Of a stretch of DNA of 64,000 nt, positions 1-64,000 are shown one piece after another. Location: positions 124,001 to 188,000 of the forward strand of contig NZ_VMHK01000001.1 in assembly GCF_007559275.1 (NCBI RefSeq), written 5' to 3'. This DNA comes from Bifidobacterium apousia (GTDB taxonomy: Bacteria > Actinomycetota > Actinomycetes > Actinomycetales > Bifidobacteriaceae). A program made the translations under genes and the position numbers. The notes under the pieces were generated by a model. It was given only the letters and a program-made list of their open reading frames with translations. It searched no databases and was not told where the DNA came from. Position 1 is the stretch's first letter, and the number at the start of each line of letters is the position of its first letter.

Positions 1-1083
1 GGCCGAGGTCAGCACTCCTGCGTAGGGCACGCCGCCCTTGGACAGGCGGCTCAGGTACCGGGGGGCATTGCCCTGCCGGGCCAGGGAGAAGAGCATGCGG
101 GAGTTGGAGTAGAGGGCCGAGTTGTAGACGCTCATGACCGCCGTCAGGCAGACGAAGTTGAGGATGCCTGCGGCCGCGTGGACTCCCACCGAGTCGAATA
201 TCTGGACGAAGGGGCTGACGACCATGCCCTGTGCGTTGGGCTTGCCGATGGCATTCCAGGGGACTACGGCCATGATCACCCCAAGCGTCAGGATGTAGAA
301 GACCAGAATCCTCCAGATGATGGCGTTGGTGGCCTTGGGGATGGTCCGACGGGGATCGGAGGCCTCTCCGGCGGTGATGCCGATGAGCTCGGTGCCGCCG
401 AAGCTGAACATGACCACCGCCAGCGACATGAGCAGACCGGTCCACTGGCCATTGGCCCCGTGCCGCATGAGTCCATTGGGCAGGAACCCGCCGCCTACAG
501 TGAACCAGTTGGCGAAGGAGGCCCGCAGTCCGTTTGCGGTGGGCAGGGCCAGGATGATGACCGCCAGACCTCCGATGATCATGGCGATGATGGCCGCGAT
601 CTTGATGATGGCGAACCAGAACTCGAACTCGCCGAACTTGCTGACTCCCATCAGATTGGCGGCCGTGATGACTACCAGGAAGAAGGCCGCAGAGACCCAG
701 GCGGGGATTGCCGGGAACCAGAAGTTGACGAAGGTGCCCACCACGGACAGCTCAACCATGGATACCAGCACGTAGTTCATCCAGTAGTTCCACCCAGAAA
801 CGAACCCTGCCCGCTTGGACCAGTAGCGGGTGGCGTAGTAGCTGAAAGCGCCGGACTTGGGGTCTTCCACGCTCATTTCGCTCATGGCCCTGACGATCAT
901 GAAGATGGCCAGACCGCCTATCAGGTAGGCGATGATGATGGCCGGCCCTGCCAATGAGATGGATTCCCCGGACCCGTAGAAGAGTCCCGTTCCGATGGCG
1001 CCGCCCAGCGAGATGAGCTGGATGTGCCTGTTCTTCAGGGTTTTGCGCAGGTTCTTGCCCTGCGACTCCTTGGGTTGATCCAT
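1..1083 (-). CDS. Amino acid permease, APC/AAP family (C-terminus outside window)
   Basis: Reading back from the ATG at 1083, the frame is open for 361 codons to the left edge, so the 3' end is missing. The N-terminus is a short charged stretch followed by the family signature around residues 20-45 (RHIQLISLGGAIGTGLF), then regularly spaced hydrophobic helices with the E-F/EFWFAIIKI and GGTELIGITAGEA blocks typical of proton-coupled amino acid permeases. A site AAGGAATG lies about 10 nt upstream of the ATG. It sits in the inner membrane and imports an amino acid with protons; the substrate cannot be read from sequence. It is divergent from a second permease of the same family at 1386. Confidence 0.85.
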   Translation of the reverse strand, partial: MDQPKESQGKNLRKTLKNRHIQLISLGGAIGTGLFYGSGESISLAGPAIIIAYLIGGLAIFMIVRAMSEMSVEDPKSGAFSYYATRYWSKRAGFVSGWNYWMNYVLVSMVELSVVGTFVNFWFPAIPAWVSAAFFLVVITAANLMGVSKFGEFEFWFAIIKIAAIIAMIIGGLAVIILALPTANGLRASFANWFTVGGGFLPNGLMRHGANGQWTGLLMSLAVVMFSFGGTELIGITAGEASDPRRTIPKATNAIIWRILVFYILTLGVIMAVVPWNAIGKPNAQGMVVSPFVQIFDSVGVHAAAGILNFVCLTAVMSVYNSALYSNSRMLFSLARQGNAPRYLSRLSKGGVPYAGVLTSA

Positions 1084-1385
1084 GGGGATGTCATTCCTTA
1101 GGTGGTAGTGGTCAGCTGAATGTGACCGGCTGACAGGGCCAACCCTATAGGAGCCGGTCCGAGCGGAATGAGTATGCCTTTGCATTGTGGAACAGAAGCG
1201 TCCGTCATATGAGACGGTCAATTCACCGGATGGTGACCGTCAGGTCCTACCATGGGCGTCGGTGCCTGCCGTCTGCTCCCGGTTATCGACACCTCTGTGG
1301 TATTGCTGTCCTACCGGCCTTGATGGGATATCCCTTTCTGGACGGCGATAAGTAATGGGTTGTGAAGACAAGGAGGTGCAGTCGC

Positions 1386-2876
1386 ATGAACCGTACGGGC
1401 AATGGCCCTTTGGCACAGCAGAATCAAGGTGACAGCGCCTCGGCAGGCGACGGCATGGAACGCGGTCTGAGCAACCGTCATGTACAGTTCATCGCCATCG
1501 GCGGCACCATCGGCACCGGGCTCTTCCTGGGGTCGGGCAAGTCCATAGCCCTGACCGGTCCCTCCATCATCCTGGTCTACATCGGGGTGGGGCTGATCAT
1601 GTACCTGCTCATGCGGGCCATCGGCGAGCTCATGTATCGCAGCCCCGTCCAGCACACCTTCATCGCCTTCATCAGCCGCTACCTGGGCCAGGGGTGGGGG
1701 TCCTTCGCCGGCTGGTCCTACTGGATCGTGCTCATCCTGATCGGCATGTCCGAGCTGACTGCCGTGGGCACCTACTTCGTCACTTTCTTCGGCACCTTCG
1801 GCATTGATCTGAGTGCCTGGCGGGGTCTGATCGAGCTCTGCTTCCTGGCGGCCATGGTGTGCATCAACCTGATTGCCGTGCGGGTCTTCGGGGAGACCGA
1901 GTTCTGGTTCTCCATGATCAAGATCACCCTGATCCTGGCCATGATCGCCACGGCCGTGGTCATGGTCATCATGGGCTTCCACTATCCGGCCGTTCGCATG
2001 CCGGGCCAGGATCGGATCAGCCCGGCCGGTCATGCGGGCCTGGACAACATCACCACCGGCCTGAGCATGGCGCCCAACGGGTGGATGGCCTTCTTCATGA
2101 GCTTCCAGATGGTCTTCTTCGCCTACGAGATGATCGAATTCGTGGGGGTCACCGTCTCCGAGACCCAGAATCCCCGCAAGGTCCTGCCCAAGGCCATCAA
2201 CCAGATCATCCTGAGGGTGCTGATCTTCTACGTGGGCGCCCTGGTCGCCATCATGCTGATCGTGCCCTGGCGCTCCTTCCGCCCCAACGCCGACGGCAGC
2301 TTCACCTCGCCCTTCGTCATGGTCTTCCGCTACGCCGGCGTCGACTGGGCGGCCGCCCTGGTCTTCTTCGTGGTCATCACGGCAGCCAGTTCCTCACTGA
2401 ACTCCCTGCTTTACTCCGCCGGCCGCAACCTCTTCCAGCTGGCCGCCGCCGGCCACTCTCCGGTGATGCGCAGCCTGCATACGATCTCGCGCCGCGGCAA
2501 GGTGCCCGCCCGGGCCATCATTCTGTCTGGGGTGTTGATCCTCTTATCCCCGGTGCTACATCTGCTGCCCGGCTTCGAGAACACCTTCGTCCTGTTCACC
2601 TCCTGCTCGAGCGCGGTCATCATCTTCATCTACATTCTGACCCTGCTTGCTCACCGCCGCTACCGGACCAGCCCGGACTTCATGCCTGACGGGTTCGTCA
2701 TGCCGGCCTACCGGGTGACTGGAGCCGTTGCCATCGCCTTCTTCGTCCTGATCTACCTCTCGCTCTTCCTGGCTCCCGACACCAGGTATCCAGCCATACT
2801 GGGATTGGTCTGGCTGCTGGTCTTCGGCGGCATCTGCCTGTGGAAGCACAGGGGTGAGCCGTTGCCGGGCGACTGA
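1386..2876 (+). CDS. Amino acid permease, APC/AAP family
   Basis: This is a 496-residue integral membrane protein with about 12 hydrophobic segments. The first helix carries RHVQFIAIGGTIGTGLF near residues 32-48, and the block EMIEFVGVTVSETQNPRK near the middle is characteristic of the amino acid transporter branch of the APC superfamily. I chose the ATG at 1386 rather than an in-frame ATG at 1362 because AGGAGG at 1371-1376 is ideally placed for it. The predicted role is proton-coupled uptake of an amino acid. It is a distant paralogue of the divergent permease at the left edge. The 300-bp gap between the two holds both promoters but no further gene that I can see. Confidence 0.85.
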   Translation: MNRTGNGPLAQQNQGDSASAGDGMERGLSNRHVQFIAIGGTIGTGLFLGSGKSIALTGPSIILVYIGVGLIMYLLMRAIGELMYRSPVQHTFIAFISRYLGQGWGSFAGWSYWIVLILIGMSELTAVGTYFVTFFGTFGIDLSAWRGLIELCFLAAMVCINLIAVRVFGETEFWFSMIKITLILAMIATAVVMVIMGFHYPAVRMPGQDRISPAGHAGLDNITTGLSMAPNGWMAFFMSFQMVFFAYEMIEFVGVTVSETQNPRKVLPKAINQIILRVLIFYVGALVAIMLIVPWRSFRPNADGSFTSPFVMVFRYAGVDWAAALVFFVVITAASSSLNSLLYSAGRNLFQLAAAGHSPVMRSLHTISRRGKVPARAIILSGVLILLSPVLHLLPGFENTFVLFTSCSSAVIIFIYILTLLAHRRYRTSPDFMPDGFVMPAYRVTGAVAIAFFVLIYLSLFLAPDTRYPAILGLVWLLVFGGICLWKHRGEPLPGD

Positions 2877-3035
2877 CCGTCTGCGAGCGCGGGCGCATTA
2901 TATGGCCTCAAAACACTATAAACAAGTCTGTTTTTCCACTTGTGCTTGAGCTAGATTGATTTTCGGTAGTTGTCAAATCGGCCCTCGTTTCTCGCAGGTT
3001 CGATTACGAGGGACTGACGAAGGAGATCATCACCC

Positions 3036-4850
3036 ATGGTTGCACAGGTCGGCAGGACACGAGTGGCCAGGACCGCTGGCTCCCTGCTCTCATGCCTGCT
3101 GTTGGCCCTGATATTCCTGGTCCTGCAGACCCCGCAGTCGGCCATGGCGGCGAGCGGAGCCACGGATTATGACAGCTGGGCCCAGGTGGCTGGCTCAGTA
3201 TCCCATCAGTTGGATAGAGGGTGTGAGGACTATGCCCGGGGGGATCATGCCGGGGCGGCCTCGCAATTCATGGGGGCCTACAACGTAAGCTATGTGGGAT
3301 CCGGATTCGTCTCGGTGGTCGAGTCGACCCTGGGGCAGGATAGGCGCAACGCTCTGGATGGGCAGTTCCAGGCCCTGCAGAATCAGGCCTATGCCCCGGA
3401 TGCCGGGCAGGCCCTGACCCAGGGCAGTGAAAAGCTCAAGGCCGATCTGGCTGCTGCGGCCACCCAGCTGGATGCCACCCAAGGGCTGGCCAATCCCCGT
3501 GCCTACGCCAAGGCCCAGCAAGAGCAGATCAAGGCGGATCGTCGACGGCTGGACGCAGCCAAGAAGCATCGGAACACCGGCAAGGGCGACCGGACCTGGA
3601 CCCAGGTGGCCCACGAGATGACGCCCATTCTGGATCAGGCGCTCGCCCAGGCTTCCAAGGGACAAGGCCAGGCGGGATCCGACCTGGTCAACAAGGCCTA
3701 CTACCAGTATTACGAAAAGCTGGGCTTCGAGAAGAACGTCATGAACGCCATCAGTGGCAACAGGGTCTCTCAGGTGGAATACCAGTTCAAGGAGACCCGG
3801 ATGGCCATGGTGGCCGGCAAACCGGCCAAGACCCTGGTGAACGACCTGAAGAGCATGCTGGTCGAGGACGCAGCCACTCTGGACGGGGGCGCCGCAGACC
3901 AGGTCAATGGGTGGACGTCCTTCCTGACTTCCGCCTTCGGCCAGGCTTTCGTGGTTCTGCTGAGGGAGGGTCTGGAGGCCATCCTGGTGGTAGCGGCCAT
4001 CATCGCCTACCTGGTCAAGGCCGGCCATAAAGACAAGGTTCGGCACATCTACTGGGGCATTGCGGCAGGTCTGGTGGCCAGCGGGCTGGTGGCCCTGCTC
4101 TTCACCCTGCTCTTCAACGGGAACGGTCCCCAGCAGGAGATCCTGGAGGGCGTGGTGGCCCTGGTAGCCATGCTCATGCTGCTCTACACCAGCAACTGGA
4201 TGCTGTCCAAGTCCTCTGTGGAATCCTGGAACCACTACATTCAAAGCCGGACGGTGGCGGCCATCTCGAAGGGCAGCGTGATCTCCCTGGCCCTGCTCTC
4301 CTTCCTGGCGGTCTTCAGGGAGGGGGCTGAGACGGTCATGTTCTACCAGGCCATCTTCGCCATGGCCCCTGGCGGCTCACGGGAGATCTGGACCGGTTTT
4401 GCAGCTGCCGCCGTGGTCCTGGTCATCGTCTTCGTGCTCATCCGCTTCACCTCGGTCAAGATCCCCATCCGGCCCTTCTTCATCATCACCAGCCTGCTCA
4501 TGGCGGTCATGGTGGTCATCTTCGCCGGGGGCGGCGTACATGCCCTGATCGAGGGCGACCTGGTGCCGGCCACCTATCTGCCCGGTGTGCCCACCAGCGA
4601 CTGGATCGGGCTGTATCCCTACACGCAGACCATCGGCGCCCAGATTCTGGCGGCCCTGGTCGTGGTCGTGCTGGCAATTGTGTCGACCCACCGCCTGCAC
4701 AAGCAGGAGCTGTCACGGTCGAATCAGGACTCCGGCGGGTCGACGTCGGCAACCGTTCTTCAGACGGAAACCGAGCAGGCCGCCGAAGGAGCTGTGCCCT
4801 CTGAGGTCACGGCATCCATGCAAACACCAAAGAGCGAAGGACAATCATGA
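3036..4850 (+). CDS. FTR1-family iron permease
   Basis: This 604-residue protein has a signal peptide (hydrophobic residues about 15-35, cleavage probably after SAMA), a roughly 270-residue extracytoplasmic helical domain, and then about seven membrane helices. Two REXXE iron-binding motifs are visible: REGLE at residues 310-314 and REGAE at 428-432, the defining feature of FTR1/EfeU iron permeases. The site GAAGGAG precedes the ATG. The stop overlaps the next gene by 4 nt, and six further genes follow in the order seen in the Campylobacter p19 iron locus. Bifidobacteria have a related system described as bfeUO; I infer high-affinity iron import. An inverted ACAAGT/ACTTGT pair (2922-2943) lies upstream and could be a regulatory site. 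Confidence 0.92.
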   Translation: MVAQVGRTRVARTAGSLLSCLLLALIFLVLQTPQSAMAASGATDYDSWAQVAGSVSHQLDRGCEDYARGDHAGAASQFMGAYNVSYVGSGFVSVVESTLGQDRRNALDGQFQALQNQAYAPDAGQALTQGSEKLKADLAAAATQLDATQGLANPRAYAKAQQEQIKADRRRLDAAKKHRNTGKGDRTWTQVAHEMTPILDQALAQASKGQGQAGSDLVNKAYYQYYEKLGFEKNVMNAISGNRVSQVEYQFKETRMAMVAGKPAKTLVNDLKSMLVEDAATLDGGAADQVNGWTSFLTSAFGQAFVVLLREGLEAILVVAAIIAYLVKAGHKDKVRHIYWGIAAGLVASGLVALLFTLLFNGNGPQQEILEGVVALVAMLMLLYTSNWMLSKSSVESWNHYIQSRTVAAISKGSVISLALLSFLAVFREGAETVMFYQAIFAMAPGGSREIWTGFAAAAVVLVIVFVLIRFTSVKIPIRPFFIITSLLMAVMVVIFAGGGVHALIEGDLVPATYLPGVPTSDWIGLYPYTQTIGAQILAALVVVVLAIVSTHRLHKQELSRSNQDSGGSTSATVLQTETEQAAEGAVPSEVTASMQTPKSEGQS

Positions 4851-5470
4851 AGAAGAGACAATTGACCGCCCTGGTCGCGCTGGTGCTCTCAGGCACCCTG
4901 GCCCTGGCGGGGTGCGGCTCCAGCGGGTCAGGCACCCGTGAGGCCCAAGCGCCTGAGGCCTCCGGTGCCTCCCAGTCTTCGGCGGGCAAGGGGGCCGGGT
5001 TCGAGGAGATCCCCATCCCGCCCGACGATCAGCAGAAGGGCCCCCTGAACATCGGCACGGTCTTCTTCCAGCCCATCGACATGGAGCCCGCCTCCATGGG
5101 GCTGAAGGCAGCGGATGCCAGCCTGCACCTGGAGGCTGACATCCACGCCCTGCCCAACAACAACCTGGGCTATGCCAAGGGCGAGTTCGTTCCGGATCTG
5201 ACCGTCAACTACACCATTCAGAACAAGGATGACCCCAACGACAAGCAGTCTGGCACCTTCATGCAGATGAACGCCTCGGATGGCCCGCATTACGGGGCCA
5301 ACATCAAGATGGAGAAGGCCGGATCCTACAAGCTGACCTATTCCATCGACTCTCCTGAGAAGAAGGGCTGGATGCTGCACGTCGACCCGGAGACCGGCGT
5401 GAAGGGACACTTCTGGACCGAGCCCATCGTGGTCAGCTGGGACTGGGACTACACGCCCCACCAGTGGTAA
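4847..5470 (+). CDS. P19/Tp34-type iron-binding lipoprotein
   Basis: The 207-residue product begins with a lipoprotein signal (KKR, hydrophobic core, lipobox LALAGC with the Cys near residue 25). The mature part has the Fe2+-transport/P19 fold signature: a conserved Met/Glu/His set around DMEPASMG and HLEADIHALPNNNLGYAKGE. Known family members are periplasmic or surface metal-binding proteins that hand iron to the adjacent FTR1 permease. The start overlaps the permease stop by 4 nt, so the two are translationally coupled. It is close to the usual family length, with an added Gly/Ser-rich linker after the lipid anchor. Confidence 0.9.
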   Translation: MKKRQLTALVALVLSGTLALAGCGSSGSGTREAQAPEASGASQSSAGKGAGFEEIPIPPDDQQKGPLNIGTVFFQPIDMEPASMGLKAADASLHLEADIHALPNNNLGYAKGEFVPDLTVNYTIQNKDDPNDKQSGTFMQMNASDGPHYGANIKMEKAGSYKLTYSIDSPEKKGWMLHVDPETGVKGHFWTEPIVVSWDWDYTPHQW

Positions 5471-5483
5471 GCTGCCATGCACC

Positions 5484-6758
5484 ATGCTTGAACAATTTGT
5501 CACGGTCTTGCCGGGGACGCTGGCCCCGGCCCTCCTGGTCATGGTTTTCAGCGTGCTTCTGGGGGTTGGCGAGGGCCGCGATCGGCCCCGCTCCTCCTCC
5601 TGGCGACTGATTGGCCTGGGGGTCGGCGTGCTGGGGGCGTTGGTCTTTGCCCTCCTGCGCGCCACCGTGATCATCAACCGCCGGACCATGGTCAACTATC
5701 CGACCCTGGTGGCTTGCGTTCTGGCCGATCTGGCGGCCATCGCGGTGGTGCTGGCCGCCGACCGGCTGGTTTCAGACTGGCATCGCCGCCCCTGGGCCAT
5801 GGATCTGGCCAACGCTCTGGCAGCCCTGGCCATAGCCCTGACCGCCTTCCGAGCCCTGCCTGATGTCATCCTGCAGCTTACGGCCTTTGTGGAGCCGGGG
5901 GAGCCGGTGCTGACCTCGGCCATGCTCCTGCGGGCCCTGGGCTTCCTCCTGGGTCTGGCTGCCGCTGTGACGGTGGCTGCCATTCTGAGGACCATGCATA
6001 CCTCCTGCCCCCGGATAGCCTTCCGTCTGGCCGCCCTGCTCATGGTGGTCCTGCTGCTGGTCCGGCACGGCGTAGCCTTGGTGGCCCTGATGCAGACGAC
6101 CGGCCTGGTTCTTCTGCACGGCTGGGCCTTCCGGATCATGGCCCTGGGATACAACGCCGACCTGATCCTGGTTCTTGCCCAGGTCCTGGTCTTCATCATT
6201 CCTGTCCTGGCTTGCTTGGTTGCAGGCTGGCGCATGCCGGTGACCGGAGCCTCCACAGCCGACGACCGCAGCCACCGGGCCTTCCGCCGACGGGCCCTGG
6301 CATCGGCGGTCTGGAGCCTGGTGGCCATGATCGGCGTCACCCTGGCCCTGACGGTGGGTACCGCCAAGGCCCACCAGGTGCCTGTGCTCTCGCCTCCGGA
6401 GAAGTATTCCTTGACCTCCGATACGGCTACCATCCGTTTCTCCCAGGTGGAGGATGGCCACCTGCATCGATTCAGCTACCGGGCCAAGGACGGCACCGAG
6501 ATGCGCTTCATCATCATCCGCAAGAATGGCGCAGCCTACGGGGTAGGGCTGGATGCCTGCGATAACTGCGGGGATGCGGGCTACTACGAAAAAGACGGCA
6601 AGATTATCTGCAAGAAGTGCGACGTAGCCATCAACCTGGCCACCATCGGGTTCAAGGGCGGCTGCAATCCCGTTCCCTTGCCTTACAAGACAGGCCGAGG
6701 GGCCATACTGATCAGCACCGCCGATCTGGATGCCCTGTCCTCGCACTTCAAGAGCTGA
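5484..6758 (+). CDS. DUF2318 Fe-S-containing membrane protein of the iron-uptake operon
   Basis: The 424-residue protein has about eight to nine hydrophobic segments in residues 1-290 and an extracytoplasmic C-terminal domain. This domain carries CDNC and CKKC pairs followed by a GGCNP block near residues 358-395, matching the DUF2318 family found beside FTR1 and P19 genes. The cysteine pairs suggest a metal or Fe-S centre, and a redox role in iron reduction or oxidation during uptake has been proposed for the locus; that role is inference here. No strong ribosome site precedes the ATG, only 13 nt after the previous stop, so coupling to the upstream gene is likely. Confidence 0.85.
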   Translation: MLEQFVTVLPGTLAPALLVMVFSVLLGVGEGRDRPRSSSWRLIGLGVGVLGALVFALLRATVIINRRTMVNYPTLVACVLADLAAIAVVLAADRLVSDWHRRPWAMDLANALAALAIALTAFRALPDVILQLTAFVEPGEPVLTSAMLLRALGFLLGLAAAVTVAAILRTMHTSCPRIAFRLAALLMVVLLLVRHGVALVALMQTTGLVLLHGWAFRIMALGYNADLILVLAQVLVFIIPVLACLVAGWRMPVTGASTADDRSHRAFRRRALASAVWSLVAMIGVTLALTVGTAKAHQVPVLSPPEKYSLTSDTATIRFSQVEDGHLHRFSYRAKDGTEMRFIIIRKNGAAYGVGLDACDNCGDAGYYEKDGKIICKKCDVAINLATIGFKGGCNPVPLPYKTGRGAILISTADLDALSSHFKS

Positions 6759-6779
6759 GAGAAGGAAGGAGCGGTTGTT

Positions 6780-8090
6780 ATGTTCTTCATGCGAATGATG
6801 CTGCGGTCATTCAGCCGCCAGTTCGGGCGAAGAATGCTCATCGCCGTCACGGTCTGCCTGTCGGCCTGCGTGGCCACGGCCATGCTGGGGGTGGTCTTCG
6901 ACGTGGGCGACAAGCTCAACGCGGAACTGTCCACCTACGGATCCAACATCACGGTCCAGGCCAAGGCGGATGCTGTGGTCTCCGACCTCTACGGCGACCA
7001 GGAGGGCGGTCCCTCAGGCGACGAGTCAATGCCGACCGCCTTTCTCAAGGAATCCCAGGTGCCCAAGATCAAGACCATCTTCTGGGCCTACAACATCACC
7101 GACTTTGCTCCGCGCCTGGACCTTCGTGGCACCGTGGACCAGGTCGGCGCCCCCCTGGTGGGCACCTGGTTCGGTCGGAGCGTCAAGGTCGACAGCGGCG
7201 AGAGCAGCACTGCAGGTCTGAAAGGCCTTCGGCCCTGGTGGAAGGTTCAAGGACGTTGGCCCAAGGATGGGGCCGTATCCGGCGGCAAGTCTGAGGCCAT
7301 GATGGGCAAGGAGCTGGCTGCACGACTGGGTGGCCGTCAGGTTGGCGACCAGGTCAAGGTCGGCCTGGGTAATCAGCAGCGGACCGTCACCGTTGTGGGC
7401 ATCTTCGACTCTGGTGATTCGGATGCTTCCTCCCTCTATCTGCCTACCAAGCCGTTGCAGGAGATGTCCGGCCTGACCGATCAGATCGACCAGGTGGAGG
7501 TCAAGGCCCTGACCACGCCCGAGAACGACCTGGCCCGCAAGGCCGCACGAAACCCAGCTGCCCTCTCCCAGGACGAGTGGGAGACCTGGTACTGCACGGC
7601 GTACCCCTCCTCTATTGCCTACCAGATCGAGGAGGCCATCCCCGGGTCCATGGCCAAGCAGGTCAGACAGGTGGCAGCCCTGCAGGGCGATGTTCTGCAA
7701 AAGACCCAGGCGGTCATGATCCTGATGACTGTGCTCAGCCTGCTGGCGGCAGCCATCGCCGTGGCCAATCTGATGGCATCCTCCATATCCGAGAGGTCCT
7801 CGGAGTTTGCCCTGCTCAAGGCCTTGGGCGCCACTGACGGGGCCGTGTCCCGACTGGTGCTGGCCGAGACGGCGCTGATCGCCTTGGCTGGGGCTCTGGT
7901 CGGCGCCCTGCTGGGCTCCGGAGTGGCACAGATTGTGGGCAGAGTGGTCTTCGGCTCGGGCATCACCATGAGGCCCATGGTCTTCGTGCTGGTCTTCGTG
8001 CTGCTGGCCCTGACCGTGCTGCTGGCGTCTATTTCGTCCATCAGATCGATTCTGCGGCTTCGGCCGGCGGAGGTACTTCATGGCCGCTGA
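6780..8090 (+). CDS. FtsX/MacB-type ABC permease, iron-uptake operon
   Basis: This 436-residue protein has one N-terminal membrane helix, a large extracytoplasmic domain (about residues 45-305) and three C-terminal helices ending in an FtsX-like domain (SSISERSSEFALLKALGATDG). This is the MacB/LolC topology. The site GGAAGGAG lies just upstream of the ATG. The 3' end overlaps the next permease by 11 nt, so the two probably form a heterodimer powered by the ATPase encoded two genes on. In the comparable Campylobacter locus the pair is part of the P19 iron system; its exact substrate is not known. Confidence 0.88.
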   Translation: MFFMRMMLRSFSRQFGRRMLIAVTVCLSACVATAMLGVVFDVGDKLNAELSTYGSNITVQAKADAVVSDLYGDQEGGPSGDESMPTAFLKESQVPKIKTIFWAYNITDFAPRLDLRGTVDQVGAPLVGTWFGRSVKVDSGESSTAGLKGLRPWWKVQGRWPKDGAVSGGKSEAMMGKELAARLGGRQVGDQVKVGLGNQQRTVTVVGIFDSGDSDASSLYLPTKPLQEMSGLTDQIDQVEVKALTTPENDLARKAARNPAALSQDEWETWYCTAYPSSIAYQIEEAIPGSMAKQVRQVAALQGDVLQKTQAVMILMTVLSLLAAAIAVANLMASSISERSSEFALLKALGATDGAVSRLVLAETALIALAGALVGALLGSGVAQIVGRVVFGSGITMRPMVFVLVFVLLALTVLLASISSIRSILRLRPAEVLHGR

Positions 8091-9273
8091 TCGCCATACA
8101 AGCCATATGACCAACACCCGCATGTTCCTGACCATGCTCTTCGGGGCCGTCTTCCGTCGTAGGGGCCGGGCCCTGATGGCCGTGGTGGCCTCCCTGGTGG
8201 GTGCGGCCACCCTCTTCTGCCTGGCGGCGGTCTGCATCGAGGCCCCCAGGCAGATCAACCAGGAGATGCGCTCCTACGGAGCCAACCTGGTCGTCTCGCC
8301 CATCCAGGGGGGCAATAGGTCCGGCTCCGGCATCGAGCAGGGCATGGTGGATCACACTACTCATATGGTGACCGCCAAGGCCCCGGCCCGGTATGCCACT
8401 TATCGATATGAGACGGTGCAGGTCAATGCCGGGGCCCGCGAGATGGCCGGCATCCACCCCGACCAGGTGCGTCAGCTCAACCGTCACTGGAGTGTGGAGG
8501 GATCTTGGCCGCAGCCCGGTTCAGTCATGGTGGGGCGGGATCTGGCAGATTCCCTGGGGCTGACCACCGGCAAGCAGATGACCATCGGCTACCCGGCCAG
8601 CCAGGCCACCAGCACCGGCAAGACCGGAGGTCAGGGGCGAGACTTTCGTGTGGGAGGCATCGTCGATACCGGCGGCCCCGAAGACCGGATCATCTACGCC
8701 GACCTGGCCGATCTGGAGCTCCTGACCGGGGCCAAGCGGGGCACCGATGTCATCGAATACTCGGTCAACACCATGACTTCGGGGCTGAAGACCATCGCTG
8801 CCAGCATCAACGACATGACCTCCATGGGGGTCAAGGCCCGACCGGTCACCAGGATCACAGCGGGCGACAGCCATACCATCGCCATGCTCCAGTCGCTCTT
8901 CTGGCTGGTTTCGGTGGTGGTGCTGGTCCTGACCTTTGTGGGCGTGGGGACCACCATGGCCTCCATTGTCTCCCAGCGGCGCAGCGAGATCGGCCTGCGT
9001 AAGGCCTTGGGTGCATCCTCGCGGGGGATAGCTATGGAGTTCCTGGCGGAGTCGGCCTGTTACGGATTGGCTGGAGGTCTGATCGGCACCGCCTTGGGTT
9101 ATGGCTTCGCCCGGCTGCTCTGCCTGTCCGTTTTCCAGCGGCCGCTGGGCTTCAACTGGTGGCTGGCCCTGGGCACGGTCCTGCTGAGCGTGGCCATATC
9201 CATGATCGCATCCATCCGGCCGGTGCTCCGGGCTTCGCGTATCGACCCGGCCCTGGTTTTGAGGGAGGAATGA
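8080..9273 (+). CDS. FtsX/MacB-type ABC permease, second subunit
   Basis: The 397-residue protein has the same layout as its upstream neighbour: N-terminal helix, periplasmic-type domain, then three helices with the FtsX signature (SQRRSEIGLRKALGASSRGIAMEFLAES). GGAGG sits 7 nt before the ATG at 8080, inside the end of the preceding gene; an alternative start at 8107 has no better site. It presumably pairs with the 436-residue permease. The stop is followed after 2 nt by the ATPase start, which supports one transcript and one complex. Confidence 0.88.
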   Translation: MAADRHTSHMTNTRMFLTMLFGAVFRRRGRALMAVVASLVGAATLFCLAAVCIEAPRQINQEMRSYGANLVVSPIQGGNRSGSGIEQGMVDHTTHMVTAKAPARYATYRYETVQVNAGAREMAGIHPDQVRQLNRHWSVEGSWPQPGSVMVGRDLADSLGLTTGKQMTIGYPASQATSTGKTGGQGRDFRVGGIVDTGGPEDRIIYADLADLELLTGAKRGTDVIEYSVNTMTSGLKTIAASINDMTSMGVKARPVTRITAGDSHTIAMLQSLFWLVSVVVLVLTFVGVGTTMASIVSQRRSEIGLRKALGASSRGIAMEFLAESACYGLAGGLIGTALGYGFARLLCLSVFQRPLGFNWWLALGTVLLSVAISMIASIRPVLRASRIDPALVLREE

Positions 9274-9275
9274 CA

Positions 9276-10145
9276 ATGACGCAGGCAAAGGCGAACGAGT
9301 CCCCGTCGGGCGGCGGCATGCTGCTGGACCTGGACCATGTATCCAAGATCTACGGCGATCTGCACGCTCTGGACGATCTCAACCTGAGCGTCCCGCAGGG
9401 CCAGTGGCTGGCCGTGGTGGGGTCCTCCGGCTCAGGCAAGACCACACTGATGAATATTCTGGGCTGCATGGACACCCCCAGCCGGGGCTCGGTCCGTCTG
9501 CAGGGGCGGCCGCTGGAGGATTTGAGCCAGTCCCAGCTGGCCGATGTGCGCAAGAACGTGATCGGGCTGGTCTTCCAGAAGTTCTACCTGGTCCCGCATC
9601 TGACCGCCCTGGAGAACGTCATGGTGGCCCAGTACTACCACTCAGTGGTGGACGAGGACCAGGCCATGAAGGCCTTGGACCGGGTTGGTCTGGCGGATCG
9701 GGCCCGCCATCTGCCCAGCCAGCTTTCGGGCGGCGAGCAGCAGCGGGTCTGCGTGGCTAGGGCGCTGATCAACGAGCCCAAGCTGATCCTGGCTGACGAG
9801 CCCACTGGCAACCTGGACGAGGCCAATGAGCGGATCGTGCTGGACCTTTTCCGGCAATTGCATGATCAGGGGACCTCCCTGATCGTGGTCACCCACGATG
9901 CCCTGGTGGCCTCGTGCGCCCAGCGGGAAATCATGCTCAACCACGGGGTGCTGGCCGGCGAGCAGTGGAACGATGAGGAGGCCAAGCGGGCCTACCTGGC
10001 AGCCGGAGGTCGTCCGGCATTCAGTGGTGCCCCTGGCGATCCAGGGGACCAGGATATTCCGGTGGGCTTCCATGACCCCACCAAGACGGCCAAGACCGGC
10101 GGCTCCCTGCCGGGATCGGCTGCTGATGCAGAAGGAGGGCGTTGA
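9276..10145 (+). CDS. ABC ATPase of the FtsX-type iron-locus transporter
   Basis: The 289-residue ATPase carries Walker A (GSSGSGKTT), Q-loop ([12 protein letters not shown]), signature LSGGEQQRV, Walker B ([12 protein letters not shown]) and switch histidine (VTHD), the MacB/LolD subtype that normally partners FtsX permeases. GAGGGAGG ends 7 nt before the ATG at 9276; an ATG at 9270 would leave no spacing. The C-terminus extends about 60 residues beyond the ATPase core with a Gly/Pro-rich tail, longer than usual. It sits between the two permeases and the FMN-binding lipoprotein and should drive the permease pair. Confidence 0.9.
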
Positions 10146-10146
10146 A

Positions 10147-10698
10147 ATGGCTACAAGCAGGTCTCGGGGACTGGTCACGGCCTCGGCAACCCTGGCGATC
10201 CTGGTGGCGGTCGGCTCTCTCCTGGGCGGCTGCGGAAGCCAGCAGGCCAAGCCCATGGACGACGAGTTCGCGGGGTCAGGTGCGGAGTCCAGCTCTGCTC
10301 CAGAGTCAACGGAAGGATCCGGCAGTGCGGGCGAGGGCAAGCCTACGGCCGTCTCCCGCGATGGACTGCCGGCCGCTCCGGCTGACACGGGCAACTATCA
10401 CGACGGCACGTACGCTCTGACGGGCAAGTACGGACATGACGGGGCTGACACCATTGATGTGGATCTGGACCTGTCGGGAGGCCAGGTGAGCCGGGTCCAG
10501 GTCCAGGGGCATTCGGATTCGCCCATCTCGCGCGGTCACATGGAACGCTTCGCCCGGGCTGTGCCTGGTGTGATCCAAGGGCGCCCGCTCAAGGACCTCA
10601 AGGTGGAGAAGGTGGCCGGGGCCAGCTGGACCTCGGACGCCTTCAACAAGGCCTTGGATCTGGCCCGGCTGGAGGCTTCGGCGGAAAGATCGTCCTGA
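10147..10698 (+). CDS. FMN-binding-domain lipoprotein
   Basis: The 183-residue product has a lipoprotein signal (lipobox LLGGC, Cys about residue 26), a Ser/Glu/Gly-rich linker and a C-terminal FMN-binding-type domain (about residues 80-180). The FMN domain includes YHDGTYALTGKYGHDGAD and a C-terminal SGAS-like stretch (VAGASWTSDAF). Such domains can carry covalently bound flavin, so this may be the extracytoplasmic electron carrier of the iron system; that is inference. It starts 1 nt after the ATPase stop with GAAGGAGGG upstream. It is the last gene before a convergent terminator. Confidence 0.8.
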   Translation: MATSRSRGLVTASATLAILVAVGSLLGGCGSQQAKPMDDEFAGSGAESSSAPESTEGSGSAGEGKPTAVSRDGLPAAPADTGNYHDGTYALTGKYGHDGADTIDVDLDLSGGQVSRVQVQGHSDSPISRGHMERFARAVPGVIQGRPLKDLKVEKVAGASWTSDAFNKALDLARLEASAERSS

Positions 10699-10819
10699 GA
10701 ACCGGGCTGAGTGTTCTGGTAGCCAATGCTAGGTGCTCGATGCCTCGGAACGCCAAGGTGCCATCAGGCTACGTGATGGCATGCTGTGGGGGTGGGGGTT
10801 GTACGGGTAGCAGAAAACA

Positions 10820-10851
10820 AAAGGGGCAAGGATTCGATTCCTCGCCCCTTT
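10820..10851. terminator. Bidirectional terminator-like hairpin
   Basis: The arms AAAGGGGC and GCCCCTTT enclose a second short stem (AGGA/TCCT) around a TTCGAT loop. It lies between the convergent iron operon and the cyclopropane synthase gene, with A-rich sequence on one side and T residues on the other, so it can serve both strands. Confidence 0.7.
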
Positions 10852-10885
10852 CAGACCTATACAGTTAACGGTCGCGTCAGGCCAA

Positions 10886-12175
10886 CTAGCGATCCCACCA
10901 GGGGCGCAGCGGATAGGTGTCCGTGCCGGTCTCAGGATCGGGCTTGATGCACTGGAACTGGTGTATCTGAATGTTGTCCAGCTCGAAGTTGAGCCGCGCC
11001 CCGGCCATGTATAGGCCCCAGAGCCGCGCCTTGGGCTCGCCCACCATGGGCTTGGCCTGGCCCCAATGCTCCTGGAGGTTCTCGGTCCAGTGCTTGAGGG
11101 TCAGCGCATAGTGCTGACGCAGGTTCTCCTGGGTGATGACCTCGAAGCCGGTGTCCTGGATGGCCAGTTCGATCTCGGCCGGGCTGGCCAGCTCGCCGTC
11201 GGGGAAGATGTAGCGGTCGATGAAGCCCCCGGCCCGCTTGTGGTCGTGGGAGTTGGTGCGGGTGATCTGGTGGTTGAGCAGGATGCCGCCCGGACGCAGC
11301 TTGTCCATCATCTCCTTGAAGTAGGAGGGGTACTGCTTGTAGCCCACATGCTCCATCATGCCGATGGAGCAGATGCCATCGAAGCCGGACTCGGGCACGT
11401 CGCGGTAATCCATCAGCCTGACCTCGGCCAGATCCTGCAGGCCCTCCTGGCGGATCCAGTTCTGGGCCCACTCGACCTGCTCCTCAGCCAGAGTCACGCC
11501 GATGACGTGAATGCCGCGGCGGGCGGCCGCGATCTCCATGGAGCCCCAGCCGCAGCCCACGTCCAGCAGACGGTCGCCCTCGTTCAAGTGCATCTTGTCC
11601 AGGACCATGTTGAGCTTGTGCCACTGAGCGTCTTCCAGGCTGTCGTCCGCCTTCTCGAAGACGGCGCAGGTGTAGGTCATGGAGGAGCCCAGGAAGAGCC
11701 GGTAGAAGTCATTGGACTGGTCGTAGTGGTAGCTGACGGTGGCTGCGTCGCCCCGGCGGGTGTGGGGACGGATGCCCTCAGTCAGTCGCTTGGCCAGGGA
11801 GGGCCCCTCGATGGCCGGTGGCTCGGGTACGCGCACCCCGTGTGAGAAGACGGCCGCAGCTGCCCGGGCCAGCTCCATCTTGCTGGGGTGCTTGACGAAG
11901 TGCTTGAGGCCCATCAGTTCCTTGAGGACCTGGTAGGGGTTGCCTGGCAGCAGCTCGGGGGAATCCAGATCGCCCTGCAGGTAGGCGCGGGCCAGACCCA
12001 GGTCGTTGGGATTTTCCGTGATGTAGTACATGGCACGGGAATTCTTGACTTCCAGATGCAGCGGCGCTTGGTCCTGCCCGAAGACCGACCCATCGAAGGC
12101 GGTCACCTGCACAGGCGCGTCAGGGGTGAGGAAGAGCCCGATCATCTCGGCTACAGTCATCTTGCTTTTGGCCAT
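10886..12175 (-). CDS. cfa: Cyclopropane-fatty-acyl-phospholipid synthase
   Basis: This 429-residue enzyme has an N-terminal helical domain and a C-terminal SAM-dependent methyltransferase domain with motif I LLDVGCGWGSMEIAAA (about residues 185-200), plus the family blocks SYHYDQSNDFYRLFL, SIGMMEHVG and YIFPDGELAS. It adds a methylene group from SAM across double bonds of membrane phospholipid acyl chains, a membrane-stress adaptation. I chose the ATG at 12175 over an upstream in-frame ATG at 12238 because AAGGGGG precedes it. It appears monocistronic and is divergent from the DUF4186 gene. Confidence 0.93.
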   Translation of the reverse strand: MAKSKMTVAEMIGLFLTPDAPVQVTAFDGSVFGQDQAPLHLEVKNSRAMYYITENPNDLGLARAYLQGDLDSPELLPGNPYQVLKELMGLKHFVKHPSKMELARAAAAVFSHGVRVPEPPAIEGPSLAKRLTEGIRPHTRRGDAATVSYHYDQSNDFYRLFLGSSMTYTCAVFEKADDSLEDAQWHKLNMVLDKMHLNEGDRLLDVGCGWGSMEIAAARRGIHVIGVTLAEEQVEWAQNWIRQEGLQDLAEVRLMDYRDVPESGFDGICSIGMMEHVGYKQYPSYFKEMMDKLRPGGILLNHQITRTNSHDHKRAGGFIDRYIFPDGELASPAEIELAIQDTGFEVITQENLRQHYALTLKHWTENLQEHWGQAKPMVGEPKARLWGLYMAGARLNFELDNIQIHQFQCIKPDPETGTDTYPLRPWWDR

Positions 12176-12364
12176 GAAGCCCCCTTGTGTGACCCGGACA
12201 TGACCGAACATGGCGGGTCTGGTAGTTAGTGGATACAAGTACTGTCTTCACCCTACCCCTGACACTGGTCCCTATCAGTGTCATGTTCAGTGAATTATTC
12301 CGCATGGGAAACCTTGCCTGGGTACAGACTCTTTGGTAAGGCAGAACATGGAGGCGAGCGGGAA

Positions 12365-12766
12365 ATGACCAGCAGCGGATCAGCGTCGGCCGGGGCAGAT
12401 GAGGCCTGGATTCAGCACACGCTTGCCAGATTGGGGCATTCGCGCTTCCGGTCCGGTTTCTCCCTTTCGGCCAAGGACCGCGCCTACGCCCGCGCCAAGG
12501 GCAGGGATACCATCGACCGCCACGCCCACGAGATGCTGGCCAAGCGTGTGGGGCCTGCCCACCCTTTGAAGGACGGCAAGCAGACCCCCTACCGCGGACA
12601 TCCGGTCTTCACGGCCCAGCATGCCACGGCCACCTGCTGCCGGGGGTGCATCGAGCGCTGGCACCGCATCCCGCGCAGCCGGGCTCTGACCGATGCTGAG
12701 GTGGATGCCCTGGCCAAGCTGGTCATGGCCTGGATCGAGCGCGATTTGGTGAATCATCCGGCTTGA
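12365..12766 (+). CDS. DUF4186 family protein
   Basis: The 133-residue protein is soluble, with no signal or membrane segment. The conserved core is HPVFTAQHATATCCRGCIERWH near residues 80-102, containing a Cys-Cys-x2-Cys group and flanking histidines that look like a metal site. This block is typical of DUF4186 proteins, whose function is not established. The start at 12365 has GGAGG 10 nt upstream. It stands alone between the divergent cfa gene and the convergent TetR gene, so context gives no functional hint. Confidence 0.75.
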   Translation: MTSSGSASAGADEAWIQHTLARLGHSRFRSGFSLSAKDRAYARAKGRDTIDRHAHEMLAKRVGPAHPLKDGKQTPYRGHPVFTAQHATATCCRGCIERWHRIPRSRALTDAEVDALAKLVMAWIERDLVNHPA

Positions 12767-12808
12767 TACTGATGTTGCGGCGCTTCTGTCACTAATCGTG
12801 GCTATGGA

Positions 12809-13432
12809 TCAGTCGGGAATGATGATGTTGATGAAGCGTTTCCATTCATCAACAAAATCCATGGTTTTACCGCCTGTCAGCCACCGCAGCTGGAGCCCAT
12901 CCATGGCACTGAGCGTTTGCAGGGCTATTCGATCGGGGTTCTCAAGCCTGTCCCTCTTGGCAACGTAGGCATAATCGTGAAGAACCTTCTGCTCGCGATC
13001 GAGGAAGAACTGGTGGGCGGGATGCTTGTCTTCCAGGGATTCGCCTTGAAGGACGATATAGAGACTGACCAATTGCGGTCGGGAGACGTTCACCTCCACA
13101 GTCGCAGTGGTCAGGGTCTTGAGGCTGAAATTACCGTGGTAGCACAGCCCATCTGAAATATCGGTTTCCTCGCTGATTCCAAGGCGCTTGGCGATGGCCT
13201 CGGCGTTGATGATATCGGCATATTCCAGGGTTTTGACGAGCAGTTCCTCTTTGGATTTGAAGTAGTACAGAAGTCCTGCCTCAGTCATTCCCTCAGCTTC
13301 CGCCACGTCACGTATGGTGAACCCCCAGAAGCCGAACTTGGAAATACAAGCGATGGTTGACTTCAGGATACTTGTCCTGCGTTGGTCGGCCGACATTCGC
13401 GGTGACGAAGTAGAACGCTTTCGCCTATTCAT
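12809..13432 (-). CDS. TetR/AcrR-family transcriptional regulator
   Basis: This is a 207-residue protein. Residues about 18-64 form a TetR-type helix-turn-helix (ILKSTIACISKFGFWGFTIRDVAEAEGMTEAGLLYYFKSKEELL), and the rest is a helical ligand-binding domain. It lies just downstream of, and in the same direction as, the sugar ABC operon at 13.6-16.7 kb, from which it is separated by a strong hairpin. The closest palindromic operator candidate is at 16790-16807 between that operon and the GH120 gene, so it is the plausible regulator of the xyloside module; this link is inference. Confidence 0.85.
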   Translation of the reverse strand: MNRRKRSTSSPRMSADQRRTSILKSTIACISKFGFWGFTIRDVAEAEGMTEAGLLYYFKSKEELLVKTLEYADIINAEAIAKRLGISEETDISDGLCYHGNFSLKTLTTATVEVNVSRPQLVSLYIVLQGESLEDKHPAHQFFLDREQKVLHDYAYVAKRDRLENPDRIALQTLSAMDGLQLRWLTGGKTMDFVDEWKRFINIIIPD

Positions 13433-13547
13433 TGGTCATCCCCCTGAGAAAGTCGACGTATACCAACAGCATTGTATCTGTATTCAATGTACTTGATGCA
13501 ACCACTTATATCAGGATAATTCGTCAACCGGCAATGCATCGTCTGGA

Positions 13548-13592
13548 CAGATCGGGGCCAAGCGGAAAACCGTTCCGCTTGGCCCCGATCTG
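13548..13592. terminator. Strong hairpin, 20-bp perfect stem
   Basis: Two 20-nt arms (13548-13567 and 13573-13592) pair perfectly around a 5-nt loop. It follows the stop of the sugar ABC operon (minus strand) and precedes the TetR gene, so it most likely ends the transport transcript. The plus-strand side is followed by a short T-rich run. Confidence 0.75.
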
Positions 13593-13618
13593 TTCTTTCC
13601 ACTGGGCTGCCTTGAGGA

Positions 13619-14449
13619 TTATTTGCTGAACCCGGCTGTCAAGCCTGCGACCATCTGTTTGCGGCCGAAGATGTAGGCCGTCAGGATCGGCAGCACCGAA
13701 AGAACCACTGCTGCGAGTATTCCAGGTGTATCTACAGTGAACTGCCCCTGGAAAAGCCAGAGCGACAGGGGTATCACGCGGTTATCTGCAGACTGGGTCA
13801 GAATCAACGGGAAGAGAAAACCATTCCAGACATTCAGGCCGTCATAGATAGCTACTGTGACAATTGCGGGCCTGACCATAGGAATGGCAAGCTTCGTCAT
13901 GGTCATGAACTCGCTGGCCCCGTCCACTGACATGGCTTCGAAAAGAGACTGGGGTATATCTCTCAGAAAGTTGGTCAATATCATTACCGAGATGGGAATC
14001 GCAAAGGCTGCTGACGGCAGGATCAAGGCCCACAAAGTGTCATAGAGGCCAATGCGGATAATGAGGTAATACACTGGGATGATCACGGCCTGCATGGGAA
14101 TGGCCAGGCCGGTGATGATGAACTTGTAGACTCGGCGGGACCACTTGTCGTTTCTGCGCACGATCATGTAAGCCACCATGAAGGTGACCAGCAGAATTAT
14201 GGCTACGGTGACGACCGTGACGAAGACCGAATTCCAGATGTACCTGAGGAAGTGATTCTGGAAGACTTTCCGATATGCGCCAAAAGTGATATGGCTTGGC
14301 AACGAAAGCAGGTTTTGGGAGAACATATCGTTCTGATTCCGGACTGACGTTACCAGAATGTAGTATACGGGCACTACCACGACGGCCAGCCAGACCCAGC
14401 CCAAGAGTCCTCCGACGATGTTGATTTGCTTTCCTTTGATCCTGATCAT
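13619..14449 (-). CDS. Sugar ABC transporter permease, MalG type
   Basis: The 276-residue inner-membrane protein has six helices and the MalG-type EAA loop (LFEAMSVDGASEFMTMTKLAIPMVRPAI, about residues 175-202) that contacts the ATPase. The start overlaps the stop of the partner permease gene. No ATPase is encoded in the operon, so a shared MsiK-like ATPase encoded elsewhere is expected, as usual for CUT1 importers in actinobacteria. The neighbouring GH120 beta-xylosidase points to xylo-oligosaccharides as substrate; this is inference. Confidence 0.92.
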   Translation of the reverse strand: MIRIKGKQINIVGGLLGWVWLAVVVVPVYYILVTSVRNQNDMFSQNLLSLPSHITFGAYRKVFQNHFLRYIWNSVFVTVVTVAIILLVTFMVAYMIVRRNDKWSRRVYKFIITGLAIPMQAVIIPVYYLIIRIGLYDTLWALILPSAAFAIPISVMILTNFLRDIPQSLFEAMSVDGASEFMTMTKLAIPMVRPAIVTVAIYDGLNVWNGFLFPLILTQSADNRVIPLSLWLFQGQFTVDTPGILAAVVLSVLPILTAYIFGRKQMVAGLTAGFSK

Positions 14450-15354
14450 CAGACTCCCTCCATCTGGCTTTCCATCTTGTCGGAACCCGATAGCTTGTTG
14501 AGCAGGAGCGATATGGCAATGCCCATGACGAGGATGACGACCCCCACGACGCTCGCCCCGCCCATGTCATAGCTCTTGAAACCTTTGAGATACATGTCCA
14601 GGGGAAGAATGCGGGTGGCATTTCCCGGCCCGCCTGCGGTCATGACATAGACCAGATCGAAATAGGTCAGCGATCCCACAATCATCAGGGTCGAATCGGT
14701 GGCAAAGGTATATTTGATCTGCGGCAGGGTGATGGAGAAGAACTGGCGTACAGTCCCTGCTCCGTCCAGCATGGCTGCCTCATACAGGCTTTGGGGTATC
14801 TGCCGTACTGCACCCTGATAGAGCAGCGAATGCAATGGTATGAAGCACCAGGAAACCACAACGATCAGGGTCCAGAGGGCGGTGTTGGGATCGCCCAGCC
14901 AGTTGTGTGCGAGCCACTTCCACCCCAAAGCCTTCCCAAGGCCGAATTGCGGATCCAGAAGGTTCTTGAAGGCTATGGCGACCGCAGTGGACGAGAAGAG
15001 GAGCGGAATGAAGTAGAATACTGACAGGAAGGCCCTGTACCGCTGCTTTCCTGCCATGAAGACCCCCAAAAGGATGCAGATGGGGGTTTGCACCAGCCAG
15101 CTGACAACGGTGAGTATCACAGTGAGCTTCAGACCGTTGAGCACCAGCGGGTCATGGAGCATTCTGATCCAGTTGCCGATGCCATTCCATGTAACCGCTC
15201 CCAGTCCGTCCCAGTTGGTCAGGGACAGGATGACTACACCTACCAGGGGAATTGCCGCAAATAGACCGAACAGCAGCAGGGCCGGCAAGGCGTACCATAA
15301 TGACGGTCCCTTGTGCAGGGTCTTCTCCGTGCCCCTTTGATGTGTTTTCCTCAT
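14449..15354 (-). CDS. Sugar ABC transporter permease, MalF type
   Basis: This 301-residue protein has six membrane helices and a MalF-type EAA loop (LYEAAMLDGAGTVRQFFSITLPQIK, about residues 190-215). GGAG lies 4-5 nt before the ATG at 15354. It forms the heterodimeric channel with the MalG-type subunit encoded immediately downstream, and the solute-binding lipoprotein gene ends only 35 nt upstream, so the three make one operon. Confidence 0.92.
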   Translation of the reverse strand: MRKTHQRGTEKTLHKGPSLWYALPALLLFGLFAAIPLVGVVILSLTNWDGLGAVTWNGIGNWIRMLHDPLVLNGLKLTVILTVVSWLVQTPICILLGVFMAGKQRYRAFLSVFYFIPLLFSSTAVAIAFKNLLDPQFGLGKALGWKWLAHNWLGDPNTALWTLIVVVSWCFIPLHSLLYQGAVRQIPQSLYEAAMLDGAGTVRQFFSITLPQIKYTFATDSTLMIVGSLTYFDLVYVMTAGGPGNATRILPLDMYLKGFKSYDMGGASVVGVVILVMGIAISLLLNKLSGSDKMESQMEGV

Positions 15355-15389
15355 AGCGCTCCTCTCATAGCTTGTTTGTACCTTGGGAG

Positions 15390-16703
15390 CTATTTGATCG
15401 TTTTGTTCATCGCCGATACGAACTGATCAGGAGACATGGTGTTCAGGAACACCTGCTCCAGGTTGTTCAGTATGGCCTGGCTCTGTTCAGAGGGAAGCGC
15501 AACATCCCAGGAGAGCTGATAGTTTGGCGCCTTTTTTGCGGCCTGGTACAGCCAGAGGTAGTAGCCTGAACCATCGTCCGTGGCTTTGACCTTGGAATCA
15601 ATGTTCTTCACTGGGGGGATTTGCCCCTGCTTGAGCATGGCATCGACCATGGTGTCGGAATAGTTCTTGGCCTTGACGAAGTCTACGAAGGTCTTCTTCT
15701 GCTCCTTGCTAGCCTTTGACGAAAGCTGCCAGTAGTTTGACAGATTTCCTGTCAGGTCATTGGGGTCGCCCCTGCCGTCCTTGACGGTCGGGAAAGGAAC
15801 ATAGCCCAGATCCTTGGCGGTGAAGTCCTTGCTGATGCTGATCAGGTCCGTATACACCCAGGACCCCATGAGTTCAAAGCCCGCCTGCCCAGTGGTAATG
15901 AGTGCAGTGTCTTTCCTGTCATCGGCGGTCAGGGACTGGTAGGAATCGCCGAAGGCGCCTGCCTTGACCAGCTCCTGAATCATCCCCATGGCCTTGGTCA
16001 CCGCAGGATCGCTCCAGGCGTCTTTCTTGCCCTTGAGCACATTGTTGAAGACTTCAGGGCCTCCGATGCGGTCAACAAGGTATGCGGCCCACATTAAGTA
16101 TGGCCACTTGCTGCCACCCGCCAGGGAGATGGGGGTCTTGCCGGCGGCTTTCAGTGCTGAAACATCGGCGACCAGTTCGTCCCAGGTCTGTGGGGCCGAG
16201 TCGATGCCCGCCTCCTTGAGCACTTTCTTGTTGTAGAAAATCAGAACAGGCTGAACCGGTCCGGTGGGTACGGCATAGAGCTTGCCGTCTCTGAAGGCCT
16301 CCGCCGAAACCGAGTCAAGCACCTTGCTCTGAATATCGGTCTTGAGCTCTGGGGTCAGGTCGGTGATTGCCTTGCTCTTGGCGTAGTCGGTTAGCGGCGA
16401 CCCTCCCCAACTGGGGAAGAAAGTAGGGGCGTTGCCTGAACCGACTGCAGTGCGGATTTTCTCCTTGTATGCGTCATTGGCGAAGCTTTCCTCACTGATC
16501 TGGGCATCCTTGTGGTCCTTGTTCCATTCCTTGAAGGCGTCCTTCATGGGGTGCCAGGGTGCATCCGTTATGGCCCAGGTTGTCAAATTGGCGCCTTCCG
16601 CTTTGCTGCCTGACGAGTTTCCAGGCTGGGAACCGCAGGCGGAGGCTCCTAGTAGCATGGCCGTGGATGCTATGGCTGCAATGAGTTTGCCCGATTGTTT
16701 CAT
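15390..16703 (-). CDS. Extracellular solute-binding lipoprotein for oligosaccharides
   Basis: The 437-residue product has a lipoprotein signal peptide with lipobox (LGASAC, Cys about residue 23) and a family 1 solute-binding fold: an N-terminal NLTTWAITDAPWHP strand, FFPSWGGSP, and a C-terminal WDVALPSEQ block. It should capture oligosaccharide outside the cell and deliver it to the permease pair downstream. It is first in the operon and is expressed from a strong promoter overlapped by an 18-bp palindrome at 16790-16807. Divergent GH120 beta-xylosidase suggests a xyloside ligand. Confidence 0.92.
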   Translation of the reverse strand: MKQSGKLIAAIASTAMLLGASACGSQPGNSSGSKAEGANLTTWAITDAPWHPMKDAFKEWNKDHKDAQISEESFANDAYKEKIRTAVGSGNAPTFFPSWGGSPLTDYAKSKAITDLTPELKTDIQSKVLDSVSAEAFRDGKLYAVPTGPVQPVLIFYNKKVLKEAGIDSAPQTWDELVADVSALKAAGKTPISLAGGSKWPYLMWAAYLVDRIGGPEVFNNVLKGKKDAWSDPAVTKAMGMIQELVKAGAFGDSYQSLTADDRKDTALITTGQAGFELMGSWVYTDLISISKDFTAKDLGYVPFPTVKDGRGDPNDLTGNLSNYWQLSSKASKEQKKTFVDFVKAKNYSDTMVDAMLKQGQIPPVKNIDSKVKATDDGSGYYLWLYQAAKKAPNYQLSWDVALPSEQSQAILNNLEQVFLNTMSPDQFVSAMNKTIK

Positions 16704-16782
16704 GTCAGTCTCCTCTTTGAGTCCTATCTTCTCTTCGTTTTATCTGAATCCCGAGGGCTTCCGTCGTCGGGAGTCGATGATT

Positions 16783-16811
16783 ACTATATACTTAGTAATT
16801 ACTAAGTGCAA
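16783..16811 (-). promoter_or_regulatory. Promoter of the ABC operon with embedded operator palindrome
   Basis: Read on the minus strand: -35 TTGCAC (16811-16806), a 17-bp spacer, -10 TATAGT (16788-16783). The perfect palindrome with arms ACTTAGTAA/TTACTAAGT occupies 16790-16807, filling the spacer and touching the -35 box. A repressor bound there would block the promoter and sit between both divergent genes; the nearby TetR protein is the candidate. Confidence 0.7.
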
Positions 16812-16854
16812 ATTAGTTCATTGATTTAATTCCCGTCTCTTCAAGGAGGAAATA

Positions 16855-18813
16855 ATGAGACCAGACACTGGAAGCCGGGTTCTGCACGTGAAGGAAGGCT
16901 CTGATGACTGCGGCGATGGCAGCGTGGAAAGGCCTTTTCGCAGCATTCAGCAGGCAGCCGATGTGGCCTTGGCCGGCGATGTGGTCATGGTGCATGCTGG
17001 CACATACAGGGAGAGCGTGAATCCAATCAACGGCGGCAAGGACCGGTATGACCGGATCACCTATACTGCCGCTCCCGGCGAGCATCCGGTGATCAAGGGT
17101 TCAGAGCGCGTCAACTGCTGGCAGGATCGTGGGAATTCAGTGTGGACGGCCGAAATCGACAACAGCTTGTTCGGAAGCTTCAACCCCTTTGCAACCCCTC
17201 TGAAAGGTGATTGGCTGGAACGGCCGAGTACATGGAATATGACTCTCGGCGAGGTCTATATCAATGGGAAGTCGATGTACCAGGCTCCGGACGTGGAGTC
17301 GGTGCGCAATCCCCAGATGCGCAAGACCGGTTTCGGACCCGACTGGGTCAAGGAGGAGGAGCCGGTGGCTCATCCAGAGGATACGGTCTATCAGTGGTAT
17401 GCACAGGTCGGGGATCGGACAACCTGCATTTGGGCGAATTTCCAAGGGTATGATCCGAACGCCAGTCTGGTGGAGATCAATGTGCGCCCGACCTGCTTCT
17501 ACCCATTGCGTACCGGCATCAACTACATAACAGTAACCGGGTTCGAGATGGCCCAGGCTGCCTGCCAATGGGCTCCCCCCACGGGTGACCAGCAGGGTCT
17601 GATCGGCACCCACTGGTCAAAGGGATGGGTCATTGAGGGAAATGATCTGCATGACGCCAGGTGCAGCGCAGTTTCGCTGGGCAAGGACTGGTCCACGGGT
17701 GACAGCGAATCCACCCGGTGGGGGTACAAGCCTGGGTATCAGACGCAATTGGAAACGGTTTTCCGCGCTCGCCATGCCGGGTGGGATATGGAGACCGTCG
17801 GTTCGCATCTCGTGCGCAATAACCATATCCACGACTGTGGCCAGAATGGAGTCGTCGGGCATCTGGGTTGCATCCGTTCGGTGATTGAGGACAATGACAT
17901 CCATGATATTGGCAATAAACATGAGTTCTTCGGCCATGAGATAGCCGGCATCAAACTGCATACCGCAATCGATGTGATTATCAGGCATAATCACATCCAT
18001 GACTCCACATTGGGAATCTGGCTGGATTGGGAGGCCCAGGGGACGCGGGTGAGTTCGAATGTTTTCAATGACAATATCCGTGATTTTATGATTGAAGTCA
18101 CTCACGGCCCCTGCCTGGTCGACAACAATGTGTTCGCCTCGGCATACAACTTGGACAATGTGGCACAGGGCACCGCTTTTGTGCACAACCTGTTCTGCGG
18201 GTCCGCCCAGCGCCGCGATGTCCTCGACCGGTTCACTCCCTACCATTTGCCGCATTCGACCACTGTCGCTGGCACGGCCTGCGTCTATGGAGGCGACGAC
18301 CGGATCTATCAGAACATATTTGTGGGAGGAGAAGCTTATCTGCCTGGGGTGACTACCAGGGGGACAGAGACCTATGAGGGGTGCCCAGGCAGCATGGACG
18401 AGTACCGGGACCTGGTTCATGCTCATGGTCCGGGGGACCTTGAGCTTTTCGAACGAGTGAAGCAGCCTGCCTATATTGACCGCAACGTCTATCTCAATGG
18501 CGCACAGTCATGCTCTCAGGACATCGATGCCTGCAAGGTTTCGGATAATCCGAGATTCAAAGTCGCAACAGACCGTGACGGATCTGTTTGGCTGGATGGG
18601 GAATTGCCTGAGGCCATGTTCCACATGGGCTGCTGCATTGTTGACACCGCCATGCTGGGAGCGCCGCGCATGTCCGAAGAACGGTATGAGGCCCCGGATG
18701 GCAGCCCGATTGCCATAGATAGGGACCTGACTGGCATCGCTCGTGGGGATGCCCCGGTGCCCGGCCCTCTTGAGGAGCTAACACCAGGGAAGAATCATGT
18801 GCGGCTTATGTAG
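16855..18813 (+). CDS. GH120-type beta-xylosidase (right-handed beta-helix)
   Basis: This 652-residue protein has no signal peptide. Its N-terminus (HVKEGSDDCGDGSVERPFRSIQQAADVA) is the typical entry into a right-handed parallel beta-helix, and repeated NNHIHD/NDLHDA rungs follow. In the characterised GH120 enzyme XylC the nucleophile Asp382 and acid/base Glu405 are 23 residues apart. Here Asp391 (IWLDWE) and Glu414 (FMIEVTHG) have exactly that spacing in a protein of about the same length. It should remove xylose from short xylosides inside the cell after uptake by the divergent ABC system. AAGGAGG precedes the ATG. Family assignment rests on fold, length and residue spacing. Confidence 0.8.
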   Translation: MRPDTGSRVLHVKEGSDDCGDGSVERPFRSIQQAADVALAGDVVMVHAGTYRESVNPINGGKDRYDRITYTAAPGEHPVIKGSERVNCWQDRGNSVWTAEIDNSLFGSFNPFATPLKGDWLERPSTWNMTLGEVYINGKSMYQAPDVESVRNPQMRKTGFGPDWVKEEEPVAHPEDTVYQWYAQVGDRTTCIWANFQGYDPNASLVEINVRPTCFYPLRTGINYITVTGFEMAQAACQWAPPTGDQQGLIGTHWSKGWVIEGNDLHDARCSAVSLGKDWSTGDSESTRWGYKPGYQTQLETVFRARHAGWDMETVGSHLVRNNHIHDCGQNGVVGHLGCIRSVIEDNDIHDIGNKHEFFGHEIAGIKLHTAIDVIIRHNHIHDSTLGIWLDWEAQGTRVSSNVFNDNIRDFMIEVTHGPCLVDNNVFASAYNLDNVAQGTAFVHNLFCGSAQRRDVLDRFTPYHLPHSTTVAGTACVYGGDDRIYQNIFVGGEAYLPGVTTRGTETYEGCPGSMDEYRDLVHAHGPGDLELFERVKQPAYIDRNVYLNGAQSCSQDIDACKVSDNPRFKVATDRDGSVWLDGELPEAMFHMGCCIVDTAMLGAPRMSEERYEAPDGSPIAIDRDLTGIARGDAPVPGPLEELTPGKNHVRLM

Positions 18814-18848
18814 GAGTTGAATCACGGATGGCCTGAAGCCAGAAAGAA

Positions 18849-18884
18849 TGGACGGAAGTTTCTACGAACTCCGTCCACTCTTTT
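18849..18884 (+). terminator. Terminator after the GH120 gene
   Basis: The stem TGGACGGA/TCCGTCCA (extended by AGTT/AACT with one bulge) is followed by CTCTTTT. It lies 36 nt after the GH120 stop and before the convergent MFS gene. Confidence 0.75.
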
Positions 18885-19024
18885 CGTTTGAATGCCGAGG
18901 GATGTCGTCATGGGCTGAAAGGGGCAAAGGTCTCGGATCCGGATGTTGGCGGTGATTTGCTGACTGGGAGGAGATCACCTTCCTTGGCGCATCAGCTGAG
19001 GGAGCATGTCAGATTCACGGAGTG

Positions 19025-20719
19025 CTATGACTTCGCGGGTTTCGTTGAGGGTTCAGCATCTTTCGGTTGCTTTGCCTCACGGGCTTTCTTGTCTCCAGAG
19101 CGGGGGATGCCCAGAAGTTTGCGTGTCTCGGCAGCCAGCTTTTTCGGCGTCTTGCGGACCCCGCTCTCCTCGGCATCCTTGATGATGGTCTTCACGTCCA
19201 GGTCGGGATTGCGGTCCTGGGTGGCCACCAGGTCACGTGCTTCCTGCCGGTTGAGCACGGTGGGCAGGGTGCCGGGCATGGGGCGCCGGGCGGTCTCCGC
19301 CAGGAAGAGCACGGTGATCAGACCGCAGGTCGAGGTGAACATGATCCAGTAGGCGGGCGCCAGGGACTTGCCGGTCGCGGTCACCAGCCCCTCCATGATG
19401 ACGGGTGCGGTCCCGCCGAAGACCGCTACGGCCAGGTTGTATGACAGTCCCATGCCGCCGTAACGGGAGGCAGTGGGGAAGAGGGCCGGCAGGGTGGAGG
19501 CCAGGTTGGCCACGAAGAAGATGACCGGGATGGCCAGCAGAACCAGTCCGCCGAAGACGGCGCCCGTGGTCTCATGCTCCAACAGTCGGAAGGCCGGCAG
19601 GGACAGGCAGAGTCCAGTGAATGCCCCCATGAACAGCACCTTCTTGCGGCCAAAGCGGTCGGAGAGGGCTCCGGTGATGGGGATGCAGAAGGCCACCATG
19701 AGCAGGACCGGCAGGGAGAGCAGATTGGCCTGGGCCGTGTTGTAGTGCAGGGTGCCCGACAGGTAGGTGGGCATGTAGGCGGTCAGCGTGTAGCTCAGGG
19801 TGTTGGCTGCGGCCACTAGGATGAAGGCCATGAGCAGCTCCCGCCAGTAGCCCCGGATCAGATCCAAGAGGCTCTTGTGCTGGCTCTTGGTCTTCTCGTC
19901 GCTGGCATCCTGGGCCTGACGGAAGGCGGGGGTGTCCTGGACCTTGGCTCGGAAGTAGACCGCGATGGCAGCCAGCGGCAGGGCAATGATGAAGGGGATG
20001 CGCCAGCCCCAGGCCAGCATGGCCTGCGGGGAGATGGAGAACTCCAGCAGGGAGACCAAGGCTGCTCCGAAGGCGTAGCCCAGGTAGGATCCCACATCCA
20101 GCAGGGAGGCGAAGAAGCCGCGGTGCCGGTCCGGCGAGTATTCGGTGACCATGGTCGAGGCGCCCGCGTACTCGCCGCCTGTGGAGAAGCCCTGGATCAG
20201 CTTGAGCAGGATGAGCAGAATGGGCGCCAGGGGACCGACGACCGCATAGCTGGGCAGAAGGCCGATCAGCAGAGTGGCCGCGGACATGCTCAGCAGGGTG
20301 AAGGCCAGAATGCGCTGGCGGCCGATCTTGTCGCCCAGCTGGCCCAGGACCACGCCGCCCAAGGGCCGTGCGATGAAGGTGACGGCGAAAACGCCCAGGG
20401 AGAAGAGTCGCTGTACGGCATCAGATGCGTCGGACAGGAAGACACGGCCGATCGTCACTGCCAGGTAGCCGTAGACCCCCACGTCGTACCATTCCATGAA
20501 GTTGCCGACCACGGTGCCGGCGATGGCCCGCTTGAGGGTGGATCTGTCCACCACGTTGATGTCGGTCAGATGCAGGCGTTCGCTCCAGCCCCGGTGCGGC
20601 CGCTGGTTGCGCTTCTTGGCCTTGCGCTTAGCGATGGCTTTAGCCTTTTTGTCCTGCTTTTGCTTCTGCTTCTCGTCGGTACTGTATCCGTCAGTTGAAC
20701 TTGTGTCGATTTGTGCCAT
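19025..20719 (-). CDS. MFS transporter, metabolite:H+ symporter (ProP/ShiA-like)
   Basis: This 564-residue protein has about 12 membrane helices. The MHS subfamily blocks are clear: GNFMEWYDVGVYGYLA (about residue 72), FIARPLGGVVLGQLGDKIGRQ, GFSTGGEYAGASTMVTEYSPDRHRG and WGWRIPFI. Both termini are unusually charged: a Lys-rich N-terminal segment (about residues 17-40) and a C-terminal tail with KKAREAKQPKDAEPSTKP. Relatives carry proline/betaine, shikimate, citrate or other small metabolites with protons; the substrate is not decidable here. It appears monocistronic. Confidence 0.88.
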   Translation of the reverse strand: MAQIDTSSTDGYSTDEKQKQKQDKKAKAIAKRKAKKRNQRPHRGWSERLHLTDINVVDRSTLKRAIAGTVVGNFMEWYDVGVYGYLAVTIGRVFLSDASDAVQRLFSLGVFAVTFIARPLGGVVLGQLGDKIGRQRILAFTLLSMSAATLLIGLLPSYAVVGPLAPILLILLKLIQGFSTGGEYAGASTMVTEYSPDRHRGFFASLLDVGSYLGYAFGAALVSLLEFSISPQAMLAWGWRIPFIIALPLAAIAVYFRAKVQDTPAFRQAQDASDEKTKSQHKSLLDLIRGYWRELLMAFILVAAANTLSYTLTAYMPTYLSGTLHYNTAQANLLSLPVLLMVAFCIPITGALSDRFGRKKVLFMGAFTGLCLSLPAFRLLEHETTGAVFGGLVLLAIPVIFFVANLASTLPALFPTASRYGGMGLSYNLAVAVFGGTAPVIMEGLVTATGKSLAPAYWIMFTSTCGLITVLFLAETARRPMPGTLPTVLNRQEARDLVATQDRNPDLDVKTIIKDAEESGVRKTPKKLAAETRKLLGIPRSGDKKAREAKQPKDAEPSTKPAKS

Positions 20720-20990
20720 TATTCCTTCTCGGGCTCTGGGCCGTTATGCGGATCGAGTGTCTTTGTGTGCCTCAGTGGTCTCCTATCAAGTGTCTTTTGA
20801 AAAATGTCATAAACAGCCATTATAACACTTAGGTTATTTGCTGTTAGTTTGAGGGTAGACTGACATGCCTGTGCCAGGATAACGCCCTATAGTGGTTTAT
20901 CATGATTGTTCGATTGGCCAAGGCTGATCTGAGCGCCTACCTTGGCGTTGAATAGTCATCAGCGTTATTAAATGAATTAAAGGAAGAACC

Positions 20991-21044
20991 ATGCGACTCT
21001 TGCTATCAATGGTGATCAGAGCACACATTTTAGAAAATCAGTAG
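20991..21044 (+). other. Orphan 17-codon ORF with strong ribosome site
   Basis: AAAGGAAG lies 5-6 nt before an ATG that opens a 17-residue peptide (MRLLLSMVIRAHILENQ) ending in TAG. It lies in a 530-bp gap with no larger gene and is followed 50 nt later by a strong hairpin. It may be a leader peptide or the remaining 5' end of a deleted gene; I do not recognise it. Confidence 0.35.
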
Positions 21045-21097
21045 TAAGAATAAGAGCCATCTCTCATGATCGAGATTGTGGTTTTGCCTAATAGTGT

Positions 21098-21133
21098 GGC
21101 CCGGCGGATCCACTCAACGGGAGCCGCCGGGCC
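21098..21133 (+). terminator. GC-rich hairpin
   Basis: The perfect 10-bp arms GGCCCGGCGG and CCGCCGGGCC enclose a 16-nt loop. It follows the orphan ORF at 20991 and lies between a divergent MFS promoter and the convergent end of the next gene. It is terminator-like without a long T run. Confidence 0.6.
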
Positions 21134-21188
21134 TTGATGAATTCTTACTGAGTTTTAGCCCAACAGATGAGATATATGAGAACTATCT

Positions 21189-21217
21189 AATCTGGCCCTA
21201 TTGTATCGGGCCAGATT
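21189..21217. terminator. Terminator of the hydroxyacyl-CoA-dehydrogenase-like gene
   Basis: Perfect 10-bp arms AATCTGGCCC/GGGCCAGATT enclose a 9-nt loop. It starts 31 nt beyond the stop of the minus-strand gene at 21248 and can also function on the plus strand. Confidence 0.65.
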
Positions 21218-21247
21218 GTGTTGCATCTGGGCAATCAGTCAGTTGAA

Positions 21248-22141
21248 TCACGCCTTCAGGAAGTTGGGATCCTGGAATTCGGGATTCGGATAGTGGTAGA
21301 AGCCTTGTCCGGATTCTTGCCCCAGCTTACCTTCGTCGATCATGGCCTTGAGCTTCTCAAGCAAGGGCTTTGCTTGGGGGTTGTCGCCCTGGCGCTGGCT
21401 GATGATGTTGTAAGCAGTGCGCAGTCCGACCATATCGAAGATGGCAAAGGGTCCCTTGGGGGATCCCATGGCGATCATCCAGGTCTTGTCAATGGTTTCT
21501 GGGTCGGCTATGTCGTGGGCCCAAAGCATGCCGCCTGCACCCATGAAAGGCATCAGGAGTGAATTAAGCACGTAGCCTGGTTGTTCCTTGTGCAGCTCAA
21601 TAGGCACCATGCCGATTTCTTTAGCAAACTCTACGATTTCCTCGTATACTGCGGGATCGGTCTGGCTGCTGCCCATGATTTCCGCAGTGTTCATCAACCA
21701 AATCTGGTTGGCGAAGTGGAGGTTGAGGAATTTCTCAGGGCGACCAGTGTCTCCTGCGAAGGTGCTGGGCACATAGGTGGAGGAGTTGCTGGCGAAGATT
21801 GTCTTGTCGGGAGCAACCTTGGCCAGGCTGGTATAGAAGTCGTGCTTGATCGACGGCTTCTCAGGAATTGCTTCAATAACCAGGTCCGCATTGGCGACGG
21901 CAGCGTTGAGATCTGAGGTGAAAGTCAAGTTCTTCAGACCAGCATCGAATTGTTCGTCGGTTGCCTGGATATCCCGCTTATAGGAATCCCGCAGAGCGTT
22001 GACACGTTTCTCTGCTGCTGCCACTGCATCATCGTTAATGTCGTATACAGTGACTTTCTTCCCCTTAAAGGCCGTCTGATAGGCAATCTGGCTTCCTAGC
22101 ACGCCACCACCAGCGACGGTAACTTGCGTTATATTTGTCAT
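21248..22141 (-). CDS. 3-hydroxyacyl-CoA dehydrogenase family protein
   Basis: The 297-residue protein has an N-terminal Rossmann domain with GGGVLGSQIA (GxGxxG) at residues about 11-20, Asp at the end of the second strand (VYDIND), then the family blocks NADLVIEAIPE, SNSST and LHFANQI. The C-terminal helical domain starts near QPGYVLNSLLMPF. The Ser-His-Asn catalytic set of 3-hydroxyacyl/3-hydroxybutyryl-CoA dehydrogenases is present. The same family includes L-gulonate 3-dehydrogenase, and because a sorbitol-type dehydrogenase and an AraC regulator lie nearby, a sugar-acid or polyol substrate is as plausible as an acyl-CoA one. Confidence 0.82.
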   Translation of the reverse strand: MTNITQVTVAGGGVLGSQIAYQTAFKGKKVTVYDINDDAVAAAEKRVNALRDSYKRDIQATDEQFDAGLKNLTFTSDLNAAVANADLVIEAIPEKPSIKHDFYTSLAKVAPDKTIFASNSSTYVPSTFAGDTGRPEKFLNLHFANQIWLMNTAEIMGSSQTDPAVYEEIVEFAKEIGMVPIELHKEQPGYVLNSLLMPFMGAGGMLWAHDIADPETIDKTWMIAMGSPKGPFAIFDMVGLRTAYNIISQRQGDNPQAKPLLEKLKAMIDEGKLGQESGQGFYHYPNPEFQDPNFLKA

Positions 22142-22347
22142 GCGAAACTTCTTTCGTCATTGGTATCCACCGTCGGATACACACTTCAATCTTAATACAG
22201 CGCTGTTCTCATGAATCTGGTGGTTTTCGGCAGGAATGGCGTTTTTTGGCCAAAATAGACTGTTGACTCCAGACATAGGTGCTGATAATTTTGTATTATT
22301 TCTCACACTTTCAGCTAGCCTGAGCGGGCATAGGTCCATAGGTCGGA

Positions 22348-22743
22348 TCAGCAGATTTGGCAGAATTCAATGGTCTCCCTGTTGGGTCCATAGATGTTGA
22401 AGTACCGAATCCCCTTATCCCAGAAGGTAGGAATGGATTGAATACTGTCTTCCTTGATCTCCAGCCCTAAATCTTTCGCATTCTGGTAGGCGGCGTTGAT
22501 GTCTGGGGTGTCCAAGGCCCAGTGGTTGATAGCTCCCGTAGTCATTGGCGCCTCGTCGCCTTCCCATGTTTCGATGGTCAGATGCCCGTACCGAAGGAAG
22601 GCACAGCGGTTCTCTTTATTGGGGAATATTCCTGCTATTTCGAAACCGAGCTTGTTGGTGTAGAAATCAATTGTTTCGTCCAGATTCTTGGCGATCATAC
22701 CCGAGTGCTGGAGGTCTGTAGTGAATGAAGACATGGGCTGCAT
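22348..22743 (-). CDS. VOC (glyoxalase/bleomycin-resistance fold) family protein
   Basis: This 131-residue, single-domain protein has two beta-alpha-beta-beta-beta repeats: HSGMIAKNLDETIDFYTNKLGFEI starts the first and INHWALDTPDINAAYQNAKDLGLE the second, ending with NIYGPNRETIEFCQ. The metal ligands of the family (His in the first strand, Glu in the last) appear retained. I chose the ATG at 22743 because AAAGGAG is 6 nt upstream; a longer ORF begins at 22833 without a site. It lies between two dehydrogenase genes on the same strand. The substrate is unknown. Confidence 0.8.
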   Translation of the reverse strand: MQPMSSFTTDLQHSGMIAKNLDETIDFYTNKLGFEIAGIFPNKENRCAFLRYGHLTIETWEGDEAPMTTGAINHWALDTPDINAAYQNAKDLGLEIKEDSIQSIPTFWDKGIRYFNIYGPNRETIEFCQIC

Positions 22744-22913
22744 GGATTGCTCCTTTGAAAATCTGTGTGCAATGCTGGGCACGTTCCAGTTCAAGAATAG
22801 GTTGATGGTTATAGATTGCTGTTTGGCTTGCATAGAGGAATATGGATCGTCTCGAGATGACGGCTTAGGCAGAAGGTCCTCTGGTGAATTGTGCAGGGTT
22901 TTGCTGCCGCTCT

Positions 22914-23960
22914 TTAATGATTCTGAGGTACCTCGATCTGGATTTTGACGTCTTCGGGGTGACCCTCGGCAAATCTGTCGAAAGCCTCCTTGGCCTGCTC
23001 CATAGGATAGGTCCGGGAAACGAATGGTTTAAGCTCGATCTTGCCGGCGGCCACCATGTCTATTGCTTTCTGATAGACGTTGGCGTAGCGGAATACGTTT
23101 TCGATTCTAGTCTCGCGTGCTTGGACTTCCGTGACATCCATGGGTATCTTTCCGTCGGCAGGAATGCCAATGATAACAGTGGTGTTGCCAGGAGCTCCCA
23201 GTCTCCAAAGATCATCGTAGGACTTAAGGTTTCCTGAGGCTTCGAAAACCCGGTCTGCACCCCAGCCATCCGTTTCCTCCATGACTCTGTCGAGGAAGGA
23301 TTCCTCTTTCAAGTTAACAGGAACGACTCCTGGGATGCTGGCTGCCAGCTCGAGCTTATCCTGTGAAACATCGGAGATCAGTACTTTAGCGCATCCGCCT
23401 GCTATGGCTGATGCTGCTGTCAGGAGGCCGATTGTTCCAGCACCCGCTACGGCCCCAATGTCACCGGGTTTGATGCCAGCCTTAGTGGCAGCCCACATTC
23501 CCACTGACAGTGGTTCCATCAGGGCTCCGTCTTCGTAGGTTAGGTTGTCTGGTAATTTGTAGGTGAAGGCAGCCGGATGCACAATTTTCTCGCTCAGACA
23601 CCCATCTACAGGCGGAGTGGCGAAGAAGCGGACAGAAGGGTCAATATTATACAAACCGAGTTTTGCGGCCCTGGAGTACATATCAGGAATGCCCGGTTCC
23701 ATGGCTACTCTATCGCCAACCTGGAACCCCTTGACTCCTGGCCCTACCTCTAGAACCGTGCCAGAGGCCTCATGCCCAAGAATCATGGGCTTTTCAACCA
23801 CGTATTTTCCGACGCGTCCGTTCAGGTAATAGTGCACGTCAGATCCGCAAATGCCCACGGTATGGGGCGAAATCAGGAGCTCGCCAGAACCTGGGGCCGA
23901 AGGATCCGGTACTTCTCGAACGTTGATGACGCCTTTCTTTTCAAGGACGACAGCTTTCAT
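22914..23960 (-). CDS. Zinc-dependent polyol dehydrogenase (sorbitol/xylitol dehydrogenase-like)
   Basis: This 348-residue medium-chain dehydrogenase has catalytic zinc ligands in CGSDVHYY and GHEASG (Cys, His, Glu) and the NAD site GAVAGAGTIGLL. The block EPGIPDM...ATPPVDGCLSEKIVHPA is that of sorbitol dehydrogenase. The four-Cys structural zinc lobe is absent, as in mammalian sorbitol dehydrogenase. It should oxidise a polyol to a ketose with NAD+. The start at 23960 is chosen because AAAGGAG is 7 nt upstream, closer ATGs giving too little spacing. The divergent AraC gene is the likely regulator. Confidence 0.88.
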   Translation of the reverse strand: MKAVVLEKKGVINVREVPDPSAPGSGELLISPHTVGICGSDVHYYLNGRVGKYVVEKPMILGHEASGTVLEVGPGVKGFQVGDRVAMEPGIPDMYSRAAKLGLYNIDPSVRFFATPPVDGCLSEKIVHPAAFTYKLPDNLTYEDGALMEPLSVGMWAATKAGIKPGDIGAVAGAGTIGLLTAASAIAGGCAKVLISDVSQDKLELAASIPGVVPVNLKEESFLDRVMEETDGWGADRVFEASGNLKSYDDLWRLGAPGNTTVIIGIPADGKIPMDVTEVQARETRIENVFRYANVYQKAIDMVAAGKIELKPFVSRTYPMEQAKEAFDRFAEGHPEDVKIQIEVPQNH

Positions 23961-24177
23961 AATCATGCTCCTTTGCCAGAGTGAAAGTCTTGATGTCAAT
24001 GCAGCATCTGTGTGATTTCATCTTAAGGTCGACTAGGTGTGAGAAGAGGTGCTCTGATAACCACTTCTGATACTATTTTGATTCTTTGCCCTAGAATGAG
24101 CAGGATAGCCTTTGCTGCGTCCGAGCAGAGGCTATTGAAAGGCCGCTTTCCTGTACGCGTTGAAGTTGGGTAGGTAC

Positions 24178-25065
24178 ATGAGTCATAACATCATCGACCA
24201 AGGATCCTTGGAGGTCGTTGTGCCCAAGGGAAACGAGTCTATCCGATGGCTCGAACACGGGTATCCATCAACCTTGGCCAGGTGGCATTATCACCCTGAG
24301 ATAGAAATCCACCTGATTCGCGAGAGCATGGGGACCATGATGGCAGGTGACGGAATGGTTCCTTTTGCTCCAGGCCAAGTATCCCTCTTAGGCAGTAATG
24401 TTCCCCACAATTGGATTTCCGAGATTGGGCCGAATGAGAAAACGAGCATACCAAATCGTGATGTGGCTTGTCAGGTGCTTCCTAACCGGATCCAGGCCCT
24501 GGCGCAGATTTTTCCCGAGGCCATGCAAATACTGACTCTGCTGAGGCGGGGTGACCAAGCCATTGTGCTTCGTGGTCAATCCGCCGGTAGAGTGGCTTCT
24601 ATCTTGACCGCCATGGGTGCGCACCACGACTTGGATCGGCTCATCGACCTTCTTGAAATCTTCCGCATCTTTGTACAGGCTCCACGAGGGGAGTGGACAA
24701 CGGTAGTCACACCGGGCTACCAGCCTGAGGCGTCGCCGGGAATGGCGGAACGAGTCAACCAGGCCCTTGCTTATATAAAGGCCCATATCGGAGACTGTAT
24801 CACCCTGGAGGATGTGGCAGCCCAGGTGGCTATGGACCCGTCGTCGTTTTCACGGTTTTTTAAAAGGGCCGCAGGGATTAATTTTTCAGAAATGGTCTGT
24901 CGTTTGAGAACAGCTCGTGCTTCGCTCCTTTTGGTCACCACAGATCTGCCTATTGCACAGGTTAGGGTCATGAGCGGATTCAGGAACGCGGCTAACTTCA
25001 ATCGTCGCTTCAAGATGGAAACAGGTACCACTCCGCGCGCATATCGGCAGGCGCATTACCATTAG
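24178..25065 (+). CDS. AraC-family transcriptional regulator
   Basis: The 295-residue protein begins with a cupin-like sensor domain (WHYHPEIEIHLIRESMGTMMAGDG). It ends with the two AraC helix-turn-helix motifs: ITLEDVAAQVAMDPSSFSRFFK near residue 210 and LPIAQVRVMSGFRNAANFNRRFK near residue 260, closing with TTPRAYRQ. It is divergent from the sorbitol-dehydrogenase-like gene across a 217-bp promoter region and probably activates that cluster in response to a sugar or polyol. The start is uncertain: the ATG at 24178 has a weak site, and a TTG at 24160 is in frame. Confidence 0.88.
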   Translation: MSHNIIDQGSLEVVVPKGNESIRWLEHGYPSTLARWHYHPEIEIHLIRESMGTMMAGDGMVPFAPGQVSLLGSNVPHNWISEIGPNEKTSIPNRDVACQVLPNRIQALAQIFPEAMQILTLLRRGDQAIVLRGQSAGRVASILTAMGAHHDLDRLIDLLEIFRIFVQAPRGEWTTVVTPGYQPEASPGMAERVNQALAYIKAHIGDCITLEDVAAQVAMDPSSFSRFFKRAAGINFSEMVCRLRTARASLLLVTTDLPIAQVRVMSGFRNAANFNRRFKMETGTTPRAYRQAHYH

Positions 25066-25459
25066 ATCCAGTTGACTGCCTTGTGGGCGATTGCATCCGA
25101 TCTGTTTCTGCCTTGATTTTCTATCGTCACCGAGTATAAGGCTGGTGAAGGAATCCCTTGGATCAAGCTCAGTATAAAAGCATAGGTAGCGTTTTTTTTT
25201 AAGATTCGCCGAGATGTCGCAGTCGGTATTCATGCCGGTAAGGAAAGTTGTTTTTTGATATGCTACATTAAGCCGTTGAATACGACCTCTTGATTGAGAG
25301 TCGGATATTGGTCTTGAATTTATTTCAACGCCTCTGACGTCGAATCGGTTAGGATAACAGCGTGGTCACGTGGCATGCGTTGTTGACCAGAGCAAGCTGC
25401 ATTCACAACCGTTAACCGATAAGGTCGGGAGCCCGCAACAATATTTGGCAGTAGCGCTG
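25066..25459. other. Intergenic stretch without a recognised gene
   Basis: This 394-bp gap between the convergent AraC and LacI-kinase genes contains a run of nine T at 25192-25200 with only a weak preceding stem, which may act as a terminator for the AraC gene. I see no ORF with a ribosome site. Confidence 0.5.
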
Positions 25460-27331
25460 TTAAGCCAATAGGGACTTTAGCTGTCTCCTGCTGATCAGAG
25501 AAGGAATGGCACCTTCGTGAGCAACGCTGAAACCTGCAGCAAGGTTGGCTATGCGCACGGCTTCTTCCAGAGTGCGGTTCTCCAAGAGGCAGGCTGCAAG
25601 ACAACTGATGAACGCATCGCCTGCGCCCGTATCATCGATGACTCGGGTTTGCTCTGCTGGGAAGTGCTTATGGTTGTTCTCGGTAACTAGAACGCAGCCT
25701 TGATCGGCCAGCGTGACTATCACAGTTCCCACGCCTTTTGATATGGAGTATTGTGCCTTCTCGACGATAGAACCTGGTTGCGGAAACAGTGTCTCGATTT
25801 CATTTTGATTGGGAACAAGAATATCGATTAAATTAAGAATATTATCGGGAAGATGTGAGCATGATGAGGGTTTTAGAATCGTGATGGCGTGATGTTTTTT
25901 CGCCATCATGCAGGCTTCTTTAACTGCCTCGAGCGGGATTTCAGTTTGTATTAAGCAGTAGGCTGTGTTGCTGAAGATATGCTCTCTTCCATCAATATCG
26001 TCAGGCGCTAAAGTGCTATTGGCTCCCGATACCAGGGAAATCATCGATTCGCCGTTGTTGTCGACAAAGATATAGGCTTTGCCGGTATCGGTTCTTTTGA
26101 TTCGCATTACACCTGTGGTGTCAACATGAAATCTATTCATGGCCTGGTAGATGAAGTCGGCCGAGATGTCATTGCCTACGTTGCCGATCAAAGAGACATG
26201 ATGTCCTAGCTTTGCTACACCTACGGCTTGGTTGGTGGCTTTGCCGCCAGGCGTTGAGGCGAAGTTGCGTGTCGTGACAGTCATTCCAGGCTTAGGCAGT
26301 GTCGGCGTAGCAAGATATGTGTCAACGTTGATGCTGCCGATCACGACAATCTTCTTATGCCGCATGTTAGGCGGCTGGCTTATGGTGTGTTCATTGTCCA
26401 GGATGAAAAGGTGTTTGAATTCTGTCTGTTCGGCTTTATTGTGTTCGATTGTGTTGATCAGTCTGGAGCACAGATGAGTTCCAAAGTCCGCGTTCCTCAT
26501 GTTGTAGGAGGATATTTCTGGTATGCCCGGATAATGCAGGGGTTCATCGGAATCGTTTCTGAGGGTGACCAGTGAAAAATCCTGAGGAAGGCGGTAATGA
26601 AGGGATTGCGCATACTGTTGCAGCTCCACGGCATGCCGGTAGTGTGACGCGACGACACCTGTGACGTGGCGGTTTTCCATGACTGTGGTCAGGTTATCGT
26701 CAATATCGTAGAACACCATATCGTTGTGGAAGGCAATGTTGTTCTCGAAAAGGCAGCGACGGTATCCTCTCAGGAAGCTTTGAGTCCGTCTGCCAGGAGA
26801 TAGAAGACAGGCGATGTTGCTATGGTTTCGATCCATGAGTTCCTGCGTCAGGTTATATGCCGCTTCTTCATATGGAAGCAGTGCAGATCGATCGTCGCCT
26901 AGAGGGCCAATGATGAGCTCGGGAATTTTTTTCGCTGTGATGGTTTTATTGAGTTTTAGGCTGCTTTTATCAATCGGCTCCCAGATTATCCCGTCCACAC
27001 GGTGCTCGATCGCAGCCTGAATATTCTGTTCTTCCTGCTCGTGGCTCGAGTAGCTGTTGAATACCAGTGTTCCATAGCCGCTTGCCTGCGCTTGCTGAAT
27101 GATGCCATCCAGAGTTGAGTCAAGGGAGATGGAGGAACTCAGCAGCACGCCGATGCGCCAGCTGGTCGTATTGGGCTTAGACGACGCGTAGGGGGTATAG
27201 TGATATTTTTTTACTAAATCAAGTACTTTATTCCGTGTCGCTTCTGTGATACTCGAGTCTTTATGATTGACAATTTTTGAAACCGTTGAAGTGGAGACGC
27301 CTGCAAGTTTGGCAATGTCCTTAATATTCAT
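25460..27331 (-). CDS. LacI-type regulator fused to a ribokinase-like (PfkB) kinase
   Basis: This is a single 623-residue open frame. Residues 1-50 are a LacI helix-turn-helix (IKDIAKLAGVSTSTVSKIVNHKD), about 57-320 the periplasmic-binding-like effector domain, and 323-623 a complete ribokinase-family domain. The kinase part contains VIGSINVD, the GGKATNQAVGVAKLG substrate block and the DDTGAGDAF catalytic/anion-hole motif near the C-terminus. No ribosome site precedes the internal Met323, so both parts are made as one chain. It is divergent from the ECF/nucleoside-hydrolase operon and probably represses it. The kinase domain might phosphorylate the released pentose or act as a sensor; this is inference. 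Confidence 0.88.
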   Translation of the reverse strand: MNIKDIAKLAGVSTSTVSKIVNHKDSSITEATRNKVLDLVKKYHYTPYASSKPNTTSWRIGVLLSSSISLDSTLDGIIQQAQASGYGTLVFNSYSSHEQEEQNIQAAIEHRVDGIIWEPIDKSSLKLNKTITAKKIPELIIGPLGDDRSALLPYEEAAYNLTQELMDRNHSNIACLLSPGRRTQSFLRGYRRCLFENNIAFHNDMVFYDIDDNLTTVMENRHVTGVVASHYRHAVELQQYAQSLHYRLPQDFSLVTLRNDSDEPLHYPGIPEISSYNMRNADFGTHLCSRLINTIEHNKAEQTEFKHLFILDNEHTISQPPNMRHKKIVVIGSINVDTYLATPTLPKPGMTVTTRNFASTPGGKATNQAVGVAKLGHHVSLIGNVGNDISADFIYQAMNRFHVDTTGVMRIKRTDTGKAYIFVDNNGESMISLVSGANSTLAPDDIDGREHIFSNTAYCLIQTEIPLEAVKEACMMAKKHHAITILKPSSCSHLPDNILNLIDILVPNQNEIETLFPQPGSIVEKAQYSISKGVGTVIVTLADQGCVLVTENNHKHFPAEQTRVIDDTGAGDAFISCLAACLLENRTLEEAVRIANLAAGFSVAHEGAIPSLISRRQLKSLLA

Positions 27332-27528
27332 GGATCTCCTTGCCTAATCTTGTACTCCTGCGCCTTGCGTGGTCGTTATCAGCAAATGCTGCCGCATCTG
27401 GATGGACTCTCAGTTTACTCGGACACTCGCACCAGTTTTATTATCGCTGTCTTGCCGAGCCGGTCGGTAGTTTGCGTGGAAGGTTTACCTGTCAGCATGT
27501 CGTCGCTTCTGGATTGGGCCTTCCGAAT

Positions 27529-27557
27529 TTGACACACGTTTTGACGGCTGATAGTCT
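27529..27557 (+). promoter_or_regulatory. Promoter of the ECF/nucleoside-hydrolase operon
   Basis: TTGACA (27529-27534), a 17-bp spacer and TAGTCT (27552-27557) form a good sigma-70-type promoter about 110 bp upstream of the first gene. Downstream lies an imperfect inverted repeat around ATTTTAGGAAAAT (about 27574-27586) that could bind the divergent LacI-type protein. Confidence 0.55.
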
Positions 27558-27669
27558 CTCTGACTGAGAAAACATTTTAGGAAAATCATTTCCCAAGATA
27601 CGCAAGTTAGATGACTTGAGACATTGATTACCTGGAAAGACAAGTAGTCAAGGACCAAAGGTGGCGCAG

Positions 27670-28443
27670 ATGATGAAGTCAAAATCGTTTTTGAGGGGAA
27701 TCGCTGCACAGTTTTCCACGAAATCATTGGTTCTGATTCCTATCGCGGTGGGGATCAATCTTATCGGCGGCACATTGAGCTCAACACTGAAACTTCCGCT
27801 CTTTCTGGACATGATCGGCACTACGGTCATAGCCTGCTTGTCCGGTCCTTGGGTGGCTGCTCTATGTGGATTGCTGACCAACGTCTTTCTGTCTCTGGTC
27901 GCCAATCCTGTCTACCTGCCTTATGCGCTATCCAGTGTCCTGTGCGGCCTGGTGGTTGGCTACATGGTCAAGGCTGGACTTTTCAAGAAGATCTGGGGCG
28001 TCATACTTGTCTGGTTGGCCTGCGCCTTGGTCAATACCATAACCGCTTCGTTAGTGACGGTTTTTGTATACGGCGGTGCAACCGGCGTCAATGGCACTTC
28101 CGTACTGACGGCGGCTTTGGTGGTCGCTATGAAGAATATCGTTATTTCCGTCGTCTCCTCTTCAATGCTGGAGAACTTGGTCGATAAGGGAATCACCGTA
28201 TTCATCGCTTATGTCATAGTGCGTCGAATACCCAAGCGGTTCTTGAGCCAATACGCTCTTGATGATACTGACGATGACGAGTTGGATGACATCGATGAGG
28301 ATGATGACTCGGATGAAGATTCGTCTGAAATGTCCGTGAAGCTTTCCGAGACGGCGACTGATCATGCTGAGGACACTGCCTCAGAATCCGTCGATGGCCA
28401 TGATGCGACAAGCACTGGCTCGAGCAATCAGGGAGAGCGCTGA
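27670..28443 (+). CDS. ECF transporter substrate-binding (S) component
   Basis: This small integral membrane protein of 257 residues has about six helices in residues 10-185 (IPIAVGINLIGGTLSSTLKLPLFLDMIGTTVIACLSGPWVAALCG is split between the first two), the layout of an S component. It is followed by the T and two A subunits, which confirms the assignment. The C-terminus is a strongly acidic tail rich in Asp, Glu and Ser (about residues 195-257), unusual for S components. AAAGGTGG is 5 nt before the ATG at 27670; a GTG at 27661 with AAGGA is an equally possible start. The substrate is unknown, but the operon points to a nucleoside or N-glycoside. Confidence 0.85.
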   Translation: MMKSKSFLRGIAAQFSTKSLVLIPIAVGINLIGGTLSSTLKLPLFLDMIGTTVIACLSGPWVAALCGLLTNVFLSLVANPVYLPYALSSVLCGLVVGYMVKAGLFKKIWGVILVWLACALVNTITASLVTVFVYGGATGVNGTSVLTAALVVAMKNIVISVVSSSMLENLVDKGITVFIAYVIVRRIPKRFLSQYALDDTDDDELDDIDEDDDSDEDSSEMSVKLSETATDHAEDTASESVDGHDATSTGSSNQGER

Positions 28444-29261
28444 TGTCCGGGTCTGCTTCTGCCGCTATACCTGACTCGCCCTTAGCGCGAATGCATCCCA
28501 TCGCGAAAATCGTAGGGATTTGTTCGCTTGGTTTGTCCACGATAGCATGGCCGGACTTTACCCTTGGGTTGCTTTTCATCCTCGTGCTTTTCTTGGCGGC
28601 AGCAACAGCGCATGAGTTCAAACCATTCGCCAAGATCATGCTTGGTTTCGGCATACCGGTGACGATCATGCTGCTCTTCATCCAAGGTTGCTACAGTCCC
28701 AAGAACACCAAGACCATACTTGATTTGGATTTTGCAAGGATGGGGTTGGAAGGCAGTCTTTACGCAGCCAAGATAGTGGTCACCCTTATGGTTTTCCTCG
28801 GGTCTTTCTATCTGACGACCAAAACCACGTACATGGGTCGTTTGGTAGCTGCATTAAGCCAAGTCGGCGTTCCATCCAAAGTTGGTTACCTGATACTGGC
28901 GAGCTTGAATGTTGTCCCTCAGATGCAGCGCCGAATAACGGTTATCGAGCAGTCCCAGCACTCTCGTGGGTTGGAAACAAGCGGGAACATCATTTCCAGG
29001 GCGAGAGCTTTCATACCGTTGCTGGGCCCGGTGGTTCTTTCTTCACTGACTGACTCTCAAGAGAGAGGCATGACATTGGAAACCAGGGGGTTTGGCATCA
29101 AGGGCATTCGCCAGACCAGCTATATCAAGGTCCAGTGGAGGCGGACAGACACCCTGTTCACTGCATGTGCCACGCTTCTTTTTTTGCTGGTACTGGCAGG
29201 TTCCATCATGTCAGGCATGGGGATCGTTCCTCTTGGCATTCAGTGGGGAGGCCGGGCATGA
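28443..29261 (+). CDS. ECF transporter transmembrane (T) component
   Basis: The 272-residue membrane protein has about five helices. Two Ala/Ser-Arg-Gly coupling motifs lie in the cytoplasmic helices near the C-terminal half (QHSRGLETSG and LETRGFGIKG), the elements that dock onto the two ATPases in EcfT. The start overlaps the S-component stop by one base and the stop overlaps the first ATPase start by 4 nt, so the transporter is made from one coupled mRNA. Confidence 0.88.
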   Translation: MSGSASAAIPDSPLARMHPIAKIVGICSLGLSTIAWPDFTLGLLFILVLFLAAATAHEFKPFAKIMLGFGIPVTIMLLFIQGCYSPKNTKTILDLDFARMGLEGSLYAAKIVVTLMVFLGSFYLTTKTTYMGRLVAALSQVGVPSKVGYLILASLNVVPQMQRRITVIEQSQHSRGLETSGNIISRARAFIPLLGPVVLSSLTDSQERGMTLETRGFGIKGIRQTSYIKVQWRRTDTLFTACATLLFLLVLAGSIMSGMGIVPLGIQWGGRA

Positions 29262-30103
29262 GAAAAGCAATTGAGGTAAAGGATTTCTCATTCCGCTATC
29301 GAAATGCCTCGTCGAGTACGTTGAAGCGCATCAGTTTTGCAGTTGACAAAGGCAGCTTTTTCTGCATCATCGGTGCCAATGGAGCTGGAAAATCTACCCT
29401 CTGTAATGCACTGGTCGGATTGATCCCGCACTATTTCGTGGGTAGGTCTAAAGGGCTGGTCCAAATTGAGGGTGTCGATGTGGCCAAGACGACTATAGCT
29501 GAATTGTCGAAGACCATTGGATTGGTTTTCCAGAACCCCTTCAATCAGCTCTCTTATACAGCCGGCACAGTGGCTGAGGAGCTTGCATTCGGCCTAGGCA
29601 ACTATGGAGTGCCGCGGGAGGTCATGCATGAAAAAGTGCTTCAGGTGGCGCGCCTGATGCATGTGGAAGAGCTGCTCGACAAAAACCCCCTGGACTTGTC
29701 GGGCGGGCAGGTCCAACGAGTGGCGTTTGGCTCTGCTTTCATCATGGAGCCCAGCATCCTGGTGCTTGACGAATGCACTGCTCAGTTGGATCCCTTGGGA
29801 AGCGAAGAGATATTCAATATCGTCAAAGATCTGAATTCCAGTGGCGTGACTGTCGTCATGGTTGATCATGACATGGAACGCGTCGCGCAGTATGCCGACC
29901 AGGTCATGGTGATGCGGAAGGGCAAGGTTGCCGCCTTGGGAACACCACGGGAAGTATTCACCAACCCCCGTACGCCGGATTGGGGCATTGATGTGCCTGA
30001 CTATGTCAAGTTGGGCAGAGGCCTGCAGTCTGCTGGTTTTGATCTTGACGAGTTGCCCATTGATGAGAGTCATGCTGTGCAGACAGTCAGGGGTTTGCTA
30101 TGA
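29258..30103 (+). CDS. ECF transporter ATPase, first subunit
   Basis: The 281-residue ATPase carries Walker A GANGAGKST, Q-loop VFQNPFNQLS, signature LSGGQVQRV, Walker B ILVLDECTAQLD and switch His in VDHDMERVAQYAD. The signature and Walker B are canonical apart from Cys in place of Pro after the catalytic Glu. The ORF could be opened further upstream, but the start overlapping the T-gene stop is the natural one. It should pair with the second ATPase encoded directly downstream. Confidence 0.9.
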   Translation: MRKAIEVKDFSFRYRNASSSTLKRISFAVDKGSFFCIIGANGAGKSTLCNALVGLIPHYFVGRSKGLVQIEGVDVAKTTIAELSKTIGLVFQNPFNQLSYTAGTVAEELAFGLGNYGVPREVMHEKVLQVARLMHVEELLDKNPLDLSGGQVQRVAFGSAFIMEPSILVLDECTAQLDPLGSEEIFNIVKDLNSSGVTVVMVDHDMERVAQYADQVMVMRKGKVAALGTPREVFTNPRTPDWGIDVPDYVKLGRGLQSAGFDLDELPIDESHAVQTVRGLL

Positions 30104-30924
30104 AAATTGTTGTCGAACACCTGAGGCATGCCTATCCGAATGGCTATTGCGCCCTGCAGGATGTCAACCTGACCTTTGAGGGCAGCCAGCCTGTGGCCTT
30201 GATTGGTCAAAACGGTGCCGGCAAGACGACCTTGGCCAAGCATCTGAATGGAATACTCAGACCCACTTCTGGTCGAATATTGATCGATGGGGTCGATGTC
30301 GCGACTGCGCAGACAGCTCAATGGGCCCGGAAAGTAGGGTATATCTTTCAGAATCCGGATGACCAGCTGTTTCTGGATAGTGTGCGCAAGGAATTTGAAT
30401 TTGGACCCCACCAACTCGGTGTGAGCGATGAGGAGATAGAGCACAGAACAACCAGGATCGCGGAATTGGTCGGGCTGGAGAAGAAACTCGATAGCCATCC
30501 CTTCGATTTAAGTCCCACCGAGAAGAAATTCTGCGCTATCGGTTCTGTACTCATGATGAATACCGGAGCCTTGGTATTTGATGAGCCGACTTGCGGACAG
30601 GACAAGATCGGGAATGACCGCCTGGCAGCCATTATTTCAAGGCTGAAAGATCAGGGCAAGCTATGTATCGCGATTTCGCATGATATGAAGTTTGTCACCC
30701 GGAACTTTCCTCGTGTGGTCCTTATGCGAAAAGGACAGGTTCTTTTGGCAGGAAGCAGGGAAGAGGTCTTTGCGCGCCAAGAGATTCTGCAGAAGGCCTA
30801 TGTGGCGCCCCCTCCAATCACGCGGGTGGCGCAGGAAGTAGGCATGGCCAAACCAGTTTTCACTGTTGAAGCATTCACCGAAGTCATTCGACAAGCAGGA
30901 CAGAAAGGAAAAGAACGTGGCTAA
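30100..30924 (+). CDS. ECF transporter ATPase, second subunit (degenerate signature motif)
   Basis: This 274-residue ATPase has an intact Walker A (GQNGAGKTT), Q-loop (IFQNPDDQLF), Walker B (ALVFDEPTCGQD) and switch His (ISHDMKFV). The ABC signature normally reading LSGGQ is LSPTEKKFCAIGSV here, so one of the two composite ATP sites of the heterodimer probably turns over poorly or not at all. The start overlaps the previous stop by 4 nt. The last 8 nt overlap the start of the TrpF-like gene. Confidence 0.88.
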   Translation: MKIVVEHLRHAYPNGYCALQDVNLTFEGSQPVALIGQNGAGKTTLAKHLNGILRPTSGRILIDGVDVATAQTAQWARKVGYIFQNPDDQLFLDSVRKEFEFGPHQLGVSDEEIEHRTTRIAELVGLEKKLDSHPFDLSPTEKKFCAIGSVLMMNTGALVFDEPTCGQDKIGNDRLAAIISRLKDQGKLCIAISHDMKFVTRNFPRVVLMRKGQVLLAGSREEVFARQEILQKAYVAPPPITRVAQEVGMAKPVFTVEAFTEVIRQAGQKGKERG

Positions 30925-31618
30925 GGTCATCGTCCAAATCTACGGCATCAGAAGCGTTGAGGATGCACGAATGGTCATCGACGCAGGGGGTGACCATCTT
31001 GGCGTCTCCTATGGAAGCATCAAACGTACTCCAGGCCAGCTCGATTGCGAACAGGCCAAGGCGATATTTGATGCCATAGGTAACGATGCCGTCAAGGTCG
31101 GTCTTACCGTTGCTGAAGATATTGACGAAATCAGCGACAACCTTAACGAAGCCCTGCCTGATGTCCTTCATCTTTCCGGTGACATCGATGCTATCGAACC
31201 CGAACAGATACGTGTTCTCCGCAAGAGGTTCCCGTCTTTGCGAATCATGCAGGCCATCCCAGTATTGGCCGGCGTTCCGCTGGATGAGCAAAGGGTGCTG
31301 GAATATGTCAAGGAATACGAGCCGGTTTCGGATTTCTTCCTCATCGACACCAAGGCGCCTGAGGCCGGAGACATCGGTGCGACCGGTCTGACTCATGATC
31401 GCAGCATCGACAAGGCCATCATCGAGGCAACCGAGGTCCCCTGCATCATTGCCGGCGGACTTGATGAACAGAATGTGGCTGAGGCAATAGCGCAGACAGA
31501 CCCCTATGGAGTGGATTCGTTCAGCTTCACCAACTATTCCGATGAGCGGGGTGATGGCCTTCACTGTAAAGATCCCCAGAAAGTCTTAGCCTTCGTCCAG
31601 GCGGCGCGCGATGCCTGA
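30917..31618 (+). CDS. TrpF-like (phosphoribosylanthranilate isomerase family) barrel protein
   Basis: This 233-residue TIM-barrel protein starts at a GTG with GAAAGGAA upstream. Family landmarks are the first strand VIVQIYGI, GGDHLGVSYG, FFLIDTKAP with Asp144, the phosphate loop GDIGATGLTHD, and IIAGGLDEQNV. In true TrpF the first strand holds the catalytic Cys (KICGI); here that position is Tyr9 (QIYGI), while the partner Asp is kept. It is therefore unlikely to make tryptophan and more likely isomerises another phosphorylated sugar derivative in this nucleoside-type pathway. The trpEG pair of this window lies elsewhere (45.4 kb). Confidence 0.75.
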   Translation: MAKVIVQIYGIRSVEDARMVIDAGGDHLGVSYGSIKRTPGQLDCEQAKAIFDAIGNDAVKVGLTVAEDIDEISDNLNEALPDVLHLSGDIDAIEPEQIRVLRKRFPSLRIMQAIPVLAGVPLDEQRVLEYVKEYEPVSDFFLIDTKAPEAGDIGATGLTHDRSIDKAIIEATEVPCIIAGGLDEQNVAEAIAQTDPYGVDSFSFTNYSDERGDGLHCKDPQKVLAFVQAARDA

Positions 31619-32582
31619 AGTAGCGGTTGTCGGCGATGCCAATGTGGACATCATCGTTCCATATCCACGCTTTTTAAATCCAGAGAGGACCAAGGTCGAA
31701 TACCCGACTCCAGAAGTCGTAGGAGGGGGTACTTGTGCCAATACTGCAGTAGCGCTTTCGAGACTGGGCCGCGATGTGCTCTTTGCTGGGACTGTGGGCG
31801 ATGATTCTTATGGCCGCTTTACCAAGAAAGATTTGATAGAGGCCGGGGTGGATGTTGACGGATTGGTAGTTGATCGAAAGGTCAATACTGTCGGTGTTTT
31901 CGCTTTCATCGATGAAACTGGTGAACGGTATCTCTGGGGCTGGCCGAGAGATCATCAATCCTTCAAAGAACTGGATTGGGACAGGCTTCCTATGAAGAAG
32001 CTCGCCGAGGTCTCCTGGATACACAGTTCAGGCATGTGCTTGACCTATGCGGGTAGTTCTCGAGACAGTATCATCCGCTTGTTCGCCTGGGCTCGTGAGC
32101 GTGGAATCCGTACTTCACTGGATCTGAATCTTCGCGTAGATAACGGAGAGCTGGATTCCGACTTTGCTGGTGCTTTGAATGAGATCTTGCCTCAGGTGGA
32201 TTATTTGCTTGGTTCAGGTCCTGAAGAATTTGCTTATCTGGGTCAAGATAACTGGAGGGAGAACGCCAGGAATCTAGCCAGCAATGGCCGTGTGGTGGTC
32301 GCGCGTGATGGCAGTCGGGGTTCCGTCGGATTTGCCCAGGGGAACGCGGAGATCAACGTTCCTGCTTTCAAGGTCGAAGTAGCAGACACCGTCGGCGCTG
32401 GAGATACCTACAATGCAGGTTTCATCAGTGCCATCCTGTCCGGCGAAGAACTCACGGGGGCGCTGAGACAGGGAAACGCTGTATCGGGCTATGAGGTCAG
32501 CCACAAGGGCGCTCGGCATTGTCCTGACATCCAACAGCTTGACGATTTTTTCAACAATCACGAATTACTCAAGGAGGAATAA
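31611..32582 (+). CDS. PfkB-family carbohydrate kinase
   Basis: The 323-residue kinase has the ribokinase layout: VVGDANVDIIVPYPRF at the N-terminus, a GGGTCANTAVALSRLG substrate block near residue 40, and the DTVGAGDTYNAGF catalytic motif near residue 260. It should transfer phosphate from ATP to a sugar or nucleoside. The gene overlaps the TrpF-like gene by 8 nt and the nucleoside hydrolase by 1 nt, which suggests it phosphorylates the pentose released by the hydrolase, or the nucleoside itself. It is the second PfkB-type kinase of the locus after the one fused to LacI. Confidence 0.88.
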   Translation: MPEVAVVGDANVDIIVPYPRFLNPERTKVEYPTPEVVGGGTCANTAVALSRLGRDVLFAGTVGDDSYGRFTKKDLIEAGVDVDGLVVDRKVNTVGVFAFIDETGERYLWGWPRDHQSFKELDWDRLPMKKLAEVSWIHSSGMCLTYAGSSRDSIIRLFAWARERGIRTSLDLNLRVDNGELDSDFAGALNEILPQVDYLLGSGPEEFAYLGQDNWRENARNLASNGRVVVARDGSRGSVGFAQGNAEINVPAFKVEVADTVGAGDTYNAGFISAILSGEELTGALRQGNAVSGYEVSHKGARHCPDIQQLDDFFNNHELLKEE

Positions 32583-33559
32583 TGAAGAAAAAAGTAATCC
32601 TGGACTGTGATCCTGGACATGATGATGCTTTCGCGATGATGCTGGCGGTCCAGAACCTGGATGTGCTGGGCATTACGACGATTGGCGGCAACTGCACACT
32701 GGAAAACGTCACGCGGAATGCCATCAAGGTTTTGGAAGTCATCGGCCAGGCTGACAATATCGGCGTTTACCCTGGCCATAGCAGGCCAACGGTCATGCCT
32801 CTGGTCACAGCTCCTCAGTTCCATGGGGAAACCGGACTGGATGGTCCCGTTCTGCCCGAGCCTACCCATTCGCCGCAAGACAAACATGCAGTCGACTTCA
32901 TCGTTGATACGGTCATGAGCACTGATGATGTAACCCTTATTGCCACGGGACCGTTGACCAATATCGCTGCTGCCCTTAATCGCGAGCCGCGCATGGTCGA
33001 CCGCGTCCGTGAGATTTGCATCATGGGTGGATCGGTGACTTTCGGTAATTGGACTCCCACTGCTGAATTCAATATTTATGTTGACCCCGAGGCCGCTTAT
33101 CGTGTCTTTAATTCTGGCATTCATGTCAAGATGACAGGGATCAATCTGACGCGGCAGTGCTGTCTGACCGAGAAGCATATCGCAGATTTCCGGAATATTG
33201 GCACCAAGGCTGCCAATTTCGCTGCTGATTTGACCGAATACTTCCTGAAAACCTGCGAAGACGAAACGCAATTGACAGGAGCCACCATCCACGACGCTTG
33301 CGCAGCAGCTTGGATCATCAATCCTGATCTCATCAAGTCGGCTTCCATGCATATTGATATCGAGCTTAAGGGCGAATTGACCAGGGGAATGACGGTATGC
33401 GATTACCGGCACCTGCGTGGTATCGATCCGGCCGTCGATATCGAGCGTACGCCGCAGATGGATTTCCGCGGGGAGCAACCCAATGCTGAGGCAGCGCTTG
33501 AATTGGATTTCCCGGGCTTTGTGGATCTGCTGTACAAGACGCTTCGTCAGTATGACTGA
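32582..33559 (+). CDS. Nucleoside hydrolase (inosine-uridine preferring family)
   Basis: The 325-residue enzyme has the calcium-binding signature DCDPGHDDA at residues 8-16, the ATGPLTNIA block near residue 120, the IMGG strand and a C-terminal HDACAAAW motif containing the catalytic-site His. It hydrolyses the N-glycosidic bond of ribonucleosides to give base and ribose. The ATG overlaps the kinase stop, and AAGGAGG is directly upstream. A second family member (35591) is in the same operon, suggesting two related substrates or two steps. Confidence 0.92.
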   Translation: MKKKVILDCDPGHDDAFAMMLAVQNLDVLGITTIGGNCTLENVTRNAIKVLEVIGQADNIGVYPGHSRPTVMPLVTAPQFHGETGLDGPVLPEPTHSPQDKHAVDFIVDTVMSTDDVTLIATGPLTNIAAALNREPRMVDRVREICIMGGSVTFGNWTPTAEFNIYVDPEAAYRVFNSGIHVKMTGINLTRQCCLTEKHIADFRNIGTKAANFAADLTEYFLKTCEDETQLTGATIHDACAAAWIINPDLIKSASMHIDIELKGELTRGMTVCDYRHLRGIDPAVDIERTPQMDFRGEQPNAEAALELDFPGFVDLLYKTLRQYD

Positions 33560-33590
33560 AAACTAAACGACAGGAATTAGGAGTTTTTTG

Positions 33591-34256
33591 GTGGGTATTC
33601 ACATGGTGCTGTGGGACTTTGATGGGACTCTTGCAGACAGTAGCAGCGATGTATGGCGCTCGCTTGTGTATGCTGCAAGTCTCGAAGGTGGCGAATTCCC
33701 AGCTGCGTTCATGCAGGACAACAGCAATCTGAGCGCCCCTATGAGGACCATTTTCAACCATGTGAATCCCCGCCCAAGCCCGAACAGGCTGGAAGCTTTC
33801 GAAAAGAACGTGAATACCCACTACCGGACCATAAATGATTTCCCCTCTACTCGGCTGTATCCGGGTATAGCAATCATTCTTGAAGAATTGAGATGCAAAG
33901 GCATAGGAAACGTAATCGTCACCATGAAGCCGAAACCAGCTCTTGAACGATTGCTGACCACCAAGGGCTGGGAGGACAAGTTCCAAGGGTGGATTACCCC
34001 TGAAGTGGCTTCAGGCCGAGAGATGACCAAGGAAGCCATGGTCTCGTATATTTTGGATCGATGGCACCTATCTGCGCAGGACTGCCTATTGATCGGTGAT
34101 AGCCAGGCAGATATCAGGGCTGCTGCAACTCATGCAGTCAGGTCAGTAGGTGTGACCTATGGCGACGGTGACACCGAGCATCTTCTCGAGGCGAATCCGA
34201 CTTATGTGGCTCACGAGGTAGTTGATTTGGCTTCGATTCTGAAGAAAGAAGTATGA
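33591..34256 (+). CDS. HAD-superfamily phosphatase
   Basis: This 221-residue protein has motif I DFDGTLADS near residue 9 (nucleophile and general-acid aspartates), Thr motif II in VTMKPKPALE, Lys motif III and motif IV GDSQADIRAA. This places it with phosphoglycolate-phosphatase-like HAD enzymes with a helical cap. I chose the GTG at 33591 (TTAGGAG, 7 nt) over a TTG one codon earlier. In this operon it may remove phosphate from a sugar phosphate made by the PfkB kinase or the TrpF-like step; the substrate is inferred only. Confidence 0.85.
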   Translation: MGIHMVLWDFDGTLADSSSDVWRSLVYAASLEGGEFPAAFMQDNSNLSAPMRTIFNHVNPRPSPNRLEAFEKNVNTHYRTINDFPSTRLYPGIAIILEELRCKGIGNVIVTMKPKPALERLLTTKGWEDKFQGWITPEVASGREMTKEAMVSYILDRWHLSAQDCLLIGDSQADIRAAATHAVRSVGVTYGDGDTEHLLEANPTYVAHEVVDLASILKKEV

Positions 34257-34257
34257 C

Positions 34258-35502
34258 ATGTTTCAAGATTTCACTATCTGCATTAACACCAGATTCATTT
34301 TTGGACGAGGTGCTGAGGAACAAGTAGGTCGGGAGTTTGCAAAACTCGGGGTGCATAAGATCCTCATCCATCATGATGACGGCAGCTACCTGCAAACGAC
34401 GGGTCTCCTGGATGCGATCAGGAAGAGCTGCGACCAGGCTGGTGTCAAATATGTCGAGCTAGGAGGCGTGCAGCCTAATCCCCGGTTGCAGAAGGTGCGA
34501 GAGGGCATTGAACTTGCCCGCCGCGAGGGGGTGGAAGGCGTTTTGGGCATCGGCGGCGGCAGCAGCATCGATTCCGCCAAGGCTATTGGTCTGGGACTGG
34601 CGAGTGACCGCGATGTCTGGGACTACTTCACTGGCATTGCTGAGCCTCAGGGGACGGTTCCGGTAGGTGCTGTTCTGACTTGCCCTGCAGCCGGCAGCGA
34701 GTCGAGTCAGGTAGCAGTAATAAACAACGAGGACGAGCATCGCAAGTTGCTGGTGAGCAATCCCGTTGTCCGCCCGGCTTTGGCTTTTATGGATCCGATG
34801 CTCTCCGAGTCTCTTCCAGCTTTCCCTACAGCTTGCGGGGTTGTGGATATGTTTTCGCATATCTGTGAGCGCTACTTCACCAAGGATGACACTTTCGGGC
34901 TCATAGATCGTATGTCTGAAGGCGCTCTTCGTACCTTGGTCGCCATTGGCCCTAAGTCAGTAGCAGACGGGAAAAACTATGAATACCGTGCGCAGATAAT
35001 GTGGGCCTCGACAATAGCGCAGAACAACACCCTGGGGGTCGGTCGTGAGCAGGATTGGTCAACCCATACCATAGCCAACGAACTGAGCGCCCTTTATGAC
35101 ACCCCTCATGGTGCCACTCTCTCCATCATCATGGGGTCATGGATGAGGTACTGTATCAACAAGTCTCCTCGGCGCTTCGCTCGGTATGCCCAAGAAGTAT
35201 TCGGCCTTCACGATGAGACCATGGATGTTACAGATCTGGCCTTGCGCGGCGTGACAGCAACCGAGAACTTCTTCACCTCGATGAGCATGCCGATTTCCTT
35301 TGCTGATTATTCGATTCCTGAAGACGGCATCGAGCAGATGCTGGACAATATCGACTTCTACGGACCTGACCAAGCAATAGGTTCCGTAGTCAGGTTGAAC
35401 CGCGACGACTGCAGGGCGATTTTCCAAATGGCTTTGGGCCATGGCGTGGCTGCCGATTCCTCAAGGTCAGGCGGTGATGCCACCGCTTCTAAGGCGGAGT
35501 AA
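34258..35502 (+). CDS. Iron-containing alcohol dehydrogenase (YqhD/BdhA-like)
   Basis: The 414-residue protein has the group III dehydrogenase layout. An N-terminal Rossmann-like domain contains GIGGGSSIDSAKAI (about residues 98-111). The metal site is formed by Asp and His in GVVDMFSHICE and two His in STHTIANELSALYDTPHGA. It reduces an aldehyde or ketone with NAD(P)H or the reverse. The start follows the HAD stop by 1 nt. Within this pathway it could act on a sugar aldehyde or on a short-chain aldehyde released later; the sequence does not decide which. Confidence 0.9.
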   Translation: MFQDFTICINTRFIFGRGAEEQVGREFAKLGVHKILIHHDDGSYLQTTGLLDAIRKSCDQAGVKYVELGGVQPNPRLQKVREGIELARREGVEGVLGIGGGSSIDSAKAIGLGLASDRDVWDYFTGIAEPQGTVPVGAVLTCPAAGSESSQVAVINNEDEHRKLLVSNPVVRPALAFMDPMLSESLPAFPTACGVVDMFSHICERYFTKDDTFGLIDRMSEGALRTLVAIGPKSVADGKNYEYRAQIMWASTIAQNNTLGVGREQDWSTHTIANELSALYDTPHGATLSIIMGSWMRYCINKSPRRFARYAQEVFGLHDETMDVTDLALRGVTATENFFTSMSMPISFADYSIPEDGIEQMLDNIDFYGPDQAIGSVVRLNRDDCRAIFQMALGHGVAADSSRSGGDATASKAE

Positions 35503-35590
35503 GAGATGAGGGAATCTGCGCTCGTGCGGCATGTGAGCCGATTCCCTATGACCAGTTTTCCATTAGACATCAAAGAAAAGGAGTGAACTG

Positions 35591-36514
35591 ATGGCTAAAC
35601 CTCTGATCATCGATACAGATCCTGGTATTGATGATGCCGCGGCAATTACCTTGCTGGTAGATGAGCCTGCTTTTGACATCAAGCTGATTGCCTCGGTATC
35701 CGGCAATGTGGGCATCGGACATACAACCAATAACGCTCTCAAGCTGCTGACTTTCCTAGGTAGGAGGATCCCTGTTGCTCGCGGTGCGGCTGCTCCGCTT
35801 ATGAGAGACAACCGTTTTGCTACGGAAGCGCACGGCAAATCGGGTATGGGGTCTTTTGAGTTTCCCGAGCCTGACAATAGTCTGCTGACTGCCAATAACG
35901 CAGTTTTGGAAGAACGTCAGGTACTCATGGAGAGCACCGAACCCGTCACCATATTGACATTGGGACCCCTGACCAATATCGCTCTGCTTCTAGCGACATT
36001 CCCTGAGGTCAAAAGCCATATCGAGCGCATTGTCTCGATGGGCGGATCAACAGAACGCGGAAATATCGGAGTCTACGGCGAGTTCAACATCTCCGTTGAC
36101 CCAGAAGCAGCCAAAATGGTCTTCCGTAGTGGACTTCCTATTACTATGGTCGGTCTGGATATTGGTCGAAAGGCTCACCTGGTTGCCAATGACCTGGATG
36201 CATTGGAAGCTTCAGGCGAAGTCGGCAAGATGGTCAGCTCCCTCTTCCGCTCTTACGACGGTGGCCACATCGAAGAGGGGATCAAGATGTATGATCCTTC
36301 GGCAGCTATGGTTCTGATCGAACCAGAACTGTTTACTATGCGCTCAGCCTTCGTCGATGTTGAAATTTCCAGTCCAATAACTTTGGGCGCGACCGCCGTC
36401 GACTATGACGGCATCCTCAGCGAGGAAAAGAACTTGGATGTTTGCGTGGATGTCGATGTGGACGGTTTCCGAAAGAGCTTCGTGGACCGCGCAGCGCGCG
36501 TTCAGCGACAATAA
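35591..36514 (+). CDS. Nucleoside hydrolase, second copy
   Basis: The 307-residue enzyme has DTDPGIDDA at residues 8-16, SVSGNVGIGHTTNNALKLL, TLGPLTNIALLL and MGGSTERGN..GEFNISVDPEAAK, followed by a C-terminal YDPSAAM block. In the first copy the corresponding C-terminal His motif is HDACAAAW; here Tyr replaces the His, which usually marks a change in base preference. It lies 89 bp after the alcohol dehydrogenase with AAAGGAG upstream, probably the same transcript. Confidence 0.9.
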   Translation: MAKPLIIDTDPGIDDAAAITLLVDEPAFDIKLIASVSGNVGIGHTTNNALKLLTFLGRRIPVARGAAAPLMRDNRFATEAHGKSGMGSFEFPEPDNSLLTANNAVLEERQVLMESTEPVTILTLGPLTNIALLLATFPEVKSHIERIVSMGGSTERGNIGVYGEFNISVDPEAAKMVFRSGLPITMVGLDIGRKAHLVANDLDALEASGEVGKMVSSLFRSYDGGHIEEGIKMYDPSAAMVLIEPELFTMRSAFVDVEISSPITLGATAVDYDGILSEEKNLDVCVDVDVDGFRKSFVDRAARVQRQ

Positions 36515-36552
36515 GTCTTTTCCAAGAGAAAATGAAAGGAAATTGAAAAATA

Positions 36553-38001
36553 ATGAGTGAGTCAACTGTCTCCGAGGAGCAAAGGAACGGCACGCCCGTT
36601 CCCGAGGAGGGGACTCCGGAGTTCGCGAAAATGAACAAGATGGCCCGCGTGGCCATCCCGGTGGTCTTGATCATCTTCACCTTAGGCGTGCTCCAGCAGC
36701 AGGCCTTTGGCATGATCTACGTGAACATCGGCAAGCAGCTCAACCAGGCCAACCTGGCGCCGCTGATCACCTCCCTGCCAGGCATCATCCTGGGAATCGT
36801 CTGCGTCATCTACGGATCTCTGGGCGATTTCGTCTCCTTGAAGAAGATGATGATCCTGGGTACGATCGTCTTCGTGCTGGGGTCGATTCTGGGGTGCTTC
36901 GGTACCTTCAGCATCTGGATCGTCATCGCTGCCCGTGTGGTGCAGTCGGCCGGCTGGCAGGTTTCCGGATCCATCTTCCTGGTTCTGGTTTCCAAGTATG
37001 TGGAGAAAAAGAAGCGCGTGCTCTGGTATGGCGTCTTCGTTGCAGTCTTCCGCTTCGCCGCTGCCCTGGGAGTCTTCTTGGCTGGCTACATGACCCTGCT
37101 CGACTGGCGCTGGCTCTTCGGCGTGGGCATCGTGGCCGTCTTCTTCATTCCCGTGCTGGCCAAGAACCTGCCTGACCAGCATGCCGCTGGCGCCAAGATC
37201 GATGGAATCGGCTTCACGCTGATTGGACTGTTCGCCGCTTCGGTGACCATGTTCTTCACTGATATCAACTGGGGCTGGGGCATCGCCTGCATCGTGACCC
37301 TGGTGGCCTTCCTGGTTTACGTCAACAAGGCCAGCAACCCCTTCATCACACCGAAGATGCTGACCAACCCCGCCTTCGCCATGACTATGACCGTCATCTT
37401 CGTCGGTTACTTCTTCAGCTATACTCTGAACGCCGGCGTCAACGCCATTGGTCTGAACGTCTACGGCATCGACTCCTCCAAGGTCTCCAACCTGTTGGTC
37501 TGGTCCATCATCCTGGCTGGCATCATGGGATTCGCAGCCGGGCCGATCATCCAGAAGATCGGGCGCAAGGCTTCGGTCATCCTGGCTCTGGCCTGCATGG
37601 GTGGCGGCCTGATCGCCATCGCCTTCCTGATCCCCGCTGGCAAGATCTGGGCCTTGGCCGTTGCACCCTGCATCTACTACTTCGGCACCTCCTTCTTCTA
37701 CCAGCCAATCGTTGACACGGCGACTCTGACCGTGGAGCCTGAGGAGTCCGGCCGTGCGCTAGGCTTCAACGACCTTCTCCAGGCCATAACCGGTTCCATT
37801 GGCGTGTCGCTCTTTGGCCAACTCATGGCCAACGGTTCCATGGGTTCGGGCAGCCTGGCTGGCACCAAGCAGGGCCTGGCATCGACTTACGCCAACGTCT
37901 TCATGATTGGCGGCGTGATCATTCTGCTGGGCATGGTGCTCTTCATCTGCTCCATGAAGATGATCTACAGCCACTCACGCGTGGCTGCGGACGAAGGCTG
38001 A
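36553..38001 (+). CDS. MFS transporter, DHA2-like (about 14 helices)
   Basis: This 482-residue membrane protein has 13-14 hydrophobic segments; the DHA2-type motifs are weak but the length and the RVVQSAGWQVSGSIFLVLVSKYVEKKKR and GRALGFNDLLQAITGSIGVSLFGQL blocks fit. It follows the second nucleoside hydrolase by 38 bp and ends at a strong terminator, so it is probably the last gene of the operon and may export a product such as a free base. Its third codon positions are noticeably more G/C-rich than those of the preceding genes, suggesting a separate origin or higher expression. Confidence 0.85.
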   Translation: MSESTVSEEQRNGTPVPEEGTPEFAKMNKMARVAIPVVLIIFTLGVLQQQAFGMIYVNIGKQLNQANLAPLITSLPGIILGIVCVIYGSLGDFVSLKKMMILGTIVFVLGSILGCFGTFSIWIVIAARVVQSAGWQVSGSIFLVLVSKYVEKKKRVLWYGVFVAVFRFAAALGVFLAGYMTLLDWRWLFGVGIVAVFFIPVLAKNLPDQHAAGAKIDGIGFTLIGLFAASVTMFFTDINWGWGIACIVTLVAFLVYVNKASNPFITPKMLTNPAFAMTMTVIFVGYFFSYTLNAGVNAIGLNVYGIDSSKVSNLLVWSIILAGIMGFAAGPIIQKIGRKASVILALACMGGGLIAIAFLIPAGKIWALAVAPCIYYFGTSFFYQPIVDTATLTVEPEESGRALGFNDLLQAITGSIGVSLFGQLMANGSMGSGSLAGTKQGLASTYANVFMIGGVIILLGMVLFICSMKMIYSHSRVAADEG

Positions 38002-38018
38002 TCCTTAACAGCACAAAC

Positions 38019-38057
38019 AAGAACCGGGCATGGGACGAATTCCCGTACCCGGTTCTT
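38019..38057 (+). terminator. Terminator of the ECF/nucleoside-hydrolase operon
   Basis: Perfect 10-bp arms AAGAACCGGG/CCCGGTTCTT with an inner TGGG/CCC pair lie 18 nt after the MFS stop, ending the plus-strand operon. Confidence 0.8.
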
Positions 38058-38327
38058 GTCTATACCAATGAATGACTCCAAGACTGATTCAGTTGGTAAG
38101 CGATGACTTGAACTTGATATTGGATTAGATCAGGTGATCGGCATCTCCTAATACTGCGATCATTTACTAATCTGCACATCCAACCAATTACTGCTACTGG
38201 CTTTTCGAGAAAGCTACAGAGTAATTGATCTGGTATTTTTCTGGCCTGTTGGGTTCTGCAAACCAGGATGAAACGAATACCAAATATTTGTTTGGTGTTT
38301 AGGTATTACCCGGTCAAGCACAGATCA

Positions 38328-38378
38328 CCCCCCCCCCACCTCCTCATACAGCGCTATTGCGCGGAGAGGAGGAGGGGG
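38328..38378 (-). terminator. Long hairpin starting in a C10 tract; terminator of the second sugar ABC operon
   Basis: A run of ten C (38328-38337) leads into a stem CCCCC-A-CCTCCTC pairing with GAGGAGG-A-GGGGG (38366-38378). There is one A/A mismatch, and a second inner stem GCGC/GCGC caps the loop. It lies 7 nt beyond the stop of the minus-strand permease gene at 38385 and probably ends that operon. Confidence 0.65.
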
Positions 38379-38384
38379 TTCGGA

Positions 38385-39221
38385 TCAACCTTTCACGGCT
38401 CCTGCAAGAACACCTTTGATAATGTACTTCTGACAAATAAGGTAAAACACCACAATGGGAATGATGGCTAAAACCAGACAGGCCATCATCGCTCCCATAT
38501 CCACTGATCCGAAACTTCCTTTCAATTGCTGGATCGCCACGCTCAAGGTTCTGAACCTCCGTAGATCCAATGTGAGGTAGGGAAGAAGGAAGTCATTCCA
38601 TATCCACATAGCCTCGAGGATGGCCACTGAAATGATTGAGGGCCTCATTATCGGTACCACGATACCGAAGAAGATGCGTGGCACGCTGGCACCGTCTATC
38701 ATTGCCGATTCCTCGAGCTCGACAGGGATTCCCTTCACCACACCGGTGAACATAAATACCGCCAAGCCTGCGCCAAATCCTAGATACACTATCCACAGTC
38801 CCCAAGGCGAATTCAGCCCTAGAGTGTCTGAGAGTTTGGACAAGGTGAACATGACCAATTGGAAGGGTACGGCCATATTCGAGAGAAACAGCAAATAGAG
38901 TATCTTCGCAGCCCAGTTGTGCACGCGTACTATCCACCATGCACACATGGAGGTGCACAATAGAATCAGCAGCACCGATCCAATTGTGACAACGACTGTC
39001 CAGGTAAAACTCGACAGGAAATCAGTCTGTTCTATGCCTCGGTTGAAGTTATCAAAACCGGCAAATAGCTCGCCAGTTGGCAGAGCAAATGTGTCGTGTG
39101 TTATGTAAGAGCGCTGCTTGAAGGCATTCACCACAACCAGTGCTATCGGAAAGATCCACAATAGGCTTACGAGGCTGAAAAACACTGTCCAGATTGCAGG
39201 ATGTCTGACTTTCCCATTCAT
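38385..39221 (-). CDS. Sugar ABC transporter permease, MalG type (GH32 locus)
   Basis: The 278-residue membrane protein has six helices and the EAA loop LEESAMIDGASVPRIFFGIVVPIMRPSI near residues 170-197, typical of MalG-type subunits of CUT1 importers. Its start overlaps the MalF-type gene by 4 nt. As in the other sugar operon no ATPase is encoded nearby. With the GH32-like enzyme just upstream the system probably imports a fructan-like or related oligosaccharide; this is inference. Confidence 0.92.
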   Translation of the reverse strand: MNGKVRHPAIWTVFFSLVSLLWIFPIALVVVNAFKQRSYITHDTFALPTGELFAGFDNFNRGIEQTDFLSSFTWTVVVTIGSVLLILLCTSMCAWWIVRVHNWAAKILYLLFLSNMAVPFQLVMFTLSKLSDTLGLNSPWGLWIVYLGFGAGLAVFMFTGVVKGIPVELEESAMIDGASVPRIFFGIVVPIMRPSIISVAILEAMWIWNDFLLPYLTLDLRRFRTLSVAIQQLKGSFGSVDMGAMMACLVLAIIPIVVFYLICQKYIIKGVLAGAVKG

Positions 39222-40072
39222 GCTGTAACCTCTTTACTCGTGGTAAGTCGATTCTGGATGATCGCGATGGCAGCCACGATGACAAAAAAGATGACTGCTT
39301 TAGCTTGACCGACGCCCTCAAACCCAGGACGCCCGTAGAATGTCCTATAGATATTGAGTGCCAGCATTTCAGACGAATTCGATGGGGCCCCATTCGTCAG
39401 AGCGAGGTTCTGGTCGAACAGCTTGAATCCGTTGGTGACCGTGAGAAAGGTGCAAACGGTAATAGAAGGCATCATCAGGGGGATGGTGATGTGAAAGAGC
39501 GTTTGCCGCCCATTGGCACCATCGACTTGGGCGGCCTCAATAACATCACCTGGCAAACTCTGAAGACCCGAGATGTAGATGATCATCATATAGCCGATCT
39601 GTTGCCAGCAATATAGGATCACTAACCCCCAGAATCCGTAGACTCCGGAATACGTGATGGATCTACCCCAATGTGCAAGAATGCCGTTCAACAGCAGCAT
39701 CCAGATGTATCCCAAAATGATGCCGCCAATCAGATTAGGCATAAAAAAGACCGAACGGAAGATGTTGGCACCACGAATATTGGTGGTCAGCAAATACGCC
39801 ACGGCGAAGCCTAGGATATTGATGATCAAGGTCGTGACTACCGTAAAGGCTACAGTAAAGATCAGAGCATGCCAGAACTCTGGATCACTGAGCGCAGCTG
39901 CATAATTATGAATTCCTATGAACTTCGCATCCGTCACGGTGGCAAAACGGCAGAAGCTCAGGATAATGCTCATGACGAATGGAACAAGGAATCCAATTAC
40001 AAAGGCCGCAAAAGTTGGCAAAGCGAACAGGGCCCACCATTTGCGGACTGATTTTCCAGCCATAGAAAGCAT
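39218..40072 (-). CDS. Sugar ABC transporter permease, MalF type (GH32 locus)
   Basis: The 284-residue membrane protein has six helices and the EAA loop VIEAAQVDGANGRQTLFHITIPLMMPSI near residues 180-207. The ATG at 40072 has GGAG 5 nt upstream; a second in-frame ATG four codons later is too far from that site. It is separated from the solute-binding protein gene by 135 bp that hold a stem-loop, and overlaps the MalG-type gene. Confidence 0.92.
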   Translation of the reverse strand: MLSMAGKSVRKWWALFALPTFAAFVIGFLVPFVMSIILSFCRFATVTDAKFIGIHNYAAALSDPEFWHALIFTVAFTVVTTLIINILGFAVAYLLTTNIRGANIFRSVFFMPNLIGGIILGYIWMLLLNGILAHWGRSITYSGVYGFWGLVILYCWQQIGYMMIIYISGLQSLPGDVIEAAQVDGANGRQTLFHITIPLMMPSITVCTFLTVTNGFKLFDQNLALTNGAPSNSSEMLALNIYRTFYGRPGFEGVGQAKAVIFFVIVAAIAIIQNRLTTSKEVTA

Positions 40073-40144
40073 ATAAACTCCAATGTCGAAACAGTATCAA
40101 CGCAAATTGCCGCTTTGAGGAGCGGCGAGTATGGCCTAGTAATG

Positions 40145-40187
40145 TCCTTCGTCGGCTCCTGATAGCACTAGGGGAACCGACGAAGGA
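40145..40187 (-). promoter_or_regulatory. Intra-operon stem-loop between binding-protein and permease genes
   Basis: Perfect 11-bp arms TCCTTCGTCGG/CCGACGAAGGA enclose a 21-nt loop. It lies between the solute-binding-protein stop (40208) and the permease start (40072). Such stem-loops often protect the upstream message or partly terminate transcription so that more binding protein than permease is made. Confidence 0.6.
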
Positions 40188-40207
40188 GATACCGGGGCCT
40201 GCTGAAA

Positions 40208-41527
40208 TCAGTGGGTTATCTTGTATTCAGATGACCAGCCGTCTACAAAAGCAGTCTTTACATTGCTCCAGTCTTTGGTCCCCTGAGCATATTCAAGCAT
40301 GGCGTTTCCCAAGGTGCTGACCCACTGCTGAGACGGAAGAGGATAGATGACAACATCATAATTGCCGGCTTTTGCATAAGCATCGTTGGCGCGATGAATG
40401 GGGTTCGCTGTTTTAAACCCTGCCTTTGCATATGACTTGAACGGGGTTTCGAAGCCCATCTCCTCCGATGTGTATTTACGCGCATCATTGTCGTTGAGAA
40501 TGTAATCCATCCATTCCTTGGTGGCTTTCTTATCCTTGTCGGATGCGTTCTTATTCATAGCCCAGTACTCAAAGCTGACGGTGAGACCTTCTTTTTCCTC
40601 GCCCTTGACGCCGATATAAATAGGGAGTACACCCATATCCTCATCTGCGACACCCTGACCACGCAGCTGTTTATACGCCCAAGTCCCAGTTTGAATAAAA
40701 ACCGCCTTCTTGAGATTGAAGTCAGAGTATGCATCCTCCATAGTGGCACCGGCCAGTTGTGTAGGAGCTACGGTTGCATCCTTGAGATACAAATCAAAAA
40801 TATCTTTGAAGTTAGACATATATTTTCCGGAGATCTTCGCAGGAATAGTGTCGGTCTTCTGATCTTTGTATTCGTAATAGACGGGAATATGTGCGGTTTG
40901 ATCACTGAATCTGTGCATGGAGCTGGGGTCGAAGCCTGCGGAGGTGAAGGCACCGGATACGCCTAAGTCGTTCTTATGTTCCTGAATTTCGTCTGCAACG
41001 GTCTTTAATGCTTTGAAGTTGTTTATCTTGTCCACCGACTTGATTGTTGACCAGCTTGCATCAAAGTATTTTTTCAGCAGTGCTTTGTTATAAATCAGCC
41101 CGTACCGTTCCATGATGAAGGGAACAGCACTGACCTTGCCCTCGCTCTTCAGCGCAAATTCCTTTTTGGTGAGGTCTTTATATGGATTCGTGTCAGACAT
41201 GTCATCGCAGTAACTGGTCCAATTCGGGAAGTTGTTGTTATCAACATCGAATAATGTCGGCGCTTTCGACTTAGCAAGTTCTCCTTTGAGCGACTGTTCA
41301 TACTGATCTGATGATGCGGATGTGATGTCGACTGTTATTCCTGTCTTCTTGGTGAAGCGCTTGGCCAGTTCCTTGTATTGGCCAACTTGTTCGACTTTCA
41401 TGCTGTGGTAATAGACATGTCCTTTCCCTGAATTATCGGCTTTGGATGCATTGCCACAAGCCGATAGCGTTCCGCCTGATAAAGCGAGCGCCATTACGAG
41501 AGCCAGTATGGTTGTGCTCTTTTTCAT
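40208..41527 (-). CDS. Extracellular solute-binding lipoprotein (GH32 locus)
   Basis: The 439-residue product has a lipoprotein signal with lipobox LSAC near residue 24 and a family 1 solute-binding fold (HVYYHSMKVEQVGQYKELAKRFTKKTGITVDI at the start of the mature part, residues split by a short linker). GGAGGAATT precedes the ATG. It is first of the three transport genes, downstream of a candidate LacI operator at 41586. It captures the oligosaccharide for the permease pair; the ligand is unknown. Confidence 0.92.
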   Translation of the reverse strand: MKKSTTILALVMALALSGGTLSACGNASKADNSGKGHVYYHSMKVEQVGQYKELAKRFTKKTGITVDITSASSDQYEQSLKGELAKSKAPTLFDVDNNNFPNWTSYCDDMSDTNPYKDLTKKEFALKSEGKVSAVPFIMERYGLIYNKALLKKYFDASWSTIKSVDKINNFKALKTVADEIQEHKNDLGVSGAFTSAGFDPSSMHRFSDQTAHIPVYYEYKDQKTDTIPAKISGKYMSNFKDIFDLYLKDATVAPTQLAGATMEDAYSDFNLKKAVFIQTGTWAYKQLRGQGVADEDMGVLPIYIGVKGEEKEGLTVSFEYWAMNKNASDKDKKATKEWMDYILNDNDARKYTSEEMGFETPFKSYAKAGFKTANPIHRANDAYAKAGNYDVVIYPLPSQQWVSTLGNAMLEYAQGTKDWSNVKTAFVDGWSSEYKITH

Positions 41528-41585
41528 AATTCCTCCATTTGTTGGGTATAACTTCCTCGTTATAATTGTCTGTTCTAAAGCTGGA

Positions 41586-41600
41586 TAAGCGCTTAAGCAA
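41586..41600. promoter_or_regulatory. Candidate LacI operator upstream of the ABC operon
   Basis: TAAGCGCTTAAGCAA contains the palindrome TAAGCGCTTA with a central CG, typical of LacI-family sites. It lies about 60 bp upstream of the binding-protein start and matches 14 of 15 bases with a site at 43113-43127 upstream of the GH32-like gene. Confidence 0.65.
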
Positions 41601-41638
41601 ATAGTGCAATGACCTTATTGGGTCTAAATTTACATGGC

Positions 41639-43045
41639 TTATTGTCTATCGCACCCCTTCTTAAGCCCTCTTGCTATTCGGGTATTTGACAGGTTCAACG
41701 CCCCGTCAGTCACAAACACATCGAGTGAATCGCCAAAGTGGCGGTATACGCGAGCGTTCAGCGCTACGCCATTGACATAGATGGTCATTATGGTGTCGTC
41801 CACAATGATTTGAATATGGTTTGGTCGATTTGATTCCAAGCGCAACGGTCTTTCCATGCCAATGTCCATGTAATTAAACCAAGGATAATTCGGGTTGGCT
41901 GCGAATCGCAGGAAGCCCTGCTGCACATGGAAAGCAAACTGATAGCTTTGTTCGGTCTCCTCGTTTGCATATAGCCTGAAGCCAAAGGTTCGGGTGCCAT
42001 CGGAAAACTCTACGTCCGTTTCAAAAGCAAAGATGTCGCCACAGGACGGACTGAGAGCCTTTGCAATCTGCTTTCCATCCCCTCTGATACACATATTATT
42101 AATTTTTTGGGCTGGGTTAAAAGCGTTGCAGAGGCTGTTCAGCGGCTTTGCGCCGAGGCTGCCATCGGGGCGCTGGTAGAGCTCATGAGGGACAAAAGTA
42201 CCTCCCCACTCATAATTATGCGTATCGTCATTGCCGATTTTGGTCGGAACCCAGCCAAAAAGCACTCTGTGACCGTTGAGAGCGAAAGTACGGCCGGCAT
42301 AATATGCGCTACCGTCGAATGCATCGTCGTAGGGTGTCAGCCATGGTCCATCAAGACTTCTGGACATTCGATAAACCATGCCGTGCTTATTGCTGTATTC
42401 GGTTACGATGTGATACCACCAGTCACCCATTTTGAACAGATCAGGCATTTCGTGCATTGTAAACAGACCTGGTGCCCAAAAATCACCTTCGAACTTCCAG
42501 TGCTTCAGATCGTTCGATGTGAATTTGACAGTCCGTCCTGTCTGCGCGGTCTTCGGGCCTTTCTTTCGAGCTCCCAGAATTAACAGATAGCGCTTATGGT
42601 CTTCATCCCGAATAACCATGGGATCGCGCCACTCGTCTACGTCGTACCCTTCCTGAGGGGATAATTTGAGGCTCTCATGACTTTTGCTCCAGTGGTACAA
42701 ATCATCGCTCACGGCATGCATCAACACCTGGGAGGCTTTGCCTGCAGCTGGATAATCCTTGTTATAGCCCGTATAAAAAGCGTGGTACTGCCCCTCCCCA
42801 TAGAACACGCTTCCCGCATAGATGAACTGATCCTGTTCGTCGTCAGAACCTCTGGGAATGGCAGTGCCACAATCCTGATAGTGGACAAAGTCTTCAGTGG
42901 TGGCTAGAGACCAGCCAAAAGGTTGCCCGAAGGGCTCAGGCTGTCTTGTGTCGCGTTGATGAAAAAGGAAGAACTTGTTTCCCTTGCCGAAGGGCATGCA
43001 GTCTCCGAACCAAGTACCAGGGAATTGGTAATAGAGCTTGTTCAT
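41639..43045 (-). CDS. GH32-like glycoside hydrolase
   Basis: This 468-residue protein has no signal peptide. It has a five-bladed-propeller-type N-terminal domain (residues about 1-310) and a C-terminal beta-sandwich (about 330-460, FAFETDVEFSDGTRTFGFRLYANE onwards), the GH32 architecture. The three family acids are identifiable: Asp15 in WFGDCMPFG (in place of the usual WMNDPNG), Asp141 in EWRDPM, and Glu199 in HEMPDLF (usual ECPD). The first motif is divergent, so the fructose-releasing specificity is a guess. AGAAAGGA precedes the ATG. It is intracellular and next to the importer, consistent with hydrolysis after uptake. Confidence 0.82.
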   Translation of the reverse strand: MNKLYYQFPGTWFGDCMPFGKGNKFFLFHQRDTRQPEPFGQPFGWSLATTEDFVHYQDCGTAIPRGSDDEQDQFIYAGSVFYGEGQYHAFYTGYNKDYPAAGKASQVLMHAVSDDLYHWSKSHESLKLSPQEGYDVDEWRDPMVIRDEDHKRYLLILGARKKGPKTAQTGRTVKFTSNDLKHWKFEGDFWAPGLFTMHEMPDLFKMGDWWYHIVTEYSNKHGMVYRMSRSLDGPWLTPYDDAFDGSAYYAGRTFALNGHRVLFGWVPTKIGNDDTHNYEWGGTFVPHELYQRPDGSLGAKPLNSLCNAFNPAQKINNMCIRGDGKQIAKALSPSCGDIFAFETDVEFSDGTRTFGFRLYANEETEQSYQFAFHVQQGFLRFAANPNYPWFNYMDIGMERPLRLESNRPNHIQIIVDDTIMTIYVNGVALNARVYRHFGDSLDVFVTDGALNLSNTRIARGLKKGCDRQ

Positions 43046-43112
43046 GAAATCCTTTCTAGCGAGAATATGAACAAGTACCTAACATGTTCACTCCGCTGTG
43101 ACTGTCTATGTT

Positions 43113-43155
43113 TAAGCGCTTCAGCAATCCTATGTTAGAACACGAGCGCTGTCAA
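43113..43155 (-). promoter_or_regulatory. Promoter of the GH32-like gene with LacI operator
   Basis: On the minus strand TTGACA (43155-43150), a 17-bp spacer and TAGGAT (43132-43127) form a near-consensus promoter. The operator candidate TAAGCGCTTCAGCAA (43113-43127) begins at the end of the -10 box, so a bound LacI protein would block initiation. A second AGCGCT core lies inside the spacer. Confidence 0.75.
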
Positions 43156-43197
43156 ATAGGGAATACCTGCGCAGTCTTTTTCCGAGAGCTGTTTGCT

Positions 43198-44241
43198 CTA
43201 GTGATGAATTACCTGATTGGAGGGGAAGACTGAATCGCGCACGATGATTGGACAAGTGACGTGAATAATCTTGCGCTTGGTTTGGCTCGTTTCATCAGTT
43301 TGTGGCTTTACTTGCTCGGTGCTCTCGAGCAGAGTTCTGATGCCTAGTACGCCTAGCTCATATTGAGGAAGTGCAACCGTCGTTAATGCAGGATGCAAAT
43401 GCGCTGAAATAACCTCCTGATTGTCAAAACCAACAATAGATATATCGTCGGGGACTTTGAGCCCCCTCTCATGTAGGGCGTCATAAAGACCCATTGCCAT
43501 GCGATCATTGTGGCAGAAGACAGCGGTGGCCTTAGTGGCAAGCACTGCTTCTATGGAGCGGTAGCCGCCCTCCTGATTGCTTGGAGCCCTTATTATTGTT
43601 GACGGATCAAATTGCACTCCGTAGGACGACAGGGCTTGCCGGTATCCTTCCAACCTTCCAATGGCAGCAGGAGAAGAATCGATGTCATTGACGAAGGCAA
43701 TACGGCGATGCCCGGCTTTTAATAGAATTTCAGTTGCCGATCGACCTCCCTGGATCTCGTTAGGAACCACAGCGGGATATTGTCTGCGCCTGTCAAAACA
43801 ATTCACCAGTACGGAATTGACCTGGCGCAGTTCTTTTGGTGGTTCAACGGCGTGATGCACCCATGTTGAATATACGATTCCTTCAACCTGTCTTTCCATC
43901 ATGAAGGCAAAGGTCTCTTTTTCGATGCGTTTATCGCCGTTGGTGTCTACAACCAGGAGGATTTTGCCATTCTGCCAAGCCTCAGCCTGCGCCCCTCGAA
44001 TTACTTGACCGGCAAAGGGCGAAGTTGCTACTCCGTCACTGATGAAGCCAATTGAATCGGATTGCCCGCGGGCCAACCCTCTTGCTAAGGCATTTTGTCT
44101 GTATCCAAGGCTCACTGCTACTTTTCGTACTCGTTGCCTTGTCTCTTGGGGGATTCTTGCATCCTTGCTATCGTTGATAGCCCACGAAGCTGTAGCAATA
44201 GAAACGCCTGCTGCCTTTGCGACATCTTGAAGTGTAACCAT
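43198..44241 (-). CDS. LacI-family transcriptional regulator
   Basis: The 347-residue protein has the HTH TLQDVAAKAGVSIATASWAIN-type segment at residues 3-25 (VTLQDVAKAAGVSIATASWAI in this copy) and a periplasmic-binding-like effector domain with GYRQNALARGLARGQSDSIGFI, AVFCHNDRMAMGLYDAL and DDISIVGFDN. It lies immediately upstream of the GH32-like gene on the same strand, so its likely targets are the two AGCGCT-centred sites at 41586 and 43113. Confidence 0.92.
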   Translation of the reverse strand: MVTLQDVAKAAGVSIATASWAINDSKDARIPQETRQRVRKVAVSLGYRQNALARGLARGQSDSIGFISDGVATSPFAGQVIRGAQAEAWQNGKILLVVDTNGDKRIEKETFAFMMERQVEGIVYSTWVHHAVEPPKELRQVNSVLVNCFDRRRQYPAVVPNEIQGGRSATEILLKAGHRRIAFVNDIDSSPAAIGRLEGYRQALSSYGVQFDPSTIIRAPSNQEGGYRSIEAVLATKATAVFCHNDRMAMGLYDALHERGLKVPDDISIVGFDNQEVISAHLHPALTTVALPQYELGVLGIRTLLESTEQVKPQTDETSQTKRKIIHVTCPIIVRDSVFPSNQVIHH

Positions 44242-44342
44242 GATTAGTAATCCTAACGCCGGTTGTTCTGATTGTTTTTAGCTCCTTAACTACGCCATAC
44301 GATAAATTACTGGTTTCCATTCTCTGCCTATACCGCGAAGGG

Positions 44343-44359
44343 ATGTTCGATCGAGGATG
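44343..44359 (+). repeat. 17-bp direct repeat, copy 1
   Basis: ATGTTCGATCGAGGATG recurs exactly at 44779-44795 in the same orientation, 436 bp apart. Neither copy is inside a gene. Confidence 0.6.
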
Positions 44360-44778
44360 AGTGGTCTTGGCTGATTCTGAATTTACCATTAGCAGTGTTT
44401 TATCATGCTGCTAGGTAGATGCCCATATGTTTCAGCTAAACGTCTTGAAAGAACTCTAGACCTGCTGGTTTCATACGACTTTGCAAAATAAAGATGTTCT
44501 TATTCAATTAGCAATATCGTACATTCTTAAAAATTATTAAATAATTACAGCGCTGTACGACGACTGGACTAGGAGAGAATCATGAGGGAGCTTCCTTGAG
44601 GGTGTATTGGTTCTCATTTCTAAGTTCAGGCTCACTCGATGCTGTGTCCATGTATAGGATCTAAAGCCTGATAATAGGCAGCAACTTGTTTACGCAAAAG
44701 AAGCGTAAATTGTTTTAAACTAAGATCATCGAATTTTGAATTCGTTCAGATGCTTGGCATGTATCTTCTTCTGGTTGC

Positions 44779-44795
44779 ATGTTCGATCGAGGATG
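44779..44795 (+). repeat. 17-bp direct repeat, copy 2
   Basis: Exact copy of the repeat at 44343-44359. The repeats bracket the AGCGCT palindrome and the truncated start codon at 44581. Confidence 0.6.
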
Positions 44796-45395
44796 CTTGT
44801 CTGTCAGCTCTTGCCTCATGCCTGGGTAAAGCCCCATTCCGATATTGCCGTGCACCTCAGTATTCATATTCGGGGCCGCTCTGGCGTCTCCTTAGGTCAA
44901 TGGCGCTGACAGGGGCATAAGTCATGTTTCAGAAACTCAACAATATTGGGCTTAGATAAGCTGGAGATAGTCCTCGTCGGCTGGAATTTCAATTAGCAGC
45001 AATCGGTGTTCCTGACACAAGACACATTGTCGCTAAGCCAGCGGATTTCGGAGCTAGCACCGACCTCTATTGAAATGGACAGATTACGTCCGAATTATGG
45101 ACTCCGGCTGGGCGTTTGCATCCGGGTGCTCTAGCATCGTGGCCATGGAGAAAACGACATCACTGGAGCCTTGGTTGCTCAAGGGTGTCTTCTTCTATGT
45201 CGATGCTCGATGGCGTTGATGTTGTAGCCGGTTCTTCTGCTGATTCCTGTATTCGCCTCGGTATTTGAGGTTGTTCTTGTATTATCTGCGGACATAGATC
45301 CATGGGAAATTCATATCCATGACCTGCCGAATCGGCACCAAGTGAGGTTTCACTGCCATTTTCAGACCGCAGCATTCGACCTAGGAAGTGTCCTT

Positions 45396-47039
45396 ATGAC
45401 CATCAATGCAACCATGGAATCCCACAAATTCGTCAGCGATCTTGACGCCTTGTTCATATACAGGCGTTTGCGCACCAGGTATCGGGAGGATCAGCTCTTC
45501 CTCCTGGAGTCCCTGAGCGGTCCCGATCCGGACAGGAACCGTTCGGTGATTGGATTCGAGCCCATGTTGACCCTGAGCGTGACGGACCACGTTATGACCA
45601 TTGATCCGCTGGGTAACGTACAGCTGGCAGGTCTGTTGGAGGCCTTCGGCCGGATTGAGCAGGGGGTGGTTCACCATCCGGTCCCCGACATCCAGGAGGT
45701 GTTCGCGGTGCTGAGGGGGATTGAGTCCTCCTTCGCCGTCAGCGGCGGCCATGAAGGCCCCTTCGGGATGGGATGGTTCGGCTACTTCGGATATGACACC
45801 ATTTTCATGATTGAGGACCTGGAAGAGCGCATTCCCAGGGATGCGGCCCTGCCGGTCATCTCGCTGACCCTCTACCGGGGAATCATCACCCTGGACCTGA
45901 AGGCTGGCGGCCACTGCGCCACGCTGATCCATCTGAGCGGCGACCCTGGCGGGTACGACATCCGGGGTGGTCAGGGAAGCGGGGAAAGCGACAGCCTGAT
46001 AGGGCTGGAAGGCGCGGGTGGCATTGAGCGCAGCAGGCTTGACGGGCAGTCGGAGGGGAAGAGCGTTGGGTATGTGTCCATTCGGTTCGCGGAAGTACTT
46101 GGCCTGCTGCGGTCTGACGCTCCCCTTGCGGAAGACCTTGCCCGGACCGATGCAGGGTCTGAGGATGCCGGATCGAACTTCCCTTACAGGGCCCATGACA
46201 CGATTGACCGGGACCTCTTCTATCGGTGGTTTGCCAAAGGCAAGGAGCACATAGCCCAGGGAGATGTGTACCAGCTCCAGCTCGGGCATGAGATTCAGGT
46301 GGACTCCAGGATTCCGCCCTTCCAGGTCTACCAGCGACTGCGCCGGCAGGACCCGTCCCCCTATATGTACTATTTCGTGACTCCCCAAGGGGTGCATGTC
46401 ATCGGCGCCAGCCCCGAGCTCTTCATCGGGCTGACCCCCGATGGTGACATAACCCTGAGGCCCATCGCCGGAACTGTCGGCAATCCCGGAGATGATGAGG
46501 CCCGACAGGCGGCCATCAGGCAGCTGACCGGCGACCCCAAGGAACGGGCCGAGCACCTGATGCTGGTGGATTTGGGGCGCAACGACGTAGCCAGGTGCTG
46601 CACACCCGAATCCTTGGAGGTGGACCGGCTGATGACCACCGAGGTTTACTCCCACGTCATTCATATGGTCTCGGACGTGGTCGGTCGAATTCGGCCTGGC
46701 CTGGACAAGTACGACGTCTTCTCTGCCGCCTTCCCCGCCGGCACCATGACAGGAACCCCCAAGGTGCGCGCCGTGGAGATCATCGAGGAGACCGAGGTCA
46801 GTTCGCGCGGGGTATACGCCGGAGCGGTGGGTTTCCTCGGATTCGACGGTCAGGTCCTGACGGCGCTGTGCATAAGGACGGCCTCCTACCATTCGGGCAG
46901 GTACCACCTGCGCGCCTCGGCCGGAATCGTCGAGGACTCCAAGCCTGAGAGCGAGTGGCAGGAGACCATGAAGAAGATGAGCTCGGCCTATCTGGCCATC
47001 ACCGGAAAGGAGCTGGCCCATGAGAGTCTTGCTGGTTGA
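45396..47039 (+). CDS. trpE: Anthranilate synthase component I
   Basis: The 547-residue chorismate-utilising enzyme carries the LLES element near residue 33 (FLLESLSG) that binds tryptophan in feedback-sensitive TrpE. It also has GASPELF, RPIAGT, ERAEHLMLVDLGRND, and FPAGTMTGTPKVRA near the C-terminus. RPIAGT rather than the PIKGT of aminodeoxychorismate synthases favours TrpE over PabB. It makes anthranilate from chorismate and glutamine-derived ammonia. I chose the ATG at 45396 with AGGAAG 7 nt upstream. It overlaps the amidotransferase gene by 20 nt. No other trp gene is in the window. Confidence 0.85.
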   Translation: MTINATMESHKFVSDLDALFIYRRLRTRYREDQLFLLESLSGPDPDRNRSVIGFEPMLTLSVTDHVMTIDPLGNVQLAGLLEAFGRIEQGVVHHPVPDIQEVFAVLRGIESSFAVSGGHEGPFGMGWFGYFGYDTIFMIEDLEERIPRDAALPVISLTLYRGIITLDLKAGGHCATLIHLSGDPGGYDIRGGQGSGESDSLIGLEGAGGIERSRLDGQSEGKSVGYVSIRFAEVLGLLRSDAPLAEDLARTDAGSEDAGSNFPYRAHDTIDRDLFYRWFAKGKEHIAQGDVYQLQLGHEIQVDSRIPPFQVYQRLRRQDPSPYMYYFVTPQGVHVIGASPELFIGLTPDGDITLRPIAGTVGNPGDDEARQAAIRQLTGDPKERAEHLMLVDLGRNDVARCCTPESLEVDRLMTTEVYSHVIHMVSDVVGRIRPGLDKYDVFSAAFPAGTMTGTPKVRAVEIIEETEVSSRGVYAGAVGFLGFDGQVLTALCIRTASYHSGRYHLRASAGIVEDSKPESEWQETMKKMSSAYLAITGKELAHESLAG

Positions 47040-47595
47040 TGCCTTCGACAGTTTCGTCTATGTGGTCAAGAACTACGTGGACCTGTTGGGCGCCGATACG
47101 ACCATTGTCCGGGTGAACCATCTTGCCGAGGTGGACCCACTCACCTTCGATGCGGTCATTCTGGGCCCCGGACCGGGTCATCCGGAGGACTGCGGCTACC
47201 TGGAACTTCTGGACCAGGTGGCAGGACGGAAGCCGGTTTTCGGCATCTGCCTGGGCATGCAGGCCATCGCAGTACATGCCGGAGCCCAGGTGGTCAGGGC
47301 CTCAAGTCGCCAGCACGGTAAGGTGAGCCGGATAAGAAACGACGGGAGGGGCTGCTTCACAGGGTTGCCCGACACCTTTGAGGTGACCAGGTACCATTCC
47401 CTGGTTGCCGATGAGGCCTCGGTCAAGCAGGTCGCGGACCTGGAAATCAGCGCGCGCTCGCTTTTGGACGGGTATGTGATGGGCCTGAGACGGGGGCGAT
47501 CGCTCATGGAGGGTGTCCAATTCCACCCCGAGAGCATCGGCAGCCAGTATGGTCACCAGGTGATTGGCAACTTCTTCCGGGAATACTGCGGCTGA
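47020..47595 (+). CDS. trpG: Anthranilate synthase component II (glutamine amidotransferase)
   Basis: The 191-residue class I glutamine amidotransferase has the oxyanion strand ILGPGPGHP, the catalytic Cys in GICLGMQAIA near residue 84, and the His-x-Glu pair in VQFHPES near residue 168. It releases ammonia from glutamine for the TrpE subunit encoded by the overlapping upstream gene. The N-terminus (VLLVDAFDSFVYVVKNYVDLLGA) is typical of TrpG/PabA. Because these subunits are interchangeable in some bacteria, it might also serve folate synthesis. Confidence 0.88.
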   Translation: MRVLLVDAFDSFVYVVKNYVDLLGADTTIVRVNHLAEVDPLTFDAVILGPGPGHPEDCGYLELLDQVAGRKPVFGICLGMQAIAVHAGAQVVRASSRQHGKVSRIRNDGRGCFTGLPDTFEVTRYHSLVADEASVKQVADLEISARSLLDGYVMGLRRGRSLMEGVQFHPESIGSQYGHQVIGNFFREYCG

Positions 47596-47830
47596 TTTGA
47601 CAGGGACTGTCTCATCAGAACCGGACCGGGTTGTTTTCCTTGCAATCTGCTATGCAACAAGCAAGTCCTGTGACCTGTCTGCGTAAGTCCAGCAAGATGC
47701 TGCAGCGGATTCAATTCGGCAGCCCGTGACCTGAAACTCACACGGTCAGGGGAACTCGTGCGACCGCTCTCTGAACTCATAGGTCAGGGAAGACAGAGGT
47801 GGGTGGCCACACGCGTGTGAGGTTCGGCGG

Positions 47831-48799
47831 TCAGGACATTTCGCTGCGGCCCTGGCGCCAATATCCCATGAAAGAGACGTTGCGCCGGTCCATTCCTCGG
47901 TCTCTGACCAGCATGCGCCTCAGTTCGCGGACAGTGGCTGCCTCTCCGGCGATCCAGGCGTACAGGTCGTCGGCATGAATGGAGGCATCGGCTTGGGCGG
48001 CATCGGCAGTCTCCCAGAGCAGCTCCTTATCGATATCGACCTCTGTGAATTTCTCAGAGGAGCCAGCGACTAGAACCGTAGGCGAATGGATCGGCAGGTC
48101 CTCCAGGAGGCTGCGCATGGTTTCGATAAGGGCATGCCCATGCCCGGATTCGTCGCAGGTCGTCCAAATGACGCGGATTCCTGCGTGCTCGGGCAGCGGA
48201 AGACGATCCTCTTCGGTCGGGACCTCGATCAATGCCACCCCGTCACCCTGCCAGTGGTCGCGGATCAGGCTGTCCATTATGGCCGCGATGGCTGGTACTG
48301 CCGTCTCGTCGCCTACCAGGAGAAGATGTCTGGATTGCCCCGGGTGAAAGTCCATCCCCGCAACCGGTCCTCCGGCTTGTGCATTCGGGCCGATGATAAT
48401 GGCCTGGTCGCCAGGTTTGGCAGCCTCTGCGAAGGCTCCAGCCGGGCCGGCATGATCGTGGATGACGAAGTCCACATCGATTTGCTCGCTCTCGTGCTTG
48501 ACCTTGCGAACCGTATAGGTGCGCAGGGGATTGCGGCGCTCTGCGGGTAGGGTCCTCCACTTTTGGTACCAGGCAAGCGGATCTTCGGGGGACGCTTCGA
48601 AGAATGAAGGGGCCGGAAGTGAACCGTCTGGGAGGGGCAAGAGGATTTTGATTCGTTCATCGTACCCAGCATCTGCAAAATTCTGTAAATCTGGCCCCTG
48701 AAAGACAATTCGTTTGAAATGGGGAGAGAGCGTCTCTGCTCTGGCTACGGTGACGCGGAAGGGGATCAAGGGTACAGGACGACTGGCTTGGTGTTCCAT
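47831..48799 (-). CDS. Siderophore-interacting protein (ferric-siderophore reductase, SIP family)
   Basis: The 322-residue cytoplasmic flavoenzyme has an N-terminal FAD-binding barrel (RTYTVRKVKHESEQIDVDFVIHD, with a RxYS/T-type motif) and a C-terminal NAD(P)H domain ending in YAWIAGEAATVRELRRMLV and VSFMGYWRQGRSE, both diagnostic for SIP proteins. It reduces the ferric siderophore after import to release iron. It is the last gene of the siderophore operon, 214 bp after the ATPase. Confidence 0.92.
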   Translation of the reverse strand: MEHQASRPVPLIPFRVTVARAETLSPHFKRIVFQGPDLQNFADAGYDERIKILLPLPDGSLPAPSFFEASPEDPLAWYQKWRTLPAERRNPLRTYTVRKVKHESEQIDVDFVIHDHAGPAGAFAEAAKPGDQAIIIGPNAQAGGPVAGMDFHPGQSRHLLLVGDETAVPAIAAIMDSLIRDHWQGDGVALIEVPTEEDRLPLPEHAGIRVIWTTCDESGHGHALIETMRSLLEDLPIHSPTVLVAGSSEKFTEVDIDKELLWETADAAQADASIHADDLYAWIAGEAATVRELRRMLVRDRGMDRRNVSFMGYWRQGRSEMS

Positions 48800-48943
48800 G
48801 GCTGGCTCTCTTTCGGTTGGGGTTTATGGGTTGACCTGGACGTCAAGTTGTCTGAGGATGGGACTCCGTTCAGGTTGTCACGGCTCGTGAGTCGGTGGCT
48901 TTGAGGCTTTCTGGTTGGGACGTTGGTGGTAGTGATGTGGAGA

Positions 48944-49004
48944 GCAGGACGAAGGGGTTTGCGTCAAAGGTTTTACATCATTGGGTTGTTTGGTGTCGTC
49001 CTGC
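48944..49004. repeat. Inverted repeat in the ATPase-SIP gap
   Basis: GCAGGACGA (48944-48952) and TCGTCCTGC (48996-49004) are perfect complements around a 43-nt loop, just after the ATPase stop. It may form a weak attenuator between the import genes and the reductase. Confidence 0.4.
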
Positions 49005-49013
49005 CGAGTCATC

Positions 49014-49877
49014 TCAGTGTACGTGTACATTACAAGCCCCGCCAGAGTGAGCTGTAAGACTATGGAGGGGCACCGGGGTCATCAGCGGGGTGCCGGTTGA
49101 CCTATCAGTTACCACGGTGGATGCGATGTCGAATACTTCCGTCACCAGGCTCTCAGTCATGACCTCGTCGGGAGCGCCCAAAGCGACCCTCCTGCCATCC
49201 TTGATGGCCAGGATCCAATCCGAATATCTGGCGGCCATGTTCAGGTCGTGGAGAACCATGACCACCGTGACGCCCTCCTGCCTGTTCAGGGTGCTCAGCA
49301 GGTCAAGCACCTCAAGCTGGTAGGCGATGTCGAGGTAAGTGGTCGGCTCGTCAAGAAGGAGTATGTCGGTCTGCTGGGCGAGGGTCAGGGCAATCCAGGC
49401 GCGCTGGCGCTGGCCTCCGGACAGGCGGTCGATTGGACACCCCGCCATATCGGTCAGTCCGGTCAGGGCAAGGGCCCGTTCCACCGCCTTTTCGTCCTTG
49501 GTTGTCCACCGCTCGATGAAGTGGTGGTGGGGGTATCGGCCGCGAGCGACCAGGTCGGCGATGGTGATGCCGGCGGGGGCTGACGGGTTCTGTGGCAGCA
49601 GCCCCAGAATCGTTGCAACCTTGCGGGTGGGGATGCTGGTGATGGGCTCTCCATCCAGCATGACGGCCCCCGAGGCCGGTTTCAGTATCCTGGCCATGGC
49701 CTTGAGGAAGGTTGATTTTCCGCACCCGTTGGGTCCGATGATGGACCCCATCGTGTGTGGGGGTATATCCAGACTCAGGTCCTCGATGACCGTACGCCCG
49801 CCATAGGTGAGGCGAAGGTGCGAGGCGGTCAGCTTATGCGCGTTGCTCCAGGAGTCGTGTGCCAGGGGTGACGTCAT
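49014..49877 (-). CDS. Ferric-siderophore ABC transporter ATPase (FecE/FepC type)
   Basis: The 287-residue ATPase has Walker A GPNGCGKST, Q-loop LLPQNPSAPAGI, signature LSGGQRQRAW, Walker B ILLLDEPTTYLD and switch His VLHDLNMAARYSD, the pattern of siderophore/cobalamin importers. I start it at 49877 (GACGTCACC start region, AGGAG 11 nt upstream); the longer open frame is a shadow of the permease. It couples ATP hydrolysis to the permease pair encoded upstream. Confidence 0.92.
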   Translation of the reverse strand: MTSPLAHDSWSNAHKLTASHLRLTYGGRTVIEDLSLDIPPHTMGSIIGPNGCGKSTFLKAMARILKPASGAVMLDGEPITSIPTRKVATILGLLPQNPSAPAGITIADLVARGRYPHHHFIERWTTKDEKAVERALALTGLTDMAGCPIDRLSGGQRQRAWIALTLAQQTDILLLDEPTTYLDIAYQLEVLDLLSTLNRQEGVTVVMVLHDLNMAARYSDWILAIKDGRRVALGAPDEVMTESLVTEVFDIASTVVTDRSTGTPLMTPVPLHSLTAHSGGACNVHVH

Positions 49878-49882
49878 GATGT

Positions 49883-50941
49883 TCAGAGCTCCTGTCTGCG
49901 GGTCATGAGGACCATGATCAGGATGAGGACGGGGCCGCCCACAATGCTGGTGATGATGCCGACCGGCACCTGGGTTGTGGGCAGATGCTGGGCGACGATG
50001 TCCGACCCCAGAACCAGGCAACCCCCCACCAGGCCCGACTGGATAAGGGCCGATGTTCCCCGACCAACCAGGACTGCGGCGATGGGGCCGGAGAGGAACG
50101 AAACAAAGGAGATGGGACCGGTGGTCGCCGTTGCGACGGCCAGGAGCAGCACACCCACGATGATCACCTCGAACTGGACACGGCTTACCCTGACTCCCAG
50201 TCCGGCGGCCATCTCCGGTCCCAACTGCAGTGTGCTGACATTCCTGTCGAGTGCCAACAGGAGCATGGCGCCGACCAGGGTTGTTGTTGCCAGTATGGGC
50301 AGATCGGTCCACTGGGCATCGGCCAGGCTGCCCGTCAACCATCGGGTAGCTGTCTGGATGTCCCATTGGCTGCTGCGAATCATCAGCCAGGAACCCAGAG
50401 CATTGAGCCCTGCGGCCACTCCGATTCCGATCAGTATCAGCCGGGTCGGGTCGAACGAACCGCGCCAGGCCAGGGCCATGACCAGGAGGGCTGTCATGAG
50501 ACCACCCACGACCGCCAGGCAGGCCAGGGGCATGCCCGACAGGTCCAATATGACAATGCCGAAGATGGCGGCCGTGTTGGCTCCGGCCGTGATGCCGATG
50601 ATATCCGGGCTGGCCATCATGTTGCGCAGGAGGTGTTGGAAACCAGTCCCAGCCATACCGAACGCGATGCCGGCGGCGCAGCCGATCAGTGCCCTGGGCA
50701 TGCGGAGTTGGAGAATCACGAACCTGGTCCCTTCGTCTCCCTGCCCCAGGAGTGCTCCAATCAGGTCGTTCATGGAGTATGTGCGATGTCCCAGAGCCAG
50801 GTCGGACAGCGCGAGAGCAACCAGGAGTATCACAAGCAGGATAGTGACTGCCAGTGAACGAACGGTATGGGCCCGTCGTATCCGTTGCAGGTCGGTCATC
50901 GCATCGGGTCTATGCGAATCATGAAGGAGGCAAGCATCCAT
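49883..50941 (-). CDS. Ferric-siderophore ABC permease (FecD type)
   Basis: This 352-residue membrane protein has about ten helices and the FecCD blocks LPRALIGCAAGIAFGMAGTGFQHLLRN and GPISFVSFLSGPIAA with a C-terminal EAA-like segment. GGAGG lies 7 nt before the ATG at 50941, inside the end of the preceding permease gene. It forms the import channel with its neighbour. In place of the usual GFxGLxxPH motif it reads SFVSFLSGPIA, a recognisable variant. Confidence 0.92.
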   Translation of the reverse strand: MDACLLHDSHRPDAMTDLQRIRRAHTVRSLAVTILLVILLVALALSDLALGHRTYSMNDLIGALLGQGDEGTRFVILQLRMPRALIGCAAGIAFGMAGTGFQHLLRNMMASPDIIGITAGANTAAIFGIVILDLSGMPLACLAVVGGLMTALLVMALAWRGSFDPTRLILIGIGVAAGLNALGSWLMIRSSQWDIQTATRWLTGSLADAQWTDLPILATTTLVGAMLLLALDRNVSTLQLGPEMAAGLGVRVSRVQFEVIIVGVLLLAVATATTGPISFVSFLSGPIAAVLVGRGTSALIQSGLVGGCLVLGSDIVAQHLPTTQVPVGIITSIVGGPVLILIMVLMTRRQEL

Positions 50942-50943
50942 GC

Positions 50944-51993
50944 TTATACCTCCGCGGTTCTTCTGCGCCCGGCCAGAATCACGAATACGGGAGCCCCAAT
51001 CAGTGCCGTGACGATGCCGACCTCCACATCGGATGGACGGGTGATTATCCTGCCCACCACGTCGGCGCCAACCACCAGGAGGGGTCCGATGAGGATGCTC
51101 AGAGCCATGATTCGCCTGTAGTCGGGTCCTATAAGCAGTCGTGCCACATGGGGGACCACCAGTCCGACGAAGCCAATCGGACCCGCCAGTGCCGTACAGG
51201 AGGCGCAGAGGAGTATCGCCGCAAGCCAGGCCAGGCTGCGGACACGTCCGACGCGCATACCCAGTCCTTGGGCCATCTGATCACCCAGGGTCAAGGCGTT
51301 GATTCCGGGCGTCAGGCAGAAGGCGAGTATCAGTCCAAGAGCGAGAATAGGCAGGACCGGCATCATGAGGTCGAACCGGGCGCCCGAGATTCCGCCCACC
51401 TGCCAGAAGCGATATGAGCTGATGACATTGACGCGCGGCAGAAGGATGGCGGAGGTAAGGGACCCCAGTACCGAACTGATTACGACGCCGGCCAGGGTCA
51501 GCCGTAGCGGAGATGGACCCGATGGCCCCAGGGAGCCTATGGCCCAGACGACCAGCGCGGTCGTCGCACTGCCCAGCAGTCCCACCCAGACATACTGGGC
51601 CGGGGTCGATAGGGAGAAGAAGGCTATGGAGCAGACAATCGCCAGGGCCGCCCCCGTATTGAACCCCAGAATCGACGGGTCCGCCAGTGGATTGCGTGAT
51701 ATGCCCTGCATCAGGGTCCCGGCCACCCCGAGCCCGGCACCGACCAGGAGGCCGAGGACGGTGCGGGGGATTCTCAGGCGGATGGCCGAGACCGCGATGT
51801 CATCCGAGGAGGTGGACAGGGCGTGGAGGATGTCGGAAGGGCTGACGGAACGGGATCCGAAAACCAGGGACAGGGCGCAGACCATGACCAGGCAGACCGC
51901 CAGAATCAGCCCGGACAGGACCATGGGTCCGTTTCCATTGCGATGCATGGCTGCCCGCCGACCGCATATATGCGCCACCTCTCCCTCTTTCAT
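50944..51993 (-). CDS. Ferric-siderophore ABC permease (FecC type)
   Basis: The 349-residue protein has about ten helices, with LRIPRTVLGLLVGAGLGVAGTLMQGI and GPIGFVGLVVPHVARLLIGPDYR, the canonical FecCD motif. The start at 51993 (AGGTGAGGGG just upstream) is preferred; the open frame extends further upstream only because it overlaps the antisense of the binding protein gene. It lies 19 bp after the binding-protein stop, in the same operon. Confidence 0.92.
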   Translation of the reverse strand: MKEGEVAHICGRRAAMHRNGNGPMVLSGLILAVCLVMVCALSLVFGSRSVSPSDILHALSTSSDDIAVSAIRLRIPRTVLGLLVGAGLGVAGTLMQGISRNPLADPSILGFNTGAALAIVCSIAFFSLSTPAQYVWVGLLGSATTALVVWAIGSLGPSGPSPLRLTLAGVVISSVLGSLTSAILLPRVNVISSYRFWQVGGISGARFDLMMPVLPILALGLILAFCLTPGINALTLGDQMAQGLGMRVGRVRSLAWLAAILLCASCTALAGPIGFVGLVVPHVARLLIGPDYRRIMALSILIGPLLVVGADVVGRIITRPSDVEVGIVTALIGAPVFVILAGRRRTAEV

Positions 51994-52012
51994 CCCCTCA
52001 CCTGCGGCCTGA

Positions 52013-53083
52013 TTAGACCTTGGCGGCAGCCTCGCCCAGAAGTTGCGCGTAGGTGTCGGTCGTCTTCTGGATGGACAGGGCCGAGGGGTCAAGGGCATTG
52101 GCCATCTCGCCGTCACTGTCGATGACCACGACGGATCCGCGCTCAACTGCGGGAATCTTGGAGAGGAGAGGGTCCTTGCGCATCGCTTCAAGCAGGTCCG
52201 GGGTGCCGTAGGTAACGATGATGTCGACATCCTTGTACCTGTCGGCATGCTCGGAGGAGATCTCCTTGTAGAAGTTCTTGGTGCTCTTGGAGTCCTCCTT
52301 GATGGACTCCGGAGTCTCCATGCCGAGGTCGTTCATGAACTGAGGCCGGGCGTCGGAGGTGGTGTAGACGCTGAACTTAGAGAGCTTGGAGGCATCGAAA
52401 TACATAACTGCCGCGGTCCTGCCCTTGATGGCCGGTTGGGTCTCTCCGGCCTTTGAGATGCGCTCCTCCAGGTCGGCTATCAGCTGCTTGCCCTTTTCGG
52501 GTTCTCCGATGGCTTTGGCTGTGGACGTGATGACCTTGCGCCAGGGGTCGCCCCAGGCAACCTCTTGATAGGCGATTGTCGGCGCAATCTTGCTCAAGGT
52601 GTCATACTGCTTCTTGGTCATGCCGGAGAGCAGGCCGATGATTAGATCGGGTTTGGACGCGGCGATGGCCTCGACATCGATGCCGTCCGATTCGTCATGC
52701 AGCTTGGGCATATCCGCCTTGGCCACATGCATCTCATCCAGGGCATCCTTGGTCCAGGGCAGATACCCTCCATCCACGGTCTTGCCGAAGGAGTTCTTCT
52801 GGATGCTGACCGGCACGACCCCCAAGGCGATGAGGTTGTCGGGAGTGGCCCATCCGACGGTGGCGATGCGCTTGGGCTTGGAAGGGATCGAGGTGGTGCC
52901 GTAAACATGATCGATCTTGACGGGGAAGGAGCCCTGCCCTCCCGAAGCTTCTGAATGGCTGGACTGGCCTGCCTGTGGGTCCGATCCGCAGGCGCCCAGG
53001 AAGAACAGGGCGCTTGCCAGCACCAGGATGGCTGCGATAGCGCGCTTGAATCGGGTGAGGGAAAGGAGTGGTCGAATGTGCAT
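52013..53083 (-). CDS. Siderophore-binding lipoprotein (FepB/FecB type)
   Basis: This 356-residue protein has a lipoprotein signal (lipobox FLGAC, Cys about residue 32) and the class III binding-protein fold: IATVGWATPDNLIALGVVPV, KPDLIIGLLSGM and a C-terminal VVVIDSDGEMANALDPSALS. It binds ferric siderophore outside the cell and passes it to the FecCD permeases. AAAGGA is 5 nt before the ATG at 53083. It opens the five-gene iron operon; no obvious DtxR-type box is visible to me in the upstream region. Confidence 0.92.
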   Translation of the reverse strand: MHIRPLLSLTRFKRAIAAILVLASALFFLGACGSDPQAGQSSHSEASGGQGSFPVKIDHVYGTTSIPSKPKRIATVGWATPDNLIALGVVPVSIQKNSFGKTVDGGYLPWTKDALDEMHVAKADMPKLHDESDGIDVEAIAASKPDLIIGLLSGMTKKQYDTLSKIAPTIAYQEVAWGDPWRKVITSTAKAIGEPEKGKQLIADLEERISKAGETQPAIKGRTAAVMYFDASKLSKFSVYTTSDARPQFMNDLGMETPESIKEDSKSTKNFYKEISSEHADRYKDVDIIVTYGTPDLLEAMRKDPLLSKIPAVERGSVVVIDSDGEMANALDPSALSIQKTTDTYAQLLGEAAAKV

Positions 53084-53472
53084 GTGGTTCCTTTGATCGT
53101 GCTGTCGAATTGGCATGGTGCACCAGAGCCAGGTACCAGATGTAGCATCGGCCCGACGGGAAGAAAAGAGTTGATTTCCTTGGTTGCGTGTGTTAAATGG
53201 CACGCTGTAAAAACGAGGAGAAAGCGAGGGTTGGGTCCGATCAACATCTCATGACCTTCGGCGGAACCATCCAACAAAGCCCTTGCTCTACGGATCCTGT
53301 CGGATATTAAGGTTCGACAGACGCAGAATTGTGACTGTTCCAGGCCTCTCAGACCTCCACCTTTCACGATGCCTTCCTTGGATTGCGGGAGGGCTCTGCC
53401 CGCTCCTTTATCTTTCTTTATTTTCGGTCTTTAGTCTGGCTCCTGTTGCACGGAAACGAATAGGAGCTGACC

Positions 53473-54168
53473 ATGCGTTACATATTGCGGACCGAGGGTC
53501 TGACCAAGGTCTTCGGCCGCGGACAACGGGCCGTCGACCAGGTGTCTCTGCATGTCCCCGAGGGCGGAGTCTACGGGCTCCTGGGTCCAAATGGGGCTGG
53601 CAAATCCACTACTTTGAAGATGGTCACAGGCATGCTGCACCCCACTGGCGGATCCATGATTCTGGATGGGCACCCCTGGTCGCGCCGGGACCTCTACGAC
53701 ATCGGCGCCCTGATCGAGCAGCCGCCCGTCTACCCCAACCTGACGGCCCGCCAGAACCTCAAGGTGCGCACAACCCTGTTTGGCCTGCCTGATGAGCGGA
53801 TCGACCAGGCGCTCTCCATTGCCGGACTGAGCGACACAGGCTCCAAGAAAGCTGGGCAGTTCTCACTAGGCATGAAGCAGCGCCTGGGGATAGCCAACGC
53901 CATTCTGACCAAACCTCGTCTGCTGATCCTGGACGAGCCCACCAACGGGCTGGATCCGCTGGGCATCGAGGAGCTGAGGGGAATGATCCGCAGCTTCCCG
54001 CAGCAGGGGATGAGCGTGATCGTCTCAAGCCATATCCTCTCCGAGGTGTCGATCCTGGCGGATCATATCGGCATCATCGCGGACGGTCGCCTGGCCTACG
54101 AGAATGAGCTGCACGCCGGGGAGGACCTGGAGGGGCTGTTCATGGACGTGCTCAGGAGGTCACGATGA
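53473..54168 (+). CDS. Lantibiotic-immunity ABC transporter ATPase (LanF type)
   Basis: The 231-residue ATPase has Walker A GPNGAGKST, signature FSLGMKQRLG and Walker B LLILDEPTNGLD. The Q-loop position reads IGALIEQPP, with Glu in place of Gln: this E-loop is the hallmark of LanF immunity ATPases. AGGAG precedes the ATG. It is followed by two small permeases and a two-component system, the standard immunity/sensing arrangement. It should power removal of a lantibiotic or similar peptide from the membrane. Confidence 0.9.
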   Translation: MRYILRTEGLTKVFGRGQRAVDQVSLHVPEGGVYGLLGPNGAGKSTTLKMVTGMLHPTGGSMILDGHPWSRRDLYDIGALIEQPPVYPNLTARQNLKVRTTLFGLPDERIDQALSIAGLSDTGSKKAGQFSLGMKQRLGIANAILTKPRLLILDEPTNGLDPLGIEELRGMIRSFPQQGMSVIVSSHILSEVSILADHIGIIADGRLAYENELHAGEDLEGLFMDVLRRSR

Positions 54169-55001
54169 GCAACATGAATGCCAACCAATTCGTCCAGCAG
54201 GATACGGCTGAAAGAGTCAGAACCAGGGGCAACGGCATCCCCTTTGGCAGGATCCTGGCAGCGGAGATCATGAAGGGCCGGTCGGCCGCGCCCAGGCGGA
54301 TGGCCTTGGCTTTCCCTCTGGTGCTCATTGTCATCGTGGCTTGCTTCGCGTTCGGGCTGCATGTCTGGATGCCCTCCTGGGTCAACTACTGGTATGTCCT
54401 GCTCCTCCCAGCCATGACTGCTCTGATAAGCGTTGCCGTGGCCAACATCGACGGGAAGCAGCGGTGGAGGACCACTCTGGCTCTGCCTGCCGCGCCTGTT
54501 CTGGTCTGGTGGGCCAAGATCGTCTACTGCCTGCTTCTGATCGGCATCGCCACCCTGCTGGCTCTGGGTCTTTCGGCGCTCATGGTCGCCGTCTCCGGGG
54601 TCGGGGGACCGTCTGTAGTCGACTTCGTAGTCAGCGCCCTGATGCTGGTCTTGGCCTGTTCCTGGATGATACCGGCGGGATTGGCGCTGACCGCCCGGTT
54701 CGGCGTTCTGATTGGGTTCGGCCTGCCTTACATGGCGGACCTGCTGGTCTCGATCACCTTCTGGGGAAACCAACGGCTATGGCCCTTCCTGCCGCCCGCC
54801 GCCATGATCAACCTGCCGGTGCCCTTCATGAAGGTCATGCCTGATGGCGTGCCCTTGGAGACCGAAGACAACAGCCCGATCAAGGCTGCCTTGTCTGTCT
54901 TCGGTGGGCAGAGCCTGACGGCCTTGGTGGCCTGTCTGGTCTGGTTCCTGCTCCTGTCCGTCCTGACGGGAATCTGGTTCTCGCGGAAGGAGACCAACTG
55001 A
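54165..55001 (+). CDS. Lantibiotic-immunity ABC permease (LanE/MutE type)
   Basis: The 278-residue ABC-2 type permease has about six helices after a roughly 40-residue hydrophilic N-terminus. The block LAAEIMKGRSAAPRRMALAFPLVLI, followed by a WVNYWYVLLLPAMTALISV segment, is characteristic of LanE/MutE subunits. It overlaps the ATPase gene by 4 nt and ends 1 nt before the partner permease. The N-terminal extension is longer than in typical relatives. Confidence 0.87.
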   Translation: MSNMNANQFVQQDTAERVRTRGNGIPFGRILAAEIMKGRSAAPRRMALAFPLVLIVIVACFAFGLHVWMPSWVNYWYVLLLPAMTALISVAVANIDGKQRWRTTLALPAAPVLVWWAKIVYCLLLIGIATLLALGLSALMVAVSGVGGPSVVDFVVSALMLVLACSWMIPAGLALTARFGVLIGFGLPYMADLLVSITFWGNQRLWPFLPPAAMINLPVPFMKVMPDGVPLETEDNSPIKAALSVFGGQSLTALVACLVWFLLLSVLTGIWFSRKETN

Positions 55002-55002
55002 C

Positions 55003-55827
55003 ATGACTAGGATGACAGTCGGCCGGGTTGTGGCCTCGGAAATCGTACGGTTGCACGGATCGGTGCTTATCGCTATCCATGTCATCTGTGGCCTGGCGGC
55101 CGGGCTCGCCTGCGGCGCTTACTTCGCCGCAGCCCCCTATGATCCTGGTCTGGAGACTGATGCCTTCTTTCAGGTCTTGGGTGCCTTCATGCCCCTGATG
55201 GTCGCCATTGTCGTTGCCATGAACATCGAAACCGAGCGGGAGGCCGGCGACATGGCCAACCTTCTGGGGGTTCCCAGCCGCCGACTGGGTCTGGCAGCCA
55301 AGATCCTGGTGCTTTGGCTTCTGGACCTGCTGGCTCTGGCCCTGGCGGCTCTGGCTTTTTGCCTGCCCATGGCTATGGTCGGCGGACTGGATGCGCCAAT
55401 CTCGGCCCTAGCGCTCGCCACCCTGGGCATGGCCGGTGGTTCCCTCTGCCTCTACCTTTTCTCCATGGCCCTGGCCCTGCGCTTCGGTAGAAACACGACT
55501 ATCGCTATTGGGGTCCTCGGCACCGGAATATCCATCAGTTCCCTTGGCGGCCTCTTCAATGGTCTGTACAGCCATACCCTGTCAGGTGTTGGCAGCACCC
55601 CCGGAATCACCCGGTGGATACCATTCACTTGGCCTACCAGGTTCGGCTCCCTGGGAATCGAGCAGGCACTGGCCTTGACCATGCCGGGAGGTGAGGGTCT
55701 GCGTGCTTCAATCGGCGTGACGGCTCTGGATAATCTGATTCCCTGTCTGGTCTTCACCCTGACCCTGGGCTTGGCCCTCCTGCTCTGGATCGGTAGGTTC
55801 GAGGATCGTCGCAAGGTCAGCGATTAG
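55003..55827 (+). CDS. Lantibiotic-immunity ABC permease (LanG/MutG type)
   Basis: This 274-residue permease has six helices. The N-terminus VGRVVASEIVRLHGSVLIAIHVICGL and the middle block NIETEREAGDMANLLGVPSRRLGLAAKI match the LanG subunit. It completes the LanFEG complex and is the third gene of the operon. The stop is followed by a 118-bp gap holding four 16-bp repeats and then the response regulator. Confidence 0.87.
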   Translation: MTRMTVGRVVASEIVRLHGSVLIAIHVICGLAAGLACGAYFAAAPYDPGLETDAFFQVLGAFMPLMVAIVVAMNIETEREAGDMANLLGVPSRRLGLAAKILVLWLLDLLALALAALAFCLPMAMVGGLDAPISALALATLGMAGGSLCLYLFSMALALRFGRNTTIAIGVLGTGISISSLGGLFNGLYSHTLSGVGSTPGITRWIPFTWPTRFGSLGIEQALALTMPGGEGLRASIGVTALDNLIPCLVFTLTLGLALLLWIGRFEDRRKVSD

Positions 55828-55835
55828 ACTGGGTC

Positions 55836-55888
55836 GCAAGACTTCCGGTCCGCAAGAAATCAGGCTTGCAAGAATTCCGGCCCGCAAG
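55836..55888 (+). repeat. Four direct repeats with exact 16-bp period upstream of the response regulator
   Basis: The core GCAAG recurs at 55836, 55852, 55868 and 55884, exactly 16 bp apart. It is followed in each unit by related sequence (ACTTCCGG, AAATCAGG, AATTCCGG, GCGTTCAT). The array lies between the immunity permease stop (55827) and the response-regulator start (55946). It looks like a binding array for the OmpR-type regulator encoded next. Confidence 0.7.
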
Positions 55889-55945
55889 GCGTTCATTCTC
55901 AAAAGTGGCTGGGCCGAGTCGGCAAGCGCAGAAAAGGAGCCAATC

Positions 55946-56677
55946 GTGGCTGACGCGCACGCCGAAGGTTCCCTAGGGGACGATAGGCATAGGGCATCCA
56001 TCCTGGTGGTGGACGACGATCCCAGGATCACCACCCTGCTGATGGCCGCCCTGTCCAAGGACGGCTATGCCGTGACTGCGGTCAACGATTCCCGGGAGGT
56101 CGTGAGGATGGACCTGTTCTCGGTCGACCTGATCCTCTGCGATGTCATGATGCCTCACTTGGACGGCTTCGCTCTGTTGACCTCCATCAGGGAACGGGTG
56201 TCCTGCCCGATTATCTTCCTGACGGCCAAGACCGACGAGGACAGCGCGGTCCTGGCCTATGGCCTGGGGGCTGACGATTACATACGCAAGCCTTTCGGCA
56301 TTGCCGAGCTCCGAGCCAAGGTCAGGGCGAGGCTGTCCCAGGGCAGTCGGCGTGGGCGTCCGCTCCTGCGTTTCGGCTCCTTGGACATGGATCTTCAGGC
56401 GCGGCAGATCAGGGTGGACGGGCGCAACGCCAATCTGACGGATGCGGAATACCGCATATGCGCACTGCTGGCCGAACATCCAGGGCGGGCCTACGCGCCC
56501 ATGCAGATATGGGAGGCCTGCTTGGCCGCTGAGGATGACCCGGCCGCTGAGGATACGGACAGCGATGCCACGGCTGCGGTCAGAGTCCATCTGAGCAATG
56601 CCCGGCGCAAGCTCAAGGCCCTGGGGGTGGACCCCATCAGGACCATCTGGTCGGTGGGTTACCAATGGGCGGCCTGA
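55946..56677 (+). CDS. OmpR-family response regulator (LanR-like)
   Basis: The 243-residue regulator has a receiver domain with phospho-acceptor Asp66 (LILCDVMMPHLDG), acidic pair DDD near residue 30, and KTDEDSAV...ADDYIRKPFG. The C-terminal winged helix (ARQIRVDGRNANLTDAEYRICALLAEHPGRAY) is the OmpR type. It starts at GTG with AAAAGGAG upstream and overlaps the sensor gene by 13 nt. Placed after LanFEG it probably controls the immunity genes in response to the peptide. A stretch of acidic residues near 205 is an unusual insertion before the last helices. Confidence 0.9.
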   Translation: MADAHAEGSLGDDRHRASILVVDDDPRITTLLMAALSKDGYAVTAVNDSREVVRMDLFSVDLILCDVMMPHLDGFALLTSIRERVSCPIIFLTAKTDEDSAVLAYGLGADDYIRKPFGIAELRAKVRARLSQGSRRGRPLLRFGSLDMDLQARQIRVDGRNANLTDAEYRICALLAEHPGRAYAPMQIWEACLAAEDDPAAEDTDSDATAAVRVHLSNARRKLKALGVDPIRTIWSVGYQWAA

Positions 56678-58173
56678 CCGACGGCGTGCCCGAAGCGCCG
56701 GGGGAGCAGAACCCCGACGGCAAGGGCCGGCCAAGCCGCAAGGGAATGCCCATCGTTCTGCTGATCATCAGATACTTTCTCTACGTGCTGCTGATTCTGG
56801 CTCTGCTGTTCGCCGGCATGTATATGGTCTGGATAAACCTGGGGACCAGGGGTGACTTCTTCTGGGCCAACTATGGCGAACAGCATCTGGAGGAGGTGGG
56901 GCACTCCATCGGCCGTTCGACTGCTATTGACGAATCCATGATTCCCGCTGCTTACTGGTACCGAACCTATGACCATCAGGTGCATCCCACGGGGGGAGAT
57001 ATGAAGGGCGGCATGGCCAGCGAGGCCGACCAGCTGGCGGCCGACCACTGGGAGCACAGGGCATCCATGCCATCGGAAGAGCGGGAGAAGAAGACGGGAC
57101 GGCCTCTCGCCACTCGTGCAAGGCCGAATGCGACCTACCTCGTCTATGCCACAGCCGATGGGCGGCCATGCGTCCTGGCCTATCGGATTCAGCCGCAGTG
57201 GGTATCGAGGCAGGCTCGGGACCGCTATCCCAATCCCCAGAATCTTCTGCTGGTGTCTTGCGGGGCGGCCCTGCTGATCACCCTTTTGCTGGTCGGGTTG
57301 CGGGCGGCCCATGTCATATCGTCCAAGCTCAAGGTTTTCAACCAGGTGGCTGACGACATAGGGCGGCAGGATCTTGACGCATCCCTGCCCCGCAGCAACG
57401 TGCTGGAGATCAACCGGGTGCTGGGGTCCTTCGATAGGATGCGCGCCACGTTGAAGGAATCCCTGGAGAAGACCTGGATGGCCCAGGAGTCCCAGCGTCG
57501 GCAGGTGGCGGCCCTGGCACACGACCTGAAGACGCCGCTGACCATCATGCGAGGCAATGCAGACCTGCTGGGGGAGACCGGGCTCAGCCGGGAGCAGCAG
57601 TCCTACCTGGACTCCATCGAGGATGCCATCCGTGAGATGGCTGACTATGCGCAAGCCATCAGCCAGGGTTCCGTGGGCACGGCTTCAGGGCGATCCGGGG
57701 TTATGGCGGTTGCTTTGAAAGATGCGGTCAACAACCAGGCCCAAGGCTACCTGAATGCCCGGAGTCTGCGGCTTGAGCGGGATGACCGTCTAGGTTCCGA
57801 CACCGGTCAGATTTCCGGTGACGCGGCTGACCTTACCCGAGCGATCATGAACATCATCGCCAACGCGGCCGACTACTCGCCGGACCATGGCTTGGTGACG
57901 CTGACCTGGAGGCTGGAGGGTGGTCAGGAGGGCGGGCGAGCCCTAGTGGTGACCGTGCGTGACCGGGGTCCAGGTTTCAGCAGCCGGGCTCTGGCCCATG
58001 CCACGGAATGGCTCTATCAGGCTGACAGCAGTCGGCACGGCTCCAGCGGTCACCATGGCATCGGCCTGGCTGCAGCGCGGTCGACTGTGGAAAGTGCAGG
58101 AGGCCGCCTAATCCTGGCCAATGCAGCCAGTGGCGATGGCGCAGCAGTCACTGTATCTTTGCCAGTGCAGTGA
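56665..58173 (+). CDS. Sensor histidine kinase (LanK-like)
   Basis: The 502-residue kinase has a first membrane helix at about residues 28-55, an extracytoplasmic region of about 135 residues, a second helix at about 190-215, a HAMP-like linker, and the phospho-acceptor His286 in LAHDLKTPLT. The ATP-binding domain has IMNIIANAADYS (N box), VRDRGPGFS (G1) and GHHGIGLAAARSTVE (G2). It is cotranscribed with the response regulator. The immunity genes upstream make a cell-envelope peptide its likely signal. Confidence 0.9.
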   Translation: MGGLTDGVPEAPGEQNPDGKGRPSRKGMPIVLLIIRYFLYVLLILALLFAGMYMVWINLGTRGDFFWANYGEQHLEEVGHSIGRSTAIDESMIPAAYWYRTYDHQVHPTGGDMKGGMASEADQLAADHWEHRASMPSEEREKKTGRPLATRARPNATYLVYATADGRPCVLAYRIQPQWVSRQARDRYPNPQNLLLVSCGAALLITLLLVGLRAAHVISSKLKVFNQVADDIGRQDLDASLPRSNVLEINRVLGSFDRMRATLKESLEKTWMAQESQRRQVAALAHDLKTPLTIMRGNADLLGETGLSREQQSYLDSIEDAIREMADYAQAISQGSVGTASGRSGVMAVALKDAVNNQAQGYLNARSLRLERDDRLGSDTGQISGDAADLTRAIMNIIANAADYSPDHGLVTLTWRLEGGQEGGRALVVTVRDRGPGFSSRALAHATEWLYQADSSRHGSSGHHGIGLAAARSTVESAGGRLILANAASGDGAAVTVSLPVQ

Positions 58174-59314
58174 ATTCAGTGGAGCTGATACCGGTCACAG
58201 CAAACAAAGATTAGTTAGTCGTGGGCCAATAATTATGAAAACATCAATTATTTAGCAATCGCTTTAGTAATTGATTACTAAAGTTCACCATTCTTTGGCA
58301 GATCTGTACGTTACAGATAACAGAAATTATCAATCTGTAGGGATCTACATACAAAAATCAGATGACGCTGACCAGAGCGATCTGTCGCTGGAGGAGGCGA
58401 TAAGAGCGCAGGGAAAAGAAATGAATCCCGAGGTCAAATCTATTCTATAGCGAAAGCCTGATCGACGGCAAAACGGTGGTTTCGGCTTGCATCAACGGCA
58501 GACACATAGGCGAAGAGGCCTGTCTACTGCAAGACAGCAGGCATCAGCGCAGGCAGTCATACCCGATCGGAGATGCCGATGCCCGTATGACGCCTACGCA
58601 GCTGTATGAAATTGAAACTATTTGAGATGACCGGAGAAGCCTCAAGATCGTCGTCAGGGCCCGGCATGAAAAATACCGTAATACGGTTCAAAACGCACGA
58701 CCGGCATGGAATATAGGTGCCGTATTCTCTTCTTCTTTTTCGCATCATCCTATCTGGTATGAGAAGCCCAGAGCGTACGTCATGTATCAGCCCACGCCCA
58801 CTCGTTTAGGCTATTAACCAGCGGTCTGATGCCCGGTCCGGCTCCTTAAGCCCGTAGGCGATCAACATTGTCGTGATCATATAGTCGTCAAAAAACAGAT
58901 AGCTGATTGACTGTGCGGAACAGCGAGGGTCATGTCTTGAGAATGAGCAATTCCAAGATTTATTCCTGCGCGCCCTGTATAAGTTTCACGTACTGTACTC
59001 CCCGCTAAACTTTACTGCTAGGTATCCCATGATCAGTCTAGCAATGACTGCATATCATGCTGGAAACCAAGCAGCCAATAAATTTCATTAAAGATATCTT
59101 TAGAGGGCAAGACGATAGTTTGAATCGTCTGTTCCTTTGTTGAGGTGAGAACCTTGCTGCCGGTGGATCGTATTGTCCGCGCATATTTATATATAGCCAA
59201 ATAATTCACATTGGTATCAAGTTTATTAACAGCAATACATATAGGAGAGTAGGATTGGCAGACAATATTTTCCAAAGGAAACCATTGATAGTTCTATTGG
59301 CCAAAACTATGATT
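58174..59314. other. Degenerate AT-richer stretch without an intact gene
   Basis: This 1.1-kb stretch between the sensor kinase and the ABC pseudogene holds broken open frames. On the plus strand, about 58300-58450 and 58450-58625 read as two consecutive fragments in different frames; on the minus strand 59033-59275 encodes an 80-residue open frame with no ribosome site. None has a domain that I recognise. Base composition is lower in GC than the genes to the left, suggesting acquired and decaying DNA. Confidence 0.5.
58262..58283. repeat. 22-bp palindrome
   Basis: Perfect 10-nt arms CTTTAGTAAT and ATTACTAAAG flank a 2-nt centre. It resembles the operator palindrome at 16790-16807 (shared TTAGTAAT/ATTACTAA) but lies upstream of a degenerate reading frame, so it may be the operator of a lost gene. 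Confidence 0.5.
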
Positions 59315-60963
59315 CTATTTTGACGAAGCGATTGATTTTATTCTCTGTGCCGCCATGACTATTGTCTGCTCCGGGGAATTGGCATGAATGACTTGTGCGA
59401 CGAGCTCCTCGTTTTTAGCGTCTAAATGGTATGTTGTTTCGTCAAGCAGCATGATCGGCCGCCTTATGGACAACAGCCTTGCCAGGGCCAAGCGATAGCG
59501 TTCACCGCTACTCAGCAATACACCGCGTTGCCTACTGGGGTATCCAATCCATCGAAGGTGTCTCTCACTTTGGCGTGAGGTTCACCTTATTTAAGGCATT
59601 CCAGCAGCCTTCATCGGATACGCCGTTCTTGTTCATCGCCAGATTCGTTCTGGAAGAACCGGAATATATGGGGGCATCTTGTTCTACATAGCCGATCAGA
59701 GAACGTACATAAGAGGAGCTGAGAGTTGAAATATCAATGCCATTAAAGAGAACATGGCCATGATTTGGCTTATAGAATACCTTTATAAGGGCCAGCATGG
59801 TTGATTTGCCCGCTTCGGATGGTCCGACTATCGCGTAGACGACGCCGCCTTTCATATGCACGCCCGCTTCATTCAGTTGGAGCCCGCCACGATTGTTCCG
59901 TGCGTCATCATACGGAATATCAGCATGGTCAAGATCGATGTCAATCTGATCGGAGTTGGTGACCTTCCTTTGGACCCTACTGGATACTGCTCATGCTGAT
60001 GTCGCATCTTCGGTCGGCATTCTCATTATCGCTTGAATGCTGGAGTTCGCGCCCAACGCTCTGAACAGTCTGCTATATGTCGAAGAAAGTGTCGCCATAG
60101 GCGTGGGCATCATTTCTAGGTACATAGAGAAGTTACCAGTTGCTGAACAGTCATCACTCCTTTGGCCACTTGGAAAGCGCCGATTCCCGATACGACCATC
60201 AGGCACAACTGCATTAAGGCCATTCCTGATGGCCATATCAGTGACTGCTTCTTTGAAATTAGACGACCGGATGTGCACGCTTGCCTGGCTTCTCGCCGAT
60301 TTTATTGGTCTCACGCTCCGTGGCGTCGAAAACCCTGATCCTTTTCAAACTCATCAAAGCATCAGTGGCTGCAGACGTCATATCTCCTATGGCCGTTTGA
60401 GCCCCTCTGGAGCAGTCTCGTAATTTTCCGGATAAGACTACCAGTAAACCGACAGTAACAAGACAGGTCGAAAGAGAGATAACGAACATGACGGGACTGA
60501 TTATGACCATTCCCACACACGCGCCTATGAACACCAGTAAAGTGCCAAAAACTTCTGGCAATTATCGGTCAGCAATCGCTTCAGTTCATTTGTATCAGAT
60601 GAAATAATAGAAATTACGTTGCCTGTATGCGACTGGTCCAGATCTTTGAACGGCAAATGCAGAATATGCATTACTAGAGACCGTCTCATATCGTTCAACA
60701 GCAGGTAAGCGTCAAAAGAAGTGATTGCTGCGCCGGACAGAAACACTCCTGCCAACGCTATTAGAGGGGCACTGCGGATCGCATGTTATGCTGCACGCGT
60801 CCAAGAATGACATTGACAAGCTGTGGCTGAGCCAGATTTAAGAGGGCGCTCGCTATACTTAGCAGACTAACCGTGAATAAAACACCCTTATGGATTTCAA
60901 AAGGCGTAGCACGTCTATCAAAGATGCGGTTTTCTCATTACTATTCCGCTTGTGTGGCGACAT
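59315..60963 (-). pseudogene. Decayed ABC exporter (membrane domain plus ATPase domain)
   Basis: Read on the minus strand, an ATG at 60963 with AAAGGACG upstream opens a half-transporter that is now split over at least five frames. There are N-terminal pieces, a membrane fragment (60755-60525, with DLDQSHTGNVISIISSDTNE), another membrane fragment (60561-60259), a linker (60314-59991), an ATPase piece with Walker A GPSEAGKST (59861-59565), and a last piece with signature LSSGERYRLALAR and Walker B IMLLDETTYHLD (59518-59315). It starts 23 bp after the intact permease gene and reads as the last gene of the same operon. Related two-domain exporters carry lantibiotics or drugs. Confidence 0.8.
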
Positions 60964-60985
60964 TTTCGTCCTTTGTTGGGAGTGG

Positions 60986-62416
60986 TTACTCACCGACTGC
61001 ACGTGATATGACCCTCACAGAATCCTCGGAACGCGCGCACAGCGCCTGCACGCCTGTGACGAGGGCGCCTACGACAATAGCGAGGAGTGCGATGACCGCC
61101 CAATATCCCCATTGAACGCTTATCTTTGCGCTTCCCAGATATCGTTGCAGCATGAAGGCGGTGCCGCAGGTGCTGAGCAGTGTGATGACGAAGGCGAGCA
61201 GCACCGAGGTGACCATCGAAATGAGACCATCGAGGGCTCCCAAAATGCGCAACTGTCCGGTACTGGCACCGGATACGTATGTCAGCGCCAGATCCAGGCG
61301 TCGCCCTCGTGCGGTGATCATCAGTCCGGAGATTGCGCCCACCAAAGCGATGATGAGCGCAGGGCCGAGCATGGCCATCAGGTTCGTCAGCATGTGTGGG
61401 TTCACGTTCATGGAATGGCCGTTGCTGGCGAAATTCTTGAGGCTGTCGGTCAGCGTATGCAACACACCAGAGAAAGTCATGAGCAACGACAAGCCGGCCG
61501 TCATGGGAATGATGGTCGCGTTCTGTCGTTGGATCCTCCCAACGGCCTGCTGCCTAGCGAGTTTCCAGGTGCTGAATGGCAGGGGGAGAAGATGCGTCCA
61601 TCCTTTGGTGAACCAGTGCATGACATAGGGAGCCAGAACAGCCAATGCGAAGATCAGGAGGAACATGCCTCCCATGGAGAACCCAATGAATCCTGTCACT
61701 CTGGACTCTATGGGATTCCTGCCGGAAATGTGCGTGGCGAGCTCGCCAGAGTCTATCTTGCGTGTAGCTGTCCCCGGGATGATGAGCGCGCATATCGCTC
61801 CCACGAGCAACGATGCGCCTAGCAGAACACGGAATGCGTTCACTTGTCTCGGCGGGTTTTGTGACTGCCGAAGCGCCTCTATCGGCCTGATCTTGGATAG
61901 TGTGCGCACGGTCAGCACTGTGCCTGCAAGGACGGCGACTCCGGCAATGGCCAACCCAGTGCCGATGGATGCCAGCAGCTGGGTTGCTTGATACGTCAGT
62001 TTCAGCTCGAATGCTCTGGCCAGGAGGTCGAACAGATATGGTGCTGCCAGCGGCGTCAGGAGGGATGACGCTACTGCTGCCAAGATGAATAGGACGATGA
62101 TGATAGCCAGATTCCCGAAGAGCAGCTGCCAGGGCGTGGCGCCTTGAAGGACCAGCAATGCTAGTTGGTGCCTGCGCTGGTTCAGAGCGGCGGTCACGAC
62201 CCACAGCATCACGAACACGGCTATGACCACGCTGAACAGCATTGCTGGGCCGGAAAGGTTGGCGCCTAACCCGGCATCCGGTCCGTGGTAAGCGGCATCA
62301 ATAGCCCTGCGCGCGGCGACGATAGTGCACACAGCGGTCTGGGAAACGATTAGTGACAGCCATACGCCGGCCCATACGGCCGGGGCTGCTTTCAGATCAG
62401 AGAGTGCGCCCCTCAT
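60986..62416 (-). CDS. FtsX-type ABC permease beside the lanthipeptide-like gene
   Basis: The 476-residue membrane protein has about eight to ten helices and two FtsX-like domains, the first after VVTAALNQRRHQLALLVLQGATPWQLL and the second after LMITARGRRLDLALTYVSGASTGQL. The start overlaps the ATPase stop by 4 nt, so the two form one transporter of the MacB/BceAB class. These systems export or expel peptides and antimicrobial compounds. It lies downstream of the putative class III lanthipeptide precursor on the same strand, which makes it a candidate exporter or self-protection pump. Confidence 0.87.
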   Translation of the reverse strand: MRGALSDLKAAPAVWAGVWLSLIVSQTAVCTIVAARRAIDAAYHGPDAGLGANLSGPAMLFSVVIAVFVMLWVVTAALNQRRHQLALLVLQGATPWQLLFGNLAIIIVLFILAAVASSLLTPLAAPYLFDLLARAFELKLTYQATQLLASIGTGLAIAGVAVLAGTVLTVRTLSKIRPIEALRQSQNPPRQVNAFRVLLGASLLVGAICALIIPGTATRKIDSGELATHISGRNPIESRVTGFIGFSMGGMFLLIFALAVLAPYVMHWFTKGWTHLLPLPFSTWKLARQQAVGRIQRQNATIIPMTAGLSLLMTFSGVLHTLTDSLKNFASNGHSMNVNPHMLTNLMAMLGPALIIALVGAISGLMITARGRRLDLALTYVSGASTGQLRILGALDGLISMVTSVLLAFVITLLSTCGTAFMLQRYLGSAKISVQWGYWAVIALLAIVVGALVTGVQALCARSEDSVRVISRAVGE

Positions 62417-63114
62417 ATGCGGGCCCCGCTCTCCGTATCAGCGTTCAGCACGTGGCCATCACGGACCTCAACGATCTGGTCGCACTGTCCGGCTACCTCT
62501 CCACTGTGGGTCACTATTACTACGGTCCTGCCCGCATCCATAGCCAGGCTTTTGAACACCTGCATGACCTTGGCGCCAGATTCCTGATCCAAGGCTCCAG
62601 TCGGCTCGTCGGCGAAAATGATATCTGCATCGGAGAGCAGCACTCGTGCAAGCGCGACACGTTGCTGCTCTCCGCCTGAGAGCATCGTCACGCTCCTTTT
62701 TTTCTCGTTTGCCAATCCGAAGTACCGCAACATCTCATCCGCTTTTTGCTTGGGGAGTCGACGGCCGCGCAGGGTGAATGGCAGCGCGAGGTTCTCCTCC
62801 ACCGTCATGCTCGTGATCAGGTTGTAGGACTGAAACACGAATCCCAGATGCCGACGCCGAAACCGAGTGAGCGCGGACGCTCGCATATGCGTGATGTCAT
62901 GCCCTAGAAGGGAGATGCTTCCGGATGTCGCACGTTCCAATCCCGAAAGGCAGTACAGCAAGGTGGACTTTCCGCTGCCTGAGGGGCCGACAATCCCCGT
63001 GATTCTTCCGGGCTCAGCATGGAAGTCGACATGGTCGAGGATGGTGATCGAATCATCCTTCCTCGGAGTCACCGTCATTGTCAATCCATTTGAACTCACT
63101 GAAGCACCACTCAT
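62413..63114 (-). CDS. MacB/LolD-type ABC ATPase
   Basis: This 233-residue ATPase has Walker A GPSGSGKST, Q-loop VFQSYNLITSMT, signature [13 protein letters not shown], Walker B IIFADEPTGALD and switch His VTHS. It belongs to the group that pairs with FtsX permeases. I take the ATG at 63114 (GGGAG 7 nt upstream) rather than a GTG one codon earlier. It lies 198 bp downstream of the lanthipeptide-like precursor gene and overlaps its permease by 4 nt. Confidence 0.9.
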   Translation of the reverse strand: MSGASVSSNGLTMTVTPRKDDSITILDHVDFHAEPGRITGIVGPSGSGKSTLLYCLSGLERATSGSISLLGHDITHMRASALTRFRRRHLGFVFQSYNLITSMTVEENLALPFTLRGRRLPKQKADEMLRYFGLANEKKRSVTMLSGGEQQRVALARVLLSDADIIFADEPTGALDQESGAKVMQVFKSLAMDAGRTVVIVTHSGEVAGQCDQIVEVRDGHVLNADTESGARI

Positions 63115-63312
63115 CACCGTTCTCCCATCATCGCCGTTCTCGCGACTTATAAATCTTCATCAGAATATTGCTATGGATGCCATACAAGGATGGCGCCCAT
63201 AGACTTACATGACTGTTGTCCCTGCCGTCATCAGGGCAAAAATGACAGCCCATGCCATTTTGGTGAATGCGTCATCGCAGTGGCATATTTTTGTGGATTA
63301 GCTGCAGGTCCA

Positions 63313-63432
63313 TCAACTCCAGATATTATCATGCCCACCGCCGTGGCATGCAAATATGCTGACGCCGCTGTGATGAGCGGCTTCATCATTCATGGCGATA
63401 TTACTATTCTGCAGATCGATAATGTTGTGCAT
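63313..63432 (-). CDS. Putative class III lanthipeptide precursor peptide
   Basis: This 39-residue peptide begins at an ATG at 63432. Residues 4-8 are IIDLQ, the hydrophobic-hydrophobic-Asp/Glu-Leu-Gln leader motif recognised by class III synthetases (compare LFDLQ in RamS and ILELQ in labyrinthopeptin precursors). After an acidic segment (NDEAAHH), residues 22-29 read SGVSIFAC, i.e. Ser-x2-Ser-x3-Cys, the ring motif that becomes labionin or lanthionine (RamS has SRASLLLC). The tail is HGGGHDNIWS. GAGAGGAG lies about 13 nt upstream, a long spacing. The operon continues with an intact and a decayed ABC transporter. No LanKC gene is seen in the window. Confidence 0.65.
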   Translation of the reverse strand: MHNIIDLQNSNIAMNDEAAHHSGVSIFACHGGGHDNIWS

Positions 63433-63686
63433 TTTGTCCGTCTCTCTCCTCTCTTTCTCGTGTTTAGTGCTATTTCCAATGGTGTCTCCACTGAAAGGAT
63501 CGTTAGGGCAGACGGCTGGCAAGAACTACCATGGTTGGCCTATAAGACTATTTACTGCTCAGATAACGCCAGCTGAGCCTGTCGAATAATCACAAGAGGG
63601 TCTTAAATAGGATTCTCAGGGCAGATAAGGGTTTTTATGCCAGATGAGCCCAAATTGATTAAAGCTTTTCTAATGAAGATCTAGTA

Positions 63687-63704
63687 TTTTTTTTGGGGGG
63701 GGGG
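63687..63704 (+). repeat. T8-G10 homopolymer tract
   Basis: Eight T followed by ten G lie in the divergent promoter region between the lanthipeptide-like gene and the gene at the right edge. Such tracts slip during replication and can switch or tune expression; they are also prone to sequencing error. Confidence 0.7.
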
Positions 63705-63937
63705 ATTCGGCAACTAGGGCGCTGCCAAGTTAAGTGCAGCAAAGATACCGTCTCTGTCATGAGACAGGCCTGAGAATGCATACTGAAGCAAAGGCCTTGA
63801 CGACTTCGGCCGTGTTTATGTATATTATTGGTTCAACTTGGCAAGCATCCACGCAGCGTTTTGGTCTGGCCGCCTCTGATTTCTTCCAACGGGCCTCTGA
63901 AGCGTTGACTACTCCGTGGCATAAGCAGGAGAGTGGC

Positions 63938-64000
63938 ATGACTGGGTTGACCAGCGATCCCAAGCATGAGCAATCGACAGATACCGGCGTGATCCCGACT
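63938..64000 (+). CDS. 5' end of an unidentified gene running out of the window
   Basis: An ATG at 63938 with AGGAG 6 nt upstream opens 21 codons to the right edge (first residues MTGLTSDPKHEQ). The same frame is open back to an ATG at 63776, which has a poorer site, so the true start is uncertain. The visible part is hydrophilic and too short to identify. It is divergent from the lanthipeptide-like gene and could be part of the same cluster. Confidence 0.45.
   Translation, partial: MTGLTSDPKHEQSTDTGVIPT

Follow-up and report, generated by a model that had tools for sequence, protein, structure and literature searches.

A probable class III lanthipeptide precursor gene within the remains of a decayed cluster in Bifidobacterium apousia

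Described class III systems and related clusters of the family

According to excerpts of PMC7268733, Sx2Sx3C is the characteristic core motif of class III lanthipeptides and LxLQ is a common motif of their leaders. In Streptomyces the nor cluster, which makes noursin, encodes a transporter and an S9 peptidase besides NorKC and NorA (PMC10206099, in excerpt). The locus described here shares with SapB/AmfS and noursin-type Streptomyces clusters, as excerpted there, a LanKC synthetase, a lanA precursor with an LxLQ-type leader, an S9 peptidase and a transporter; unlike in those clusters, its LanKC, exporter and peptidase are broken and its peptide matches no SapB/AmfS or RamS model. Family III 3 of Streptococcus pneumoniae, as described in excerpts of PMC7268733, likewise combines an Sx2Sx3C core with a prolyl oligopeptidase, LanPB; it differs in belonging to the Firmicutes and in having a CAAX protease, and the likeness is one of description and not of sequence.

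Excerpts of PMC4289311, PMC11840169 and PMC11218132 class bifidobacterial lanthipeptides as I, II or IV. Class III and class IV are reportedly not told apart by antiSMASH 5.0 (PMC7268733, in excerpt), so some of those class IV assignments might be class III. Class III has been reported in bee-gut Lactobacillus Firm5 (PMC10673953, in excerpt). The excerpts of PMC10673953, PMC11840169, PMC4289311, PMC11218132, PMC10206099 and PMC7268733 describe no class III lanthipeptide of Bifidobacterium, though other papers might, and a literature search combining Bifidobacterium asteroides with lanthipeptide returned nothing.

Within the family Bifidobacteriaceae, genome G056 (stretch L037; also G090, G107 and G151) carries a cluster in the order ABC exporter, LanKC, lanA (leader MGNNVLDFQ), S9 peptidase, ABC ATPase and FtsX permease, where the labels other than LanKC were tested with Pfam. 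Its LanKC scores 645.9 bits and that of G077 678 bits with the class III equivalog NF038151 (cut-off 575), so that both pass. As at our locus, LanKC is followed directly by lanA and the S9 peptidase, ABC ATPase and FtsX genes are present; the G056 cluster differs in its complete LanKC and in the asparagine-synthase-like and transglutaminase-like genes upstream. These encode PF00733 and PF13471 proteins and lie with the ABC exporter just upstream of LanKC (L037:3452-7497). The pair recalls lasso-peptide genes, and a lasso cluster is possibly fused to the class III cluster. The cluster of G077 (L038:8069-12637) has a complete LanKC and a precursor (MKWILELQ...) above the NCBIfam and Pfam cut-offs. 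By eye, arabinose-metabolism-like genes flank it and an ABC exporter and two-component genes come next; it is a better candidate for a living product.

In the same genus, contig 7 of G008 (L099) carries ATPase, FtsX, exporter, a C-terminal LanKC fragment and, 2 bases after the LanKC stop, lanA (MNVLNLQ...). These components recur at our locus, with the differences that in G008 the exporter is intact (600 aa), the transport genes precede LanKC and the core peptide is another one. The G008 LanKC is cut to 192 aa but open, unlike the stop-ridden scrap described below. Similar decayed loci with a RamC_N fragment, ATPase, FtsX and exporter are present in G009, G018, G022 and G025. They make up a second decayed class III locus distinct from ours (L021, L020:3800-8340, L022 and L023, respectively; >99% identity), bounded by repeats that end small contigs. 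These repeats were taken for insertion sequences by eye; one ORF searched with Pfam had no match. The LanKC fragment of G009 continues into what reads as part of a lanA core (TSYSDTSNVLC), as if a deletion had fused both genes. Another C-terminal LanKC scrap is seen in G012 (L100:7591-7743; 51 aa, 43% identical to the G100 LanKC, E=1e-9), with no precursor found just downstream.

The precursor ORF and the LanKC scrap

The window is the whole analysed stretch of 64,000 nucleotides (positions 124,001 to 188,000 of contig NZ_VMHK01000001.1), and coordinates are given within it. The features around the precursor ORF are as follows.

63313-63432, minus strand: lanA, putative class III lanthipeptide precursor ORF of 39 aa plus stop, with IIDLQ leader and S-x2-S-x3-C core
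63446-63450, minus strand: AGGAG, possible but weak ribosome-binding site, 13 nt before the ATG
63481-63690, minus strand: lanKC scrap, C-terminal end of the cyclase domain, with two TGA and two TAG codons in frame
63685-63704, plus strand: TA-T8-G10 homopolymer tract inside the LanKC remnant

Read from 63432 to 63313 on the minus strand, the lanA ORF translates as MHNIIDLQNSNIAMNDEAAHHSGVSIFACHGGGHDNIWS, followed by a stop. The original prediction of a 39-residue ORF with IIDLQ at residues 4-8 and a Ser22-x2-Ser25-x3-Cys29 core is correct in each respect. The leader is of the LxLQ type with I replacing the first L, and the core, S22-G-V-S25-I-F-A-C29, fits Sx2Sx3C. The spacing of Ser, Ser and Cys is presumably like that in RamS. 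Alignment with four precursors of relatives leaves M1, Q8, S22, S25 and C29 invariant. The core contains one S-x2-S-x3-C, where the precursors of G008, G056 and G077 look to have two. A noursin-type histidine crosslink was considered for the His-rich core and dropped, the core being without Thr and there being no LanKC to judge it by.

The window contains 1184 start-to-stop ORFs of 30-60 aa when every alternative start is counted, and the two motifs come together in lanA alone. First-order Markov shuffling produced the motif pair twice in 40 shuffles of the window (0.05 per window) and eight times in 400 shuffles of the 58.2-63.76 kb region (0.02 each). About 1.6 occurrences are thus expected in the 2.06 Mb genome and the pair, though unlikely for a single window, is not decisive alone. 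The peptide matched nothing in Pfam and NCBIfam, including the curated precursor models NF038159, NF038154, NF033212 and PF19402; the G077 precursor passes NF038159, NF033212 and PF19402, while those of G008, G056 and G028 fall below the cut-offs. The long spacing of the ribosome-binding site, which had been recognised as a weak point, is real: AGGAG ends 13 nt before the ATG. A promoter and terminator scan of 62.9-64.0 kb gave matches at chance level, with no clear promoter. The shuffle rates, the absence of a model match and the site spacing would be in keeping with a dead class III cluster whose true lanA was lost together with LanKC, leaving a chance ORF in our window. We regard this as improbable, as the ORF stands right after the LanKC C-terminus, which is the position of lanA in G056 and G008, has an LQ leader as the precursors of those two genomes do, and keeps the invariant Q, S, S and C.

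The evidence for a LanKC at this place comes from several searches. With the C-terminal LanKC fragment of G008 as query against the whole genome, 63690-63481 on the minus strand matched at 45% identity (E=6.4e-13). In tblastn the intact LanKC of G056 matched 63606-63499 of the window, minus strand (E=0.016; 44% identity along 36 aa). Six places in the whole genome matched a profile built from four LanKCs; five of these matches cover kinase positions only and the sixth is the scrap upstream of lanA (model positions 828-874 of 883, E=0.027). When 27 genomes of the genus were searched, the scrap was found in all seven that carry the peptide and also in G008, the match being longer in G011 and G019 (residues 83-180 of the G008 fragment); 18 of the remaining 19 gave nothing with the G008 fragment and G002 gave a weak match (E=0.049). 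Judged from these matches, the scrap is a mark of descent from a LanKC cluster. Since it adjoins lanA on the same strand, in the LanKC-lanA order of G008 and G056, we take lanA to be a real class III precursor gene, and we estimate a probability of roughly 0.86 that it is the precursor gene of a class III cluster that has lost its function. The assignment as a class III precursor is thus upheld in that a precursor gene has LanKC scrap upstream and partner genes or their remains downstream, but not in the sense of a working locus.

The lanA frame is open across 39 codons as against four stops in the 70 codons of the scrap, which weakly hints that lanA is possibly not a plain relic but younger or under stronger constraint (about 11% by chance). 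The homopolymer tract inside the LanKC remnant varies in length among the seven genomes (T5 or T8; G10, G11 or G14). In its T8-G10 form it lies 30 bases ahead of a P-type cation ATPase gene that starts with GTG, and it could vary the expression of this ATPase.

The synthetase was looked for elsewhere as well. The LanC-like model PF05147 had no match in the whole genome. It scores 27.9 and 53.6 bits with the intact LanKCs of G056 and G077, and 16.8 bits, below the cut-off, with the G008 fragment; it therefore finds a whole cyclase but misses scrap. RamC_N (PF25816, cut-off 27) gave nothing above 12.5 bits in the genome, and the match with that score (G000:C6:691968-692102, with two stops) was put down to chance, tblastn with two LanKCs having found nothing there. 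Across the 27 genus genomes RamC_N passes its cut-off in four, all in frames of 118-214 aa, and none contains an intact LanKC. The original prediction had pointed to the DNA beyond position 64000 for a LanKC gene. What follows there is a P-type cation ATPase (L002:11734-15069) and then a 1278-aa protein with the look of a helicase (by eye), and tblastn of two LanKCs (L002, L003, L024) matched the scrap only. Lack of any LanKC gene in the genome had been named beforehand as a result that would speak against the precursor, and LanKC is indeed present only as scrap with four in-frame stops.

One may ask whether the system is alive, with a LanKC elsewhere in the genome or outside the assembly modifying the peptide. 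The lanA gene is intact and 14 contigs leave room for a gap; the assembly is 99.98% complete, which makes a missed LanKC unlikely, though possible. Given also the lack of any LanKC or LanC-like match, the broken exporter, and the absence in the 27 genus genomes of any open frame longer than 214 aa with RamC_N above its cut-off, a living system seems very improbable. Production of the compound by this Bifidobacterium has very likely ceased.

The remaining genes of the tract and their neighbourhood

Downstream of lanA, the tract continues with the following features, and a further unit lies on the opposite strand.

62413-63117, minus strand: ABC transporter ATPase, 234 aa, intact (PF00005)
60986-62416, minus strand: FtsX-type permease, 476 aa, intact (PF02687)
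59330-60785, minus strand: ABC exporter, broken into membrane and ATPase pieces that contain stops and run out of frame in places
59054-59284, minus strand: S9 peptidase scrap (prolyl oligopeptidase family, C-terminal end), its 77 aligned residues being 68% identical to the intact 607-aa peptidase of G011
53473-58173, plus strand: LanFEG-type ABC transporter, response regulator and histidine kinase, separate from the class III remnant

The minus-strand order is thus LanKC scrap, lanA, ATPase, FtsX, broken exporter and S9 peptidase scrap, a gene set which is that of the G056 class III cluster. ABC transporter genes had been predicted to accompany the ORF, and the ATPase and FtsX genes do lie downstream on the same strand, across a gap of 195 bases. 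The ATPase is 47% identical to the ATPase of the LanKC-fragment locus of G018. PF00664 and PF00005 of the exporter fall in separate small ORFs, and tblastn with the intact 600-aa G008 exporter matches these pieces; no intact exporter for the lanA peptide was found in the tract. In G011 the same tract retains a 532-aa exporter ORF and a 607-aa Peptidase_S9 protein. The G+C content of the remnant at 58.2-61.0 kb is 46.7%, compared with 56% in 1-53 kb, and a low-G+C stretch with no clear gene (58174-59050) separates the remnant from the LanFEG-LanRK unit.

If it worked as known class III clusters do, the ancestral LanKC would have bound the IIDLQ leader, phosphorylated Ser22 and Ser25, eliminated the phosphates and closed a lanthionine or labionin on Cys29. 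The ABC exporter would then have carried the product out and the S9 peptidase removed leader residues, while the ATPase-FtsX pair may have given immunity or helped export. With LanKC and the peptidase reduced to scrap and the exporter broken, the lanA peptide is not cyclised or exported by its own cluster.

FtsX relatives at E 1e-15 are present in 31 of the 189 family genomes, and the closest ATPase-FtsX pairs (53-72% identical; L081, L082, L086, L088 and others) have no LanKC match in the stretches fetched. A pair of this type is common, often without a nearby LanKC, and so is by itself no evidence of a lanthipeptide cluster; nor does its position prove a role in immunity.

A LanFEG-LanRK set had been described as adjoining the ORF. 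The genes are real, and tentatively of the LanFEG type: LanF (53473-54168) scores 337.1 bits with TIGR03740, above the cut-off of 309.75, and the MutE- and MutG-type permeases match at 105.8 and 93.8 bits, below cut-offs of 145.2 and 117.2. Their association with the ORF is not supported; the set is a separate unit encoded on the opposite strand. Only one of the six other carriers (G011) was found to have DNA resembling 53.4-58.2 kb beside the tract, the other five having been checked in 19-kb stretches extending 7.2-8.3 kb beyond it.

Spread, selection and meaning

An identical lanA protein is encoded in seven of the 27 genus genomes, and a match at E 10 or better in eight. Among the 189 family genomes nine have peptide matches at 0.1 or better, seven being the identical copies; the weak matches in G083 (E=0.035) and G114 (E=0.07) were taken as chance, as were those within the genus in G022 (E=0.10) and at a second place in G007 (E=0.52). 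The leader and the Ser/Ser/Cys positions are therefore kept in seven genomes, but this conservation says little because the loci are nearly identical DNA and the gene has one variable site. Over 59285-63700 identity to the window is 99.3-99.4% in five of the other six carriers and 95.6% in G011. Identity per 300-base bin drops to 78-97% between 65.4 and 67 kb; on the left, similarity stops abruptly at 58801 in five of the six. Five of the carrier loci matched B. mellis, B. asteroides (two records), B. choladohabitans and B. mizhiense. This pattern suggests that the tract may have spread recently between species by recombination.

The single variable site of lanA in the seven genomes is silent, and with one site only, selection on the peptide is not measurable. 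FtsX has 10 variable sites, nine synonymous and one non-synonymous (P 1.0e-4 to 2.7e-4 for a transition bias of 2 to 8, in a test which treats sites as independent), and from this pattern it is under purifying selection. The ATPase has 12 variable sites, eight synonymous and four non-synonymous (P 0.005 to 0.012); two of the latter are in one codon and one is a stop in G018, showing that the ATPase-FtsX pair is not retained universally. The 9:1 synonymous excess in FtsX fits retained immunity; as a guess, immunity was probably the pair's function and may be so still.

It is possible, though unlikely, that after the loss of LanKC the unmodified peptide, or part of it, stayed on as a ligand of ATPase-FtsX or as a signal to it. 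The lanA, ATPase and FtsX genes are the open ones left amid broken ones, the tract is common to seven species representatives and FtsX is under selection, all of which would agree with such a co-option; the one variable site of lanA, the weak ribosome site, the lack of a clear promoter and of an intact exporter in the tract argue against it. A likewise unlikely and speculative course of events would be that LanKC, exporter and peptidase broke, that lanA and the ATPase-FtsX pair were then kept and passed, as a nearly identical tract, between several bee-associated Bifidobacterium species, and that the unmodified peptide or the transporter newly senses or resists the lanthipeptides of neighbours. 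We favour the precursor gene of a cluster that lost its function: the system is of a known kind and a relic here.

Class III lanthipeptide clusters occur in the family Bifidobacteriaceae, where 12 of 189 genomes match RamC_N with E no higher than 0.001, 11 of them above the cut-off, and both LanKCs tested pass NF038151. In the genus only broken clusters were seen (no intact one in 27 genomes). Motif-based precursor mining would flag lanA as a product to seek, while the LanKC scrap marks it as a relic in this strain. The retained ATPase-FtsX pair makes it possible to test whether immunity has outlived production in a bee-gut community.
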